Below, piece after piece: positions 1 through 56,787 of a stretch of 56,787 nt of DNA (position 1 is its first letter; each line of letters begins with the position of its first letter). Both the position numbers and the translations under genes were made by a program. The DNA comes from Rubrobacter aplysinae (lineage in GTDB: Bacteria > Actinomycetota > Rubrobacteria > Rubrobacterales > Rubrobacteraceae): positions 401,884-458,670 of the forward strand of contig NZ_LEKH01000001.1 in NCBI RefSeq assembly GCF_001029505.1, written 5' to 3'. A model generated the notes under the pieces. That model saw only the letters and a program-made list of their open reading frames with translations. It was not told the origin of the DNA and searched no databases.

Positions 1-1
1 T

Positions 2-103
2 GGTAAGCTCAAGTGCTTCCGGCGTATCGCCACTCGTTACGATAGGAAGGCCCTGTACTATAAGTCTTTCGTGTATCTGGCAGCTTCTCTAATGTGGCTA
101 TGA
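2..103 (+). CDS. IS5-type transposase, C-terminal fragment (runs off the left edge)
   Basis: An open frame enters from the left edge and ends at TGA 101-103. Its 33 residues end in ATRYDRKA, then a hydrophobic stretch (VYLAASLMWL). That matches the C-terminal signature of IS5/IS427-type DDE transposases, where 'TRYdKLA..F...vhLA...iWL' is the usual ending. The catalytic residues lie outside the window, so activity cannot be judged. The gene directly after it is a normal chromosomal gene, so this marks one end of an insertion sequence. I did not identify its terminal inverted repeat. Confidence 0.6.
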   Translation, partial: GKLKCFRRIATRYDRKALYYKSFVYLAASLMWL

Positions 104-190
104 TCCGCAAATGTCGATTCTGCCTAGGGTACGATGGTTGTTGATTGAGTACGGTTGGGTCGCGCCGAGCTTACTCGGGGAAGGAGTATC

Positions 191-940
191 ATGCAGGTTT
201 TCGGACTCGATGTCGGCGGCTCCGGGATAAAAGGGGCCCCGGTGGACACGCAGACGGGGGAGCTCCTGGACGAGCGGGCGCGGGTGGGCACGCCGGACCC
301 GGCGACCCCGGAGGGCATAGTAGAGGCCGCCGCCGAGGTAGTCTCCCGCTTCGGCTGGAACGGGCCGGTTGGCTGCGGATTCCCGGCGGTAATGAAAGGC
401 GGCGTGGCCCACACCGCCGCGAACATAGACGAGCAGGCGGTGGGCTTCGACTTCGGGGGCGCGCTGGAAGAGGCGCTGGGGTGCAGGGTGGGTCTCGTAA
501 ACGACGCCGACGCCGCCGGTCTGGCCGAGGCACGCTGGGGGGCCGCCCGGGACAACAACGGCCTGGTCCTCGTGCTCACCGTCGGCACCGGCATCGGGAC
601 GGCCCTGATCTCGGACGGCACCCTGGTCCCGAATACCGAGCTCGGCCACATAGAGCTCGGGGGCCGGGACGCCGAGAGCTACGCCGCCGACGCCGCCCGT
701 AAGCGGGAGAACCTCGGCTGGAAAGAGTTCGCCGGACGCTTCAACGAGTACCTCGGAGCCATGGAGCGGCTCTTCTGGCCGGACCTCATAGTGATCGGCG
801 GCGGGGCCAGCAAAAAGGACGAGAAGTTCTTGCGGCGCCTCGAAGCCCGGGCCGATATCGTACCGGCCGAGATGCTCAACACCGCCGGTCTCGCCGGGGC
901 GGCCCTGGCCGCCGCCGACAACATCGGGGCCCCCGCGTAG
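191..940 (+). CDS. ppgK: Polyphosphate glucokinase (ROK family)
   Basis: This cytosolic enzyme phosphorylates glucose using inorganic polyphosphate (and often ATP), feeding glycolysis. The 249-residue product starts with the ROK phosphate-binding motif DVGGSGIKG (about residues 6-14) followed by APVDTQTGE, typical of the PPGK subgroup rather than generic ROK kinases. The second glycine motif TVGTGIG lies near residue 130, with GHIELGG soon after and IVIGGGASK near the C-terminus. The ATG at 191 was chosen because AAGGAG lies just upstream; an earlier in-frame start at 155 has no such site. It is a single gene between the IS tail and an unrecognised gene. Confidence 0.9.
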
Positions 941-1011
941 CGGGTTCCCGGCCGGTGAGTGCTCTGGTGTAGAATCCCCGGGTCATCCTGGACAGCGACG
1001 CGAGAGGACCC

Positions 1012-1572
1012 GTGGAAGCGTTGGAAGATGCGGCTTCCCCCGGCATGCGAACAGGCATCCTGGCTGCCAGGACACTCGAACGGGCCTGCCGGGAACACGA
1101 GCCGCCCCCCGGCGACGCCCGGCTCGGGCTCTACCTGAATTCCGTGCAAGACCTGGCCCGGAGCCTGGGACTGGAGCTCTCCGCGCTCTCGCAGAGTGCC
1201 GGTCTGGAAACGCAGGGCCTCACACCTCCGGGAACCGTGGGAAGTTCTACAAGTTTGGGCAACTCGGGAGGCTCGGGAAGTTTGGGAACGGCGCTGGTAA
1301 GTGCTGCGCTGCTCGCGGCGGACCTCGCGACCCTCGCCGCCTGCACGGCACCGGAGCTGCCGCCGGAGAGCGCCGGTTATTTCCGGGCTATAGAGGCCTC
1401 CCGTCTGGCGGCCGCCTCGGCTCAGTCAATGGTCTTGGAGCACCGGGCGTTTTGGGCCGCAGGCTCTTCAGGAGAGCCCGGGGATTACGAGAAGCGGGAT
1501 CTCCGGGGGGCCGAATGGCGGGCCAGCCTCGTCTCCCGGCAGATCGAGGACATGCTCCGGGAGGAGGATTAG
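1012..1572 (+). CDS. Unrecognised 186-residue protein
   Basis: The GTG start follows GAGAGG. The product is alanine/leucine/glutamate rich and probably helical. A low-complexity Gly/Ser segment sits near residues 70-90, where the DNA repeats short GGGAAGTTTGGG-like units. The N-terminal half contains an [20 protein letters not shown] stretch. I see no signal peptide or membrane segment, and I do not recognise a family. Codon usage matches the neighbours, so it is probably a real lineage-specific gene. It follows ppgK by about 70 bp in the same direction and may be co-transcribed. Confidence 0.6.
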
Positions 1573-1691
1573 GCGCGCAGGATAGCCCGGGGAGCCGTGG
1601 GCGGAGGTTTCGGGGTTCCGGCGTTTGACACTCGGAGGCTAATCCGGCATCCACGACGCCCCCGCGAACCCTCCTACGATGCCCTACGGGA

Positions 1692-2363
1692 CTACGAGAC
1701 CCGGAAGACCTCTCCCGGATCCTCCCCCGCGAGGCGCGCCGCCGCTGCCCGGGCGACCATTAGCGGGTAGCGGTCGTCGTTTGGTACGAACTCCTCCAGC
1801 GTTACCGGAGTCCGCCGGACCGCGCCTCCGGCGGCCCACTCCTCGGCCATTATCTCCCCGCCGCTGTAGAGAAGCTCGACGTCCGCCAGCCGCAGCTTCA
1901 GCAGCGCCTCCACCTCCTCCTTCTGGAGCCGCACGTCCCCGGGCTCCAGGCTCTCTATGAGGAGGAATACCTCGTGCAGCTCGCGGTCGGTGCCGAGGGG
2001 TATATCCTGCTCGACCCGCCTGGAGCCCAGCGGCACGAGGCGATCCGGCTCCGGCGAGATACCAAGCTCTTCCTCGACCTCGCGCAGGCCGTCGAGACCG
2101 GACTCCCCGGCCGACAGATGTCCGGCGGCGGTCGTGTCGAGCCTGCCGGGCCAGTTCTCTTTCTGCGCCGCCCGGCGCTGGACGAAGAGATGCGGCCCCG
2201 CTGCGCCGGCTCCGGGCGAGACGATCCAGCAGTGGAAGCACCGGTGGTAGAGGCCCCGGCGGTGGGCCTCGCTCTTCCGTACGGTCCACCCGGCAGACTC
2301 GCCGGAGGGATGGAGCACGTCGACCATCTCTTCGGTATCTCCAGCCTCTCCGGTATGCCTCAT
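1692..2363 (-). CDS. Nudix hydrolase, IPP-isomerase-like subgroup
   Basis: A Nudix box reads GHLSAGE followed by REVEEELGI (G-x5-E-x7-REVEEELG), at about residues 88-109 of 223. Upstream, HRCFHCWIVSP and LFVQRRA resemble the isopentenyl-diphosphate isomerase/YfcD branch of Nudix enzymes. The true IPP isomerase pattern is not complete, so a general diphosphate hydrolase is the safer reading. ATG 2363 is used here; a second ATG at 2327, preceded by GGAGATACCGAAGAG, is an equally plausible start and would drop 12 residues. It lies downstream of the GNAT gene on the same strand. Confidence 0.8.
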   Translation of the reverse strand: MRHTGEAGDTEEMVDVLHPSGESAGWTVRKSEAHRRGLYHRCFHCWIVSPGAGAAGPHLFVQRRAAQKENWPGRLDTTAAGHLSAGESGLDGLREVEEELGISPEPDRLVPLGSRRVEQDIPLGTDRELHEVFLLIESLEPGDVRLQKEEVEALLKLRLADVELLYSGGEIMAEEWAAGGAVRRTPVTLEEFVPNDDRYPLMVARAAAARLAGEDPGEVFRVS

Positions 2364-2441
2364 ACTCTGGAGGTTAGCAGAGAGTTATCAGAGAGTTGGT
2401 AGAGAGTCGCCGGTAAGTCGCCGGGGAAGCGGGCGTAGAGT

Positions 2442-2948
2442 CTAGCCGGCCAACCGGAGCCCGAGGTAGACGAGATCGCGCTCCACCCCGTCCATCTCCG
2501 CGACACGGGGCATGTGGGCCCAGCGGGAGAACCCGAAGCTCTGGAAGAGCCCGAGGCTCGCCTCGTTGTGGGCGAAGATGCCGGCGATCAGGGTCCGTAT
2601 CCCGAGCCCCCGGCCGTGGCGCACCGCCTCGCCTACCAGCAACCGTCCGACGCCCGCCCCGCGCCACTCCTCCGCTATGTACACCGCGACCTCGGCGGTG
2701 GCGTGATATGCGGGCCTGGGATGGAAGTCCCCCAGGGCGATCCAGCCCGCCGGTGCGCCGCAGGCGGCCTCCGTTCCGGGCTCGGCAACCCACACCGGTC
2801 GGCGCGCGTCCCGGTCAAGAAACCAGCCCCGGCGGGTCTCGACGGACACGGGCTCGGTATCCGCCGTGGCAACGCGGCCAGGGACGGTGGAGTTGTAAAT
2901 TCCGACTATCCCCGGCAGGTCGTCCAGGGTGGCTTCGCGAACGCGCAT
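2442..2948 (-). CDS. GNAT-family N-acetyltransferase, phosphinothricin-acetyltransferase type
   Basis: This 168-residue cytosolic acyltransferase should move acetyl from acetyl-CoA to a small amine. MRVREATLDDLPGIVGIYN is the usual N-terminus of the PAT/YncA subgroup. EVAVYIAEEWRGAGVGRLL (about residues 80-100) contains the Q/RxxGxG acetyl-CoA loop, and NEASLGLFQSFGF is the conserved C-terminal part. The start at 2948 has a strong AGAGGAAG site, so the longer in-frame extension to 3158 is rejected. Members acetylate methionine sulfoximine or phosphinothricin-like compounds; the substrate here is unknown. It is divergent from the CorC-like gene. Confidence 0.85.
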   Translation of the reverse strand: MRVREATLDDLPGIVGIYNSTVPGRVATADTEPVSVETRRGWFLDRDARRPVWVAEPGTEAACGAPAGWIALGDFHPRPAYHATAEVAVYIAEEWRGAGVGRLLVGEAVRHGRGLGIRTLIAGIFAHNEASLGLFQSFGFSRWAHMPRVAEMDGVERDLVYLGLRLAG

Positions 2949-3250
2949 CTTCTTCCTCTTTCCTGTTCTTACTGTTCTTGGTGTTCTTGATGTTTTGATG
3001 TTCTTGCCGCCGCCGGGGCCGGGTTTTACGGTAGTGCTTGCATCCGGTTTGTCAAAGCCACCGGGATGGTATAGTTTGCCAGTATTATTATGGATCTGGT
3101 GGATCTCAGCGAGACATCGAGTATCAGCGCGCTCCCCCACGGGGGGCGCTACCGGCATCGCCGTAATAGCCGTAAGACCCGGCCCCGCCAGATCTCCTTC
3201 CGTGCAGTTCTAGTCTGGGAGTAGCCCTGGAAGCCGCCATATTACCTAGC
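2949..3250. other. Divergent intergenic region, probable structured leader of the CorC-type gene
   Basis: This gap has no credible ORF. The side next to the GNAT start carries a degenerate TGTTCTT(G) run (about 2965-3005). On the + strand there is a possible promoter (TTGTCA 3049-3054, TATAGT 3070-3075, spacer 15, a little short). Downstream, GGATCTGGTGG (3092-3102) can pair with CCGCCAGATCT (3185-3195), enclosing a second hairpin at 3125-3150 built on CCCCC-ACG-GGGGG. The transcript leader could therefore fold, but I cannot match it to a known riboswitch. Confidence 0.35.
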
Positions 3251-4657
3251 GTGAAGATACTCGCCTCCCTGCTCCTGGTGGCGCTCAACGGCCTGTTCGT
3301 CGCCGCGGAGTTTGCGTTCGTCAGGATACGGGCGACCCAGGTAGACCGCATGGTGAGAGAGGGCAGGACCTCGTCGAACCTGGTCCAGACGGCGACCAGC
3401 AGGCTGGATCAGTACCTCGCCGTCTGCCAGCTCGGGATCACGATCTCGTCCCTCGGTATCGGCGCTTTGGCGGAGCCCGCGATAGCCCATCTCATAGAGC
3501 CCATCTTCGAGAGCGTGGGCGTTCCGGGCGCGCTGGTCCATCCGGCCGCAATCGCCATCGCGCTCCTCATAGCCTCGTTCTTCCACGTGGTCTTCGGGGA
3601 GCTCGCGCCGAAGACGCTCGCGATCCAGAAGGCGGAGGGCACCTCGCTTTTCGTCGCGCCGTTCATGCGCTTTTTCTACTATCTGCTGTACCCGTTCACC
3701 AAGGTATTCAACGGCACGGCAAACGCCGTCACCCGGGCGTTCGGCGTGCCGCCGGCGGGCGAAGGCGAGGAGTCGCACACCGAAGAGGAGATCCGCACCC
3801 TGATAAGCCAGTCCACCCGGCAGGGATTCCTGGAGGCCGACGAGTCCGAGATGATCGGGGGCGTCTTCGAGCTCGGCGACACGACGGTGCGGGAGATCAT
3901 GGTCCCCCGGCCGGACGTGGTCTCCTTCTCGGCTGATACGCCTCTTAGCGAGCTGGTCACGGGGGCAGCCGCGGGCAACTACACCCGCTACCCGATCTAC
4001 GAGGGCGAGACCGGGGATGGGATCATCGGGGCGGTGCACGTCAAGGACCTCTTGCGGAGCACCGCGGAGTCGGTTGGAGACACGAACCTCGAAGCCACCC
4101 CGGTAGAGAGGGAGATCGTACGCGAGGTTCTTACCGTGCCCGAGAACCGCCGCATAGACGATATCCTGGACGACTTCCAGAAGCGGGAGATCCAGATGGC
4201 CGTGGTCATAGACGAGTGGGGCTCTTTCGAGGGGATCGTGACCATAGAGGACATCCTGGAAGAGATAGTAGGCGAGATCCGGGACGAGTTCGACGAGGAG
4301 GAGCCCCTGCTGCGCAAGCTCTCCAGCGGAGCCTACTCCGTGGACGGGCGAATCCCGATAGGCGTGGTAAACGAGGCCCTCGAAGCCTCATTCGAGAGCG
4401 AGGACTTCGACACCATAGGCGGCCTGGTTCTCGGCCAGTTAGGTCGCGCCCCCGAGGAGGGAGACGAGGTGCTCGTGGACGGACACCTGATGCGCGTGGA
4501 CGAGGTGGACGGCTCCCGGGTCTCCCAGCTACTGGTGCAGGAGGCGGAGGAAGAGCACGGGGATCATGGAAAGGAGCCGGAGCCCGGCGTCCGGCGCTCC
4601 CAGGAGCCTTCCGAAGGGCACGAGGGGAAGAACGACTCCCACGACGAAAAGGATTAA
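3251..4657 (+). CDS. HlyC/CorC-family membrane protein (DUF21-CBS pair-CorC domain)
   Basis: The order of domains is standard: an N-terminal DUF21 (CNNM) membrane domain of about 180 residues with NGLFVAAEFAFV and GELAPKT motifs, two CBS domains (about 200-320; VREIMVPRPDV and RYPIYEG), and a C-terminal CorC_HlyC domain (about 340-420; YSVDGRIPI, DFDTIGGLV). Relatives are linked to Mg2+/Co2+ efflux or metal homeostasis, not haemolysis. The tail after about residue 430 is highly acidic and charged. The GTG start at 3251 has no good ribosome site. The frame stays open upstream, and GGGAG (3217-3221) would fit a rare CTG at 3227, so the N-terminus is uncertain by several residues. Confidence 0.9.
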   Translation: MKILASLLLVALNGLFVAAEFAFVRIRATQVDRMVREGRTSSNLVQTATSRLDQYLAVCQLGITISSLGIGALAEPAIAHLIEPIFESVGVPGALVHPAAIAIALLIASFFHVVFGELAPKTLAIQKAEGTSLFVAPFMRFFYYLLYPFTKVFNGTANAVTRAFGVPPAGEGEESHTEEEIRTLISQSTRQGFLEADESEMIGGVFELGDTTVREIMVPRPDVVSFSADTPLSELVTGAAAGNYTRYPIYEGETGDGIIGAVHVKDLLRSTAESVGDTNLEATPVEREIVREVLTVPENRRIDDILDDFQKREIQMAVVIDEWGSFEGIVTIEDILEEIVGEIRDEFDEEEPLLRKLSSGAYSVDGRIPIGVVNEALEASFESEDFDTIGGLVLGQLGRAPEEGDEVLVDGHLMRVDEVDGSRVSQLLVQEAEEEHGDHGKEPEPGVRRSQEPSEGHEGKNDSHDEKD

Positions 4658-4673
4658 CCGCCGACTAGCCCGA

Positions 4674-4754
4674 CTAAGCGCCGGAGGCGAAAGATATGTA
4701 GATAATCGCCACCGCTATCGTGATGATTATCGAGACGATCAAGAGCTCTCTCAC
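4674..4754 (-). CDS. 26-residue single-pass membrane peptide
   Basis: A GTG at 4754 is preceded by GGGGGAG at ideal spacing. The peptide is charged at the start (MREL), then almost purely hydrophobic (LIVSIIITIAVAIIYI), ending FASGA. That is a textbook single transmembrane helix. Its size resembles small accessory peptides such as KdpF, but no kdp genes are nearby, so no function is assigned. It is convergent with the CorC-type gene, whose stop lies 17 bp away. Confidence 0.45.
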   Translation of the reverse strand: MRELLIVSIIITIAVAIIYISFASGA

Positions 4755-5056
4755 GTTTTCTCCCCCGTAACTCTACTGTAGAGGCCTGTAAAAAGCCGGT
4801 AGCGGCGATGTTACACGAGTTTATACCCCCGTCGGACGGTAAGGGCGGCAACCCGGAAGGCCTGATTATCCCGGCTCATCTACCCGGTAATCCCGCGTTT
4901 CAGGAAAAGGGCACTTACCCTCCGCCGGTTCTGCGGGAAATCTCCTCTGGACGGGGCGGTGAGTATCGGCTCTCGGTGGCTCGCTCCCGGCATTCTCCGT
5001 GCGTAGCCCGTCTCGGGGCATCGGGAACCATGTCGTTCGTGCTGCGGACTCCGACT
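4755..5056. other. Intergenic region with nothing recognised
   Basis: About 300 bp between the small membrane ORF and the end of the ABC exporter gene. Both strands have short open frames, but none with a ribosome site and protein-like composition. The part next to 4754 must hold the small ORF's promoter, though no clear -35/-10 pair stands out. I see no strong hairpin with a T-run for the exporter transcript. Confidence 0.4.
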
Positions 5057-6961
5057 CTATACTGGGTTCCGCTCCTCCTGCAGGGAGTAGAGGCGGGCGT
5101 AGAGTCCGCCGGCGGATATCAGGCTCTCGTGCGTGCCGCTCTCGGCGATCAGGCCATCCTCGAGCACCAGGATGCGGTCCACGCCGCGCACCAGCCTGAG
5201 CTCGTGAGCGATAATGAACGAGGTGCGGCCTCCGGTCAGGGTGCGCCAGCTATCCTCGACCGCCTCGGCGGCCTCGGCGTCTAGACCGGCCTCCGGCTCG
5301 TCGAGTATGAGGACCGGTGCGTCGCGGAGCATGGCGCGGGCGATGGAGACGCGCTGGCGCTGGCCGCCGGAGAGGCTCTCGCCGCGCTCCGACAGGAGCG
5401 TGTCGTAGCCTTCGGGCATCTCCCGCACGAAAGTCTCCGCCCCGGACAGGGCTCCGGCGCGTTCGATCTCCTCCCTGGTGGCTCCGGGGTGTCCGTAGGC
5501 TATGTTCTCGGCGACCGTGCCGCGGAAGAGCATCGGCTCCTGGGGCAGGAACGCGACCGAGTCCCTGAGGGACTTCAGCGTGTACTCCCGGACGTCGCGG
5601 CCGTCCAGCGTCACCCGGCCGGAGGTAGGGTCGTGCAGCCGGGCCATGAGGCTGGTCACGGTGGTCTTTCCCGCGCCGCTCACCCCCACGAGCGCGACGC
5701 GGCTGCCGGGCTCGGCCTCGAACGAGATCCCACGCAGCACCTCCTCGGTCTCTGTAGCTTCCCTCCCATCCTTCATCCCCTCGGCGGCGTCTCCCCCGGC
5801 CCGGCCGTCCCCGGCGTAGGGGTCCTCGTAAGCGAAGCGGACGTCCTCGAAGGCGACGCGGCCCGCGAGGTTGCGGGCGGGCACGGCGTCCGGACGCTCG
5901 ACTATGGAGGGCTCGGCGTCGAGAAGGTCCACGATGCGCTCGCCGGAGACGAGGGAGGTGCCGATCTGGTTCATCTGCCGCGAGAGGGCCCACAGCGGGG
6001 CGAGGAAGAGCCCGAGATAGGTAAACGCTACGGTCAGCTCGCCGGGCGAGAGCTCTCCGGCGAGCACCAGCCGGGCCCCGAAGTACAGCACCAGCGCGGT
6101 CCCGAGCCCGCCGACGAGCCCGAGGACTATGCTGAACTTCGCCTCGATGCGGGAGGAGTCCACGCTGGCCCTAAGAGACTCTCGGCTCTCGGTGCGGAAG
6201 CGGTCCAGCTCGTGCTCCTCGCGACCGAACATCTTCACGGCCCGGATGCCGGTGATGGACTCCTGCATCACGGAGGTTATGGCGCCCTCCCGCGTGCGCA
6301 CGACCCGCATCCGCTCCACGAGCGAGCGCCGGTAAAGCCTCACGGCGATAAACAACCCCGGCACGGTCAAGAGCGCGAGCCCGGTCAGCGTCGGGCTCAT
6401 CCACAGCATCACGACCAACATCCCCACGAGCACGAGCAGGGACGATCCAACCTCGACCAGGGAGTCTATGAGCAGCGTGCGGACCTCCTTGACGTCGCTG
6501 GTGACGCGGGTGATGGTGTCCCCCGTGCGGCGTCCGCCGTGGTAGTCGAGGCCGAGGTCGTGGACCTTACGGTACAGCGCGTCGCGCATGTCGAAGACCG
6601 TCTCCTGTCCGAGACGGGTCAGATAGTAGCGGCGGAAGGCGGATATGCCCCGGCTCGCCACGGTTATGGAGATCAGGAGAAACGCCGCGAGCGCGAGTAT
6701 CATTTCCGGCCGCCGGGCGAACTCCGGCAGCCATTGTGGAGGAGGGGCGGAATCCGGGACGACGGAGTTGATCGCTATCGCCAGCGGCCAGGGCTGGGCC
6801 AGGCTCGACGCCGTCTCCAGCAAGAGCAACGCGAGCGAGGCTAACAGACCCTTCTTGCGAGGCCTCAAAAACGGCGCAAAGCTCGCGAATATGCCCCTGG
6901 TACGGCCCAAGCCGCGTCTCATCTCGGTAAAACGGCCTTTCACCAGGTTAGGATAACGCAC
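5057..6961 (-). CDS. ABC exporter, fused membrane and ATPase domains (MsbA/MDR type half-transporter)
   Basis: The 634-residue product has an N-terminal six-helix ABC transporter domain (about 40-330) and a C-terminal nucleotide-binding domain. Walker A is GVSGAGKTT, the signature is LSGGQRQRVSIARA, Walker B is VLILDEPEAGLD, and the H-loop is IIAHE. It should act as a homodimer, or with an unseen partner, to export a lipid or drug-like substrate. A charged Gly/Glu-rich insert sits just before Walker A (around AGDGRAGGDAAEG), in a loop where insertions are tolerated. The GTG at 6961 lacks a clear ribosome site; an ATG 13 codons in is an alternative. Confidence 0.9.
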   Translation of the reverse strand: MRYPNLVKGRFTEMRRGLGRTRGIFASFAPFLRPRKKGLLASLALLLLETASSLAQPWPLAIAINSVVPDSAPPPQWLPEFARRPEMILALAAFLLISITVASRGISAFRRYYLTRLGQETVFDMRDALYRKVHDLGLDYHGGRRTGDTITRVTSDVKEVRTLLIDSLVEVGSSLLVLVGMLVVMLWMSPTLTGLALLTVPGLFIAVRLYRRSLVERMRVVRTREGAITSVMQESITGIRAVKMFGREEHELDRFRTESRESLRASVDSSRIEAKFSIVLGLVGGLGTALVLYFGARLVLAGELSPGELTVAFTYLGLFLAPLWALSRQMNQIGTSLVSGERIVDLLDAEPSIVERPDAVPARNLAGRVAFEDVRFAYEDPYAGDGRAGGDAAEGMKDGREATETEEVLRGISFEAEPGSRVALVGVSGAGKTTVTSLMARLHDPTSGRVTLDGRDVREYTLKSLRDSVAFLPQEPMLFRGTVAENIAYGHPGATREEIERAGALSGAETFVREMPEGYDTLLSERGESLSGGQRQRVSIARAMLRDAPVLILDEPEAGLDAEAAEAVEDSWRTLTGGRTSFIIAHELRLVRGVDRILVLEDGLIAESGTHESLISAGGLYARLYSLQEERNPV

Positions 6962-7128
6962 GCCCAGGGGTTAAGATGTGTTATTGGCGACTCGCCGGCG
7001 GCCCCAACGCCGGTGACCGAGCAGCACGCAAAAGAACGTAAAAGCACGTATAAGAGCGTATACGGGAGAAGCCGGGTTTGACCCAGGAAGCTCAGGATGC
7101 ACGGGAAAAGCGAGAGACTCACGGGATC

Positions 7129-7479
7129 ATGGCCGCGGTAGAGGATCTCATGTTCAAGAGCAAGATCTCCGAGACCGCCGCCACGCTCGGGGTCGAGGCA
7201 TCCTTTCCGCGCAGCCCGGAGAAGCTCCTGGACGCCGCCCGCGCCGCACCGCCGAACCTCCTAATACTGGACCTCGCCTCCTCCCGTTTCGAGCCGCTGG
7301 AGCTACTGCGCACCCTCGGCTCCGACGAGACTCTGTCCGGAGTGCCGACGGTGGGATTTCTGCCCCACGTCGAGAAGGATCTCGCCCGCGCCGCGAAAGA
7401 GGCGGGCTGCGGCAAGATCATGGCCCGCAGCGCCTTCACCAGGGACCTGCCGAAGGTGGTCTCCGGGGAGAAGGTTTGA
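7129..7479 (+). CDS. Receiver-like (pseudo-response-regulator) protein
   Basis: The 116-residue product has an alternating alpha/beta pattern like CheY receivers: LLILDLASSRFEPLELL holds an aspartate at the usual phosphorylation strand, and VPTVGFLPHVEKDLARAAKEAG resembles the beta4-alpha4 region. The N-terminal acidic pair and the C-terminal KP motif are missing, so it may not be phosphorylated. ATG 7129 is preferred; a TTG at 7078 would add 17 charged residues. The stop overlaps the next gene's TTG start (TTGA), so the two are translationally coupled. Confidence 0.6.
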   Translation: MAAVEDLMFKSKISETAATLGVEASFPRSPEKLLDAARAAPPNLLILDLASSRFEPLELLRTLGSDETLSGVPTVGFLPHVEKDLARAAKEAGCGKIMARSAFTRDLPKVVSGEKV

Positions 7480-8054
7480 GCGATTCCGTAAGCCCCGGGA
7501 ACCTCGGCTGGGAGCTTCTCTCCTCCGAGGAGCTCCATAGTACCCCGTACTTCAGGCTCCGCTCGGACAGGCTGCGGCTGCCGGACGGAGCTGTAAAAGA
7601 CCCTTACTACGTCCTCGAACGCCCGGACGCGGCGATAATCCTGGCCGTTACGCCCGATAACGAGGCGGTGCTCGTGCGCCAGTACCGCCCCCCGCTCCGG
7701 AGCGAGGAACTCGGGCCGCCGGCCGGGCTCGTGGAGGCCGGGGAGGACCCGGAGAAGGCGGCGCGGCGTGAGCTCAGGGAGGAGACGGGCCACGGCGGCG
7801 GCGAGTGGGAGCCGCTAGGAGCCGTGGCGTCCTCGCCGAGCCTGAAAGATAACTGGGCCTACCTGTACCTCGCCCGGGGCGTCGAGCCCGTGGGGGAGGA
7901 GGACCCGGACGAGTTCGAACGCCTCGTGGTCGAGACCGCGCCGGTCAGGGAGCTCGAAGCCATGATCTCCCGCGGCGAGATAGTCAGCTCCAGCGGGGTG
8001 GCGGCCATAATGCTGGGCCTGGCGAGGATGCGAGGGGGACCGGGAGAGCCTTGA
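7476..8054 (+). CDS. Nudix hydrolase, ADP-ribose pyrophosphatase type
   Basis: The 192-residue protein carries the Nudix box GLVEAGED...ARRELREETG at about residues 88-108, preceded by VLVRQYRPP and ELGPPAG. These surroundings are typical of the ADP-sugar pyrophosphatase (NudF/YqkG) branch, which cleaves ADP-ribose to AMP and ribose-5-phosphate. The TTG start overlaps the preceding stop by the TTGA tetranucleotide. A conserved acidic patch (EEDPDEFERL) follows where the family places its second metal ligands. The substrate is inferred from family only. Confidence 0.85.
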   Translation: MSDSVSPGNLGWELLSSEELHSTPYFRLRSDRLRLPDGAVKDPYYVLERPDAAIILAVTPDNEAVLVRQYRPPLRSEELGPPAGLVEAGEDPEKAARRELREETGHGGGEWEPLGAVASSPSLKDNWAYLYLARGVEPVGEEDPDEFERLVVETAPVRELEAMISRGEIVSSSGVAAIMLGLARMRGGPGEP

Positions 8055-8091
8055 TATTCTTGATACAGACCACTAGAGCAAAGCGGGGTGC

Positions 8092-8283
8092 GTGGTGCCG
8101 GTAGAGCTACTGCAGTTCGGCGGCCTGGTGGCGGTGATCGCGATCATCGCCCTGTTGTGGTTCGTCTTCGTGTACAAGGCCCGCCGCACCGGAGAGGGAG
8201 ACGGAACCCCGCGGGGCGGACCCCGCGAGGAGGAGACCCGGCCCGGAGCCGGCGGCGCGGAGGGCAGGGAAACAGAAGAGTAG
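8092..8283 (+). CDS. Small single-pass membrane protein
   Basis: This 63-residue protein has one hydrophobic segment near residues 8-30 (GGLVAVIAIIALLWFVFVY), a short basic stretch (KARR), then a Gly/Glu/Arg-rich, probably disordered cytosolic tail. The GTG start (8092; a second GTG at 8095 is not in frame, so the choice is limited) follows AAGCGGGG. It lies 37 bp after the Nudix gene and ends just before a strong terminator, so it is probably last in that operon. No function is recognised. Confidence 0.6.
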   Translation: MVPVELLQFGGLVAVIAIIALLWFVFVYKARRTGEGDGTPRGGPREEETRPGAGGAEGRETEE

Positions 8284-8292
8284 CCCGGAAAT

Positions 8293-8325
8293 AGCAGAGC
8301 CCCGGGGATCTCCCGGGGCTCTGCT
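8293..8325. terminator. Bidirectional terminator hairpin
   Basis: A perfect 14-bp inverted repeat (AGCAGAGCCCCGGG with CCCGGGGCTCTGCT, five-base loop) lies between the convergent small membrane protein gene and the Fe-S carrier gene. The stem is very GC-rich. There is no long T-run on either side, as is common in high-GC actinobacteria. Confidence 0.75.
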
Positions 8326-8380
8326 AACCTTTGCTAACCAGCGTGGGGCCGGAGGTTTCCCGGCCCGCTTCCGGCGGGCT

Positions 8381-8725
8381 CTAGCAGGTGAAGGAGCTAC
8401 CGCAGCCGCAGCCGCCCTGGACGTTCGGGTTGTTCACCGCGAAGCCGGCGCCCATGAGGCCGTCCACGTAGTCGAACTCCGAGCCCGCGATGTAGGGTAC
8501 GCTCATCGCGTCTATCAGCACCTTGACGCCCTTCAGGTCCAGCACCTCGTCGTCGTCGTTCGTCTCGTCGTCGAAGTAGATCGAGTACTGGAACCCGGAG
8601 CACCCACCGGGCCGGACGCCGATGCGCAGGCCGAGATCCTCCTCGCCTTCCTGCTCCATGAGCGCCTTCACCTTCTCGGCGGCGTTGTCGGTCATGGTTA
8701 TGAGAGTCTCCTGCTGCTGCTCCAT
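8381..8725 (-). CDS. ErpA/IscA-type iron-sulfur cluster carrier
   Basis: This A-type carrier (HesB/IscA fold, 114 residues) holds Fe-S clusters and passes them to target proteins. The family's three cysteines are visible: one in RPGGCSGFQY (near residue 45) and two in the C-terminal GGCGCGSSF motif. The ATG at 8725 follows an AGGGGGTGCTA ribosome site; the upstream in-frame ATG at 8758 lacks one. No suf or isc genes are adjacent, so it seems to be a stand-alone carrier. ErpA versus IscA cannot be decided from sequence alone. Confidence 0.9.
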   Translation of the reverse strand: MEQQQETLITMTDNAAEKVKALMEQEGEEDLGLRIGVRPGGCSGFQYSIYFDDETNDDDEVLDLKGVKVLIDAMSVPYIAGSEFDYVDGLMGAGFAVNNPNVQGGCGCGSSFTC

Positions 8726-8857
8726 TAGCACCCCCTGCAAAATGCCGTAGTGGGCCAATCAAATTAACGATTCGATTATTACACCGCTTACCTCCGAGTT
8801 CAATGCAGCCCCCTCGCCGCTCCTACCTCCGCTCCTACCTCCGCTCCTATCCCCCTC

Positions 8858-11065
8858 CTACCGCCGCCGGAGCCCGCGCGGCCTCCAGCCGGCCCGGAGT
8901 CTCCCCGGCGACCGGCGTGAGAGTGCGGCCGAGCCGCGCCGCGCCAGCGAGGCCGGGTTCACCGCGCCCAGGGCGCGTCGCCAGCGCGGCAGCCGCCGAC
9001 AGGCAGCCAGCGCCCCGGTGTGGGCGGAGAGGAGGTCGGAGGCGGGATCGGGGGCATAGAGCCGTTCGGAGTAGGCGTGGGCCAGGTAGAGGAAGGGATC
9101 TTCCGGTAGCCCGGCCCCCCGGGCCAGCCCGGAGAGCGTCTCGGCGGGCGTGAGGGAGGCGGGAGCCGAGGCCTTTCCAGGCATGCCATCCTCCAACCTG
9201 CCGGTAATGTCCCTGTAGTAGTCTCCCGGACGGCCCCGGCGCAGGAGGGCAAGCTTTGTGAGCGGGACGGCGACGAGTGCGGCGGCTGCTGCCAGGGCGG
9301 CGACCAGCGCGTAGGGGAGCATCCGGGGTCCACTCTCGCCCTCTTCCCGGGCGCCGCCGGAGTCCTCCTGGGGGGTGGGCTCGGAGGATGGGCCGGACTC
9401 CACCCAGGGGCTGTTTCCGGAGCCCTCCAGGGCCGGGTTCTGGGCCCGCAGGTCGTCCGCGTAGGAGGCTCCTCCGCCGGAGCTTGGGGCGGGGGCATTC
9501 TCCTGCATGGCGTCCGTTACGCCGAGACCGGGGGTCGGGTCGAACGGGTACCACCCGACCTCCGGGAAGTAGACCTCGACCCAGGTGTGCATGTTCTCGC
9601 CCCGCACCACGTACTCGTCCTCGTTTACCTCCTCGCCGGTGGTCGCGCCGTAGACCACGCGGGTCGGGACGCCCATCTCGCGGGCCACGAGGGCCATGGA
9701 GGTCGCGAACTGGGTACAGAAGCCCTCCCGGCCCTCGCCAAGAAAATGCTCCAGAGCCTGGTCGGCGCGGCGGTAGTCCACGGCGAGGTTGTAGGTAAAG
9801 CCGCCGTCGTAGAGCAGGTAACGCTCTATGGCCCGGGCGGTCTCGTAGGGATTGTCGGGAGAGTAGTCCCGCTCGATGGTCCGGGCGGTCTCGGCAATCT
9901 CCTCCGGCCGGTCGGGGGGCATCTGCAGAAAGCGCGCCCGGACCGCCTCGGGGTACCCGGTTCCCGCCTCGGAGAGCTGTCTCGTGGTGGGCTGCGGCAC
10001 CTCGGAGACTACGCCGTACCTCTCGCCCTCCTCTAGCCTGCCGCTTACGGACCAGGAGCCGTCGGCGTTCGACTCGGCGTAGGGGAGGGATACGTCCTGG
10101 ATGTTGTAGGCGCCGAACACGAGTCCGGTCTCGGCCTCGAGTATCTCGACGCTCTGGCGGACGGTCTCGGTCTCCACGCCGGGGGCCACCTCCTCGCCGT
10201 CGCCCTCATCGCTGCCGAGGGTCGAGGACCACCGGACGCCATCGAACTCGTCCAGGGTACCGCCGCGCCAGTACAACGGCTCCGGGCTGCGGACCCGGAT
10301 CAGCTCCGCATCCCGGCCGGACTCCAGGTAGGGTCCGACGTCGGCCTCGGTGGCCAGCCGCGAGGTCTCGCCGGTCCCGATCTCGGTCCAGTCGAGGAGC
10401 GCGGGCTGGATGACGGCCCCGGCGAGCGGCGTCTGGGGCAGGACTAGCGCGGCGGCGGTCACCACCAGCGCGGCCACGACGCCCCGCAGCCCGAGCCCGG
10501 CGAGGCCGGGGCCGACGGTCAGGAGCAGCAGGGCCACCGCCGCGGCCAGGAAGACGGCGAAGTACGGCCCCACCCCCCGCTCGAAGCCGACGGTCGAGAT
10601 CACACCCAGGGTGACGCCCAGGATGGCGACGCTAAAGACCGGGCTCTCCTCGTAGAGTGTCGCGGAGACGGAGAGGCCGGAGACCAGCACCGCCACGGGG
10701 GCGAGCAACAGGGTTAGCCCGGGGTGCGCGTCGTACGGTACGGGCTGGGCGTACATCGTGCCCAGGGCCTGCGGCACGTCACGCTGCAAACTCTCCACCA
10801 GCCCGGAGCCGCCGGTGAGGCCGAAAGGGTTCAGGGCGGCCGGACCATAGGCCGCGACGACTCCGTACAGAGGCGCCGCCGGTACCATGAGCCAGAAGCG
10901 GTACCCGCCGGCGGAGCCCGCCAGCGCGCCTACCAGCCCGGCCCCGAGCATGGTGACGGTGGCCGCTCCCCCGTCGCCCTCGAACAGCAGCCCGAAGGAC
11001 GCCCCTACCGCGAGCGCCGCCGCGTAGAGTGAGATCCGGGCGACGATGCCGTAACGGGCGCGCAC
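8858..11065 (-). CDS. TgpA-type membrane transglutaminase-like protein
   Basis: The 735-residue protein begins with about seven hydrophobic segments (residues 10-230; DUF3488/TgpA_N), followed by an extracytoplasmic transglutaminase core. The catalytic cysteine is in REGFCTQFA (near 450), the histidine in ENMHTWVEV and the aspartate in WYPFDPTPG. A further hydrophobic segment (YALVAALAAAAALVAV) precedes a C-terminal DUF4129-like region (FLYLAHAYSERLY). GTG 11065 has an AAGGAG site within the end of the DUF58 gene, so the two are tightly coupled. With DUF58 and MoxR this is the common three-gene module, presumably remodelling envelope proteins or peptidoglycan-linked substrates. Confidence 0.9.
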   Translation of the reverse strand: MRARYGIVARISLYAAALAVGASFGLLFEGDGGAATVTMLGAGLVGALAGSAGGYRFWLMVPAAPLYGVVAAYGPAALNPFGLTGGSGLVESLQRDVPQALGTMYAQPVPYDAHPGLTLLLAPVAVLVSGLSVSATLYEESPVFSVAILGVTLGVISTVGFERGVGPYFAVFLAAAVALLLLTVGPGLAGLGLRGVVAALVVTAAALVLPQTPLAGAVIQPALLDWTEIGTGETSRLATEADVGPYLESGRDAELIRVRSPEPLYWRGGTLDEFDGVRWSSTLGSDEGDGEEVAPGVETETVRQSVEILEAETGLVFGAYNIQDVSLPYAESNADGSWSVSGRLEEGERYGVVSEVPQPTTRQLSEAGTGYPEAVRARFLQMPPDRPEEIAETARTIERDYSPDNPYETARAIERYLLYDGGFTYNLAVDYRRADQALEHFLGEGREGFCTQFATSMALVAREMGVPTRVVYGATTGEEVNEDEYVVRGENMHTWVEVYFPEVGWYPFDPTPGLGVTDAMQENAPAPSSGGGASYADDLRAQNPALEGSGNSPWVESGPSSEPTPQEDSGGAREEGESGPRMLPYALVAALAAAAALVAVPLTKLALLRRGRPGDYYRDITGRLEDGMPGKASAPASLTPAETLSGLARGAGLPEDPFLYLAHAYSERLYAPDPASDLLSAHTGALAACRRLPRWRRALGAVNPASLARRGSAALSRRSPGRLRAGWRPRGLRRR

Positions 11066-11066
11066 C

Positions 11067-12374
11067 CTAGACTCCTTGAGCCTCGGAAAGCCCGGAGGCC
11101 CCGCTCCCCCGGCGCAGCACCCGCACGCCGGCGCCGGTGCCTCTTATCTCGTCCACGAGCCCTTGCAGCGACGCCTCCCGGTCCCCACTACCCTGCGGAC
11201 CCGGCGGGTGGGCGCGGGAGGCGAGCAGGATCACGGTGGCGGAGAAGCCGGGGGAGGATAGCTCCCTCAGGGCGTCTACGAGAGCCCTCCGGCCCCCGGG
11301 ACGCTGGGGCTCGCGTTGGATCAGGATCACGTTGTCCCCGAGGCCGTCTGTATCGGCCTCCTCGCGCAGCGCCTCGCCGCTATCCACGCTACCATCGGCC
11401 TCCGCGGCAGCCAACAGCCGCATGGCGGCGTGATACTGCGACCGGCCGCCCGTGGCGCCGGACCCGAAGCTCGTGCAGGAGGCGGCGCGGTCCGTGAGCC
11501 GGAGCCGGTACGTGAGCCCGGCCCCGTCCAGGTACGAGACCACGGAGGCGGCGGCCGAGACGGCCTCCTCCACCTCCTCCATCATGCCGCGCCCGGCGGG
11601 GACGGTTCGCGGCCCCAGGAGATCCAGCACCACCGAGTACCGCCGTGGCGCGTCGGGGTCGAACTCCTTGACCACCATCTCGCCGGTGCGGGCCACGCTC
11701 TTCCAGTGGATAAAGCGCCGGTCGTCGCCGGGCCGGTACTCCCGCAGGCCCGAGAACTCCTCTCCCCGGCTCGCCGGGCGGATGCGGCCGCCCGGCTCCT
11801 CGACGCCGCGAGCCGTCAGGAGCCCCGCGACGTCGTGGACCTCCGGGTAGACGAGCACCTCCCTCTCGAGCCCGGCGTCGCGCCGGAAGCGCAGGAGCCC
11901 GAAGGGGTCGGTGGAGGCCAGCCGGACCGGGCCTATCGTGTACAGCCCGCGCCGGGGAAAGGACACGGCGCTCTCCACGGGCCGCTCGCCCCCGGCGGGC
12001 ACGGCGGGAGGCCGGAATACGTGGCGGTGCGGTAGCCGGTCCTCGACCTCGACCCCGGAGAGGTCGAGCCGGGAGCCGTTGGTCAGGCGCAGCCCGACGG
12101 TGGTGGAGTCACCGGCGGTTATCCCCTCCGTGCGGGAGAGCCGCCGCTCCGCTCCCAGGGCCCGTGAGCCAACCAGCCCGAGCACGAGGGCGGCCCCGCA
12201 GAGACCGATCAGGGCGTAGGAAAGCTGGTAGAACTGCGTGGTGCCGAGGGAGAGCGCGACGCCGAGGGAGCTCAGGCCGACGAAGAGCACCTGCCAGCCT
12301 CGTCTGGTGGGCAGCACCCGCACGCGAGGCAGCCCGCCGGATGCCTCGTGCGGGCGGCCGGCCGGGCGGACCAA
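11067..12374 (-). CDS. DUF58-domain protein
   Basis: The 435-residue protein has two N-terminal membrane helices (about 28-70), a beta-rich domain with PRRGLYTIGPVRLASTDPFGL, and the DUF58 signature EYRPGDDRRFIHWKSVARTGEMVVKEFD (the middle part around residues 225-250). DUF58 proteins resemble von Willebrand factor A domains and work with MoxR ATPases. It sits between moxR (6 bp upstream) and the transglutaminase gene (1-bp gap). The biochemical role is not established for the family; chaperone/scaffold is an inference. Confidence 0.9.
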   Translation of the reverse strand: MVRPAGRPHEASGGLPRVRVLPTRRGWQVLFVGLSSLGVALSLGTTQFYQLSYALIGLCGAALVLGLVGSRALGAERRLSRTEGITAGDSTTVGLRLTNGSRLDLSGVEVEDRLPHRHVFRPPAVPAGGERPVESAVSFPRRGLYTIGPVRLASTDPFGLLRFRRDAGLEREVLVYPEVHDVAGLLTARGVEEPGGRIRPASRGEEFSGLREYRPGDDRRFIHWKSVARTGEMVVKEFDPDAPRRYSVVLDLLGPRTVPAGRGMMEEVEEAVSAAASVVSYLDGAGLTYRLRLTDRAASCTSFGSGATGGRSQYHAAMRLLAAAEADGSVDSGEALREEADTDGLGDNVILIQREPQRPGGRRALVDALRELSSPGFSATVILLASRAHPPGPQGSGDREASLQGLVDEIRGTGAGVRVLRRGSGASGLSEAQGV

Positions 12375-12380
12375 GCCCGG

Positions 12381-13421
12381 TTAGACCGCCTCCGGCACCG
12401 GCACGGAGCCGAGTATCCCGCGCACGAGCCCGGCCTCCGGCCCCCCGGCGACGCCGGCTCCGTTGCTACTATTGCCGCCGCTGCCCGGTTTGCTGCCGTT
12501 AGCGCCGTTGACGCCGTTAACACCGGGGCCGCCGTTCTGGTTCCCGGCCCGGCGGGCCTCGGGGGAGAGGATGATCCTGTGCGCCAGCACGTGCGGGGCC
12601 ACGTACTTCACGTCGTCCGGGGTGCAGTATGGTCGCCCCTGTATGGCGGCCCGGGCCCGGGCGGCGGCGAGCAGCATGCGGCTGGCCCGCGGCGAGGCCC
12701 CGAGGCTTACCGAGGAGTGGCCCCGGGTGGCCGAGGTAACGTCTACTACATAGCGCATCACGGCCTCGGCGGCGTGGACCTCCTCGACGAGACGCCGCAT
12801 CCCGACGAACTCGTCCAGGTCCACCACGGGCTCTATGGCGTCGAGCGGGTCGGCGGAGAGCCGGAGCATCTCGAGCTCGGAGTCGGCGTCGGGGTATCCG
12901 AGATCCAGCTTTACCATGAAGCGGTCCAGCTCGGCGTGGGGTAGCGGGTAGGTGCCCTCGTGCTCGACCGGGTTCTGGGTGGCCAGCACCCCGAAGGGCC
13001 GCGGCAGGGCGCGGGAGTCACCGTCCACCGTGACCATGCCCTCCCCCATCGCCTCCAAAAGGGCGCTCTGGGTCTTCGGGGAGGCGCGGTTGATCTCGTC
13101 GGCCAGCACCACGTTGGCGAACACGGGACCGGCCCAGAACTCGAACGAGGAGTCACGCTGGTTGTACACGTTGAGGCCCGTAACGTCGGACGGCAGGAGA
13201 TCGGGCGTGAACTGTATCCGGCGGAACTCCGCCGCGACCGAGCGCGCCAGGGAGTGCGCCAGGAGCGTCTTACCGACGCCGGGCACGTCCTCTATGAGCG
13301 CGTGTCCCCCGGCGAGCAGGGCGACCAGCGAGAGCATCGCGCCCTCCCGCTTGCCGGAGATCACCCGACTGACGTTGTCTATTATCCTCTCCGCCGCCTC
13401 TGCGAGGCCCTCGTAGTCCAA
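12381..13421 (-). CDS. MoxR-family AAA+ ATPase
   Basis: Walker A is DVPGVGKTLLA (about residues 45-55), Walker B is VVLADEINRA, sensor 1 lies in ATQNPVEHEGTYPLP, and the MoxR C-terminal helical domain follows. MoxR ATPases work as chaperone-like partners of VWA or DUF58 proteins. The TTG start is preceded by GGAAGAT at good spacing. Unusually, after about residue 290 there is a low-complexity Asn/Gly/Ser-rich segment (GVNGVNGANGS, GGNSSNGAG) before the last 20 residues, likely a flexible linker. Confidence 0.92.
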   Translation of the reverse strand: MDYEGLAEAAERIIDNVSRVISGKREGAMLSLVALLAGGHALIEDVPGVGKTLLAHSLARSVAAEFRRIQFTPDLLPSDVTGLNVYNQRDSSFEFWAGPVFANVVLADEINRASPKTQSALLEAMGEGMVTVDGDSRALPRPFGVLATQNPVEHEGTYPLPHAELDRFMVKLDLGYPDADSELEMLRLSADPLDAIEPVVDLDEFVGMRRLVEEVHAAEAVMRYVVDVTSATRGHSSVSLGASPRASRMLLAAARARAAIQGRPYCTPDDVKYVAPHVLAHRIILSPEARRAGNQNGGPGVNGVNGANGSKPGSGGNSSNGAGVAGGPEAGLVRGILGSVPVPEAV

Positions 13422-13702
13422 GCGTATCTTCCAGTCTCTGCCAGCTATCCAAAACGTCCGTGTTAGGTCCCGCGTACTTACCCGCTACCGGAAGCCGAAA
13501 AAAGCTCCGAAAAACTCCGGCCCCGGCTTCGCAGCTTGTAAGCTCGTAACAACATCAACGTAGTCGTCCCCAGAGATAGATACCACATCTCCGGGCGGAG
13601 AGGCGTAACCGGCGGCCTCCCGGCCCGTAAAAGCCTCTAAAATCCTGAAATCCTAAAAGTCCCTGAAAACCCTCCAAAGACCCTCTAAAAACTCCGAGGC
13701 GG
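13422..13702. other. Intergenic region with no gene
   Basis: This gap separates the start of moxR from the end of the HNH gene, both on the minus strand. It must contain the promoter of the moxR-DUF58-transglutaminase operon. The part next to the HNH stop (13630-13700) is a run of short, degenerate CCCT(N)AAAA-like units and looks like non-coding drift. I see no convincing hairpin terminator. Confidence 0.4.
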
Positions 13703-14239
13703 TTAGACGGCGGGCTCTCCGTAGAACTGCTCGACGTAGCGGCGCTGCGTCTCGTTCAGTCCCCGCGAGTACCACACCATTACCACGTAGCGCGGCTCTT
13801 TGGGGGTGGTCTTCGGGTACATGCCGCACTCCATCGGCAGGCGGTTGGCCTTGCGGGAGTTGCACTTGGTGCAGGCCGTAACGACGTTGTCCCAGGTGTT
13901 CTCGCCGCCGCGCGAGACCGGCTTCACATGGTCGCGGGTCAGGGACTCCTTGCGGTTCAGCTCGTTCTGGTGCTTGCCGCAATACTGGCAAGAGTAGAGA
14001 TCCCGGGCGAAGAGGATGGTGTTGGTGACATGCCGCCTGAGGCGGCGCGGTATCTCGACGAACTTGATTAGCCGGATCACCAGCGGGTAGGGATACTCCT
14101 CGTTCTCGGAGCGGAACTTGCGATCCAGTTGCGCCTCGACGATCTCGGCCTTCTCCGAGACGACGAGGACTATGGCCCTCTTGGTCGTGACCAGGGCCAC
14201 AGGCTCATAGCTGGCGTTCAGCGTCAAGCATTTAGCCAC
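13703..14239 (-). CDS. HNH endonuclease domain protein (actinobacterial house-keeping type)
   Basis: The 178-residue protein opens with LTLNASYEPVALVTTKRAIVL, the standard start of a widespread HNH family whose N-terminal domain reads 'LNAtYEPl..v...rA..L'. The HNH domain has the zinc-binding cysteines in CQYCGK and CTKCNSRK and the catalytic core LTRDHVKPVSRGG with WDNVVTAC between them. The family is common in actinobacterial chromosomes; its cellular role is unclear. Nothing nearby suggests a mobile element or restriction system. Confidence 0.88.
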   Translation of the reverse strand: MAKCLTLNASYEPVALVTTKRAIVLVVSEKAEIVEAQLDRKFRSENEEYPYPLVIRLIKFVEIPRRLRRHVTNTILFARDLYSCQYCGKHQNELNRKESLTRDHVKPVSRGGENTWDNVVTACTKCNSRKANRLPMECGMYPKTTPKEPRYVVMVWYSRGLNETQRRYVEQFYGEPAV

Positions 14240-14317
14240 GTCGGAAGTCTAACATACCCGGATGCTTGTCAAACGCGGAGAAGTGTGGAACCGCCGTAGA
14301 GAACCGCTTACACCCCG

Positions 14318-15406
14318 TTAATGCCCTGTTTCACCGGCCGGCGAGGTCTTCGGGGAGGCCAGTATCGCGTCCAGCAGCGGCCCCGTTCCAAAGGCCGGGC
14401 CCCGGAACGGGTCGGCCGCCGGCAGCCCGGTCTCGGCGGCGACCCCGTCCACGAACAGCGCGGCGGCCTCCTCGTCGAGCCCGGCGGTGTTGACGCTGAC
14501 GGCGACGACGGGCGCGGACTTTACGAGACCGGCGACCGCTTCGTAAATGCGGGCGACGGCCGCAGGGCCGGGCCTCGGGACCCCGGGCACTATGGGCTCG
14601 TCGGAGGCGTCGGCGCAGAGGAGCAGACAGTCCGGGCACGAGCCGTGCAAGAGCCCGGCCGTTACCCCGGAGTAGGCCGGGTGACCTATGGAGCCCTGGC
14701 CCTCGACCAGGATGAGATCCGGCTCCGTCCGGGCGGCTTCCAGCACGAGTTGCTCCGAGGCTCCGGCCACGAAGTCCGAGACCACCGCATCCACGCAGAC
14801 GCCCCAGCCCGAGATCACGACCCCCGTCTGTCCGGTGGCGGCGAACTCCGTGGAGATACCCCGCTCGCGGGCGGCGCGCTCGACCTCCAGGGTGGCCGTC
14901 ATCTTGCCGACGGCTGAGGAGGTGCCGACGGCGAGGGCGACCTTCGGCTCCACCGCGAACCCCTCGCCCGAGAAGATCGGCACCTCGGGCGCGTGGCGCA
15001 CGTCCCACACCCGGGCCTCCGGGAGCTCCGGCGCGAGCCTCTGGTGCAGCCCGCTCACGATCTCGATCCCCTCCTCCGCGGCCTGGCGCAGCAGCCGCAT
15101 CCAGGGCTCCAGCAGCTGGCCGCCAGGCGGGGCGAGCCCGACGAGGAGCGAGGTCGGCTCGTGGAGCAGCGCCTCTTGCAGGGTGGATACTATCGGGGCG
15201 TCGCGCTCCTCGGGGACGCCGCCGATCACGTCGCGGACGCGGCCGCCGGCGAGCGTGGAGTCTATTACCGCCACGACCTCTCCCGGACCGCCGCGCCCGT
15301 AGCGCAGCAGGCCGTGGGCCGTCTTCGCGTGGCGGTTCGCGAACCAGCCCTCGGCCAGCACCGCGTAGCGCCGCCGGGGCGCGTCGCCTTCCGGGCGCAG
15401 CTTCAC
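14318..15406 (-). CDS. DUF1611 protein, DgcN-like (D-glutamate N-acetyltransferase family)
   Basis: The 362-residue protein has the DUF1611 layout: an N-terminal Rossmann-like half and a C-terminal P-loop-like half with VGTSSAVGKMTATLE (near residue 175), ATGQTGVVISGWG, VEGQGSIGHPAYSG and VSVNTAGLDEE. Members paired with an enolase-superfamily epimerase have been described as DgcN, which N-acetylates D-glutamate so that DgcA can racemise it. The same pairing is present here: the GTG start overlaps the epimerase stop (GTGA). The function is therefore inferred from family plus context. Confidence 0.8.
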   Translation of the reverse strand: MKLRPEGDAPRRRYAVLAEGWFANRHAKTAHGLLRYGRGGPGEVVAVIDSTLAGGRVRDVIGGVPEERDAPIVSTLQEALLHEPTSLLVGLAPPGGQLLEPWMRLLRQAAEEGIEIVSGLHQRLAPELPEARVWDVRHAPEVPIFSGEGFAVEPKVALAVGTSSAVGKMTATLEVERAARERGISTEFAATGQTGVVISGWGVCVDAVVSDFVAGASEQLVLEAARTEPDLILVEGQGSIGHPAYSGVTAGLLHGSCPDCLLLCADASDEPIVPGVPRPGPAAVARIYEAVAGLVKSAPVVAVSVNTAGLDEEAAALFVDGVAAETGLPAADPFRGPAFGTGPLLDAILASPKTSPAGETGH

Positions 15407-16416
15407 GAGCCCTCCGGAACCGGGTCGACGCCCAGACCCGGACGGTCCGGCACCGTTATCTTCGCGCCCTCGTATTCGAGGCCCTCGAAGGGATCATCCG
15501 CCAACAGCAGCGCGCCGTCGAGGTCCACGTAGTCCACCAGCCCCGAGACCTGGGTCGCGGCGGCGATCCCGAGCGAGGCCTCGACCATACAGCCGAGCAT
15601 GACCCTCATCCCGTGGGCGCGGGCGGTGTGGATCATCTCCAGCGCCCCCCGGATGCCGCCGCACTTCGACAGCTTGACGTTCACCCCGTCGGCGTATCCG
15701 GCGAGCGGCGGCACGTCGGCCGCGACCAGCGCGCTCTCGTCAGCGATCACGGGCACCCCGCCGGAGGCCCCGGCGGCCCGGCCAAACGCCTCCGGCCCCG
15801 CGCCGGCCGGTACCGGCTGCTCGATCATGACCACCCCCGCCCCGGCGAGCTCGCGCACCGCCTCGGCGGCCTCGTCCGGCGCGAACGCCTCGTTCGCGTC
15901 CACCCAGACCTCGGCCCCGGTCTCCCGAACGACCTCCCGCACGGTCTCTATGTCCCGCGCCCCACCAACCTTGACCTTGAGGACCGGATACCGGGAGAGC
16001 TCCCGGGCCCGGTCGAGGGTCGCCTCGGGCTCGTCTATGCCCAGGGTGTAGGAGGTGGTGGGCCGGGGCCCGGTGAGCCCAAGCAGCCGGTATACCGGCA
16101 CCCCGAGCCTGCGGGCCGCGAGGTCGTGCAGGGCCGAGTCGAGCGCGCAGAGGGCGCTGGACGGCAGATGGGCGTTCGCCATCAAGGTCCCGCGCAGGTC
16201 CCAGGGGTCTCTTATCTCCACGCTTTCGAGGGCTTCGAGGACGCCCCGGGCGTCCTGACCGTAACGCCCGCTCGGGGCCGCGAGCCCGCGCCCAGTGTGA
16301 CCAGCCTCGCTCACCGTCAGCACGACGTTGTCGAAGGCGTCGGAGGAGCCGCGAGCTATGGTGAACGTACGTTCGGGATGTACCGTGACCGTGTCGGCCC
16401 GTATCTGCAGCGTCAT
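15403..16416 (-). CDS. Enolase-superfamily epimerase (DgcA-like / L-Ala-D/L-Glu epimerase family)
   Basis: The 337-residue product has the enolase-superfamily capping domain and TIM barrel. The KxK catalytic motif is in PVLKVKVGG (near residue 145), metal ligands in VWVDANEAF, VVMIEQPVP and VIADESA, and the second lysine in VNVKLSKCGGI. This places it in the dipeptide epimerase/muconate-lactonizing group. Next to DUF1611 it probably racemises N-acetyl-D-glutamate; a cell-wall dipeptide (L-Ala-D-Glu) substrate is the alternative. It is first in a two-gene operon and overlaps its partner by 4 bp. Confidence 0.85.
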   Translation of the reverse strand: MTLQIRADTVTVHPERTFTIARGSSDAFDNVVLTVSEAGHTGRGLAAPSGRYGQDARGVLEALESVEIRDPWDLRGTLMANAHLPSSALCALDSALHDLAARRLGVPVYRLLGLTGPRPTTSYTLGIDEPEATLDRARELSRYPVLKVKVGGARDIETVREVVRETGAEVWVDANEAFAPDEAAEAVRELAGAGVVMIEQPVPAGAGPEAFGRAAGASGGVPVIADESALVAADVPPLAGYADGVNVKLSKCGGIRGALEMIHTARAHGMRVMLGCMVEASLGIAAATQVSGLVDYVDLDGALLLADDPFEGLEYEGAKITVPDRPGLGVDPVPEGS

Positions 16417-16479
16417 CCTTCCTCCCCACTCATACCCGGCCCATTCCCGGCCGCCGCCGCTTTCAGCGAATACCGGAGG

Positions 16480-16887
16480 CTACCAGAACAGGCCGAGCGC
16501 GGCATCCAGACTGTAAGATCCCGCTCCAGCCAGGATCAAGGCCAGCGACACCACCGCGAGCGCCACGTTGTACTCGTATCCGCCGTTCTGGATAAAGAAC
16601 CCCCGGCCGTCATGCGCCCTCAGCGCGGCGACCACCATCGTGGCCCCCAGCACGAAGGCGGCCAGCGGCGTCAGGAGCCCGAGGAGCACCAGCGCCCCGG
16701 CCCCGAGCTGCAGCACCCCCGTAAGCAGCGACATCTCGCGGGCCGGGCGGATACCGGCCTGCTCGAACCGCCACGCCTCGTGCCCGGGGCTGGAGCCCCC
16801 GACCCCCGGCACGAGCTTCTGCGCCCCATGCGACACGAACACCAGCGCCAACAGCGCCCTCAACAAGAGCAACGCGAGATCTACCAT
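16480..16887 (-). CDS. DoxX-family membrane protein
   Basis: This 135-residue protein has four hydrophobic segments: ALLLLRALLALVFV, SLLTGVLQLGAGALVLLGLL, AFVLGATMVVAALRA and YNVALAVVSLALILAGAG. The SHGAQKL motif at the end of helix 1 and GGYEYNVAL before helix 4 are DoxX signatures. Family members are redox- or quinone-linked membrane proteins with poorly defined roles. It lies 63 bp upstream of the epimerase on the same strand and may share its transcript. Confidence 0.85.
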   Translation of the reverse strand: MVDLALLLLRALLALVFVSHGAQKLVPGVGGSSPGHEAWRFEQAGIRPAREMSLLTGVLQLGAGALVLLGLLTPLAAFVLGATMVVAALRAHDGRGFFIQNGGYEYNVALAVVSLALILAGAGSYSLDAALGLFW

Positions 16888-17053
16888 ACCTAAACCCTTC
16901 TTTCGGCTAAATTACGAGACGCGGAAAAGGATACGGGTTGTGGAGCGTATGTTGATAGTTTGAGCTTATCTGGAACAGAAACGCGGTAGACGATTCACGA
17001 ACGCTCGTTTTTGATTTAAAGAAAACTAAATATCATGACGTAGACTTACACAC

Positions 17054-18760
17054 ATGTTGAGCTACGTTGAATTGAAGTTTGGGTCAGCCTCAGGAGCTAC
17101 ACCGTTGGGCTTTGACCCTGGTACTGTAACTATCTTCGTTGGCCCCAATAACTCAGGCAAGAGCTTGTTGCTAAGAGAGATGGAGCAATACATAGTAGAG
17201 CAGCAAATGCCAGATACCAAAATCATTGCTTCTATCGTTCCTCGGCACATGGATGCGGATGCGATAGATCGAACGATCGAAGAAAGGGAAATTACGCCAC
17301 CCACTGAACATAGTTCTGGTGGTCCCGGGACTGTTTTTGTACGTCGTCCTAGACCTGCGGGAGTTAGTTCAGGTAGGTCTGCAGGCTGGGTTAGGCCTCA
17401 TCACATCAAGGAGTCCATGAGGCAGGTCAGCACTGCGACAACTAATGGGCATCCCGATATAAGAGATGTGTTCCACAACTTACTAGCACTATTTCTTATA
17501 AGGTTGGACGGTCTATCCCGCTTTCAGCTAACGCAGCCGCAACCAGCGGGAGACTTGATGGCTGAACCAGAGAATCACTTAATGGCTGTGTTCCAAGATC
17601 CAGACGCCCGAGCACGCATGCGGGAAATCACTTATGAGGCTTTTGGAGAATACTTTGTACTAGACCCAACCAACATAGGCCAACTTCGTATTAGATTCGC
17701 TGATAGGCCACCTGAAGATTCTTCCGAAGAGCAAAACTGGGATGATCGTACAAGAGCTTATCATTCTGAAAATGTACTGATAGACGAAAAAAGTGACGGG
17801 GTCAAAGCATTTACTGGACTGGTCGCAACACTATTGAGCGACGACTATAGAGTGATGTTGGTAGACGAGCCAGAGGCGTTCTTGCACCCGGTGCTAGTCA
17901 ACAAGCTGGGATCTAGAATGACTAAGATAGCCGCTGAACGTGGCGCCAACGTTTTTGCCTCTACGCACAGTTCGGAGTTTCTAATGGGATGCGTAGAAGC
18001 CGGTGATGTAAACGTCGTCCGGCTAACTTACAAAAATGGCTCTGCTAGCGCCAGACATCTTCCGGCTGATGAACTCCGGGAATTAACTAGCGTCCCGCTA
18101 TTGCGGTCAACGGGAATTCTTAGCGGGTTATTTTACGAGGGCGTTGTAGTCTCGGAAAATGATACTGACCGAGTGATCTACCAAGAAGTCAATAACCACC
18201 TTCTAGAGGCTAGAGCCGGAGGCGCGTCAGACACTTTATTCGTTAACGCCTACGAAAAGTCCACGCTGCGGCGCATCATTGAACCTTTGCGTAATATGGG
18301 GATTCCGGCAGCTGCCATTACGGATCTCGACATTGTTAAGACCAATGATTTTAGCAATCTGCTGAGATCGGCAGCAGTACCAGAAGCTACGAGAGACTCG
18401 TTGAACACTCTCAGAAGCCGAGTAAAGCAAGCCTTCGAACGTGGTGGTCTCGATATGAAGGATGTCGGTATTGGGGGCTTGGCAGGCAGCGACAGAGAGG
18501 ATACACAAAACCTCATAAACGCCACTGCCGAGTATGGCATATTTATCGTACCCGTGGGAGAGCTCGAACACTGGTTTCGTAGAACGCACTCACTGACAGA
18601 CCAGCCAGGAAAAAAGTCCTGGGTTCCTTGGATTCTAGACCTTATGAATACGCGCCCAGAGCTATTTGAAGTAGAGGACGACGACATCTGGGCTTTCCTA
18701 AGACAAGTCGGAGAGTGGGTAGAGAACCCTGAGAGGAAAGGAATGCCGAGGCAACCGTAG
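17054..18760 (+). CDS. OLD-like ATPase with C-terminal TOPRIM domain, probable defence nuclease
   Basis: The 568-residue protein has an N-terminal ABC/SMC-type ATPase: Walker A GPNNSGKSLL (about residues 30-39), then KSDGVKAF, Walker B VMLVDEPEAFLHP (near 275) and the ASTHSSEFL switch. From about residue 360 there is a TOPRIM-like domain: VVVSENDTDRVIYQEV, where the usual E-G-x-T-E reads E-N-D-T-D, and AITDLDIVK supplies the D-x-D. Such proteins include phage P2 OLD, GajA and retron-associated effectors. It stands alone: no UvrD-type partner or reverse transcriptase is adjacent. DNA is much more AT-rich than its neighbours, a sign of recent acquisition. Confidence 0.8.
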   Translation: MLSYVELKFGSASGATPLGFDPGTVTIFVGPNNSGKSLLLREMEQYIVEQQMPDTKIIASIVPRHMDADAIDRTIEEREITPPTEHSSGGPGTVFVRRPRPAGVSSGRSAGWVRPHHIKESMRQVSTATTNGHPDIRDVFHNLLALFLIRLDGLSRFQLTQPQPAGDLMAEPENHLMAVFQDPDARARMREITYEAFGEYFVLDPTNIGQLRIRFADRPPEDSSEEQNWDDRTRAYHSENVLIDEKSDGVKAFTGLVATLLSDDYRVMLVDEPEAFLHPVLVNKLGSRMTKIAAERGANVFASTHSSEFLMGCVEAGDVNVVRLTYKNGSASARHLPADELRELTSVPLLRSTGILSGLFYEGVVVSENDTDRVIYQEVNNHLLEARAGGASDTLFVNAYEKSTLRRIIEPLRNMGIPAAAITDLDIVKTNDFSNLLRSAAVPEATRDSLNTLRSRVKQAFERGGLDMKDVGIGGLAGSDREDTQNLINATAEYGIFIVPVGELEHWFRRTHSLTDQPGKKSWVPWILDLMNTRPELFEVEDDDIWAFLRQVGEWVENPERKGMPRQP

Positions 18761-18796
18761 TCTTGCTTCACAAACGGTGGTTTTTGAGATAATAGC

Positions 18797-18870
18797 CATA
18801 AAGAGCTCCCTGATAGCCGGTCGCTGAGAAGGGCTTCTCTGACCATCGGGAAGCTCTTCTTGCTCTTATG
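18797..18870. repeat. Long imperfect inverted repeat downstream of the OLD-like gene
   Basis: AAGAGCTCCC (18801-18810) pairs with GGGAAGCTCTT (18848-18858), and between them GGTC..GAGAAG pairs with CTTCTC.GACC around a GG centre. An alternative outer pairing joins CATAAAGAGC (18797-18806) and GCTCTTATG (18862-18870). It may be a shared terminator between the convergent genes, but neither side has a T-run. It might also mark the edge of the acquired segment. Confidence 0.5.
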
Positions 18871-18891
18871 GTAGGCGTGTTCATCCTATAA

Positions 18892-19143
18892 TCATTCGTC
18901 CTCTTCCGCATCCTCCGCTTCCTCTTCTATCGCAGCGGCGGAGGTAGCTATAAAGACCAGCTCCTTGCCCCTGTCGGGGTAGTCCACGAGCTCCACCTCT
19001 CCGGTTATGGCTACCTGCTCGTCTATTAGCTCTTCCACGTTCTGTACGGCGGAAACCTCGACCTCCACGCGCAGGACGTAGCCCGTGTGCTCGCCCTCAT
19101 CTCCGGTGTCGTGTCTCTGTAGACGTCCCTCCAGATAGGCCAC
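18892..19143 (-). CDS. Small acidic protein, possible OB-fold, unrecognised
   Basis: GTG 19143 follows an excellent AAAGGAG site, so I prefer it to the ATG 13 codons upstream. The 83 residues alternate in a beta-rich pattern (AYLEGRLQ, YVLRVEVEVSAV, QVAITGEVELVDY, ELVFIATS), suggesting a small barrel such as an OB-fold. The product ends in a strongly acidic tail (EEEAEDAEEDE). I do not recognise a named family. It is divergent from the two-component system and convergent with the OLD-like gene. Confidence 0.6.
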   Translation of the reverse strand: MAYLEGRLQRHDTGDEGEHTGYVLRVEVEVSAVQNVEELIDEQVAITGEVELVDYPDRGKELVFIATSAAAIEEEAEDAEEDE

Positions 19144-19389
19144 TCGTCTCTCCTTTCGCAGTTTTGTGAGAGTGCAAGGCATTGTAGATGCTTTGCGGGG
19201 CGAGAGGGCGGGGTCTTGCCGTTGCGGGAGGCTTTGGTGAACAGTCGGTGGTCGTCGTGGCGAGCCCGGCTCCGTGGCCTATATTCCTCCGCGCGCCAGA
19301 GACAGGATGACCGTGTAAACGGCTACGGTTTATACTCCGCGCGTAGGCGCCAGCTACTCGAGCTACTCAACCGACGCGGGGTGGTCCTT

Positions 19390-20151
19390 TTGGCGGATAC
19401 CGTGGTAGAGGTCCTGATCGTCGAAGACGATCCGGTGATACTCAACACCCTCTCCTACAACCTCTCCCGGCAGGGGTACAGCGTAAGCAGCGCGGCCTCC
19501 GGCTCGGAGGCCCTGAAGCTCGCGCGCGGGTCCAGGCCGGATCTCATCCTGCTGGACATCATGCTCCCCGGGGAGTCCGGGCTGGACGTGTGCTCCCGCG
19601 TCCGCGCAGAGGATAACGACGTCGTGATAGTCATGATCACGGCCAAGGACGCCGAGGACGACAAGGTGCGCGGCTTCGAGGCCGGCGCGGACGACTACGT
19701 GACCAAGCCTTTCGGCATGAAGGAGCTATCCGCCAGGATCGGCGCGAACCTCAAGCGGAGCCTCGCGCAGTCCCCGGGCGGGCGGGGCAGGATCATCGAG
19801 GCCGGGGACCTGGAGCTCGACACCAAGAACTTCGTCGCCCGGGTCAAGGGGGAGCCGGTGGAGCTCCGGCTAAAGGAGTTCGAGCTGCTCGTCGCGCTGG
19901 CCTCCGCCCCCGGCGAGCTCAAAGGCCGCGAGGAGCTCGCCAAAGAGGTCTGGGGGCACGCCGGGGTAGGATCTTCCCGTACCATAGACGTTCACGTCCG
20001 CCGCGTACGGGCCGCCCTCTCCGAGAGCTCCGGCTACGAGTACATATCCACCGTCCGGGGCCGGGGCTACCGCTTCGAGGCCCGGCCCGCAGAGGATACG
20101 GAAGACGGCCCCGAGAGCTCCCCGGTATCTTCGACCGGGATCGCGGAGTAG
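19390..20151 (+). CDS. OmpR/PhoP-family response regulator
   Basis: The receiver domain is canonical: acidic pair in LIVEDDPV, phosphorylation site in LILLDIMLPGESG, threonine in VMITAKD and lysine in DYVTKPF. It is followed by a winged-helix DNA-binding domain (about 155-240) with LRLKEFELL, RTIDVHVRRVRAAL and VRGRGYRFE. The TTG start at 19390 comes just before the first strand; GTG 19402 is an alternative, while the longer frame to 19216 adds a non-protein-like Arg-rich stretch. The histidine kinase gene follows after 40 bp, so it is probably its partner. Confidence 0.92.
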   Translation: MADTVVEVLIVEDDPVILNTLSYNLSRQGYSVSSAASGSEALKLARGSRPDLILLDIMLPGESGLDVCSRVRAEDNDVVIVMITAKDAEDDKVRGFEAGADDYVTKPFGMKELSARIGANLKRSLAQSPGGRGRIIEAGDLELDTKNFVARVKGEPVELRLKEFELLVALASAPGELKGREELAKEVWGHAGVGSSRTIDVHVRRVRAALSESSGYEYISTVRGRGYRFEARPAEDTEDGPESSPVSSTGIAE

Positions 20152-20191
20152 CGGCGTCCGGCGGCCGTCCGGGAAAGGTTAGCTAGAGGAG

Positions 20192-20938
20192 TTGGCGCGA
20201 CGGCGCGAAGATTCCGAGCCCGTAACCCCGGCGGAGCTCGCGCGGGTAGACAGGATGCGGCGCGACTTCGTGGCGAACGTCTCCCACGAGCTAAAGACCC
20301 CCGCCACGAGCCTCCAGCTCCTCGCTGAGAGCCTGCTGGAGGTGCTCGACGATGATCCCGGGCAGGCCCGTTTCTTCGCCGAGCAGCTAAAGAGCGAGAC
20401 CGGCCGCATGAACCAGCTCATCTCCGACCTGCTGGACCTCGCCCGGCTCGAAAGCGAGGAAGGCGTCCCGGACCCCCGGCCCGTGGACGTGCGCTCCGTA
20501 CTCATGGTGGTGCTCGCTCGCATGAGACAGGTCGCCCGCGGCAAGGAGATAGATCTGCGCTGGAAACGCTACGGCGAAGCCTCCCGGTACATCATAGAGG
20601 GCGACGAGACCCAGATCACCTCCATGTTTACCAACCTCGTGGACAACGCCGTGAAGTACACCCCGCCCGGCGGCGTGGTCGAGGTGATAGGCGACGCCGC
20701 CGGGGGCGGAATCTCCGTGAGCGTGTCCGACACCGGGATCGGCATCCCCCGGGACAAGCTCTCCCGGCTCTTCGAGCGGTTCTACCGGGTGGACAAGGCC
20801 CGCTCCAAGGAGACCGGCGGCACCGGACTCGGGCTCTCCATAGTCCGGCACATAGCCGAGAAGCACGGCGGCCGGGTCTCCGTGCAGAGCGCCCCCGGAG
20901 AAGGCTCCACCTTTACCGTACATCCCCCCCGCCGGTAA
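20192..20938 (+). CDS. Sensor histidine kinase core without membrane or sensor domain
   Basis: The 248-residue protein has a HisKA dimerisation domain with the phospho-accepting histidine in FVANVSHELKTP (near residue 35) and a HATPase domain with the N box (NLVDNAVKYTPPGG), the G1 box (VSDTGIGIP), the F box (FERFYR) and the G2 box (GTGLGLSIV). No hydrophobic segment, HAMP or PAS domain precedes HisKA, unlike PhoR/SenX3 relatives. An in-frame TAG at 20180-20182 rules out a longer N-terminus. The start is TTG next to AGAGGAG. Its signal must come from another protein or from a cytosolic cue. Confidence 0.9.
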   Translation: MARRREDSEPVTPAELARVDRMRRDFVANVSHELKTPATSLQLLAESLLEVLDDDPGQARFFAEQLKSETGRMNQLISDLLDLARLESEEGVPDPRPVDVRSVLMVVLARMRQVARGKEIDLRWKRYGEASRYIIEGDETQITSMFTNLVDNAVKYTPPGGVVEVIGDAAGGGISVSVSDTGIGIPRDKLSRLFERFYRVDKARSKETGGTGLGLSIVRHIAEKHGGRVSVQSAPGEGSTFTVHPPRR

Positions 20939-21054
20939 CCTCCGGTAACCGCTGGTAACCACCGGCAGCCTCCGGCAGGATCAAGCGGCTTCGAGCCAGA
21001 GACCGGACGTGCGGCTCGCGGCGTACCTGGCGGACCCGGCCCGGCGGTTGGCAG

Positions 21055-21077
21055 AGCCCCGGTCCGGGTCCGGGGCT
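21055..21077. terminator. Hairpin between convergent genes
   Basis: AGCCCCGG (21055-21062) pairs with CCGGGGCT (21070-21077) around a seven-base loop. It lies between the histidine kinase gene (+) and the receiver gene (-), whose stop sits at its edge, and is a plausible terminator for either or both. Confidence 0.5.
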
Positions 21078-21468
21078 AGCCTCTTCTACCGGCGCGCCAC
21101 AGCACGGTCCGCACCCGGGCAGCGAGCTCGTCCGGCGAGAAAGGCTTTACCACGTAGTCGTCGAGACCGGCTTCCAGCCCCTCGATTATGTCGCGCTCGC
21201 CGTGGCGGGAGGTGAGCATTATGACCGGCAACCCGGCAAACCCTTCGCTCTCCCGCACGCTGCGCACCAGCTGCAGGCCGTTCATCCGGGGCATCAGGCT
21301 GTCGGTAATGAGCAGGTCCGGCGCCTCCTCCTCGAGAAGATCCAGCGCCTCCCATCCGTCTTCGGCCTCCTCGATCTCACACCCGAGCCCGGAAAGCTTC
21401 ACGGTGACGATGCGGCGCACCACCCTGTCGTCGTCGGCCACGAGTATCCTGGCGCCTTCCAACTCCAT
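21076..21468 (-). CDS. Single-domain response regulator (CheY-like)
   Basis: This 130-residue protein is only a receiver domain, with a complete active site: acidic residues in LVADDDR, the phosphorylation aspartate in LLITDSLMPRMNG, threonine in VIMLTSRHG and lysine in DYVVKPF. The ATG at 21468 has a strong AGGAGGG site; the longer frame is rejected. It is divergent from the HEAT-repeat/glycosyltransferase operon, with about 160 bp between starts. A receiver beside a HEAT protein and a processive glycosyltransferase suggests control of exopolysaccharide output, which is an inference. Confidence 0.9.
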   Translation of the reverse strand: MELEGARILVADDDRVVRRIVTVKLSGLGCEIEEAEDGWEALDLLEEEAPDLLITDSLMPRMNGLQLVRSVRESEGFAGLPVIMLTSRHGERDIIEGLEAGLDDYVVKPFSPDELAARVRTVLWRAGRRG

Positions 21469-21630
21469 ACCAAAGCCCTCCTCATCACAAGACCTCACGG
21501 GCGTGAAGCATCCTGATGTACGCGATTTGTACACAATTTGGTTGTACTCGATACAATTTGCCCTGTCAGGGTCTCATAGAGTTCCCGGACACTATAAATA
21601 TAGTAGACAACGTCCGACAATCTAGCCGGG

Positions 21631-22971
21631 ATGTATGGATCTAGCTCTGACATATCGTACGTGATGCTGATAGTGGTGGCGCTCATGGCGTTTCTGATAC
21701 TCGCCTTGATCCTCGCCACGGCGGGCGTAAAGTCCGCCCGTCATGCGAGAAACCTCCTCCGGAAATCCCGGCGGAGACAGATAGAGCCGGACCTAGAACG
21801 CTTCCTCATCGAGGGGGACTCCTCGGGCCTGCACGGCCTTCACAGCCTTCACAGAGGCGATAGGGATCGCTATCTGGCCCCACTCATGGTGGAGCGCATG
21901 GACGTGCTCCGGGGATCGGAGAGGCTCCGCATAGCCGGGCTCGCGGGGGAGCTGGGGCTGCTCGACAAGTATCTGCGCGACCTCTCCTCGCGGGGCAGGT
22001 GGCGCAGGGCCCGGGCGGTGGAGCGGCTGGGCTACTTCGGCGGGCCGGACGAGGCTCCGGCGGTAGCGGCTCTCCTCGCGGACGAGGACGAGACGGTGCG
22101 GGCCGTGGCGGCCCGGAGCCTGGCCCGCATAGGCTCGGAGGCGGCGGTCGAGGCCCTGGTCCGCACCCTGGACGACCCATCAGAGCTGACCCGCCTCCGG
22201 GTCGCGGAGAACCTGGACCGCGTGGGCCGGCCCGCCGTTGCCCCGCTGGTGGCGCTGCTCGAGGAGGCCGCGGTGCCCCGGGCAGGGTCCCGTGGGGAAC
22301 GAGCCCCGTACGGACCGGCCTTCGCCTCCCGGGTGCTCGGGGGGTTGCGGGCCCAGGAGGCTCGCCCGGCGCTCCGGGCCGCCGTCCAGGGCGACGACGA
22401 ACCCGACATCCGGGCCCAGGCCGCCCGGGCGCTGGGCATGATCGGAGACACGGAGGACGTGGCTCTGCTGGTAGAGGCGGCGGGCGACAGGCAGTGGCCC
22501 GTCCGGGTCCAGGCCGCCAACGCCCTGGGCTCCATCGGGGAGCCCGAGACGGCACCCGTACTGGAAAAGATGGTCGCCGACCGGGAGTGGTGGGTGAGGT
22601 CGGCCTCGGCCGGCGCGCTCGCGAACATGGGACGCCCCGGCGAGGACGCCCTCGTCGGCCTGCTCGGCTCCCCCGACCGTTACGCCCGCGACCGGGCCGC
22701 CGCCACCCTGGAGAGGAGAGGCATAACCCGCCGCTTCATCAGACAGCTGCCGCTGGAGAACGCCCGGGGAGAAAGGGCCCGGGCGGCGCTCTCCGCGCTG
22801 GCCGCCAGCGGCGTCACCCGGCACCTCCACGACCTCCTGCAGGAGATGCCGGAAGGCGAGGAGAAGAGGATGCTGGAGGGTATCGTGCAAGCGCAGGGTA
22901 AGGGAGCCGGAACAGAGCCGGATACCTCAAGCCAGAGCCCCGGAAAACCCGGAGAAAACCGGGCGTCTTGA
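21631..22971 (+). CDS. Membrane-anchored HEAT-repeat protein
   Basis: The 446-residue protein has one N-terminal transmembrane helix (VMLIVVALMAFLILALILAT, about residues 11-30), a basic stretch, then a series of HEAT/PBS-lyase type helical repeats from about 120 to 370 (for example VAALLADEDETVRAVAARSL, and WPVRVQAANALGSIG). Such scaffolds bind other proteins rather than catalyse. The last residues are low-complexity. The stop overlaps the glycosyltransferase start (TTGA), so the two are translationally coupled and probably form a membrane complex. Confidence 0.85.
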   Translation: MYGSSSDISYVMLIVVALMAFLILALILATAGVKSARHARNLLRKSRRRQIEPDLERFLIEGDSSGLHGLHSLHRGDRDRYLAPLMVERMDVLRGSERLRIAGLAGELGLLDKYLRDLSSRGRWRRARAVERLGYFGGPDEAPAVAALLADEDETVRAVAARSLARIGSEAAVEALVRTLDDPSELTRLRVAENLDRVGRPAVAPLVALLEEAAVPRAGSRGERAPYGPAFASRVLGGLRAQEARPALRAAVQGDDEPDIRAQAARALGMIGDTEDVALLVEAAGDRQWPVRVQAANALGSIGEPETAPVLEKMVADREWWVRSASAGALANMGRPGEDALVGLLGSPDRYARDRAAATLERRGITRRFIRQLPLENARGERARAALSALAASGVTRHLHDLLQEMPEGEEKRMLEGIVQAQGKGAGTEPDTSSQSPGKPGENRAS

Positions 22972-24398
22972 GCGTCTTGAGCGTCGCCGGCTTCATCCTG
23001 TGGGTCAACTACGCGATACTCGTCTACTTTCTCCTGATAAACGGGTTCTACCTCTTTCTGTACCTGATGTCGTTCGTGAAAATCTCGGACTACGCCCGGC
23101 GGGAGGCGTTCTCGGGCCTTTCGGAGCTGATGGTCTCGCAGTACGCGCCCCCGGTCTCGCTCATAGTCCCCGCCTACAACGAGGAAGCAACCATAGCGGC
23201 CAGCGTCCGCTCCTTTCTCGCGCTCCACTACTCGAGTTTCGAGGTCGTGATCGTCAACGACGGCTCGACGGACCGGACCATCGAGATACTCCGGGAGCAG
23301 TTCGGCCTGACGGAATCCGATCAGCCGGTAAGAAAGCAGCTACAGACCAGGCCGATAAAGGCGGTCTACGCCGCGGCCTCCGAGAGCCTGATCGTGGTGG
23401 ACAAGGAGAACGGCGGCAAGGCCGACGCCCTGAACGTCGGTATCTGCGCCGCGAACTACCCGATAGTGTGCTGCATAGACGCCGACGTAATCCTCGAAGA
23501 AGACGCGCTCCTGCGCATAGCGCGGCCCATGATCGAGTCAGCCGACGTCTCCGCGGTCGGCGGCATAGTCCGGGTGGCCAACGGCTGCGAGGTCGACTCC
23601 GGCAGGGTCGTCGAGGTCGGCACCCCCCGGAGCGCGATCCCGAACTTCCAGATCGTGGAGTACCTGCGGGCCTTTCTCGCCGGGCGCACCGGCTGGGGCG
23701 TGCTGAACGCGCTGCTCATAATCTCGGGGGCGTTCGGCATGTTCCGCCGCCGGGACCTCATAGCGGCGGGCGGCTACGTCCACGACACCGTCGGCGAGGA
23801 CATGGAGCTCGTCACCCGGCTGCACCGGGTACTGCGCGAGGAGAACCGCCGCTACCGCATAGAGTTCATCCCGGACCCCGTCGCCTGGACCGAGGTGCCG
23901 GCTACCGTGAAGGTGCTGCGCCGTCAGCGGGACCGCTGGCACCGGGGCCTCATAGACACCCTCGTCAGGCACCGCAGGATGTTCATGAACCCCCGATACG
24001 GCACCGTCGGGATGCTCGCGATGCCGTATTTCTTGTTCTTCGAGTTTCTGGGCCCGGTGATAGAGCTGACGGGCTACGCGGCCTTTGCCCTCGGCCTCGC
24101 GCTCGGCTACCTGAGCTTCGCCTTCGCCGCGGCATTCTTCCTGGTCGCGGTGGGACTCGGGATCGTGCTCTCGGTCGGGGCGATCTTCATGGAGGAGCTG
24201 CGGCTCAAGCGGTACCCGCACTGGAAAGACCTCGCCAAGCTCACCTTCTACGGCGTAATAGAGAACTTCGGCTACCGCCAGCTCGTCACCGTGTGGAGGT
24301 TCCTCGCCATAATCTCCTTCCTGCGCAACAACCAGTCCTGGGGCTCGATGGAGCGCCGGGGCTTCGACCCCGCCAAACGCTCGAAGAAAAAGGGCTGA
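22968..24398 (+). CDS. Processive family 2 glycosyltransferase, membrane-bound
   Basis: The 476-residue protein has N-terminal membrane helices (about 8-35), a GT2 catalytic domain and C-terminal helices (about 340-410). Motifs are those of processive beta-glycan synthases: VNDGSTDRT, CCIDADVIL (DxD), TVGEDMELV (the GED base) and RRQRDRWHRG (QxxRW). Relatives make hyaluronan, poly-N-acetylglucosamine or similar polymers across the membrane. The TTG start overlaps the HEAT gene stop by 4 bp. The polymer made here is unknown; no export or deacetylase gene is adjacent. Confidence 0.88.
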   Translation: MSVLSVAGFILWVNYAILVYFLLINGFYLFLYLMSFVKISDYARREAFSGLSELMVSQYAPPVSLIVPAYNEEATIAASVRSFLALHYSSFEVVIVNDGSTDRTIEILREQFGLTESDQPVRKQLQTRPIKAVYAAASESLIVVDKENGGKADALNVGICAANYPIVCCIDADVILEEDALLRIARPMIESADVSAVGGIVRVANGCEVDSGRVVEVGTPRSAIPNFQIVEYLRAFLAGRTGWGVLNALLIISGAFGMFRRRDLIAAGGYVHDTVGEDMELVTRLHRVLREENRRYRIEFIPDPVAWTEVPATVKVLRRQRDRWHRGLIDTLVRHRRMFMNPRYGTVGMLAMPYFLFFEFLGPVIELTGYAAFALGLALGYLSFAFAAAFFLVAVGLGIVLSVGAIFMEELRLKRYPHWKDLAKLTFYGVIENFGYRQLVTVWRFLAIISFLRNNQSWGSMERRGFDPAKRSKKKG

Positions 24399-24480
24399 AC
24401 TCTACTCCCACCCTCGCCGGAGCCCTTCCTTCCCTGCGCTAGACTCCGTAACGATAGTGGAAGCGGAGAAAGGAGCCGCA

Positions 24481-25164
24481 TTGCGCGACACGCTACCGGA
24501 GCAGAGGACCGGGTTCACCGCGGAGCTGTGGGGCCGCGCCAGGCCCGTGTACGAGCGGATACTCGGCCACCCGTTTCTCGCCGGGCTCTCCGACGGCACG
24601 CTATCCGGGGACCGCTTCAGACACTACGTTACCCAGGATGCGCTCTACCTGGCGGACTACGCCCGCGCCCTGAGCCTCGTCGGCGTGAGTTCCGGCGAGG
24701 GCGAGACGCTGGAGATGTTCAACCGGCACGCCGGGGGAGCCATCGTCGTCGAGCGCGAGCTACACGGCGGCCTGCTGGCCGGGCTCGGGGTCTCGGAAGG
24801 GGACGCGGAGCCCGCCCCGACCACCCTGGCCTACACGAGCTATCTCCTGAGGACCGCGGCCCTCGAGCCGTATCCAGAAGCCCTGTGCGCCGTGTTGCCG
24901 TGTTACTGGATCTACCGCGAGGTAGGCGACGCCCTGGCCGAGAAAGGCTCCCCGGAGGATCTATACGACGACTGGATACGGACCTACGCGGGAGAGGATT
25001 TCGACTCCCTAGTCTCGGAGGTGCTCGACCTCACCGACCGTGCGGGCAGGAAGCTCTCGGGACCCGAACGGGAGAAGGCCGGGCGCGCCTTCGAGACCGC
25101 CGCCCGCTACGAGTGGATGTTCTGGAACATGGGCTGGACGCTTGAGGGCTGGCCCGTGGGGTGA
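24481..25164 (+). CDS. tenA: TenA-family thiaminase II (aminopyrimidine aminohydrolase)
   Basis: TenA hydrolyses aminopyrimidine breakdown products of thiamine to HMP for re-use. The 227-residue protein carries the active-site cysteine in AVLPCYWIYREVG (near residue 145) and the C-terminal glutamate in ARYEWMFWNMGW, marking the TenA_C class. The HFVxD-like pocket reads RHYVTQDALYL. TTG 24481 is preceded by AAAGGAG at good spacing, better than the GTG at 24457. It lies 4 kb from the thiamine operon. I see no TPP riboswitch in front of it. Confidence 0.88.
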   Translation: MRDTLPEQRTGFTAELWGRARPVYERILGHPFLAGLSDGTLSGDRFRHYVTQDALYLADYARALSLVGVSSGEGETLEMFNRHAGGAIVVERELHGGLLAGLGVSEGDAEPAPTTLAYTSYLLRTAALEPYPEALCAVLPCYWIYREVGDALAEKGSPEDLYDDWIRTYAGEDFDSLVSEVLDLTDRAGRKLSGPEREKAGRAFETAARYEWMFWNMGWTLEGWPVG

Positions 25165-25210
25165 CCCGTGGACTGCCCCCGCGCACCGCACGTATCCCGC
25201 GCGTAAACGC

Positions 25211-25245
25211 GTAGAGGAGGGCCGAGGTATCCGGCCCTCCTCTAC
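25211..25245. terminator. Strong terminator hairpin
   Basis: GTAGAGGAGGGCCG and CGGCCCTCCTCTAC form a perfect 14-bp stem around a seven-base loop. It lies between the convergent tenA and hsp20 genes and probably ends both transcripts. Confidence 0.75.
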
Positions 25246-25274
25246 AAACCCACTATGGAGCCCGTGGGGACTCT

Positions 25275-25754
25275 CTAGCTCTCGGAACCCTCGACCTGCC
25301 CCTGCGAGCTTTCGGAGCCCTCGACCCGGATGCGCTCCGGCTGCCGCACCTCGGCGGCGCCCTTCAAGGTCACCTCCAGCACGCCGTCGTCGAAGCGGGC
25401 GTGGACGTCGCCGCCGCTAACGTTGTCGGGAACCCTGAAGCTGCGGCTAAACGAGCCATAGTGCAACTCCCGGGAATGATACCCGGAGCCCTCACTCTCC
25501 TGCTCGTCCTGGCGCTCGCCAGAGATGGTCAGTACCCCGTTGGAAAGCGTAACCTCCAGGTCGTCCTGCTTTACGCCCGGCAGCTCGGACCTGAGCACGA
25601 GATCCCCACCGCGGCTCAGGACGTCCGTGGCCGGACTCAGCAACTCCGGCTGCGCCTGCCGGACCGGACGCCGGCCAAACCTGCCGACCATCTCGTCCAA
25701 CATCCGGTTCATCTCACCCTGCGTGTCCATAAAACCCCTGAAAGGACTCAGCAT
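25275..25754 (-). CDS. Hsp20/alpha-crystallin small heat-shock protein
   Basis: This 159-residue cytosolic chaperone would bind unfolding proteins. The alpha-crystallin domain runs from about residue 42 to 135: LVLRSELPGVKQDDLEVTL, ISGERQDE, YGSFSRSFRVPDNV and the C-terminal GVLEVTLKG. The N-terminal arm has FRGFMDTQGEMNRMLDEM as in class A bacterial Hsp20. The C-terminal IxI anchor is degenerate (IRV). The start follows AAGGAGG. A good sigma70-type promoter lies upstream; I found no HspR or CIRCE operator. Confidence 0.9.
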   Translation of the reverse strand: MLSPFRGFMDTQGEMNRMLDEMVGRFGRRPVRQAQPELLSPATDVLSRGGDLVLRSELPGVKQDDLEVTLSNGVLTISGERQDEQESEGSGYHSRELHYGSFSRSFRVPDNVSGGDVHARFDDGVLEVTLKGAAEVRQPERIRVEGSESSQGQVEGSES

Positions 25755-25811
25755 ATCCGCCTCCTTCTGTACTCCCCCGCATCCTCGCGGGCTTCCTCCG
25801 ATTACGATCCC

Positions 25812-25839
25812 ATAATAGCCCTTTAATACAGTTTTTCAA
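25812..25839 (-). promoter_or_regulatory. Sigma70-type promoter of hsp20
   Basis: On the minus strand TTGAAA (25839-25834) and TATTAT (25817-25812) are separated by 16 bp, inside an AT-rich tract about 60 bp upstream of the hsp20 start. A short hairpin built on CCCGC/GCGGG lies in the transcribed leader ahead of the ribosome site. Confidence 0.6.
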
Positions 25840-25954
25840 CAGCTTTTCTACAGAAATTTACGAAATTTTTCCAGTTAATCTCGTGTTTTAATATGTTCGT
25901 CACGGGCTTACGATTACGGGAATTGCGGGAGTCAGGGAGCGGGAGAAGAAGGCG

Positions 25955-26449
25955 ATGCAGGAGCGGGATGTCGGCGGGTATTTGATACGGGTTCGCAGGA
26001 CGCGGATGTGGACCCAGGGCGAGCTCGCGCAGGAGGCGGGGGTTAGTCCGACGACGGTTTCCGGCATAGAGAGTGGCAAGATCTCCCGGCCCCACTTCGG
26101 CACCTTGAGGAAGCTGGCGCGGGTGCTGGAGGTGAACCCGCAGGATTTTTTCGAGCAGGAGCCGGCGGAGGGCGTAGGTAGATCCCCCGCCGCCCTGAGT
26201 CTGAGATGGGCGAGATCCACGCGGGATCTTGAGTTCGAGCGCGAGCTGGACCGCGCCTCTTTGCAGGGATTGAAACGGCTGATCCGGATACTTGAGGAGG
26301 AGCGCGGGCGGCTGCAGGGGCTCTATGGTGAGTTTCCGCCGGGTAGCGAGGAGCGGCTCCGCGTCAAGGGCGAGCTACGGCACATCGCCGCGCGATCCGA
26401 GTCCGTCTCCACGTCTATGCTATTCCACCCGGAGAGGCGAGAGGGTTAG
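25955..26449 (+). CDS. XRE-family transcriptional regulator
   Basis: The 164-residue protein has an N-terminal helix-turn-helix of the Cro/cI type (about residues 9-65): LIRVRRTRMWTQGELAQEAG and VSPTTVSGIESGK are the two core helices. It is followed by a C-terminal helical, charged region (FERELDRASLQGLKRLIRIL) that may mediate dimerisation and has no known ligand-binding fold. The region before it is unusually AT-rich. It is convergent with the chaB gene and overlaps its stop by 4 bp. Targets are unknown. Confidence 0.85.
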   Translation: MQERDVGGYLIRVRRTRMWTQGELAQEAGVSPTTVSGIESGKISRPHFGTLRKLARVLEVNPQDFFEQEPAEGVGRSPAALSLRWARSTRDLEFERELDRASLQGLKRLIRILEEERGRLQGLYGEFPPGSEERLRVKGELRHIAARSESVSTSMLFHPERREG

Positions 26450-26652
26450 CGGTCCTCCTTGCGGCGCCACTCGCCGTTTTCATCTTTCGTGTACTTCGTC
26501 TCTACGGTGCTCCAGGCCACCCGGTGGGCGCGGCTCTCCTCGCCGTACTCGTCCAGCGCGCCGTTGAAGGCCTCCTTGTAGATCTCCTGCGCCGGCTTCG
26601 GCAGGTTGTCCTTGACGCCTTTCGGCAGCTCGGTAATCTTTTCGTAGGGCAT
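26446..26652 (-). CDS. ChaB-domain protein
   Basis: The 68-residue protein matches the ChaB family across its length: LPKGVKDNLPKPAQEIYKEAFNGA (shown by LPKGVKDNLP and AQEIYKEAFN), and HRVAWSTVETKY then the GEWRRK end. ChaB was first named beside the ChaA cation antiporter, but its function is not known. ATG 26652 has an AGGAGGAG site. It follows a small membrane ORF by 44 bp on the same strand. Confidence 0.88.
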   Translation of the reverse strand: MPYEKITELPKGVKDNLPKPAQEIYKEAFNGALDEYGEESRAHRVAWSTVETKYTKDENGEWRRKEDR

Positions 26653-26696
26653 ATTCTCCTCCTGTTTCACTACTCTCGGGGGAGCCGTACCCACTC

Positions 26697-26831
26697 TCAC
26701 CTGACACTACTCCGGTAAAGAAACCCTACGGCCAAAAACAGTGCCGCCATGTATATAACGGTGCGGTCGGCAAGCTCGGGGAGCAGGACGCCCACGATCA
26801 GGGCCGCGGCGAACACGAACCGGAGCATCAT
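26697..26831 (-). CDS. 44-residue membrane protein, two predicted helices
   Basis: The product has two hydrophobic segments separated by a short acidic turn: RFVFAAALIVGVLLPEL, ADRT, then VIYMAALFLAVGFLY, with a basic end (RSSVR). Two in-frame ATGs (26831, 26828) are possible starts; no strong ribosome site precedes them. The upstream sequence contains a short direct repeat of CATAAGAGC. It is about 45 bp upstream of chaB. No function is recognised. Confidence 0.4.
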   Translation of the reverse strand: MMLRFVFAAALIVGVLLPELADRTVIYMAALFLAVGFLYRSSVR

Positions 26832-26948
26832 AAGAGCATCATAAGAGCGTCATTATGCTAGAAACCCGGCCCTTCCGCCCGCGCCGCGGTTACCTCACCT
26901 CTCCACTCTTCCTCGTCTGCTCGCCTGCTCGTCTATGTATTCGTCCAT

Positions 26949-28454
26949 CTATCCGGGCCACCGAATCTGGCCATCATCCCGGTCCCCTTGTCCCGTATCC
27001 GAGAGCACGGCCTCCACCTCCCGCCGCACGCCATCCGCGCCGGGCAGATCCCCGCAGAACCTTGCGACGTCCCGGAGATCATCGGCTGCTTTCTCCCGCA
27101 GCCCGGTCTCCAGCAGCGGGGCGCCGAGCCTTACGGCGTGTAGCGCCAGGTTTGCGGCGTCACGGGGGTCCGTGATCTCCTGCGGCGCCAGCCGGGCCAC
27201 GGCGAGCGCGCGCTCCCACAGTGAGTAAAGACGCTCCTCCATCGGGTTGGCCCGCATCGCCCGGCCCACCAGCTCCAGAAAGCGGTCCAGCACCGCGACC
27301 TGTCCGCTGGTAAATGCGGAGCGCCGGATCTGGTCCAGCCCGAGCCCGACCACGTCGTCGAAGCCATAGTAACCGACCCGCAAGATCACCTCTGAGCCCT
27401 GTAGCTCGTAGTGATGCAGCCCGCCCGGCATCTTCTTGTCTCCCAGGGCGATCAGAATCGCCTCTATCCGGTCCATCGCCTGCATCGAGGAGGTGGGGTC
27501 GTTCACCCCCGGTGAAAGCCCGAGTATGGCGATGTCTGCGAGCTGCCTGAGTCCGAAGGCGAAGTCCTGCTGAAAGGAACGCTCCTTACCCGTGATTATC
27601 GCCTTGTGCAACTTATCTTCGATCTCACCGTCCATCTCCACCCCCTCGGAGGCCCAGATCCTGGCTATTGGCAGCCCGGCGGAGATGAAGAAACCCTGGC
27701 CAGAAGGGAGGTCTACGAACGTCTTGCCGCCCCCGTCTCCCGAAAGACCTCCAACAACCTCCGCTATCGAGCGCCGGTCCAAGTGCTGTACGTACCCACT
27801 CTTCCGGCAGAGCAGCACCGCTGGCGCGCCCCCGGTTACGGGGGGCTCCTCGGCATCCGTCCGGCTATCTCCCTCCAGGTCCTCGAGGTCCCGGATGTAT
27901 CGCAAGGAGTCGAGGTGGGCGCCCTTGACGATGGACGAGGACTGGATCATGTCCGCGACGTGGTGGATAAAGTAGATGAGGAGACCGACGCAGCCGAGCG
28001 CCAACAGCATGGCAACCGTAAGCCCGAGTACCGGCACGAAAGGCTCTGCCGAGGAGCCGGTCGGGGTGCGGATTATCCGGAGGACCTGTATGCAGTAGGT
28101 AAAGGTGCCCAAGAACGTTCCGAGCACCACCTGTATCCCCCGGTCGGCCAGGAAGTTCTGCATCACCCGGGGTGTGTACTGTGAGGAGGCAAGCGTCAAC
28201 GTTACTATGGCCAGTGAGAAAGAGGTGGCGGTGACCGTTATGATGCCGCCGGATATGGCACCCAGCAGCGAACGCGCGGCGTCTGCGCCCCCGGAGAAGA
28301 TCAGCGGCGACCCCGTCACCCCGGACACGAACCTCCTGTCCGCATACTGCATAGCGAAGAACAACAAAAGGCTCGCGGCCACCAGGAGAGCCGGCACGAA
28401 CCAAAAGCTGGAGTTCAGCCTGCCCCACAGAAAACTCAACCTCCGCTTTAACAA
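26949..28454 (-). CDS. DUF2254 membrane protein
   Basis: The protein of about 501 residues has four hydrophobic segments in the first 165 residues (PALLVAASLLLFFAM, GGIITVTATSFSLAIVTLTLA, VVLGTFLGTFTYCIQV, LTVAMLLALGCVGLLIYFI). SSQYTPRVMQNFLADRG between helices 2 and 3 is a DUF2254 hallmark. A large soluble C-terminal region contains DIAILGLSPGVNDPTSSMQAMDRI. The function of DUF2254 is unknown. TTG 28454 is preferred because AGGAG lies 5 bp upstream; a GTG two codons earlier would overlap that site. Confidence 0.88.
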   Translation of the reverse strand: MLKRRLSFLWGRLNSSFWFVPALLVAASLLLFFAMQYADRRFVSGVTGSPLIFSGGADAARSLLGAISGGIITVTATSFSLAIVTLTLASSQYTPRVMQNFLADRGIQVVLGTFLGTFTYCIQVLRIIRTPTGSSAEPFVPVLGLTVAMLLALGCVGLLIYFIHHVADMIQSSSIVKGAHLDSLRYIRDLEDLEGDSRTDAEEPPVTGGAPAVLLCRKSGYVQHLDRRSIAEVVGGLSGDGGGKTFVDLPSGQGFFISAGLPIARIWASEGVEMDGEIEDKLHKAIITGKERSFQQDFAFGLRQLADIAILGLSPGVNDPTSSMQAMDRIEAILIALGDKKMPGGLHHYELQGSEVILRVGYYGFDDVVGLGLDQIRRSAFTSGQVAVLDRFLELVGRAMRANPMEERLYSLWERALAVARLAPQEITDPRDAANLALHAVRLGAPLLETGLREKAADDLRDVARFCGDLPGADGVRREVEAVLSDTGQGDRDDGQIRWPG

Positions 28455-28542
28455 GCACACTCCTAATATCTCTGGACACGAAAAGCGTACCCTTTACCCG
28501 GATACGCGCCAGCTTCACCGACCCAAGCCTCAACTACCCATT

Positions 28543-29496
28543 CTAGCCCCCGGTGGAGAAGTGGTCCCAGCCAGAGAGCGACTCCTGCCTCTCGCCGCGC
28601 CGCAGAAACTCGACTCCGGGGTGGGCCGTGATCTCGCCCACCACGCTAACCGGCGTGCCGCAGGCCGCACGCATCCGGTCCAGCGTCTCCTCCGGGGCGG
28701 CCACGAGCAGCTCGTAGTCCTCGCCGCCGGTCGCCGCGAGCATCCCCGGGTCACGGCCCTCCGACTCGGCAAACGCCCGCGTGTCCCCGGCTACCGGCAG
28801 CCTCTCGAGCTCTATGCGGCAACCAACCCCGCTGCGCTCGCACAGGTGCCGCACGTCAGAGGCCAGGCCATCCGAGAGGTCTATCATCGCCCGGACCCCC
28901 GCCGCCGAGGCCGCCCTGCCGGCCTCCACCCGGGGCTCTGGGCGCAGGTGCCGCTCCGCGAGCCGCGAAGCCTCTGTCCCGCGTCCGGCCTCCAGCGCCA
29001 GGAAACCGGCCGCCGAGGCCCCGAGCTCCCCGGTTACCGCCAGGAGATCCCCGGCCCGGGCCCCGCTCCGCAGCACCGGCTCCCCACCCGCCGGAACGCC
29101 CCCGATTATCGTGACGTCCACGGTGAGCGCCGCCGCCCCGGTGGTGTCGCCCCCGAGCGGGTACACCCCGAACTCCCGGGCGGCCTCCAGCATTCCTTCC
29201 ATGCACCGCAGGGCCGTCCCGGAGTCCGGTGACCCGCCGGAGCAGAGTATGAAGCGGGGCTCGCAACCCATCGCGGCCACGTCGGACACGTTCACGGCGA
29301 CCGCCTTGTAACCCACATCCTCCGGCGTGGCCCAGTCCAGAAAGTGGTGCCCGTACACCAGCATGTCAGCCGCGACCACCCACTCCGCATTACCGAGCCT
29401 TACCACGGCGCAGTCGTCGCCTATGGGCACCACCACCTCGGGCGGCCTCTCCGGCAGCCCGTCATACAGCCTGCGTATAACCTCGAACTCTCTCAC
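28543..29496 (-). CDS. thiL: Thiamine-monophosphate kinase
   Basis: ThiL phosphorylates thiamine monophosphate to the coenzyme TPP. The 317-residue protein has the family's IGDDCAVV (near residue 28), VNVSDVAAMG, GGDTTGA, VTGELGASAAG and IDLSDGLASD motifs, and GGEDYELL near the C-terminus. It is last in the thiamine gene series, 59 bp after the tandem-Nudix gene, and has its own likely promoter in that gap. Together with ThiE it completes TPP synthesis from HMP and thiazole precursors. Confidence 0.93.
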   Translation of the reverse strand: MREFEVIRRLYDGLPERPPEVVVPIGDDCAVVRLGNAEWVVAADMLVYGHHFLDWATPEDVGYKAVAVNVSDVAAMGCEPRFILCSGGSPDSGTALRCMEGMLEAAREFGVYPLGGDTTGAAALTVDVTIIGGVPAGGEPVLRSGARAGDLLAVTGELGASAAGFLALEAGRGTEASRLAERHLRPEPRVEAGRAASAAGVRAMIDLSDGLASDVRHLCERSGVGCRIELERLPVAGDTRAFAESEGRDPGMLAATGGEDYELLVAAPEETLDRMRAACGTPVSVVGEITAHPGVEFLRRGERQESLSGWDHFSTGG

Positions 29497-29528
29497 CGGA
29501 GCGCGGTCTTCACATTCTGTATTTTTGT

Positions 29529-29534
29529 ATTATA
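29529..29534 (-). promoter_or_regulatory. Possible -10 element of an internal thiL promoter
   Basis: TATAAT on the minus strand lies 33 bp before the thiL start in an AT-rich gap. The best -35-like sequence (TGAATC, spacer about 18) is weak. It would allow thiL expression independent of the TPP riboswitch. Confidence 0.4.
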
Positions 29535-29555
29535 GTGTTGATGCACATTCACGAT

Positions 29556-30506
29556 TCAGGCTCTCCCGGCACGGTTCATGCGCTCGATGGCGGACCACAG
29601 GTCTTGTATCTCGCGGGGTTTGTACCAGGTCTTTAGGCTCTCCCACTCAGATCTCGTGGCCCAGACGTGGGCGTCGTGGGCCTCGTCTTCGAGGCGTATT
29701 GCTCCGCCTGTGTAAGGCGATACGAAGCCGACGCCGGCGTATAGCTCGTGGTCGTCGGGGCCGCGCCAGGGCTCTACCCGCGCCCACCACGCCGGCCCGG
29801 GATGAGCGTCTACTCCGGTCTCTTCCAGGGTCTCGCGGCGGGCGGCGGCGGCGAAGTCCTCGCCCGGCTCCAGCATGCCGCCGGGGTTCTCCCAGAGGCC
29901 GACGGGCGGTTTGCGGCGGCGCAGGAGCAGGGCTCGCGGCTCTGTATTATCGTCGCCCGGGTTCACGAGCACCGTACCGGCCCCGAGGTTCGCAACCACC
30001 TCTGCGGGCTCCCGGGATTCGGAATCACCGGGGCCAGTGCCGGGGGTGGCGCGCGGCGGTGAGAAGGGCGCGGAGGGCGTGGAGGGCGTTACGGGCAGGG
30101 TGTCGAGCACCCGGGGGACGCGCCGAATGTCATCCAGGCTCCACCAGCTAGGCAGGGTGAGCCACTCCTCTACGGTGGCCCAGCGGTGATCCAGGTGCTC
30201 GGCTGAGAGGCGTACCGCGCGCTCGGTCTCGACGGGGGCCCGGGAGGCGAAGAACACGCTCCCGAGGAGGTCTCCGGCGTTACCCCCCGGCCGTGGTCCG
30301 ACCCAGGTGGCGAGTATCCTTTCGGGGTGCAGGGAGAGCCCGGTCTCCTCTTGGAGCTCGCGGATCGCCCCGGCGGAGAAATCCTCGCCGGGGGCCAGCC
30401 GTCCGGCGGGCGGCTCCCAGGTGCCGCCCGGGCGTTGTAGGAGCAGCATCCGGTCGTCGGATAGGACGGGCAGGATCCCGGAGACGAGCGAGGCTCTGAC
30501 GCTCAA
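29556..30506 (-). CDS. Tandem-Nudix hydrolase in the thiamine operon
   Basis: Two complete Nudix domains are fused in 316 residues. The first box is GRLAPGE...RELQEETGL (near residue 50), the second GMLEPGE...RRETLEETGV (near 230); a Pro/Thr/Ser-rich linker (PSTPSAPFSPP) joins the halves. TTG 30506 overlaps the thiE stop (TTGA); the open frame beyond it is an antisense-like extension within thiE and is rejected. Nudix enzymes of thiamine metabolism (E. coli NudJ, yeast YJR142W type) hydrolyse HMP-PP, TPP or damaged analogues, so clean-up of thiamine antivitamins is a reasonable inference. Confidence 0.82.
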   Translation of the reverse strand: MSVRASLVSGILPVLSDDRMLLLQRPGGTWEPPAGRLAPGEDFSAGAIRELQEETGLSLHPERILATWVGPRPGGNAGDLLGSVFFASRAPVETERAVRLSAEHLDHRWATVEEWLTLPSWWSLDDIRRVPRVLDTLPVTPSTPSAPFSPPRATPGTGPGDSESREPAEVVANLGAGTVLVNPGDDNTEPRALLLRRRKPPVGLWENPGGMLEPGEDFAAAARRETLEETGVDAHPGPAWWARVEPWRGPDDHELYAGVGFVSPYTGGAIRLEDEAHDAHVWATRSEWESLKTWYKPREIQDLWSAIERMNRAGRA

Positions 30507-31207
30507 CCGGTGGCGCGGGACCGGGGAGCCGGGGGCAGGTAGGCGCGTAGCTCGCGGGCGGCGGCGGCCGGGTCTTCGGCGTCCAGCACGGCCCGTACCA
30601 CGGCGAACCCCGGCGCGCCCGCCTCGGCCACCTCGCCGGCGGTCTGCAGGGTCACGCCGCCAATGGCGAACCACGGCACCGGCGGCTGCTCTTGGGAGAG
30701 GGCACTGACAAGCTCCAGCCCGCCGACGTCGCCGCCGGGCTTCGTCGGGGTGGCGTAGACCGCGCCGACGCCGAGGTAGTCCGCGCCGTTTCGCAGCGCC
30801 TGCCGGACCTCCTCGACCGTTCCCGCGGACCTCCCGATCACGGCTTCCGTTCCGAGAGTCCGGCGGGCCTCGGCGGTCGAGGCGTCGTCCTGGCCGAGGT
30901 GGACGCCGCACTCGATGCCCTCGGCGGCGCAGAGCCGGGCGAGCTCCAGATCGTCGTTTACCGTGAAGATCGCTCTGGAGCCGCCGGAGCCGTCGGTGTC
31001 TCCGGCAAATCCGGTGTCGCAGGCGGCCGAGATCTCCCGCGCCAGCGGCAACAGCTCTGCCGCAGGCCGGCCCTTCTCCCGGAGCTGCACCACGTCTACC
31101 CCGCCCCGCACGGCGGAGCGTACCCTCTCGGCGAGATCCGGGCGCGGGTCGGTAACGAGCAGGAGACGGGCATCTTGCAGCCGTTGCCGGGGCCCGGTCG
31201 GGCTCAA
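30503..31207 (-). CDS. thiE: Thiamine-phosphate synthase
   Basis: ThiE joins HMP-PP and thiazole phosphate to thiamine monophosphate. The 234-residue TIM barrel has LLLVTDPRPDL, VDVVQLREKG (phosphate/pyrimidine binding), IFTVNDDLELA, GVHLGQDD, VIGRSAGT and GVGAVYATPTKPG, and ends in WFAIGGVT. TTG 31207 overlaps the stop of the DUF2071 gene (TTGA) and gives the normal N-terminus; a GTG eight codons earlier is possible. It is coupled at both ends to its neighbours. Confidence 0.93.
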   Translation of the reverse strand: MSPTGPRQRLQDARLLLVTDPRPDLAERVRSAVRGGVDVVQLREKGRPAAELLPLAREISAACDTGFAGDTDGSGGSRAIFTVNDDLELARLCAAEGIECGVHLGQDDASTAEARRTLGTEAVIGRSAGTVEEVRQALRNGADYLGVGAVYATPTKPGGDVGGLELVSALSQEQPPVPWFAIGGVTLQTAGEVAEAGAPGFAVVRAVLDAEDPAAAARELRAYLPPAPRSRATG

Positions 31208-31965
31208 CTTCCGACCCTGCGCGGCGCCCACGCGACGACCTCCAGCCTGCGGGAGAAGTGCAGGAGGGGCGCAGAGTCCGGGAGCTTCAGGCCGATCTGG
31301 CCGGTCATCTCCAGCTCGGAGACCTCGGCCTCGGCGGGCTGGAGCCGCCAGTCGTCGTGGTGGATCTCACCCCGCCGCAGCCGGCCCGCGCTATCGGCGG
31401 CGTAGAGACAGTAGCGATCCGTTAGGAATCGCTCCAGGTCTCCGGCCTCCACGGGCGGCCCGGTTGGCCGGTAGCGGGCCGTGAAGCGCGTGTCGTGGGC
31501 GCGGCGGTGGGTACGGACGCTGCGGTAGTCCACGCCGTCAGACCCGTGCGGGCGGCAGGACATGGCCGCGTCGTAGTACGGCAGGCTGAACGTGGCGCGG
31601 GCCAGGCGCACGGCGAGCGGGTTGTGGGCGTCGAGGCTGAAGAACCAGATCCCCGGCTTGCCGCCAGCGGTCACGTAGGTGCGCAGATTCAGCTCCGGGA
31701 AGTCCGAAACGTGCGGCACGCCGGGCAGGTACCGGGGACTGACGCCGCTCATCCTGAACGGGACCACCCCGAGCCAGGCGCTGCCGTCGAAGGTGTCGAG
31801 ATCCAGGGCCGGCGGTATAAGGGGACGGAGCGCGTCGTATCCGACCGGCCAGTGCATGAAGAGCAGGTCGTGCCAGCGCATCGAGAGCGCCCACCGCCCC
31901 TCCGGCGGCGGATAGGGACGATGATCCCCGCGCTCTAGCAAGCTGTTTTCGGCGCCGTCCGGCAT
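31204..31965 (-). CDS. DUF2071 (YqjF-type) protein
   Basis: The 253-residue protein starts with LSMRWHDLLFMHWPVGYDALRPLIPPALDLDTFDG (the part MRWHDLLFMHWPV is diagnostic), followed by AWLGVVPFRMSGV, FPELNLRTYVT and GIWFFSLDA. These are the conserved blocks of DUF2071/YqjF, a soluble family of the acetoacetate-decarboxylase-like fold with no known reaction. ATG 31965 follows AGGATAGAGGG, 4 bp after the thiW stop. Its place between thiW and thiE, with overlapping thiE, ties it to thiamine metabolism only by context. Confidence 0.88.
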   Translation of the reverse strand: MPDGAENSLLERGDHRPYPPPEGRWALSMRWHDLLFMHWPVGYDALRPLIPPALDLDTFDGSAWLGVVPFRMSGVSPRYLPGVPHVSDFPELNLRTYVTAGGKPGIWFFSLDAHNPLAVRLARATFSLPYYDAAMSCRPHGSDGVDYRSVRTHRRAHDTRFTARYRPTGPPVEAGDLERFLTDRYCLYAADSAGRLRRGEIHHDDWRLQPAEAEVSELEMTGQIGLKLPDSAPLLHFSRRLEVVAWAPRRVGS

Positions 31966-31969
31966 CCCT

Positions 31970-32494
31970 CTATCCTAGCACCCGGCTTCCTCGGAGCACC
32001 CGCAGCAGGAAGTACCCGATCACTGCGCCCGGGATGGCGGACAGCGCGAACGACCCCGCGAGCACCAGAAACCCGCTGGTCGCACCGGAGAGCCCGGCGA
32101 GCGGCGCGAACAAGAGGGCACTTAACGAGGCCCCGATCAAGACCGTCCCGAACGGCTCCGCAAAGGCCGCCGCGTCGCGTCGCAGGGCCCGGTAGGCGAA
32201 TCCGACCGCGAGCGCGCCGAACGGGCTGCCGGGGAAGGCGAAGATGCTCCCGGTTCCGGTTGCGAATCGCAGGGTCGCGGTAACGAGCGCCGAGCCCGCC
32301 GCCCACCACGGCCCGAGCGCGACCCCGGCGATTACGTTGATCGCGTGCTGAAAAGGAAACACCCGCGCCCCGCCGACCGGCACCGAGAACAGCCCGAGCA
32401 ACACCCCGAGCGCAGCCAGTAGTCCGGCAAGAACGAGCTTGCGGGTAAGCCCGGAGACCGCACTCCCTTCCTGACTTCGAGTGCCGCTGTTCAA
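31970..32494 (-). CDS. thiW: ThiW-type ECF transporter S-component
   Basis: ThiW binds the thiazole precursor and works with a shared ECF energy-coupling module not present here. The 174-residue protein has about five hydrophobic segments; the start RKLVLAGLLAALGVLLGLFSVPVGG, followed by FPFQHAINVIAGVALGPWWA and FATGTGSIFAFPGSPFGALAVG, is characteristic. The likely start is TTG 32494, 15 bp after the thiM stop, with only a weak ribosome site (GGA); no ATG or GTG fits better. Confidence 0.85.
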   Translation of the reverse strand: MNSGTRSQEGSAVSGLTRKLVLAGLLAALGVLLGLFSVPVGGARVFPFQHAINVIAGVALGPWWAAGSALVTATLRFATGTGSIFAFPGSPFGALAVGFAYRALRRDAAAFAEPFGTVLIGASLSALLFAPLAGLSGATSGFLVLAGSFALSAIPGAVIGYFLLRVLRGSRVLG

Positions 32495-32508
32495 CCTAGG
32501 TATCCAAA

Positions 32509-33318
32509 CTACGTCTCTCGCACCCGCGGTTCGCCCAGGCCTCCAGGGTCCTGCGCGAACCGGGCGAGCGCATCCAGCAGCCGGGGCTCGAAGGTCCCGG
32601 GGCCGTCGGCATCCTGAGCGGCGGCCTCTCCGGCGCGCCCGAAGTACGCGAGCGCGGCTGCGGCGGTCTCGGGGTCGAGGCCGTCCCGTGTGTCCTGTAC
32701 GGCGGCGAAGCAGCCAATGGCCGCGGTCGAGGCGCAGCCGGTGCCCACGACGCGGCCCATGAGCGGGTGTCCATTCTCGACGGCCAGCGTACCGCCCGGG
32801 CCGGAGACGTAGTCGGTGGGGCCGGTCGCAGCCACGGTGGTGCCGAGCGTGCGGGCGGCCTCCACGGTGGCCTCCCGGGCGTCGCCGTTTTGTAGAGAGA
32901 GGCTCTCCACGCCGCGCACCTCGCCGGAGAGCCCGGCGAGCGTCGCGACCTCCCCGGCGTTGCCGCACACCGCGGCGACGGAAAGCTCCGAGAGCACGCG
33001 CTCTGCGGAGCGGGTCCTGAGCGCGGTGGCCCCGGCTCCGACGGGATCCAGCACGACCGGCGCGCCCCGGCGGTTCGCCTCTTTTCCGGCGGCGAGCGCG
33101 GCCTCCACGAAGCCGGGGTCCAGGGTGCCGAGGTTTATCACGAGGGCGGAGGCGGCGGAGGCCATCTCCTCTACCTCCTCGGCGCTCTGGGCCATCACCG
33201 GCAGCGCCCCGGTGCAGAGTGTGACGTTCGCCACCAGGTTCACGGTGACGTAGTTGGTCAGATGGTGTACGAGCGGCCTGCGCTCTGCGAGCCTTTCGAG
33301 TGCTTCCGTCGCCTCCAC
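32509..33318 (-). CDS. thiM: Hydroxyethylthiazole kinase
   Basis: ThiM phosphorylates hydroxyethylthiazole for salvage. In 269 residues it shows RPLVHHLTNYVTVNLVANVTL (short form: HHLTNYVTVN) near residue 20, VLDPVGAGAT, VCGNAGEVA, AATGPTDYV and GRVVGTGCASTAAI, which includes the GTGC catalytic turn. The GTG start shares one base with the thiD stop (TAGTG), and GAGGAGG lies just before it. The open frame continues upstream inside thiD but is not protein-like. Confidence 0.93.
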   Translation of the reverse strand: MEATEALERLAERRPLVHHLTNYVTVNLVANVTLCTGALPVMAQSAEEVEEMASAASALVINLGTLDPGFVEAALAAGKEANRRGAPVVLDPVGAGATALRTRSAERVLSELSVAAVCGNAGEVATLAGLSGEVRGVESLSLQNGDAREATVEAARTLGTTVAATGPTDYVSGPGGTLAVENGHPLMGRVVGTGCASTAAIGCFAAVQDTRDGLDPETAAAALAYFGRAGEAAAQDADGPGTFEPRLLDALARFAQDPGGLGEPRVRET

Positions 33319-34124
33319 TAAAGATCCTCCTCCGGTAGCGTAATTACCCCGCCGAGGGCGTGGACGGGTCCAGCCCCGGCCCCGATCTCGTCCAGCCCGT
33401 GTCTCACGGCCCCCGAGGCCACCTTCCGTGCCCGCCAGGCCGCCGCCTCCAGCCCGAAACCCCGCGCCAGGAAGCTTGCCAACGCCGAGGAGTGGGTACA
33501 GCCCGCGCCGTGTGTCGCCCGGGTGTCGTGGAGCTCGCCTTCTATTCGGATAAACGTCTCGCCGTCGTAGAGCAGGTCGTCGCCGCTCGCGGTGTGGCCG
33601 CCGGTTATGAGCACGGCGCGCGGGCCGAAGCCGTAGAGTATCCTCGCGCACTCCTCGATACGCTCCTCATCCACAGGCTCACCGGGCAGGGCCAGGGCGA
33701 ACGCCTCGTTCACGTTCGGCGTGATCGCGGCCGCCAGCGGGAACAGCCCCTGCTTGTAGATCTCGACGGCCTCGTCTTCCAGGAGCACTGCGCCACTCTC
33801 CGCGACCATTACCGGGTCCACGACGAGGTTCGGCAGCCCGAGGCGTTGTACCGTCCGCGCGACGGCGGAGATGATCCCGGCACTGAAGAGCATCCCGGTC
33901 TTTACGGCGTCAGCGCCTATGTCCGTGGCGACGGCCTCGATCTGCTCCGCCGCGACCTCCGGCGGCAGGGCGTGAATACCCTCGACCCCGAGGGTGTTCT
34001 GGGAGGTGGTCGCAACGACCGCCGTCGTCCCGTACACCCCACAGCGCAGAAACGACTTGAGGTCGGCCTGTATCCCGGCGCCACCCCCGGAATCGCTGGT
34101 GGCGACGCTGATCACCCGCTCCAA
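33318..34124 (-). CDS. thiD: Hydroxymethylpyrimidine (phosphate) kinase
   Basis: ThiD phosphorylates HMP to HMP-P and HMP-PP. The 268-residue ribokinase-fold protein has ATSDSGGGAGIQADLK at the N-terminus, KTGMLFSAG, VVDPVMVAESGA, TPNVNEA and the anion-hole motif HGAGCTHSSALAS near residue 215. In most ThiD this last motif is GTGCT; here it reads GAGCT. It lies 58 bp downstream of thiT and is fused by a 1-bp overlap to thiM. Confidence 0.93.
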   Translation of the reverse strand: MERVISVATSDSGGGAGIQADLKSFLRCGVYGTTAVVATTSQNTLGVEGIHALPPEVAAEQIEAVATDIGADAVKTGMLFSAGIISAVARTVQRLGLPNLVVDPVMVAESGAVLLEDEAVEIYKQGLFPLAAAITPNVNEAFALALPGEPVDEERIEECARILYGFGPRAVLITGGHTASGDDLLYDGETFIRIEGELHDTRATHGAGCTHSSALASFLARGFGLEAAAWRARKVASGAVRHGLDEIGAGAGPVHALGGVITLPEEDL

Positions 34125-34182
34125 TCCTCCTCCTTCCGGTAGTTCGTCAGCTGAATAATCAGATGCATCACCAGGCGAATCA

Positions 34183-34746
34183 TCAGGTGGCGCGGGCCGC
34201 CCCCTCGTGGGCCTCGACCTGCCGCCGCGACGGCCTGGCCTGGGCGAGGGCCGCCAGCAATAGCCTCACCCCGACCACGGCTATAACCAGGCTCGGCACC
34301 AGGTACACCGCGTTGTAGGCGGCCGAGTACACGGCCGGATTCCAGCCCTCGGGCGCGTAGGTGGCGAAGAACACCACACCGCTAAAGAAGTGCGCCACGA
34401 ACCGGGCGGCGGTGGCGGCCAGCGTACCCAGGATGGTGCCGAGCGTCGTCGGCCGGAAGAGCCCGGCGAGGCCCAGCGCCCCGAACGCCACCGGATAGTC
34501 GAGCAGCACCTGGACCGGGTGCACGATGAACGGATCCACCATCAGGCTCAGGAAACCGTACACCACCCCGGCCAGCACGCCGGGCACGACGCCCTGACGC
34601 AGGGCGAACAGGATCAAGGGCACCATCTCCAGTGAGATGGACCCGCCGAACGGTAAATCCAACAGCTTCACGAAGCTAAGCACGAACGCGAGCGCTATGG
34701 CCAGCGCCGCCTCGGTAAGCACCCTTACATTCCGTACACTTCCCAC
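34183..34746 (-). CDS. thiT: ThiT-type thiamine ECF transporter S-component
   Basis: ThiT binds thiamine in the membrane and docks on an ECF module for uptake. The 187-residue protein has six hydrophobic segments and ThiT hallmarks: ALAFVLSFVKLLDLPFGGSISLEMVPL (core: LPFGGSISLEMVP), GVVYGFLSLM, HPVQVLLDYPVAFG and RFVAHFFSGVVFFATYAPEG. Residues of the YGF and HFxSG regions line the thiamine pocket in characterised ThiT. The GTG start has AGGGAGGT 4 bp upstream, and that site is the target of the TPP riboswitch. Confidence 0.92.
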   Translation of the reverse strand: MGSVRNVRVLTEAALAIALAFVLSFVKLLDLPFGGSISLEMVPLILFALRQGVVPGVLAGVVYGFLSLMVDPFIVHPVQVLLDYPVAFGALGLAGLFRPTTLGTILGTLAATAARFVAHFFSGVVFFATYAPEGWNPAVYSAAYNAVYLVPSLVIAVVGVRLLLAALAQARPSRRQVEAHEGAARAT

Positions 34747-34749
34747 CGC

Positions 34750-34790
34750 GACCTCCCTGTCTCGACTACGAAGGTAGCGGGGAGGCTCAC
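34750..34790 (-). promoter_or_regulatory. Expression platform: anti-SD/SD switch of the thiT riboswitch
   Basis: Reading the minus strand, CCTCCCC (34785-34779) can pair with the thiT ribosome site AGGGAGGT (34758-34751), with a small CTAC-CTTC-GTAG hairpin nested between. The same CCTCCC can instead pair with AGGGAGG (34807-34801), the 3' strand of the aptamer P1. TPP-stabilised P1 would leave CCTCCC free to hide the ribosome site; without TPP it would be captured and translation would start. Confidence 0.65.
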
Positions 34791-34797
34791 GGCAAAA

Positions 34798-34912
34798 GAA
34801 CCTCCCTGCGCCGGCATTATCCGGATCAGGTCCACGGGTCGGTTACCAGACGCTTCTTACGCTCCTCACGAGCTCCGTCCGGCACCCTCTCAGCCTCTCG
34901 GCTCCCCGGTTG
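34798..34912 (-). ncRNA. TPP riboswitch (THI element) aptamer
   Basis: On the minus strand the conserved parts appear in order: AACCGGGGAGCC, AGGCTGAGAGGG, a long variable P3 arm, ACCTGATCCGGATAATGCCG, then GCGCAGGGAGGTT. The CTGAGA and ACCTGATC..ATAATGCC..GCAGGGA blocks are the invariant TPP-binding sequences. P1 closes by AACC/GGTT. It lies 52 bp upstream of thiT and probably governs the whole thiT-to-tandem-Nudix operon. Confidence 0.93.
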
Positions 34913-34987
34913 CCTATTAGACGTTAAATGTACCCTAATGTATCGCCACGGGCAAGCGCACCGGCGGTCTCCTTTACGCGAGCACGG

Positions 34988-35530
34988 CTATTCTTTCGCC
35001 GTCACCCCGGAGGCCCACAGGAGCCCGAGAACCGTGGTGGAGGCCGTGATCTCACCTGACCGCACCTTGGCGAGGGCCTCCGCGAACGGCATCTCCACCG
35101 CCCGCAGAAATTCCGTGGGCTCCGGCTCCGGTCCGCGCCCGTCGGGCACCGCCCGGCAAGAGAACAGGTGACACACCTCCGTGCTGCGGCCCGGGCTGGT
35201 ATGTACGGAGGTGAGGTGCTCCAGCGCCTCCGCCCGGTAGCCGGTCTCCTCCAGAAGCTCCTTGCGGGCGGCCTCGCGCGGGTCCTCCTCGAGCTCCACC
35301 CCGCCTCCAGGAAGCTCCAGCGTCGTGCCGCCGACGGGCTGGCGGTACTGCCGCACGAGCACGACCCCGCCGGCCTCCGTAACGGGCACCACCACCGCGA
35401 ACCCGGAGCTTTCGAGCACCCCGTACTCTATGCCGGTCCCGTCCGGCAGCGTAACGTCGTCCACCCGGAAAGAGCACCACGGGCTCCGGTACAGGTACTC
35501 CATCCCGAGCGTGCGCCAACTCTCACTCAC
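34988..35530 (-). CDS. Nudix hydrolase, ADP-ribose pyrophosphatase type
   Basis: The 180-residue protein has VVLVRQYRQPVGG, the Nudix box GGGVELEE...ARKELLEETGY (near residue 75) and an EPEPTEFLRAVEMPF segment where the family has its regulatory helix. This is the ADP-sugar pyrophosphatase group, as for the gene at 7.5 kb. It is divergent in position from the riboswitch promoter but on the same strand, upstream of the thiamine operon; the AT-rich gap at 34915-34987 probably holds the operon promoter. Confidence 0.87.
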   Translation of the reverse strand: MSESWRTLGMEYLYRSPWCSFRVDDVTLPDGTGIEYGVLESSGFAVVVPVTEAGGVVLVRQYRQPVGGTTLELPGGGVELEEDPREAARKELLEETGYRAEALEHLTSVHTSPGRSTEVCHLFSCRAVPDGRGPEPEPTEFLRAVEMPFAEALAKVRSGEITASTTVLGLLWASGVTAKE

Positions 35531-35568
35531 AGAACCACAGTATAGTGCCCAAGTAAGAGAAGACGCAC

Positions 35569-35595
35569 AAAAAGGAGGGGCCCTCGGGCCCCTCC
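35569..35595 (-). terminator. Rho-independent terminator of the ferredoxin gene
   Basis: GGAGGGGCCC (minus strand 35595-35586 with complement 35583-35574) forms a 10-bp GC stem. It is followed on the minus strand by TTTTTGTG, a classical intrinsic terminator 50 bp after the ferredoxin stop. Confidence 0.85.
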
Positions 35596-35647
35596 CCTAT
35601 CCTTCTTATCTCCGGCCCCCATGAGAAGGGCCGTCACCGGCGCCCGG

Positions 35648-35881
35648 CTACTCGAAGTGCTCGGCGGCCTTGGTGATGTAGCTCTCCATCTCGTCCGGGA
35701 CCTCGTCCTCGGGGTAGATCGCCTCGACCGGGCACTCCGGCTCGCAGGCGCCGCAGTCGATGCACTCTTCGGGGTTGATCATGAAATGATCCCCACCGTC
35801 GTAGATGCAGTCTACCGGGCAAACCTCTACACAGCTCTGGTCCTTGGTGCCGATGCACGGCTCGGTAATTACGTAAGTCAT
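35648..35881 (-). CDS. Ferredoxin, 7Fe-8S type
   Basis: This 77-residue electron carrier has MTYVITEPCIGTKD at the start and two cluster-binding motifs: C-x7-C-x3-CP (SCVEVCPVD with the first Cys at position 9) and CIDCGACEPECPVEAI. The spacing fits one [3Fe-4S] and one [4Fe-4S] cluster, as in mycobacterial FdxA/FdxC. No redox partner gene is adjacent. A strong terminator follows, so it is monocistronic. Confidence 0.92.
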   Translation of the reverse strand: MTYVITEPCIGTKDQSCVEVCPVDCIYDGGDHFMINPEECIDCGACEPECPVEAIYPEDEVPDEMESYITKAAEHFE

Positions 35882-36144
35882 ATCGCTCCTCTCAAGCTAC
35901 TCTCAAAGCCCCTGTGTTTTCTGGTCTGACGCCGTTATACCAGCGCAATCCCGGCCACACAGCGCCCGAATGACGACCGTCGCCACAGGGCTTGAGCAGC
36001 ATCACGCCTGCATGTGACCCAGATCAAATACACAGGATTTTTGCCTGCAAATAGGACTTATTGGGAAGCGGTTGCAATAGTATAGCAGGTCTCTGGTGCC
36101 GGAGGTGCGGCTTGTGTGGGACTTGTGTGGGTCTGGCCCGGGGC

Positions 36145-36915
36145 TCAGGTCTTGAGGCGGAGCCCGGCCGGGTCGAGGATGGTGATGGTCTTGGCTTCTA
36201 GGTCCAGGATGCCTTCGCGGGCGAGCCGGGAGAGGGCGCGGGATAGCGCCTCACGGGAGATGCCGGTCGCCTCGGCCATCTCCTGGCGCGAAAGGGAGGG
36301 CTCGAAGACGACGCCGCTCCGGGTGACGCGCCCCTCCTCCCCGGCGAGGGCGAGCAGCAGCCGGGCCACGCGCTGGGGGGCGCTGTGGAATACGAGGTCG
36401 CCGACGAGGTCCTCCAGCTCGCGGGATCGGGAGGCCAGGGCGCGAGCGAGACGTACGGCGCCCTCGGGATGGGAGTTCATGATCTCCACGATGTCGTCGC
36501 GGAAGATGGCGTAGAGCACGCAGTCGGTCAGGGCGGTTGCGCCCTGACTCTGGGGCTGGCCTTCGAGCGCGGAGGCCAGCCCGAGCACCGCGCCGTCGCC
36601 GACGACGCCCAGGATCTGATCCCGGCTCTTCTGCCCGCCCGAGGAGCGCAGGAGCTTCGCCCGCCCCTCACGCAGGAAGTAAACCGCCCCCGAAGGCTCC
36701 CCCTCCCGGTACAGCGGCGTCCCCGCGCCGACCTCCAGAACCTCCGCGGTAACCGCGAGGTCCTGGAAGAAACCCTCGCCTATACCGGAGAAAAGCTCGA
36801 ACTCCTGCAGGCCCTCTAGCTTTGAGAGGTGCTCGACCGCCCGGCAGCGGGCGCCGGGCATCCGGGTCCAGGACGGCGGGGCGTTCTCGTACACCGCTAC
36901 CTTCTCTCCTCGCAA
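36145..36915 (-). CDS. Crp/Fnr-family transcriptional regulator
   Basis: The 256-residue protein has an N-terminal cyclic-nucleotide-binding fold (about 35-150) with PLYREGEPSGAVYFLREGRAKL (core: EGEPSGAVYFL) and VLGLASALEG, followed by a Crp-type helix-turn-helix (about 200-245: LSRQEMAEATGISREALSRALSRL). The usual cAMP-binding RxS motif is not evident, and Fnr-type N-terminal cysteines are absent. What it senses is unknown. About 260 bp of non-coding DNA separates it from the ferredoxin gene, which it might regulate. Confidence 0.88.
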   Translation of the reverse strand: MRGEKVAVYENAPPSWTRMPGARCRAVEHLSKLEGLQEFELFSGIGEGFFQDLAVTAEVLEVGAGTPLYREGEPSGAVYFLREGRAKLLRSSGGQKSRDQILGVVGDGAVLGLASALEGQPQSQGATALTDCVLYAIFRDDIVEIMNSHPEGAVRLARALASRSRELEDLVGDLVFHSAPQRVARLLLALAGEEGRVTRSGVVFEPSLSRQEMAEATGISREALSRALSRLAREGILDLEAKTITILDPAGLRLKT

Positions 36916-37017
36916 GTCTTCACAGTTCCTTTATACGCCAAGTAAGGTGATTCTGCAGTCAAATATGGAATTCAGATCGAGATCAGGTCGAGAATGGTGA
37001 ATTGTCCACCCCAAGCC

Positions 37018-37693
37018 CTACATCCGCAGCTCTTCCAGAAACTCCGACGGTACGTCGCCACTCGATACGAGCAGGCGGTCTCTTGCGCGGGTACAGGCGA
37101 CGTAGAGCAGGTGACGCTCCGTGTCGTAGACTTCGGCTAGATCCGCCTCGTCCGATACGGTCTCTATCCGCTCCTGGGACGGGATAACCTCATCGTCGCA
37201 GCCCATCACGACAACGGCTCGGAACTCTAGTCCCTTTGCGAGATGCATCGTGCCGACCGAAACATGTCCGCCGCTCATTTCCAGGCTCTCGTCCAACACC
37301 TTGAACGGGAGACCGGCATTCTCGATGGCACTGCTAGCCCGGTCCAGCTCCGCCGCCGAGCGGACGAAGATGCCCGTCTCGTGCGGCATTACGCCTGCTT
37401 CCCGCAAGCTCTGGGGCCACAGGCCCACCGCTTCGGCTTCCTCTTCTAGGCTATCCAGAACCCGGATCGTGGGCATTGGTCCATTAAACACCGAGACCGT
37501 TCTGCCCCTTTCTTCTACGTTGCCGTCCACGTCGGAGAGCTCGGAGTCCAGCAGCCGGTCGGCCTGCGAGCGGATCTGGTGCGAGGTCCGGTAGTTGATC
37601 TGCAGCGTCCGGGACCGTCCGCGGATGTCTATGCCGAGCGCCTTCCAAGAGACGGGAGACTGGGAGATCCTCTGCCCCGGATCCTCGGCGAAA
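37018..37693 (-). pseudogene. UvrD/PcrA-type helicase, C-terminal remnant
   Basis: The open frame from the TGA at 37694-37696 to the stop at 37018 encodes only the C-terminal part of a superfamily 1 helicase. It starts in the middle of motif III/IV: AEDPGQRISQS, SWKALGID, TLQINYRTSHQIR, then VGTMHLAKGLEFRAVVVMG (motif V) and LLYVACTRARDRL (motif VI). Walker A and the DExQ motifs are missing. No start codon precedes the homologous part; GTG 37530 would allow only an internal fragment. The break lies exactly where the AT-rich MazG-like gene begins, so the 5' part was lost when that cassette arrived. Confidence 0.85.
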
Positions 37694-37694
37694 C

Positions 37695-38039
37695 CTATAA
37701 ATCAGTGTACTTTTTGTTGGATCCGCGTGACTTTTCTAAGGGATATTTTTGCTCATTGACTGTAATCTTTTTCGACACAGCTTCTTGTATGTCTATCGAA
37801 AGGTCATGCGTTAAATAGGTGAGCAAAATGGCGATGTCTGCGATCTCGGACGTGATCGCTGCGTGGTGCTCTTCTACCACTCGTGGAACTTGCTGATCAC
37901 TCGACCAAACAAAGTACTCTAGTAGCTCTGCTGCTTCCACCGAGAGTGCAGACGCCACATTGCGCACTGTATGAAATTGCTCCCAGTCCCGAGCTTCTCG
38001 GAACTCTAAAAGAGCGTTAACCAATTCGGGTGTGAGCAT
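37695..38039 (-). CDS. MazG-like nucleotide pyrophosphohydrolase (dCTPase/RS21-C6 type)
   Basis: The 114-residue protein is an all-alpha NTP pyrophosphatase: REARDWEQFHTVRNVASAL opens the family's first helix, SVEAAELLEYFVW gives the E-x3-E metal ligands and SEIADIAILLTYL the E-x2-D pair. Such enzymes hydrolyse dCTP or modified dNTPs to the monophosphate. It is AT-rich and 18 bp downstream of the HNH endonuclease gene, forming a two-gene cassette. Its stop overlaps the helicase remnant. A role in nucleotide-pool based defence or in clearing modified phage nucleotides is speculative. Confidence 0.82.
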   Translation of the reverse strand: MLTPELVNALLEFREARDWEQFHTVRNVASALSVEAAELLEYFVWSSDQQVPRVVEEHHAAITSEIADIAILLTYLTHDLSIDIQEAVSKKITVNEQKYPLEKSRGSNKKYTDL

Positions 38040-38057
38040 TTCTCCTCTTATATCTGT

Positions 38058-38981
38058 TCATTCTTGAAAGCAGTTCTCGTTGTGCCAACTCAAGAAGTCT
38101 TCACTCGGACGATGGCCAGGATCTTGAGGTACGTTGGAAAGAGTTTTTCCGTGCAAACGATAATACGGTTGCCCATTGAACCATTGTTCTTTGATTTGCG
38201 GACTCACTTCCACGCGCAACTCTGGCGTTACGGTAACGAGACCGGCATCGAACAGCTTGTGAAAGTCTGATCGCAGGAGCATACCGTTCGACACCTCGTT
38301 TACGCCACTTCTCGCAAAGGGCCTAATGTGCGCCGCTTCGAGTACGGGAAGAGTACTTTCCCCGGTGATCGCACAACGGCGTCTGTAAGCATCTGTAACC
38401 GCCACCCTAAAGGCACCTTGCCCCAGACGAGGCTTTATGATCGTAGGTTCGCCGTAACGCGCACCGGCCTCTTGGACCTGATCCGGTAGACCACCAGCAA
38501 GCGAGCTCTTGAATCTTTCCTGAACCGCCGCCCACAAATTTACCCCGCTTGATTCTTGGGTATCATAGTAACGTCCTCGGACAACGTTACTAGCCCAATC
38601 TGGAGGATTGGCGATCCAGTTTTCCTTCCTCCAAAAGAAGGGGGACGTCAAGATAGTGCATCCAATTTCCGGGTCTCTTGCACTCGGATCGGAGACAAGC
38701 CGTCTGATCATCGTCTCAAAGGCTTCACGAGATTCTGCACCATTCTTTATCCCGAACACTTCCCAGGCGAGGGACAGTGGCAGTTTGGAGAATTTGACGA
38801 AAGTCCCGCCGCCCGCAACGTGATTGTATGGTCGCTTGAGCTTGAACAAAAATGGTGCTCCCGTTTCTAGCCCGACAAAGGGAGCTTTACCGCTAGGCTG
38901 CCAAAAATTGACCTCGTCTACGTTAGCGTTGCTCAGGAAATCGAACCATCCGTTATCCGTCACCCCTAGCCATAGCTTCAT
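38058..38981 (-). CDS. HNH endonuclease with N-terminal PUA/ASCH-like domain, probable restriction enzyme
   Basis: The 307-residue protein has a C-terminal HNH_2 domain: FRVAVTDAYRRRCAITGE, LEAAHIRPFARSG (catalytic AAHIRP) and NGMLLRSDFHKLFDAGLVTV. The N-terminal 160 residues (VNFWQPSG, PFLFKLKRPYNHVAGGG, WEVFG) resemble PUA/ASCH- or SRA-like base-reading domains, suggesting a modification-dependent (type IV-like) nuclease. That domain call is tentative. ATG 38981 overlaps the stop of the truncated methyltransferase (ATGA), so it may be translated by coupling. It is AT-rich compared with the genes upstream. Confidence 0.8.
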   Translation of the reverse strand: MKLWLGVTDNGWFDFLSNANVDEVNFWQPSGKAPFVGLETGAPFLFKLKRPYNHVAGGGTFVKFSKLPLSLAWEVFGIKNGAESREAFETMIRRLVSDPSARDPEIGCTILTSPFFWRKENWIANPPDWASNVVRGRYYDTQESSGVNLWAAVQERFKSSLAGGLPDQVQEAGARYGEPTIIKPRLGQGAFRVAVTDAYRRRCAITGESTLPVLEAAHIRPFARSGVNEVSNGMLLRSDFHKLFDAGLVTVTPELRVEVSPQIKEQWFNGQPYYRLHGKTLSNVPQDPGHRPSEDFLSWHNENCFQE

Positions 38982-39421
38982 CGCAATACCCCGTAGGTAA
39001 ATATCAATCCATGTAAATAAGCGGCCAGGTGGGGAACATGCCTATAGAACTCGGTCGCCGTCTCATCACCGGATAGGCCGTCGAAGTCGGCGAAGAGTCT
39101 AGGCTCGAGGTCGGCGGCCTCTTCGTCCTTCTCGGTGCGGCGCATCAGGTCGTCAACCAGCACCTTGGGGTGGACCTTCTCCTGGATGTACAGCGGCGGC
39201 GCGTGGACGACGAGGTCGGACCAGTCCTGCTCGTCCTTGCCGCGCCACACGAGCTGCGGGTCCAGGTCCCGGTTGCGGCGCTCGTAGGCGAGGCGCACCG
39301 GGTCTTGCTCCTCCTCCCGCATCACCGACTGGTGCTCGGCGGTCGGGATGTTCGGGCGCGTGGCATCCTCGTGCGTTAGCGTCTCCACGGACTTTGCCGA
39401 CTTGTTGGTCTTTCTCGCCAT
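38978..39421 (-). pseudogene. DNA methyltransferase (type III Mod-like), N-terminal remnant
   Basis: The first 128 residues match the start of a site-specific DNA-methyltransferase that accompanies Res-type helicase nucleases: LTHEDATRPNIPTAEHQSVM, REEEQDPVRLAYERRNRDLDPQLVW (core: YERRNRDLDPQLVW), GKDEQDWSDLVV and PPLYIQEKVHPK. After FYRH (about 39038) the similarity stops and a 19-residue unrelated tail ends at 38978. All catalytic motifs (DPPY, FxGxG) are missing, so there is no methylation activity. The HNH gene begins inside its last codons. Confidence 0.82.
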
Positions 39422-39439
39422 GGGGTTAGATCAACCTTC

Positions 39440-39811
39440 CTACGCTTCCTCGTCGAAGGCCAGTTCCAGTTCCGCAGCCGCCGCTGCTAGCCTCCTGTCT
39501 CGCGTCCACAGCCGCGCGCCGCTATGCAGGACCGTGGCAGCCAGCAGGTGTACGTCCAGGTAGCCGATGCCCCGGCCCATCAGGGCGCGACGCTCGATAA
39601 ACTCCAGAGCCTCGGGGTCCGTCGCCGTTGGGGCGGCGGGTAAATCTTCCAGAAGCCGGAGCACCTCGCGCCGGTCCTTGAGGTTGCCACAGGCCAACTC
39701 ACCGATCACGAAAGGATGCATCATCACCTGTTCCGTCTCCAGGGCCTCATATAGCTTCTGCTCGCCCGAACGCAGGTGATCTATCCAGACGGAGGTGTCT
39801 ACCAGGATCAC
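39440..39811 (-). CDS. vapC: VapC-type PIN-domain toxin ribonuclease
   Basis: The 123-residue protein has the PIN acidic residues in order: D in ILVDTSVWIDHL, E in FVIGELACG, D in GIGYLDVHLLAA and D in ARLWTRDRRL. VapC toxins cut tRNA or rRNA and are held inactive by VapB. Its ATG overlaps the vapB stop (ATGA), the standard antitoxin-first arrangement. It lies just upstream of the truncated methyltransferase. Confidence 0.92.
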   Translation of the reverse strand: MILVDTSVWIDHLRSGEQKLYEALETEQVMMHPFVIGELACGNLKDRREVLRLLEDLPAAPTATDPEALEFIERRALMGRGIGYLDVHLLAATVLHSGARLWTRDRRLAAAAAELELAFDEEA

Positions 39812-40005
39812 GCAGACTCGGGCCGCCGTCGGGGAACAGGATCCAGGTCCGGGTCGCTGCCGCCGAGCCGTGCCAGACGTCTGGCGCTCTCACGTTCGAT
39901 CAGGGCGCGCAATCCTGAGTGGATCAGGGCAGTCCGCCCCTCCACGCCGCTTACGCGCCGGGCCTCTTCCAGTAACTTCTCGTCCAGATTCACGGTGGTG
40001 CGCAC
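39808..40005 (-). CDS. vapB: VapB-type antitoxin
   Basis: The 65-residue protein has an N-terminal ribbon-helix-helix domain (RTTVNLDEKLLEEARRVSG, then TALIHSGLRALIERE) for operator binding and a charged C-terminal tail that should block VapC. GTG 40005 follows GAGGAGG. An inverted repeat with a TATATT-like -10 lies immediately upstream, consistent with autoregulation. Confidence 0.9.
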   Translation of the reverse strand: MRTTVNLDEKLLEEARRVSGVEGRTALIHSGLRALIERESARRLARLGGSDPDLDPVPRRRPESA

Positions 40006-40022
40006 GATTCTCGCCTCCTCTG

Positions 40023-40069
40023 TATGTGCATGAAATATACATCATATGACGCTTATTTTCATGTACATA
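40023..40069 (-). promoter_or_regulatory. Inverted repeat in the vapBC promoter region
   Basis: TATGTGCATGAAA (40023-40035) and TTTCATGTACATA (40057-40069) are inverted copies with one mismatch, separated by 21 bp, in a short AT-rich gap between the orphan antitoxin gene and vapB. A minus-strand TATATT overlaps the inner edge of the left arm. It is a likely VapB (or VapBC) operator. Confidence 0.5.
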
Positions 40070-40080
40070 TACCCGCAATC

Positions 40081-40305
40081 CTACCGCTCGTTCATCTCTT
40101 CGCGGGTGAACTTGCGACCGCCGGTACGGAGCTTGCCGCGCAGTTCCTCTACCACCGCCATCGCCCTCTCGGCCTGTTGCTCGCGCCGCGCGTAATCCTC
40201 CAGCCAAGCCCGAAACTGCTCGTTCAAGGTGCTGTGTTCGGCCCGCGCCCGCCTGCGAGCGGCCTCGATCAGCTTTTCGTCGGCACTGAAGGTGATGTTC
40301 TTCAT
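40081..40305 (-). CDS. Antitoxin-like ribbon-helix-helix protein without a toxin
   Basis: The 74-residue protein starts with KNITFSADEKLIEAARRRARAEHSTLNEQFRAWL (core: NITFSADEKLIEAARRRA), a DNA-binding domain found in VapB-type antitoxins, followed by a charged tail. ATG 40305 has AGAGAGGT upstream. The usual PIN toxin gene is not directly downstream; the next gene is another antitoxin, vapB. It may be an orphan or may regulate the neighbouring pair. Confidence 0.75.
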   Translation of the reverse strand: MKNITFSADEKLIEAARRRARAEHSTLNEQFRAWLEDYARREQQAERAMAVVEELRGKLRTGGRKFTREEMNER

Positions 40306-40373
40306 CAGACGTACCTCTCTGTCCCCTTTCATGTCACGTATAGACGCGCCACTCCCGCGTCAGTCTCTCCGCG

Positions 40374-40667
40374 TCAGACATGGATGGCCTCTCGCTCCAC
40401 GAACGGGCGCAGCTCCGGGCGGAGTGCCTTGTCGGTAACGAGGTCCACGGGTCTTCCTAGCAAGTCCTCCAGATAGAACTGGAGGCCGAAGTACTGGCCC
40501 GAGGTAGCTGGGCCATCGAAAGCGACCAGTATGTCCACGTCGCTCTCCTCGTCGGCCGTGGCGCGCGAGGTGGAGCCGAACAGGGCGAGCTCCCGCACGC
40601 CGAAACGCTGTCTCAGCTCCGGCATGCAAGCCCTGATCCGGTCTAGATCCTCGTCGGTTCTTCTCAT
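40374..40667 (-). CDS. MNT-type nucleotidyltransferase (MntA-like antitoxin)
   Basis: The 97-residue minimal nucleotidyltransferase has the GSxxR..SDxD active site: LFGSTSRATADEESDVDILVAF (core GSTSRA, SDVDILV). MntA proteins AMPylate and neutralise HepT toxins. No HepT (DUF86) gene is adjacent, though this restriction locus type commonly carries both. The ATG overlaps the res stop (ATGA), so its translation depends on ribosomes finishing res, which is now broken upstream. Confidence 0.85.
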   Translation of the reverse strand: MRRTDEDLDRIRACMPELRQRFGVRELALFGSTSRATADEESDVDILVAFDGPATSGQYFGLQFYLEDLLGRPVDLVTDKALRPELRPFVEREAIHV

Positions 40668-43600
40668 ACCCTCTCCCCGATAAGCGATGCCACCATCTTA
40701 TCGAACTCGGACTCTACCTTCGCCTCGAAGTCGGACTCTATCTGGTACGCCTCGGTCAGCTCGGCGAAGGCCCAGCGGCCGTAGCCGCCGTGGTTGTTTA
40801 CGCCGGGTATCCAGTAGTTATCCATCGTGGACTTTTTGCTCTTTGCGTCCTCGCCTCTGAAGCCCTTGATCTCAACCACCAGGTTCAACGGATCATCTTC
40901 CCCGTGTCCGTCGTCCACCTGCACGATAAAGTCGGGGATGTACTTGTGCGGCTCGGAGCCGTGGAGGTACGGGACCTCCAGGCCCAGGTTGTGGTTCTTG
41001 ACGTAGGAGACGACCCTCGGGTGAGACTCGGCCACGCGGCAGAGCTCGGCCTCCCAGTCGCTGTCCAGCACGGCCCAGTTGACGTGGCAGCGGCGGGCGT
41101 CCGTCTCCCAGCGCTCGCTCTTGGAGGTGTTGAAGTTGACGTGCACCGTCGAGCCCGTGTGGTTGTACGGGTCGAGCACGGCCTTGATGGGTTTCTCCCC
41201 GACGAGTGCCTGGGTGACACCGGCGGTGATGCGCTCGCAGACCATGTCCGCGAGCTCCTGGTACATGAGCTGCGCCGGGTAGGTATCGCCCTTGCACACC
41301 AAGTAATTATCTAGCCACTGCCGGGTTATGCGCTTGAGTTGCCCGAAGAGGTGCAGCTTCGGCTCCTCGCCCGGATCTCGCCACCTGGTGTACAGCAGGC
41401 GCCGGGTGAGGTGGAAGAGCAGGGTGGAGCGGCGCATGTCGCCCAGGTGCTCCAGGCTCAGATCCACGTCCTCGCCGATGATCCCAGCGTTCTTGGTGAC
41501 GGACGGCCCGACGAGGTCCGGCGTCAATTCAAGCACGGAGTCCTCGCCGAACTCCGCCGTCAGCCGCTCTTCCGGCAGCTCCACCCGGTAGCCCTCGACG
41601 CGGGGAAACCGGATCTCCAGCCCGTCCCGCTCGGGCCGGACTGCCTTTACCTGCACCGTCTCGCGCGGCGGCTGCGGCGGCGCGACGACGGGCTTCGCGG
41701 TGAAGTCGAACGGGATGCCGAGCACGTCGGCGTACTCGACGTTGAACAGCTCGTCTTCGTTCAGGTCGTAGGACTGGCGGCGCAGGGCGCGCCCGATCAC
41801 CTGCTCGCACAGTAGCTGCGTACCGAACGCCCGCACCCCGAGCACGTGGGTGACGTTGCTCGCGTCCCAGCCCTCGGTAAGCATCGAGACAGAGACGACG
41901 CAGCGGATGGAGTCCCCGAGGCGGCCCGGCTTTCCGACGGTGTTCATGGCCTCCCGCAGCAGGTCCTGCTCGGTGAGGTTATCGGCCTGGCGGCGGTCGC
42001 CGGTGCAGTCCACGATCTCACGCCGGAAACGCTCTATCTCATCGGACGCCATCTCGCGGAAACCTTTGTCCAGCACCTCGCCGGACTCAAGTTGCTCGCT
42101 GTCTATGAGGAGCGTCTTCGGGCGGGCCAGCGGGTCGCCGTGCTCGTTGAAGTTACGGAACAGCGGCAGGCGCCCGTTCTCCAGCGTAGTCGAGCCGTCG
42201 TCGTTCTCGCGGTTGAAGCCGGAGATGAAGTCGTAGACCAGCTTGGAGACTGCGGTGTTCTGGCACACCACGATAAAGCACGGTGGCACCCCGATCCCGG
42301 CCTCCTCCCACAGCCGGTGCGTCTTCTCGTAGTGGCTGTAGAGGGCCCAGAGCGCCGTCTGGAGCTCTGCGGGCAGGCTTAAAGGGTCCAGGTCTTTCGC
42401 CTTACCCCGGCCTTTCTTCGGCATCCGGGCGCGGACGTTCTCCCAAAGGTTGCGGAACTTCGGCATCTCGCCGCCGGGGATGTTGTCGGCGACGGGGACG
42501 CGCGGCAGCTTGACGATGCCGCACTCGATGGCGTCCATCAGGGAGAAGTCGCTCATGGTCCAGGGGAAGAGCGTCCCCTCCGCGTAGCCGGAGCCGCGCA
42601 GGAAGAAGGGCGTGGCGGAGAGGTCCATGACGCGTGTCACGCCGAGCTTGCGATTTACCGCTTCGAGGCCCGAGATCCAGAGCCGCGCCGCCTCGTTGTT
42701 CTTCTTGGCCTCGTCCCGGTCCTCGCCCTTGAGCTCCGGCTTCTCGTCCTCTTCCGGCTTCTCCCGGTAGCAGTGGTGGGCCTCGTCGTTGATCGCCATG
42801 ACGTGCTTCATGCCCATCAGGTCGGGCATTACGCGCTGCAGCATCTGGCCCTCGGTTTCGAGGGTGTCCAGCTCATCGCCCCGGCCCTGAAGGAGCGAGC
42901 AGCCGCCTTTGGAGAGGTCCATGCGCTCGCGCAGCTTGAAGGCATGGTAGTTGGTGATGACGATCTTGGCCCGGCCCAGGTCGGCGAGCATGTCGTTCGG
43001 TACCATCTCGCGGCCGTGATAGTAGCTGTCCGGGTCGTTCGGCTGCAGCACGCGCAGCCGGTCGCGGATGGTGATCCCGGGCATGACTATCAGGAATCCG
43101 CGGGTGAACCGCTTGCTCTGCGGACGTCGGACGGCGTTGATCGTCTACCAGGCGATGAGCATCGCCATCACGGCCGTCTTGCCCGCTCCGGTGGCGAGCT
43201 TCAAGGCGAGGCGCGAGATCTCGGGGTTCGCGTCACCGTTCGCGTCGGAGAGGTGGTCCAGGAACGCCCTGCCGGTCTTCCCGGCCTGCGGCGCGACCTC
43301 GGTCAGCCAGATCGCGGTCTCCACCGCCTCAAGCTGACAGAAGAAGGGCCGGATGCCGCCGAACTCGTGGTGCCGCCAGTGCTGGAGTAGCCGGGCCGTC
43401 TCGGGTGTAACCTGCCAGTCGCCCGGGTTCGGACGGCTTCTCCACTCGTCCACGTGCCGGCGGAGGCTGTTTATCATCGAGGTGGGGTCGTACTGCTGCT
43501 GCTCGGTGGAAAGCCCCTTGCCTTCGTCGTAGACGAACTGTTGCTGTTCGGAAGATCCCTTGCGCTTCCTCGGCTTCGGTATCGGGGTCGTGAACTCCGC

Positions 43601-43776
43601 GGGTCGGCGACTCTCTATGACCTTCTGAGTAGGCTGGCCCTCGTGATCAAGCTCCCAGTGACGACCAGGATACTTGTACCAGGATACTTGTAAGGGGAGT
43701 TGAGGATAGGTTGCTCGAAGAACGGGTTGACGGCGATCTCGTACCTCCCCTGGATGGTGGACTCTCCTTTTTTCAT
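40664..43776 (-). pseudogene. Res-type DEAD/DEAH helicase-restriction endonuclease, doubly interrupted
   Basis: The original gene runs from ATG 43776 (AAAAAAGGAG nearby) to TGA 40664, about 1,030 codons. It had Walker A KLATGAGKT, motif II INDEAHHCY, helicase motif VI-like QVIGRALRR, and a C-terminal nuclease domain with YIPDFIVQV and LVVEIKGF (PD-(D/E)xK). Two lesions break it. A perfect 14-bp tandem duplication (43665-43692) shifts the frame after codon 33, and an amber TAG at 43145-43147 replaces what relatives have as glutamine after MLIAW. Everything after the amber codon is open to the end, so decay is recent. A partial product from ATG 43084 would lack Walker A. Confidence 0.88.
43665..43692. 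repeat. 14-bp perfect tandem duplication inside res
   Basis: CCAGGATACTTGTA occurs twice back to back (43665-43678 and 43679-43692). On the coding strand both copies read YKYPG, one in each frame, so deleting one copy joins the upstream frame (ending FEQPILNSP) to the downstream frame (starting RHWELDHEG). Confidence 0.95.
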
Positions 43777-43921
43777 TGTAGTATGCAAGCCTCTTACGGC
43801 TCACGCTCCCGGGAAAGGTCGCCTCGGCTGCTCCGGTCAGCCCCGAACCTCCGGACCCGTTTACACCTTGTAGACTACCCCGAGTAAGAACTTCACTTAG
43901 GAACTTCGCTGGAGGAAGCTC

Positions 43922-44635
43922 ATGGCATCACTCGGAGGCAAGGTCGCCCTCGTAACCGGGGCGAGTCAGGGGCTGGGAAGGGCGCTCGCGCTCGCCTACG
44001 CCCGAGAAGGAGCGAAGCTCGTCGTAAACGCCCGCAGCGAGGAGAGCATCCGGCCCGTCGTCGAAGAGGTGGAAGGGCTCGGCGCGGAGGTGCTGGCGGT
44101 GCCCGCCGACGTCGCGGAGTCGGAGAGCGTGGACCGGCTCGTCTCGCAGGCCGCCGACCGCTTCGGCGGCATAGACGTGCTCGTGAACAACGCCGGGCTT
44201 CTGGGACCCCGGGTGAAGATAGAAGAGTTCCCCGAGGATGAGTGGCGCAAGGTGCTGGACGCGAACCTCACCGGGGTGTTCCTGGTCTCCAAGGCGGCCA
44301 CACCCCACCTGAACGCCGGGGCCTCCATCATCAACCTCGTCAGTGGCGTGAGCGTCGAGGGGCGGCCCGAGTGGGGCGCGTACTCGGTGAGCAAGTTCGG
44401 CGTCGAGGGGCTGACCCAGATCCTGGCCGCGGAGTTAAAGGATCGCGGAGTGCGGGCGAACGCCGTGGACCCCGGCGGGATGAACACGGACATGCGCGCC
44501 GCCGCCTACTCCCGCGAGGATGCCGAGAGCCGTATCACCCCCGAAGAGAACGTGGACGTCTTCCTCTACCTCGCCTCGGACGAGTCGCAGGGCGTAACCG
44601 GCGAGCGCTTCAAGGCCCAGGAGTTCGTGAGGTAG
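43922..44635 (+). CDS. SDR-family oxidoreductase
   Basis: A classical short-chain dehydrogenase of 237 residues: NAD(P)-binding TGASQGLG near residue 13, NNAG in VLVNNAGLLG, catalytic serine in INLVSGVS, and YxxxK in AYSVSKFG (near 160). DPGGMNTDM follows, where most members have PG. The ATG follows GGAGG. A short direct repeat of GAACTTC lies in the leader. The substrate cannot be predicted. Confidence 0.9.
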   Translation: MASLGGKVALVTGASQGLGRALALAYAREGAKLVVNARSEESIRPVVEEVEGLGAEVLAVPADVAESESVDRLVSQAADRFGGIDVLVNNAGLLGPRVKIEEFPEDEWRKVLDANLTGVFLVSKAATPHLNAGASIINLVSGVSVEGRPEWGAYSVSKFGVEGLTQILAAELKDRGVRANAVDPGGMNTDMRAAAYSREDAESRITPEENVDVFLYLASDESQGVTGERFKAQEFVR

Positions 44636-44802
44636 ATCTAAGGAGACTCAGGAGTCTCGAGAGATAAGAATCCAAGGGTCCGGCGCTATCCGGCGGCCTT
44701 TGGAGCCGGTTGGCTGGTTGGCGTCATATAATCTGCGCTTCGAGGGTACTTCGGGGATACATAGGGGCGACCGTGCCGCGACGCCCGCGAGAGAGGAGAG
44801 AT

Positions 44803-45744
44803 ATGGCTTTGGATCCAAACATCAAAGAGATGCTAAATGCGATGGAGCGTTCGGGGCAGCCGCCCATAAGCGAGCTGGAGCCGCCCCAGGCCCGCGAGAT
44901 GCACAAGCAATTAGTCCTCGGGATGGAGATCACGAGCGTCCCGGTGTTCACCATCGAGGACCGTAAGATACCCGGTCTGGCCGGCGAGGTGCCCGTCCGC
45001 GTCTACACCCCGGAGGGAGAGGGGCCGCACCCACTGCTCGTTTTCTTCCACGGCGGCGGCTTCGTGCTCGGCGGCCTCGAGGACTACGACCCCGTCTGCC
45101 GCAGGCTGTGCTCCCGCTCGGGGCACGTGGTGGTCTCCGTGGACTACCGGCTGGCTCCGGAGAGCAGGTTCCCCGCCGCCGTCGAGGACTGTCTGGCCGC
45201 TACCCGCTGGGCCGCGGACAACGCCGCCTCCCTGGCCGGCGACCCCAGCCGCGTCTCCGTGATGGGCGACAGCGCGGGCGGCAACCTGGCGGCGGTGGTG
45301 GCCCGCCGCATCAGGGACGAAGGCGGCCCGCGGCTCGCCGGTCAGGTCCTCATCTACCCGGTCACCTACCAGGTCGGGCCGGACACGGCCTCGCGCAAGG
45401 AGAACGCCGAAGGCTACTTCCTGACCCGCGACGACATGGCCTGGTTCGGGGGTCATTACTTCGAGAGCGTCGAGGACGCCAAGGGCCCCGACGCCTCCCC
45501 GGCCAACGCCGAGAGCCTCTCGGGGCTGCCGCCCGCGCTCATCGTGACCGCCGGGTACGACCCGCTGCGCGACGAAGGCGAGGCATACGCCGGGAGCCTC
45601 GCGGAGGCCGGCGTGCCGACGGATCACACCCGCTACGACGGCATGATCCACGGCTTCCTCAACTTCTACGGCGTCACCGAACGCGCCGACGAGGTGGCGA
45701 GCCAGGCCAGTGAGTGGTTGAGGAATATCGCCGGCGAAGGGTAG
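44803..45744 (+). CDS. Alpha/beta hydrolase, hormone-sensitive-lipase (HSL) family esterase
   Basis: The 313-residue protein has the HSL oxyanion motif FFHGGGFVLGG (near residue 85), the nucleophile in VMGDSAGGNLAA (near 155), acid in TAGYDPLRDEGEAYA and histidine in GMIHGFLNF. The family hydrolyses short- to medium-chain esters. ATG 44803 has GAGAGGAGAG upstream; the frame extending to 44710 has none. It precedes a gene of unknown function by 21 bp. Confidence 0.9.
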   Translation: MALDPNIKEMLNAMERSGQPPISELEPPQAREMHKQLVLGMEITSVPVFTIEDRKIPGLAGEVPVRVYTPEGEGPHPLLVFFHGGGFVLGGLEDYDPVCRRLCSRSGHVVVSVDYRLAPESRFPAAVEDCLAATRWAADNAASLAGDPSRVSVMGDSAGGNLAAVVARRIRDEGGPRLAGQVLIYPVTYQVGPDTASRKENAEGYFLTRDDMAWFGGHYFESVEDAKGPDASPANAESLSGLPPALIVTAGYDPLRDEGEAYAGSLAEAGVPTDHTRYDGMIHGFLNFYGVTERADEVASQASEWLRNIAGEG

Positions 45745-45765
45745 CCGCGGAGCAGGAGCCCGTAG

Positions 45766-46221
45766 ATGTTGAATGCCGTAGAGCTCGGAGTCCTCGATGG
45801 CTGCGCAAATCACTACGAGCTTTTCTACTTCCTCTTCGCCGAGGTGAACTACGGCGGGCAGGTGGTGAGGAAGAGCCCGGAAGGGGAGCCGGGGATCTCC
45901 GTGCCGGGCGATGAGGTGGCCCGGCACGCACAGCGGCTCATAGAGGCAGGGCTTATGCGGTGCTGGCGCATTCGTGACGATCCGGGAGATAATGGCCCGT
46001 TTCTAACGCCGGAGGATCAGACCGCCGGGCTCTATCGCGAGCGCGTCGAGATAACGCAGCCCGGCGAGCCGGAGTTCGCCGCCTACCGGGGCTACGATTG
46101 CGTGACCTTCGAGGAGCACCTGGAGCGGTTCGGCCAGGGCCCGCACGAGTTCAGGATCACACGTTCCGGCATAGACGAGATAGAGAGGCCGGAGTACGAG
46201 GCTCTCTACCAGGAGCGGTAA
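45766..46221 (+). CDS. Unrecognised 151-residue protein
   Basis: The acidic, soluble protein has an N-terminal region ELGVLDGCANHYELFYFLFAEVNYGG (fragments such as ANHYELFYFLF) and a predicted winged-helix-like stretch VPGDEVARHAQRLIEAGLMRCWRI, reminiscent of small MarR- or phage-type helix-turn-helix folds, but I do not recognise a family. It follows the esterase by 21 bp in the same direction and may be co-transcribed. Confidence 0.65.
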   Translation: MLNAVELGVLDGCANHYELFYFLFAEVNYGGQVVRKSPEGEPGISVPGDEVARHAQRLIEAGLMRCWRIRDDPGDNGPFLTPEDQTAGLYRERVEITQPGEPEFAAYRGYDCVTFEEHLERFGQGPHEFRITRSGIDEIERPEYEALYQER

Positions 46222-46256
46222 GGGAGCCGTAAGAAGCGGCGCGGGATAGGTCGGCG

Positions 46257-47063
46257 TCAGAGCAGGGAGCTTATGGCCCGGGCTATCGGCTCCGGGTGAT
46301 CCTCCGGCGTAAAGTGTCTGCCGCCCTCCACCCTCTCCAGAGTGCCGCCGAGCTCGTAGGCTAGCCGGTAGCCGTACCCGATGGGCTGGAAGCTGTCGGC
46401 GACGCCCCACACGACGCGGGCCGGTACGTCGAGGCGTGGCAGCTCGTCCGCGACGGCCAGCGTGTCGGCGGAGTCCAGAGAGCGGGCCTGCCGCACCAGC
46501 GCCGCCGCCCCGTCCGCCTGCTCGTACAACGGCAGATGCTCGGCCACGGACTCCCGCCACCGGCTGCGGCTATCGTGGCCGAGACCCAGGAACATCCCGT
46601 ACACGCGCCGGAACATCGCGGACGGCATACGCTCCGCCAGCGGCCCGGCGGCCCGCAGCGCTCGCACTCCCAGGATGGGCCAGGAGTCGTAGCTGATGCA
46701 GTTGGTGAGCACGAGGCCGCGCACCAGCTCCGGGTGGCGCACCGCGAGTATCTGGGCCACGCCCCCGCCGAGGTCGTGGCCGCAGACCACGGCCCCGCTC
46801 TCCAGCCCGGCCTCCCGCATCCAGGAGGCCAGGTACTCCGCCTGACGCCCGACGGAGATGTCGCGGCCCACACCCTCTTCTATGGAGCCACCGTAACCGA
46901 CCATCTCCCAAGCCAGCGAGCGTGCCCCTTCGAGACGGGGCACGACGTGCCGCCACAGCCGGGGCGAGGTCGGGATGCCGTGAACGAGCACCACGGGCGC
47001 ACCCGAGCCTTCTTCCTCCCAGCGCATCTTTATGCCCTCTACCTCTGCGCTCCTGGACTGCAT
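46257..47063 (-). CDS. Alpha/beta hydrolase, haloalkane-dehalogenase-like
   Basis: The 268-residue protein has VVLVHGIPTSPRLWRHV (oxyanion HGIPTS), the nucleophile elbow VVCGHDLGGGVAQ with aspartate as nucleophile, VVWGVADSFQPI and the C-terminal histidine in EGGRHFTPEDHPE. An Asp nucleophile places it in the dehalogenase/epoxide-hydrolase branch. Actual substrates are unknown. It is convergent with the preceding hypothetical gene. Confidence 0.88.
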   Translation of the reverse strand: MQSRSAEVEGIKMRWEEEGSGAPVVLVHGIPTSPRLWRHVVPRLEGARSLAWEMVGYGGSIEEGVGRDISVGRQAEYLASWMREAGLESGAVVCGHDLGGGVAQILAVRHPELVRGLVLTNCISYDSWPILGVRALRAAGPLAERMPSAMFRRVYGMFLGLGHDSRSRWRESVAEHLPLYEQADGAAALVRQARSLDSADTLAVADELPRLDVPARVVWGVADSFQPIGYGYRLAYELGGTLERVEGGRHFTPEDHPEPIARAISSLL

Positions 47064-47149
47064 ACGCTCCTCTCGGGCATAGAAGATGATCGGGGAAACG
47101 TACCGGCGAGCGGGGCCCTACGCCGCTCCCAAACAGGTTTTCATAGTTT

Positions 47150-48046
47150 TCAGGGGTCTCCGCCGCTCTCCACCGGCAGGTCCCCCCGGCCGCCCCACTC
47201 GTTCCAGGAGCCGTCGTAGTTGGAGAGGTTCGTGTAGCCGAGGCGGTACAGGTTGAAGAGAGCGACGGTCGCCGCGACGCCGCCGTTGCAGTAGGCGACC
47301 ACCGGCGCGTCGCGGTCCTCCGGCACCCCGGCCTCCCGCGCCAGTTGCTCGATCTCGGCGCGCGCGAGGAACGTGCCGGTCTCCGGGTCTTTGAGGGCGT
47401 CGGCGTGCAGGTGGCGGGCCCCCGGGATATGCCCGCCGCGCGGGCCGCGCCGCACCTCGCCGGTAAACTGGCCCCGGTCCCGGGCGTCGAGCAGCAGGGT
47501 ATTACCGTCTTCGCTTGCCACGAGCGCCTCCGCCGCGCCAGAGCGCAACCCGGGCCGGGGCTCGAGGGTAAAGTTTGCAGGCACCGGACGGGATATCTCG
47601 TCCGTGACGGGGCGGGCCTCGGCGGTCCACTTGCGCCAGCCGCCGTCCAGTACGTATGTCTCGTCGTGGCCGTAGTACAGCAGCGCCCACCACAGCCGGG
47701 TGGCGAACTGGCCGCCGGTGTGGTCGTAGATGACTACGCGCGTGGAGTCCCCGATGCCCCGGCTCTGCATCGCTGCCGCGAACCGCTCCGGCGGCGCCAG
47801 CTGGGTCGGGACGGGGTCGTCGGGGTCCGTTATGTCCGTGGTCCAGTCCACGAAGACCGCACCGGGGACGTGGGCCTCGGCGTACTCCTCGGGCGCGCCG
47901 CGGTAGATGGCCTCCTGGGAGCCGTCCTCGCGGGTATGTTTGTCCACGTAGCCCCGGATGTCCACGACGCGCAGGTCGGGGTCGTCCAGGTGTTCGGCGA
48001 GCCAGGACGTGCTTACCAACGGGTCGTTCTGTTGAGGGTTATCCAC
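47150..48046 (-). CDS. Sulfurtransferase with two rhodanese domains
   Basis: The 298-residue protein has two rhodanese modules: an inactive N-terminal one (VDIRGYVDKHT, GHVPGAVFVD-like AHVPGAVFVDW) and a C-terminal one with the active cysteine in VVAYCNGGVAAT (near residue 245). The loop CNGGVAA differs from both thiosulfate (CRxGxxR/T) and mercaptopyruvate (CGSGVTA) types, so the donor is uncertain. GTG 48046 shares one base with the CCA gene stop (TAGTG), with GAGGAGG before it, so the two are coupled. Confidence 0.88.
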   Translation of the reverse strand: MDNPQQNDPLVSTSWLAEHLDDPDLRVVDIRGYVDKHTREDGSQEAIYRGAPEEYAEAHVPGAVFVDWTTDITDPDDPVPTQLAPPERFAAAMQSRGIGDSTRVVIYDHTGGQFATRLWWALLYYGHDETYVLDGGWRKWTAEARPVTDEISRPVPANFTLEPRPGLRSGAAEALVASEDGNTLLLDARDRGQFTGEVRRGPRGGHIPGARHLHADALKDPETGTFLARAEIEQLAREAGVPEDRDAPVVAYCNGGVAATVALFNLYRLGYTNLSNYDGSWNEWGGRGDLPVESGGDP

Positions 48047-49602
48047 TATCCGGCCTCCTCGAAGAGATCGTGCTTTCGCACGTAGGCGTCGGCCAGCTCG
48101 TAGGCCGTCTCCACATCGTCCTGGGCGAGGCGGCCCTCGACGACCTCGTTCTCCAGGTACTTTTTTACGGGTTTGATCCAGGGCCCCGGCCCCCGCTCGT
48201 AGCGGGCCATGAGCTCGTTGCCGCCGACGGGGCTCGTCAGCTTCTCGACCTGATCCTCTTCGCGCACGGCGTCCACCCGGTCCTTGAGGCTCTGCCACGA
48301 GGCCTCGGCCACCTTGCGCCTGCGCGGAGCGCTGCCCGTGATGTCGGCGCGGGCGAGCCTTAGCAGGGTGTCCACGTCGGCGAGCACCCGGCCGCCTTTT
48401 TCGAGATACGTGTCCCGGATAAAGCGCCGCACCGCCGAGTCGGACCACGGGTCGCGCCCGGCGGCGTAGCTCATGGGGCGCATGTGGTTCACGACGAGGT
48501 GGGCGACGGCGTCCGTGGCGTCCTTGGGGTAGGCGAGGCGGTTCATGGCCCGGCGCGCTATCTTCGCGCCGACGTTCTCGTGGCCGTAGAAGTGGATCTT
48601 TTTCGGCAGCGTGCGGCCGCCGCATTCGGGGCAATCGCCCTCTTCCGGGGTCTTCTGGGTGCTCTTCGCGCCACAGTACGTACAGCGGTGCTCGTACACC
48701 AGCGTGCGGGGCTTTCCGATGTCGTGGAAGAAGGCCGCCTTGCGCAGGCCAGGGTCGGCCTCGACGCTCGAGACGACCATGAGCGTGTGCTCGAAGACGT
48801 CCTTGTGATGGAACTCCTCGTCCTGGCTCACGTCCACCGTCTCCATGAACTCCGGCACTACGTACGGCATCAGCCCGAGCCGCACCAGGGAGCGCAGGCC
48901 GTCCGCGGCGTTGTCGGTGACGAGGATCTTCTCCCACTCGTCCCGGATGCGCTCCACCGAGATGCTCTGTAGCCAGGAGGCGTTGTCCAGGATAGCCTTT
49001 TCGAGGTCCGGGGTGACGGCGAAAGGCTTCGTGTCGGAGGAGAGCTGCGCCGCGAAGCGCACCGCCCGCAGCATCCGCAGGGGATCGTCGCGCATCCGGT
49101 CCAGCGGCTCTCCGACGGGCCGGATCACGCCCCGGACGAGATCCTCACGTCCCCCTTCGGGGTCCCGCACCCCGCCCGTAACCGCATCGGCGGCGACGGC
49201 GTTTATCGTGAAGTCGCGCCGGGCCAGGTCTCCCTCCAGCGTCTCGCCGAACGTGACCTCCGGGTGGCGGCTGCCCGCCGTGTACAGGTCGTGCCGGTAG
49301 GTCGTGACCTCCACCGAGTAGCCCCCGACCTCCGCGCCGATGGTCCCGAACCGCTCGCCGACGGTCCACAGATGACCGGCCTGGGGCCTGAGGAGGCGTT
49401 TGATCTCCTCGGGTCGAGCATCCGTGGCGGCGTCCACGTCCACCCCCGGACGGCCCAGCATCAAGTCCCGCACGTACCCGCCGACCAGATAAAGCTCGTG
49501 CCCGGCTCCGCCGAACGCCTCCCCGAGCCGCGACAACGGCTCCGGCACTTCTATGGTGTCGGCGCCGCGTCCATCCCGCTGCTTTCTCTCCATATCCTCC
49601 AT
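48046..49602 (-). CDS. CCA-adding tRNA nucleotidyltransferase with HD domain and zinc-ribbon insert
   Basis: This 518-residue enzyme adds or repairs the 3' CCA of tRNA. The class II nucleotidyltransferase head has LYLVGGYVRDLMLGRPGVDVDAATDA (GGxVRD and DxD), RRDFTINA and the RMRDDPLRMLRAVRFAAQL motif (D-P-L-R-x-x-R). The C-terminal HD domain has EHTLMVV and AAFFHDIGKPRT. Between that HD and the following FYGHENVG, a 30-residue insert with CTYCG and CPECGG (48622-48686) looks like a zinc ribbon. tRNAs here (for example Arg-ACG) lack an encoded CCA. The start is ATG 49602 or ATG 49593. Confidence 0.9.
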   Translation of the reverse strand: MEDMERKQRDGRGADTIEVPEPLSRLGEAFGGAGHELYLVGGYVRDLMLGRPGVDVDAATDARPEEIKRLLRPQAGHLWTVGERFGTIGAEVGGYSVEVTTYRHDLYTAGSRHPEVTFGETLEGDLARRDFTINAVAADAVTGGVRDPEGGREDLVRGVIRPVGEPLDRMRDDPLRMLRAVRFAAQLSSDTKPFAVTPDLEKAILDNASWLQSISVERIRDEWEKILVTDNAADGLRSLVRLGLMPYVVPEFMETVDVSQDEEFHHKDVFEHTLMVVSSVEADPGLRKAAFFHDIGKPRTLVYEHRCTYCGAKSTQKTPEEGDCPECGGRTLPKKIHFYGHENVGAKIARRAMNRLAYPKDATDAVAHLVVNHMRPMSYAAGRDPWSDSAVRRFIRDTYLEKGGRVLADVDTLLRLARADITGSAPRRRKVAEASWQSLKDRVDAVREEDQVEKLTSPVGGNELMARYERGPGPWIKPVKKYLENEVVEGRLAQDDVETAYELADAYVRKHDLFEEAG

Positions 49603-49695
49603 AGCTCGCCATATTCTAATAGCACTCGCGGCGGGTGGAGCGGGGTTATCCTCTGAGGTGTTACCGGGGAGGCCATCTCTGCTAACATCCGGGAT

Positions 49696-50310
49696 ATGTG
49701 GCGTCAGGATACAGACGAGCGCGTGGCCGTCTTCGTGGACGGGGCGAACCTCTACCACTCCATAAAGACGTACTACAAGGGTATGCTGGACTACGCGCAG
49801 CTACTCTCGGCCTCGGTCGGGGATCGCAAGCTCCAGCGCGCCACCTTCTACATCGTCGAGAAGCAGGAGACAGACGAAGTCACGCCCGGCGCGGCCTCCT
49901 CGCGCTCGTTCGTGTACAACCTGAACCGCTTCGGCTACAAGGTACGCTCAAAGCCCCTGATAGTGCACGAGACCGTGAGCCCCGACGGTGAGAAGACCGT
50001 CTCCCACAAGGGCGACTGGGACATAGGCATTATCGTGGACATGATGCGGCTCGCGGGCCACGCCGACACCTACGTGCTCGTCTCCGGCGACGGCGACTAC
50101 TGCGAGGCCATCGAGTACCTCCAGAGCGAGCGGGGCATCCGGGTCGAGGCGATCAGCGCCACCCAGTGCACCTCCCAGGCCCTGCTGGACATCTGCGATC
50201 TGCACACCGACCTGGCCGAGATCCCGGACCTCTTCAAGGAGCCGCGGGGCGACCGATCCGGGGACCGCTCGGGCGAACGCTCCGCCGTCGGTAACGCCGG
50301 TAACCAGTAG
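49696..50310 (+). CDS. NYN-domain (LabA/DUF88) putative ribonuclease
   Basis: The 204-residue protein has the PIN-like NYN fold: AVFVDGANLYHSI (first aspartate and asparagine), HKGDWDIGIIVDMMRLA (KGxVD-like, D), and YVLVSGDGDYCEAIEYL (SGDGDF motif). These acidic residues would bind metal for RNA cleavage. The C-terminus ends in GDRSGDRSGERS repeats, likely unstructured. It is divergent from the CCA gene, hinting at shared tRNA/RNA processing context. Confidence 0.88.
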   Translation: MWRQDTDERVAVFVDGANLYHSIKTYYKGMLDYAQLLSASVGDRKLQRATFYIVEKQETDEVTPGAASSRSFVYNLNRFGYKVRSKPLIVHETVSPDGEKTVSHKGDWDIGIIVDMMRLAGHADTYVLVSGDGDYCEAIEYLQSERGIRVEAISATQCTSQALLDICDLHTDLAEIPDLFKEPRGDRSGDRSGERSAVGNAGNQ

Positions 50311-50452
50311 GTAATCAGTAACCCACGCTGGTACGGCGCCCGCGGATTCATGGAGGTCATGGAGGCTTTCTACGCATCCCCGCCCGGCAAGCTCCAGAGG
50401 CGATGGTACTCGACCGCAACGACCGCAGGCGTAATTAGAAGGAGCTTGTAGA

Positions 50453-51379
50453 TTGTCCCCGGGCCAGACATCCCGGGACAGGTTCACCGCCCCGGAGAAG
50501 TGGGAGAAGGTAGATTCCGGCGGGCCCGGGGGCTTCGAGGACTCCAGGGCCACCTACCGGCTGCCGGACGGCTCGGAGTACGTCTGGGAGTCGCGGCGGC
50601 ACCGCAAGGGTCTCGGGCTCAGGACCCGCTCGGGGCGCTCCGCCCGGCTACAGCACCGGGCGCCGGAAGCCGGCAAGGGTAACCCCTGGCTCGGAGGTTT
50701 CGCGCCGCACAGGCTCGCGTGGTGGATCGCGGTCGTTTTTATCCTGGGCTCGGCGCTGTTTACCCTGGGAGCGGCCGCCTCGCTCTTCCCCCCGGTATTC
50801 GGCGGCGAGGCGGCGGAGCTCACCGCGAGCCTCGCCTACTTTACGGGGGCCTCTCTGTTTACCGGCGGCGTGTACCTGCAACTGCTGGAGGCCATAAACT
50901 CCAGCGATTACATCGGGATGAAGCCGCCGCACTACACGCCCCGGCAGTTCAAGTGGTTCGCCTGGCAGCCGCGCCGGCTGGAGTTTATGGCGCCTTTTCT
51001 GCTCCTGTTCGGGGCCATCTCCTTCAACTTTGAGACCGCGCTCGCCGTACTCTCAGACCTAGATATAGTAGTGTTGCCCACGGCCATCGCCCTGGCCAGC
51101 CTCGTGGGGGCGGTATTCTTTCTCGGGCCGAGCTACATGCAGATGATCGAGGTCTGCCACCGTTACCTCTGCGTCAAGGAGCGCGAGTTCTCCTGGTGGG
51201 TTACTTTCTTCTACGTGGTCGGCTCCGCCGGTTTCGTCGTCGGGGCGGTCTTCGGGTTCGAGGTGCCGGGCCTCTCCTCCCCCGTGGAGTCCCTCATCAC
51301 GAAGGTAACCTACGCCCAGGGGGCCGTGTTCTTCCTCGCCGGGAGCTACCTGCTGCTGCCAGAGATGTACTCTGACTAG
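50453..51379 (+). CDS. Multi-pass membrane protein, YrhK-like, unknown function
   Basis: The 308-residue protein has a soluble, charged N-terminal 85 residues and then six or so hydrophobic segments, including WWIAVVFILGSALFTLGAAASL, FMAPFLLLFGAISFNFETAL, VVLPTAIALASLVGAVFFLG and WWVTFFYVVGSAGFVVGAVFG. The repeating 'GS..F.vG' pattern resembles YrhK-domain proteins. TTG 50453 follows AAGGAGCTTGTAGA. No function is known. Confidence 0.75.
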   Translation: MSPGQTSRDRFTAPEKWEKVDSGGPGGFEDSRATYRLPDGSEYVWESRRHRKGLGLRTRSGRSARLQHRAPEAGKGNPWLGGFAPHRLAWWIAVVFILGSALFTLGAAASLFPPVFGGEAAELTASLAYFTGASLFTGGVYLQLLEAINSSDYIGMKPPHYTPRQFKWFAWQPRRLEFMAPFLLLFGAISFNFETALAVLSDLDIVVLPTAIALASLVGAVFFLGPSYMQMIEVCHRYLCVKEREFSWWVTFFYVVGSAGFVVGAVFGFEVPGLSSPVESLITKVTYAQGAVFFLAGSYLLLPEMYSD

Positions 51380-51419
51380 ACGTCTGGTCGGCCGAGCGTG
51401 GCATGGAAACTACGGCCCC

Positions 51420-52340
51420 TTACGGCTCGCCGATCACTCGCACCTCGGGCTCTAGCTCGATCCCGAGCCGCTCCTTTACCGTCTCGCGCGCGATCCGCAT
51501 AAGCTCCAATGCGTCTTCGGAGGAGCCCCCGCCCAGGTTCACGAGGTAGTTGGCGTGTACGCTGGAGATCTCGACGTCCCCGACCCGCGTGCCCTTTAGC
51601 CCGGCGGCTTCGATCACCCGCCCCGGATAATCTCCTTCGGGCCGCTTGAAGGTCGAGCCGCAGCTCGGCTTGCTCGGGGAGCCGGACATCCTCTGCCCCC
51701 GGTACTCGCGGATACGGGCCTGCAGATCTTCGGCATCCCCCGGCGTGAGGCCGTAGCCCGCCCGCAGCACGGTCCAGTCCGGCCGCTCGTGCAGGATGCT
51801 GTGGCGGTAGCCCAGGTCCAGCTCCGCGTTCCGCATCCGGACGACGCCCTCACCGGGTCTGTACACGTCGGCCCAGACGAGCACGTTACGCGTCTCGCTG
51901 CCGTAGGCCCCGGCGTTCATGTACACCGCGCCCCCGACCGACCCCGGTATCCCCGTGGCGAACTCGAGCCCGGCGAGTCCCCGGGCGGCGGTCTTGTTCG
52001 CCAGCACCGGATAGAGCACCCCGGCCTCCGCGATCACGCTCTGTCCACCCTCACCACCCGGACCGTCGAACTCCACGCCGGTAAGCTGCTTGCCGAGCCG
52101 GATCACGAGCCCCCGGATACCTCCGTCGCGCACGAGCACGTTCGTGCCGCCGCCGAGGACGGTTACCGGCACCCCGTTCTCCTCCGCGTCGGCGAGCGCC
52201 CGCTCCGCCTCCCCGGCGCTGTCGGGCTCCAGCAGGGCGTCGGCGGGGCCGCCGATCTTCCACGCCGTGTAGCGTCTGAGGGGCTCGTCGAGCTTCGCCC
52301 CGGGAAACAAAGTTTGCAAGGTACCCGAATCAGTGTCCAC
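51420..52340 (-). CDS. murB: UDP-N-acetylenolpyruvoylglucosamine reductase
   Basis: MurB reduces the enolpyruvyl group to make UDP-MurNAc for peptidoglycan. The 306-residue FAD protein has RYTAWKIGGPADAL, VTVLGGGTNVLVRDGGI, ATGIPGSVGGAVYMNAGAYG (core GIPGSVGGAVYMNAG), the catalytic serine in SCGSTFKRP and the ending HANYLVNLGG plus LEPEVRVIG with the catalytic glutamate. It is divergent from the nucleotidyltransferase gene and stands alone, away from a dcw cluster. Confidence 0.94.
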   Translation of the reverse strand: MDTDSGTLQTLFPGAKLDEPLRRYTAWKIGGPADALLEPDSAGEAERALADAEENGVPVTVLGGGTNVLVRDGGIRGLVIRLGKQLTGVEFDGPGGEGGQSVIAEAGVLYPVLANKTAARGLAGLEFATGIPGSVGGAVYMNAGAYGSETRNVLVWADVYRPGEGVVRMRNAELDLGYRHSILHERPDWTVLRAGYGLTPGDAEDLQARIREYRGQRMSGSPSKPSCGSTFKRPEGDYPGRVIEAAGLKGTRVGDVEISSVHANYLVNLGGGSSEDALELMRIARETVKERLGIELEPEVRVIGEP

Positions 52341-52581
52341 ACTCTGGAATATAGGGCAAGAGGACGGGTTTTGCAGTGCGCCGCCACGCGTCGGTCTGGT
52401 GAGTCCGGCAGCTCGGGTAGACGCCGGCCTTTTGACGTACAGTGTGTCCCCGGGGAGAAAGAGACCGAGAGGAGAGGCGTCGGGCCGTGAAGCTAGCCAC
52501 CGTTACCACCGTGGATCGCCGGGAGGCCGGATCGGGACACTCGGCGTACCCCGGGTGCTCTGGTTACTCAAGGAGCCCGGC

Positions 52582-53625
52582 TTGAAGGCGATGGTGCTCG
52601 CCGCCGGCAAGGGCACGCGGCTATTCCCGCTGACGGGTGAGATCCCGAAGCCGATGGCCCCGGTCGTGGACACCCCGATCATAGAGCACATCTTCGGGCT
52701 GCTATCCGGGCACGGCTTCGACGAGGCGCACGTCAACGTGAACTACCTGGCCGACGCGCTCCTAGAAGCCTACAGCGGCCCAGGGCACCCGGAAGGTTTC
52801 AGCGTAAACGGCATGTCCGTATATCTGAACCGCGAGGAGGAGCTTACCGGCACCGCAGGCGGCGTCAAGCGCCTGCAGGATCAGTTCGGCGAGACGTTCG
52901 TCGTCGTCTCCGGCGACGCCCTCACCGACGTGGATCTGACCGGGCTAGTCGGGTTTCACCGGGAGAAGGGGGCGCTCGCGACCGTCGCCCTGCGCCGGGT
53001 GTACGACACCTCGGAGTTCGGCGTGGTTGAGCTGGACGACGAGTCGAACATCCGGGGATTCCAGGAGAAGCCGGACCCGAGAGACGCCATCAGCACCCTG
53101 GCGAACACTGGGATCTACGTCTTCGAGCCCGAGGCGCTGAATTACGTGCCCGAGGGCGAGTTCGCGGACTTCGCCCGGGACATCTTCCCGAAGCTACTGG
53201 AGCACGGGGAGAAGTTCGTCGGCTACCAGGGAGATTTCTACTGGTCGGATATCGGCACCCTGGCCGCCTACCGCGAGGCGCAGTACGACGTGCTCTCCGG
53301 CCGGGTAAAGGTCCGGGTGCCCGGCAAGAGCCGCGAGGGCGACGTGTGGAAGGGGGAAGACGCCCAGATCCACCCCACCGCCCGGCTAGAAGGGTACGTC
53401 GTGATCGGACGCGACGCCGTCATAGGTCGCGACGTGCGCATAGAGGGCGACGTTACCGTCGGCGCCGACTGCTGGGTCAGGCCCGGCGCGACCATCAAAC
53501 GCAGCATCCTCCTGCCCAGAGCCTCGGTCGGCGACGGAGCATACCTGGAGGATTGCATCGTCGGCCACGGCTACGACGTGCGCCCCGGCGAGACGATCCG
53601 GGGTGGGGCACTGATCCGGCGCTAG
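52582..53625 (+). CDS. NDP-sugar pyrophosphorylase (mannose-1-phosphate guanylyltransferase type)
   Basis: The 347-residue protein has the nucleotidyltransferase signature MVLAAGKGTRLFPLTGEIPKPM at residues 3-24 (core GKGTRLFPLTG, PKPM), VVVSGDALTDVDL (metal-binding), FQEKP, and a C-terminal left-handed beta-helix with isoleucine-patch repeats (VIGRDAVIGRDVRI). Such enzymes make GDP-mannose or dTDP-glucose-like precursors. TTG 52582 has AAGGAG 7 bp upstream. The base specificity is not decided by the sequence. Confidence 0.88.
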   Translation: MKAMVLAAGKGTRLFPLTGEIPKPMAPVVDTPIIEHIFGLLSGHGFDEAHVNVNYLADALLEAYSGPGHPEGFSVNGMSVYLNREEELTGTAGGVKRLQDQFGETFVVVSGDALTDVDLTGLVGFHREKGALATVALRRVYDTSEFGVVELDDESNIRGFQEKPDPRDAISTLANTGIYVFEPEALNYVPEGEFADFARDIFPKLLEHGEKFVGYQGDFYWSDIGTLAAYREAQYDVLSGRVKVRVPGKSREGDVWKGEDAQIHPTARLEGYVVIGRDAVIGRDVRIEGDVTVGADCWVRPGATIKRSILLPRASVGDGAYLEDCIVGHGYDVRPGETIRGGALIRR

Positions 53626-53630
53626 CCCCG

Positions 53631-54323
53631 CTACTCCTCGGGCTTGACCAGCCGGTACCCGAAGCCGCGCACCGTCTCTATGAGCCTGGGGTTCTGGGAG
53701 TCGTCGCCGAGCTTGGTGCGCAGCCGCTGGATGTAGACGTTCACCGTGCGCTCCTCTATGTACTCGTCCTCGCCCCAGACCTGCCTGAGTAGAGAGCCGC
53801 GCCCGAAGACCCGGCCGGGGCTCTGCGCCAGGGTGTGGAGCAGCCGGAACTCCCTCGGGGACAGCGACACCTCCTCACCGTTTTTCACGACCCGTACCCG
53901 GTCGGGGTCTATCTCCAGGTCGCCGACGTAGATCTGGCCTGCGGAGTGCCCGTCCGGGGAGCTGTCGCGCTTGCGGAAGATCTGCTTTATCCGGGCGACG
54001 AGCTCTCTGGCGTTCACCGGATAGCGCATGTAGTGGTCAGCCCCGAGCTCTATCCCTACGATGCGGTCCATCGTGTCCTCGTCCCGCAGGAGAGCGACGG
54101 TCGTAACCCCCGGGCCCTCCACGGCCGAGATCACCTGAAACCCCCGCTCGTCCGGCAGCCGGGTATCCACGACCGCCACGTCGAACTCCCGCTCCTCCGA
54201 GATCTGGCGCGCATGCCGCCCCGTACCGGCGGGCAACACCTTCCACCCCTCCTCGGAGAGGGCGCGCCGCAGGCCTAGCCGCTCCTCTTCATCCCCGACC
54301 ACAAGCAGAATAAACAAGCTCAA
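53631..54323 (-). CDS. OmpR-family regulator with a degenerate receiver domain
   Basis: The DNA-binding half is standard: VSLSPREFRLLHTLAQSP, RTVNVYIQRLRTKLG and VRGFGYRL. The receiver keeps the aspartate (VAVVDTRLPDERG) but the acidic pair reads VGDEEE, the conserved threonine is replaced in VALLRDED, and the conserved lysine in D-Y-x-x-K-P-F is replaced in HYMRYPV. Phosphorylation may be absent or altered. TTG 54323 (SLFILLVVGDEE) is the best start; the longer frame to 54410 is not protein-like. No kinase is adjacent. Confidence 0.85.
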   Translation of the reverse strand: MSLFILLVVGDEEERLGLRRALSEEGWKVLPAGTGRHARQISEEREFDVAVVDTRLPDERGFQVISAVEGPGVTTVALLRDEDTMDRIVGIELGADHYMRYPVNARELVARIKQIFRKRDSSPDGHSAGQIYVGDLEIDPDRVRVVKNGEEVSLSPREFRLLHTLAQSPGRVFGRGSLLRQVWGEDEYIEERTVNVYIQRLRTKLGDDSQNPRLIETVRGFGYRLVKPEE

Positions 54324-54454
54324 CCCGATTAGGCTTCTCCAGAGTCTCCAAAAGTGTCCTCCACGCTTACCCCGGAAGTATACCCTCGGTACCCCACCCG
54401 GAGAAACCACCCTTGAGAGCAGCCCCGATCAAGGGTATGATTGAGAAGCTGTAC

Positions 54455-54528
54455 GCGCTCGTAGCTCAGTTGGATAGAGCGTCTGACTACGAATCAGAAG
54501 GTCGCAGGTTCGAGTCCTGCCGAGCGCG
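54455..54528 (+). tRNA. tRNA-Arg (anticodon ACG)
   Basis: A complete cloverleaf can be drawn: acceptor GCGCTCG with CGAGCGC, D-arm AGCTC..GAGC, anticodon stem CTGAC/GTCAG-like around the loop TACGAAT with anticodon ACG, and T-arm GCAGGTTCGAGTCCTGC. The discriminator is G and no CCA is encoded. ACG (as inosine) reads CGU, CGC and CGA. Confidence 0.95.
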
Positions 54529-54554
54529 CAGAGTATTTTCGATAGATAAAATCG

Positions 54555-54584
54555 GGCCGGGACTCTGCGAGGTTCCGGCCTTTT
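54555..54584 (+). terminator. Intrinsic terminator after tRNA-Arg
   Basis: GGCCGG and CCGGCC form a stem around a 14-base loop, with GGA/TTCC extending it, followed by TTTT. It is 27 bp downstream of the tRNA. Confidence 0.7.
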
Positions 54585-54600
54585 GCTACGCTTGCGGTTG

Positions 54601-54675
54601 TTAGGTTCGGGCTAGCAACTCCAATGGAGTTAGCAGGGCTAGCAGTGGGAGGTTCAAATCCGTCCCTAGTAGCTG
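54601..54675 (+). other. tRNA-like remnant
   Basis: The segment contains GGAGGTTCAAATCCGTC, which looks like a T-arm with one central mismatch and a TTCAAAT loop, and upstream an AACTCC-AAT-GGAGTT hairpin. Acceptor strands do not pair and no plausible anticodon loop exists, so it is not a functional tRNA. It may be a decayed tRNA or the trace of an integration event next to tRNA-Arg. Confidence 0.4.
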
Positions 54676-54758
54676 TCTCCAGCGCGTTCGTGGTACTCGC
54701 TGTTTTGCGCGTGTCGCTGTTGAGGCTTTCAAGTCGCACAGTATGTAAGGGGGTAGCT

Positions 54759-54860
54759 ATGAAAGGTAGCCACAGACGAGTCAGTGTTGTTAGCGTAATG
54801 GAAACGTTTTGGGCCGTCGGAGTCAGCTATCTAGCGGCGAAGCTGCTAGCCCGAGCCTAA
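54759..54860 (+). CDS. 33-residue ORF, unrecognised
   Basis: ATG 54759 is preceded by AAGGGGG at good spacing. The product is basic at the start (KGSHRR) with a weakly hydrophobic middle (ETFWAVGVSYLAAKLL). It lies in the AT-richer patch after tRNA-Arg. The frame stays open upstream to 54624, but that part overlaps the tRNA-like remnant. There is no other support. Confidence 0.3.
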   Translation: MKGSHRRVSVVSVMETFWAVGVSYLAAKLLARA

Positions 54861-54938
54861 TCAGACGGGCTAGGGTCCAACCGAGCTCTGGCCTTTTTCA
54901 TGCTCTTTACCCCGGTACAATCGTATCGGGTGTGGACT

Positions 54939-55550
54939 TTAGAGAAACAACCTCTGTACTACAGCCAGTAAGGTTGTAGCGTTAGAGATCATCCAAATTG
55001 CTGCGGAAACTATAGTGCCAACTGGCAATGGTTGCGTAGCTCTCTTATTTGACGATTGAGTAACCTGAATGAGCTTGGGCTTGATGAAAAGTAAGTCTAG
55101 GGCTCCAGCTAGTGACACGACTCCTATTAGCCCAAGTATTAGGATAAGGAGTTTAAGCACTAAGCTAACCCAGATTGGCATCTCTAAAAAGGTAACTCCA
55201 AAGAATAAAACGGCTGTGGGAGCAAGCAACAAAGAAGCAAGCAGCAAAGCTAGCCATCCTTCTGTACTGGCAACAGACAAGAAAGACTTGATATCTCCAA
55301 CCTCAAAAGCAGTTCCGACCAGGCTCCAAATCAGTAAGGATATGGCAAGAGAGATAATCAGATCAGATAATATGGAACTAGAGGCGAGTTCAAAGAACGC
55401 GGGCATTAAAATTATGAATAGGCCCATGCAGGCTAGGATGAACGCTACCCCTAAACCAGATAAGCCACTGTCGCGTAGCTTCTGGACAAACTGAGCTTTT
55501 TCGCGGGCGTCGGCGGCACGTTCCTTTTTACTACGCGGTCTGTTACTCAC
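54939..55550 (-). CDS. Four-helix membrane protein, unrecognised, AT-rich
   Basis: The 203-residue protein has a charged N-terminus (RPRSKKERAADAREKAQFVQKLR) and four clear hydrophobic segments: GVAFILACMGLFIILMPAFF, LIISLAISLLIWSLVG, LALLLASLLLAPTAVLFFG and LVLKLLILILGLIGVVSLAGALDL, then a soluble tail and one more short hydrophobic end. Base composition and codons differ from the chromosome, indicating transfer. GTG 55550 has only a weak ribosome site. No family is recognised. Confidence 0.65.
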   Translation of the reverse strand: MSNRPRSKKERAADAREKAQFVQKLRDSGLSGLGVAFILACMGLFIILMPAFFELASSSILSDLIISLAISLLIWSLVGTAFEVGDIKSFLSVASTEGWLALLLASLLLAPTAVLFFGVTFLEMPIWVSLVLKLLILILGLIGVVSLAGALDLLFIKPKLIQVTQSSNKRATQPLPVGTIVSAAIWMISNATTLLAVVQRLFL

Positions 55551-55600
55551 AGTGTGTTCCCGTAGGCTTGTGTTTGATACGAGAAGGGTAAGTAAACATT

Positions 55601-55705
55601 GTGAATCTAAAACCTGACAAAGACCTCCAAAGCGTCATCTTCACTGTACTAATAACTACCGTTGTAGTTTTCGCTATTATAAGGGTTGCGAGGTTCCTAC
55701 TCTAA
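55601..55705 (+). CDS. 34-residue single-pass membrane peptide
   Basis: GTG 55601 opens NLKPDKDLQS followed by the helix VIFTVLITTVVVFAIIRVARFLL. GAGAAGG lies 13 bp upstream, further than ideal. An ACCCC/GGGGT hairpin just after the stop (55709-55731) may be its terminator. It is divergent from the AT-rich membrane protein gene and has the same composition. Confidence 0.35.
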   Translation: MNLKPDKDLQSVIFTVLITTVVVFAIIRVARFLL

Positions 55706-55819
55706 CGCTACCCCGACTAGACTGGGGTAAGATATGAGAAAATCTCCGACCAGCGAACACCCCGGGTCTCTCCGCGCCTCTGGACTATCCATCAGTTGAG
55801 TAATCCAGCGTAGGTAGAG

Positions 55820-56512
55820 CTAGTTATCCTGTGAGGTCGGCCTTACCAGGATCTCGTTCACGTCCACGTGGGCGGGCTGGTCCACGGCGTAGAGCACGGC
55901 GCGGGCCACGTCTTCGGGGCGGAGGGCGTCGGGCTTTGGAGTGTCGAAGAACGGGGTATCCACCATACCGGGCTCTATGAGCGTGACGCGCACGCCGGTT
56001 CCGGCCATCTCCTGGCGAATGGCCTCGCCCATGCCGGTAACGGCCCATTTGGTGGCCGAGTACATCGAGCCGGAGTTCGCCCGGCGGCCCGCCACGGAGC
56101 CGGTGAGCAGCAGGTGCCCCTTGGAAGCCTTTAGCGCCTCGAGGCTGGCCCGGGCGGTTAGGGCGGCGCCGTAGACGTTGGTGAGGACCATGTCCCGCCA
56201 GCGCCCGGGGTCGGCTCCGGTGAAGCCTCCGGGCGAGCCGGGCATGCCGGCGTTGGCGTAGACCACGTCCACCCGGCCGAAACGCTCCAGGCAGGTCTGT
56301 ATCAGGGACTGCTGGTCCTCCCAGTCGGTAACGTCGCAGCGGATCGGCAGCGCCTGCTCCGGCCCGCCGAGCTCCTCGGAGAGCTCAGAGACCTTCTCCT
56401 CGCGGCGGGCGGCGAGCACCAGTCGGTAGCCGAGCCCGGCGGCCTGCCGGGCCGTCGCCGCCCCGATGCCGCTAGAGGCGCCGGTGATCAGGAATACGGG
56501 TGCCTCGGGCAT
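55820..56512 (-). CDS. SDR-family oxidoreductase
   Basis: The 230-residue short-chain dehydrogenase has TGASSGIGAATA near residue 8, DVTDWEDQQS, YANAGMPG (in place of NNAG), catalytic serine in LLTGSVAGRR and YSATKWAV (YxxxK, near 155), then VTLIEPGMVDTPF. ATG 56512 follows GAAGGAG. The substrate is unknown; the next gene on this strand is S-formylglutathione hydrolase. Confidence 0.9.
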   Translation of the reverse strand: MPEAPVFLITGASSGIGAATARQAAGLGYRLVLAARREEKVSELSEELGGPEQALPIRCDVTDWEDQQSLIQTCLERFGRVDVVYANAGMPGSPGGFTGADPGRWRDMVLTNVYGAALTARASLEALKASKGHLLLTGSVAGRRANSGSMYSATKWAVTGMGEAIRQEMAGTGVRVTLIEPGMVDTPFFDTPKPDALRPEDVARAVLYAVDQPAHVDVNEILVRPTSQDN

Positions 56513-56584
56513 GTGAAGCTCCTTCTCGGTGGTTTTGGGGATAGGCCCTTGCCGGGCTTCCCCGGACTTGTTTTCGACCCTGTC

Positions 56585-56787
56585 CTATAGACTGTTTAGC
56601 GTGCGGGCGTGGTGGAGTAGGTGGTCCGCCATGAACGTAGAGATGAAGTAGTAGCCGTGATCGTACCCTTCCTGACGGCGCAGCTTCAGGGGCTGGCCCG
56701 CCGCCTCGCACGCCTCCTCGAAGATGTGCGGGTAGAGCTGCTCATCTAAGAACACGTCTTCGGTGCCCTGGTCTATGAGGATCTCCC
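56585..56787 (-). CDS. S-formylglutathione hydrolase, C-terminal part (runs off the right edge)
   Basis: The frame running to TAG 56585-56587 contains ILIDQGTEDVFLDEQL (acid of the triad), LKLRRQEGYDHGYYFISTFMADH (core EGYDHGYYFI, with the catalytic histidine) and ends HARTLNS. This is the C-terminal block of the esterase-D family, which hydrolyses S-formylglutathione in formaldehyde detoxification. In mycothiol-using actinobacteria the natural thiol may differ. Confidence 0.88.
   Translation of the reverse strand, partial: EILIDQGTEDVFLDEQLYPHIFEEACEAAGQPLKLRRQEGYDHGYYFISTFMADHLLHHARTLNSL

Follow-up and report, generated by a model that had tools for sequence, protein, structure and literature searches.

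A candidate HNH–MazG defence pair in place of the methyltransferase core of a decayed type III-like restriction-modification operon

In a decayed type III-like restriction-modification (RM) operon of Rubrobacter aplysinae, two intact genes, one for an HNH nuclease with a predicted base-reading domain and one for a MazG-like pyrophosphatase, lie where the core of the methyltransferase gene (mod) and its junction with a UvrD-type helicase gene would be expected. A laterally acquired HNH–MazG module has taken the place of that core and junction, and we consider it fairly probable that it encodes a type IV nuclease with a nucleotide-pool partner. The best reading of the sequence comparisons is that such modules may be spreading through defence operons, and the recurrence of both the pair and the replacement in unrelated bacteria points to a putative two-gene antiviral module that has so far gone unrecognised.

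The window locus and its host operon

The window, a stretch of 56,787 nucleotides (G000:C1:401884-458670 of a 3.19-Mb assembly), carries on its minus strand, in this order, genes for Res, an MNT nucleotidyltransferase, an RHH-type protein, VapB, VapC, a Mod remnant, the HNH protein, the MazG-like protein and a UvrD remnant (Table 1). When profiles made from intact relatives were used, the Mod match ran from 39418 to 39038 and stopped at codon ~128, and the alignments of six other Mod genes to the window Mod reached residue 129-132 only. UvrD similarity began at 37692, which corresponds to residue ~466 of the 688-residue helicase and falls inside the GDxxQ motif, and reached the stop at 37018; the MazG stop codon immediately precedes the start of this match. 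Since the E-values were 2e-45 for Mod and 7e-105 for UvrD, chance matches are excluded. The original prediction, made from this DNA alone, had Mod leaving its family at codon 128 (about 39038) and a helicase starting in mid-motif at about 37693, and both breakpoints were borne out. It had also stated that only HNH and MazG-like genes of different composition lie between the remnants, which agrees with the GC contents: the cassette has 50.3%, whereas the Mod and UvrD remnants have 65% and 62%, respectively, and the window as a whole 65.5%.

Table 1. Features of the RM locus, in window coordinates.
Feature	Coordinates	Strand	Remarks
Whole RM locus	36946..43935	.	insertion; crp/fnr-type regulator gene on one side, SDR gene on the other
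UvrD-type helicase remnant	37018..37692	-	C-terminal 225 codons; starts in GDxxQ motif
MazG-like protein (PF12643), DCTPP1-like	37695..38039	-	114 aa, intact; Pfam 1.5e-17; DCTPP1 6sqw, E 1e-19
PUA-superfamily + HNH nuclease	38058..38981	-	307 aa, intact; HNH_2 8.7e-14; AlphaFold pLDDT 88.4
HNH domain	38061..38426	-	residues 186-307; H218, N232 and H241 invariant in 70 homologues
N-terminal domain of HNH protein	38502..38981	-	residues 1-160; ASCH/EVE/YTH-like fold, predicted modified-base reader
Spacer, Mod remnant to HNH	38982..39037	-	56 bp; no Mod similarity
Type III methyltransferase (Mod) remnant	39038..39421	-	N-terminal ~128 codons; PADLOC MTase_III 3.7e-43
VapC	39440..39811	-	accessory toxin-antitoxin gene, between Res and Mod
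VapB	39808..40005	-	accessory toxin-antitoxin gene, between Res and Mod
RHH-type antitoxin-like ORF	40081..40332	-	
MNT nucleotidyltransferase	40374..40667	-	
Res subunit, BPTD_3080 family	40664..43804	-	NF046055, 1084 bits

The intact mod and helicase genes that the original prediction had proposed looking for were present in a distant relative (G110), where Res (1030 aa), Mod (926 aa) and UvrD (688 aa) are adjacent, and the breakpoints could be mapped against intact relatives. Since all three genes are intact and adjacent there, ~3.8 kb is missing from the window, between Mod codon 128 and UvrD codon ~466. Res, the Mod N-terminus and the UvrD C-terminus of the window belong to the same family of type III-like Res-Mod-UvrD systems (BPTD_3080). 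In contrast with the intact operon of G110, the window RM is not working: Res carries an in-frame TAG at 43145-43147 (TGG TAG ACG ATC) where relatives read W-Q-T, and with Mod and UvrD truncated as well, no part of the system is intact. The Mod remnant has no catalytic domain, so the cognate methyltransferase is absent from the operon, and the complete Mod and Res that define a type III RM system are not found at this locus. Neither the Res nonsense codon nor the island nature of the RM locus (see below) had been noticed in the original prediction.

A second genome, G018, has Res-RHH-VapB-VapC-Mod in the same order as the window. Its Mod gene (L063:8830-9205) is interrupted by an IS630-like transposase gene (named from sequence) and has a TGA in frame, so the RM of G018 is decayed too; a dN/dS value for the Mod remnant against G018 was discarded because this stop shifts the codon alignment. 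Gabija (GajAB) was considered for the UvrD piece, which matches GajB models, and was rejected because the piece lies beside Res and Mod and, where complete, the operon reads Res-Mod-UvrD. The RHH ORF of the window has no toxin partner; in G037, a PIN-like gene comes after the related ORF (L061:3426-3650).

The HNH and MazG-like proteins

The HNH_2 score of the window protein exceeds the cut-off, and the catalytic H-N-H is intact. In an AlphaFold model built from 70 homologues, residues 1-160 gave VIA Z scores of 12.8 to ZmASCH, 8.6 to EVE and THYN1 and ~8 to YTH; according to this model, the protein is a PUA-superfamily (ASCH/EVE/YTH-like) reader fold joined to an HNH nuclease. The matches support the base-sensing fold implied when the nuclease was first described as base-reading, and the protein probably senses modified bases. 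T8, W27, P29 and W73 are invariant in the alignment.

VcaM4I was the closest solved structure by sequence and the best whole-protein Foldseek match (1.3e-8). Like VcaM4I and TspA15I (EVE-HNH), the window protein is ~300 aa long with an N-terminal PUA-superfamily reader and a C-terminal HNH part, and the HNH part of VcaM4I aligns with that of the window by sequence (E 3e-12). The N-terminal domain, however, has no sequence match to VcaM4I and is nearer ASCH by Z. VcaM4I restricts 5mC/5hmC DNA and T4gt phage (PMC7897488), and the paper describing it mentions no pyrophosphatase partner, whereas the window nuclease has a MazG-like neighbour. The HNH domain of TagI (SRA-HNH) superposes on window residues 186-307 (Z 14.0, 106 residues), although its reader is an SRA domain rather than an ASCH/EVE-like one. 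Since the ASCH score exceeds the EVE score and ASCH ligands are, to our knowledge, poorly known, specificity for 5mC/5hmC is uncertain.

The MazG-like protein scored 64 bits against PF12643 (cut-off 27), with E35, E38, E65 and D68 of the ExxE/ExxD metal-binding motifs invariant. Its closest solved relative, DCTPP1 (RS21-C6), aligns end to end with residues 11-114 and has in common with it the ExxE...ExxD motifs and both tryptophans; unlike DCTPP1, the window protein, a predicted dCTPase, is bacterial and its gene is paired with a nuclease gene. Mammalian DCTPP1/RS21-C6 has a preference for 5-methyl-dCTP and reduces the amount of it in cells (PMC4491611). By similarity to DCTPP1, the MazG-like protein probably destroys modified DNA building blocks, with a predicted preference for dCTP or 5-substituted dCTP. 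Judged by these resemblances, the reader-nuclease and the MazG half may each point independently to modified cytosine.

A nucleotide hydrolase beside a modification-dependent system has a precedent in the MutT homologues that adjoin SauUSI homologues (PMC7641849), and MazG is among the untested defence domains of DefensePredictor (PMC13092281). We also observed DCTPP1-like MazG genes in other company. In two other Actinomycetota families (L074:5364-7363 and L075:5076-7081), such a gene overlaps a gene for a GIY-YIG + SLFN-g3 (DUF2075-type) helicase, possibly a second MazG-nuclease module, and in a third Actinomycetota genome, at L056:808-2954, the gene for a 336-aa protein with an N-terminal MazG-like domain adjoins a gene of weak PLD-type nuclease similarity. 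Thus, partnering of MazG genes with nucleases may be general.

For a type IV nuclease, which cleaves modified DNA, salvage of modified nucleotides carries the risk that the host's own DNA is cleaved. In the mechanism that we propose, the PUA-type domain would flip and read a modified base (a 5-substituted cytosine being the most likely), upon which the HNH domain would be licensed for cleavage of incoming modified DNA, as in type IV restriction, while the DCTPP1-like protein would hydrolyse the matching modified dCTP. Such hydrolysis would starve a phage making modified DNA, and the pyrophosphatase may also keep modified nucleotides salvaged from degraded phage DNA out of the host chromosome, which would thereby be spared as a target of its own nuclease. 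If true, such a dedicated nucleotide-pool partner would represent a novel solution to the self-cutting problem of type IV systems. In its strongest form, which we regard as possible and put forward tentatively, the pyrophosphatase would remove the very nucleotide that its nuclease recognises, combining an antiviral effector with a self-protection absent from ordinary type IV systems, and replacement of methyltransferase genes would be the module's means of spread.

Occurrence of the HNH–MazG pair in other genomes

A scan for the HNH family with one genome per species yielded 80 loci and a viral collection 10 more; the set analysed comprised 88 loci with a full HNH gene, the window included. 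A MazG-like gene directly adjoins HNH on the same strand in 17 of the 88 (15 downstream, 2 upstream), and these loci belong to Actinomycetota, Pseudomonadota, Nitrospirota, Gemmatimonadota, Krumholzibacteriota and Verrucomicrobiota; one further pair was present in a Burkholderiales sample. Because this MazG occurs in only 17 of 197 sampled relatives' genomes, the probability of chance adjacency is negligible. Across 11 pairs, HNH distances are correlated with MazG distances (Mantel r 0.67, p 1e-4), and on the HNH tree the pairing label requires 9 gains or losses compared with 12.9 when shuffled, with 1 of 500 shuffles as low. By these comparisons, HNH–MazG is a conserved, operon-like pair whose clustered association has been repeatedly gained or lost. 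The suggestion that the pairing may itself be a unit therefore held up: the pair recurs elsewhere, and the same truncated ends were not encountered without the cassette. Approximate dN/dS values (synonymous sites are near saturation) were 0.05-0.11 for HNH and 0.05-0.07 for MazG in close pairs with estimable dS, which indicates purifying selection on these two intact genes.

These data also bear on whether the two genes belong together at all, since they could be unrelated cargo sharing a defence island, a stand-alone type IV HNH nuclease next to a house-cleaning or separate-defence MazG, brought together by nothing but island clustering and co-transfer. Only about one HNH gene in five has MazG as its neighbour, so that the nuclease does not need MazG, the association comes and goes on the tree, and VapBC, ORF6N, DUF1016, BRO-N and Fic-like genes share the same operons. 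However, the adjacency is short-range, on the same strand and nearly always HNH first across phyla, the distances of the two proteins co-vary, and MazG adjoins other nucleases too. We consider the cargo explanation rather doubtful and continue to favour a functional module.

The Rubrobacteraceae HNH sequence nests among otherwise betaproteobacterial sequences (support 99/96), and the GC content of the cassette is below that of its surroundings in G031 and G037 too; together, these observations indicate a lateral origin. Four plasmids carry HNH homologues, none of them close, and no homologue was detected in GenBank phages at E 1e-30. An IMG/VR viral contig (L156:6001-7283) carries an HNH–MazG pair beside an IS5-like transposase, although it is possibly a host contig since its MazG is nearly identical to that of L095/L096. 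No paper describing the pair was found in a limited open-access literature.

Replacement of mod at other loci and the order of events

About 10-11 of the 88 HNH loci, a minority context, are collinear on one strand between or beside remnants of the same RM family (the window, L078, L080, L082, L084, L086, L087, L131, L133 and L099/L100). In the window, Mod 1-128 precedes HNH and UvrD 466+ follows. Mod remnants on both sides are retained in L080 (Thauera; 4-45 and 837-926) and in L133 (Nitrospirota; N-terminus and 852-925, with MazG), while in L087 (Nitrospira) a Mod N-terminus cut near the window's position is followed by MazG and a full-length Res. The remaining loci keep Mod 2-66 (L078), Mod 869-925 (L082), MazG and then Mod 782-904 (L084, G037), Mod 719-925 and then Res (L086), a Res N-terminus (L131, G040) or pieces of Res (L099/L100); a short Mod N-terminus in L083 was recognised by eye only. 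Mod breakpoints range from codon ~42 to ~128, and deletions in the host gene span as many as ~800 codons. Since the breakpoints differ between loci, the replacement recurred, also in other phyla, and since the HNH and Mod families are each rare among the 197 relatives, their co-location is not due to chance. Repeated exchange of one Mod family for a nuclease offers natural experiments on competition between defence systems.

Repeated location in mod and membership of the HNH class are also features of a homing endonuclease inserting itself into mod. Yet the host gene is deleted rather than interrupted, with breakpoints that vary, instead of being otherwise intact around a precise insertion at one site; most HNH loci lie outside mod, and the protein has a PUA-type reader domain. 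We rejected this explanation as most improbable. Also rejected, and only marginally less improbable, is a composite system in which what is left of Mod, Res and UvrD functions together with HNH–MazG. Several remnants keep open frames, and in the window the fused frame of Mod remnant and spacer terminates at an ATGA that overlaps the start of HNH, as the Mod remnant of L087 also does. Against this, remnant extent varies by locus, those of L080 and L082 are internally deleted or frameshifted, remnants are absent beside most HNH–MazG pairs, and the UvrD piece has neither N-terminal ATPase motifs nor an obvious start.

An epigenetic conflict could explain why mod in particular was lost. Here, the nuclease would read an adenine (or other) mark made by Mod and be tolerated only where the methyltransferase is destroyed, with mod replacement as its mode of entry. 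The Mod core is gone at every locus with HNH embedded in this operon, and no full-length Mod of this family lies beside HNH at any of the 88 loci. Moreover, m6A is the mark recognised by YTH domains and, it has been proposed, by ASCH domains (PMC11037411), and methyl-dependent nucleases can kill or exclude methyltransferases (PMC2614495, PMC8989522). The RM system and methylation-dependent HNH nuclease of PcaRCI/PcaRCII likewise compete for one genome, but that conflict ends in silencing of the nuclease gene (PMC8989522), whereas in the window the methyltransferase gene is physically replaced. On the other hand, the genome bin of L133 also holds another, intact Mod of the same family, which speaks against a strict Mod incompatibility, the DCTPP1 link points to cytosine, and the cassette may have landed in a dead RM operon simply because insertion there is tolerated; we judge this explanation unlikely. 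A strict incompatibility with 5mC was rejected as well: C5-methyltransferases occur in 11 of 28 HNH genomes, so the nuclease does not exclude host 5mC. Neither simple conflict model is thus strict. Under the preferred module reading, landing in mod may have been favoured because a dead RM operon would be a cheap, homology-rich site with conserved ends for recombination; alternatively, loss of the methyltransferase would remove an epigenetic conflict.

Comparison with close relatives allowed the layers of the window locus to be ordered. In the same-genus genome G001, 121 bp (4658 to 4779) separate the flank matches, compared with ~7.0 kb in the window; homology ends at window 36945 and restarts at 43936, and the site in G002 is closed up likewise. 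Since the flanking genes meet in G001, the whole RM locus is an island. G018 shares the accessory-gene order, VapBC included, so the accessory genes probably preceded the cassette. Thus, the locus is nested, with an RM island, accessory genes between Res and Mod, and a later HNH–MazG cassette over the Mod core; the ~3.8 kb of Mod and UvrD was probably lost upon cassette entry or afterwards.

The original prediction had proposed one event that deleted parts of two defence genes and swapped in the new pair. A foreign cassette between two truncated defence genes stands, but the relatives lend no support to a single event: in G037 the Mod C-terminus still follows a related cassette, and in G031 the cassette comes directly after VapC. 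A tblastn search for the Mod remnant between VapC and HNH in G031 returned nothing significant, and the start context and ~30 codons there resemble the Mod remnant by eye only. Between the window and G031, synonymous differences were far lower for VapC (pS 0.48) than for HNH (0.74) and MazG (0.75), which suggests repeated entries and/or later deletions, an argument for separate arrival that near-saturated synonymous sites and changing GC leave suggestive.

Other genes have accumulated in these operons. DUF1016/YhcG, BRO-N, Fic-like and ORF6N genes lie just before the Mod remnant in L080, L082, L083 and L078, preceded by a Res remnant in three of the four, and the Res-Mod-UvrD operon type looks like a cargo hotspot. 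In G040 (L067:2062-9217), an HNH relative lies immediately behind a Res N-terminal remnant and converges on genes named by inspection as McrB-like and McrC-like, which places two modification-dependent systems next to each other. A second insertion, with alpha/beta hydrolase genes, lies beside the RM island at window 44637-47165; in G001, a rhodanese-domain gene directly follows the SDR gene without it.
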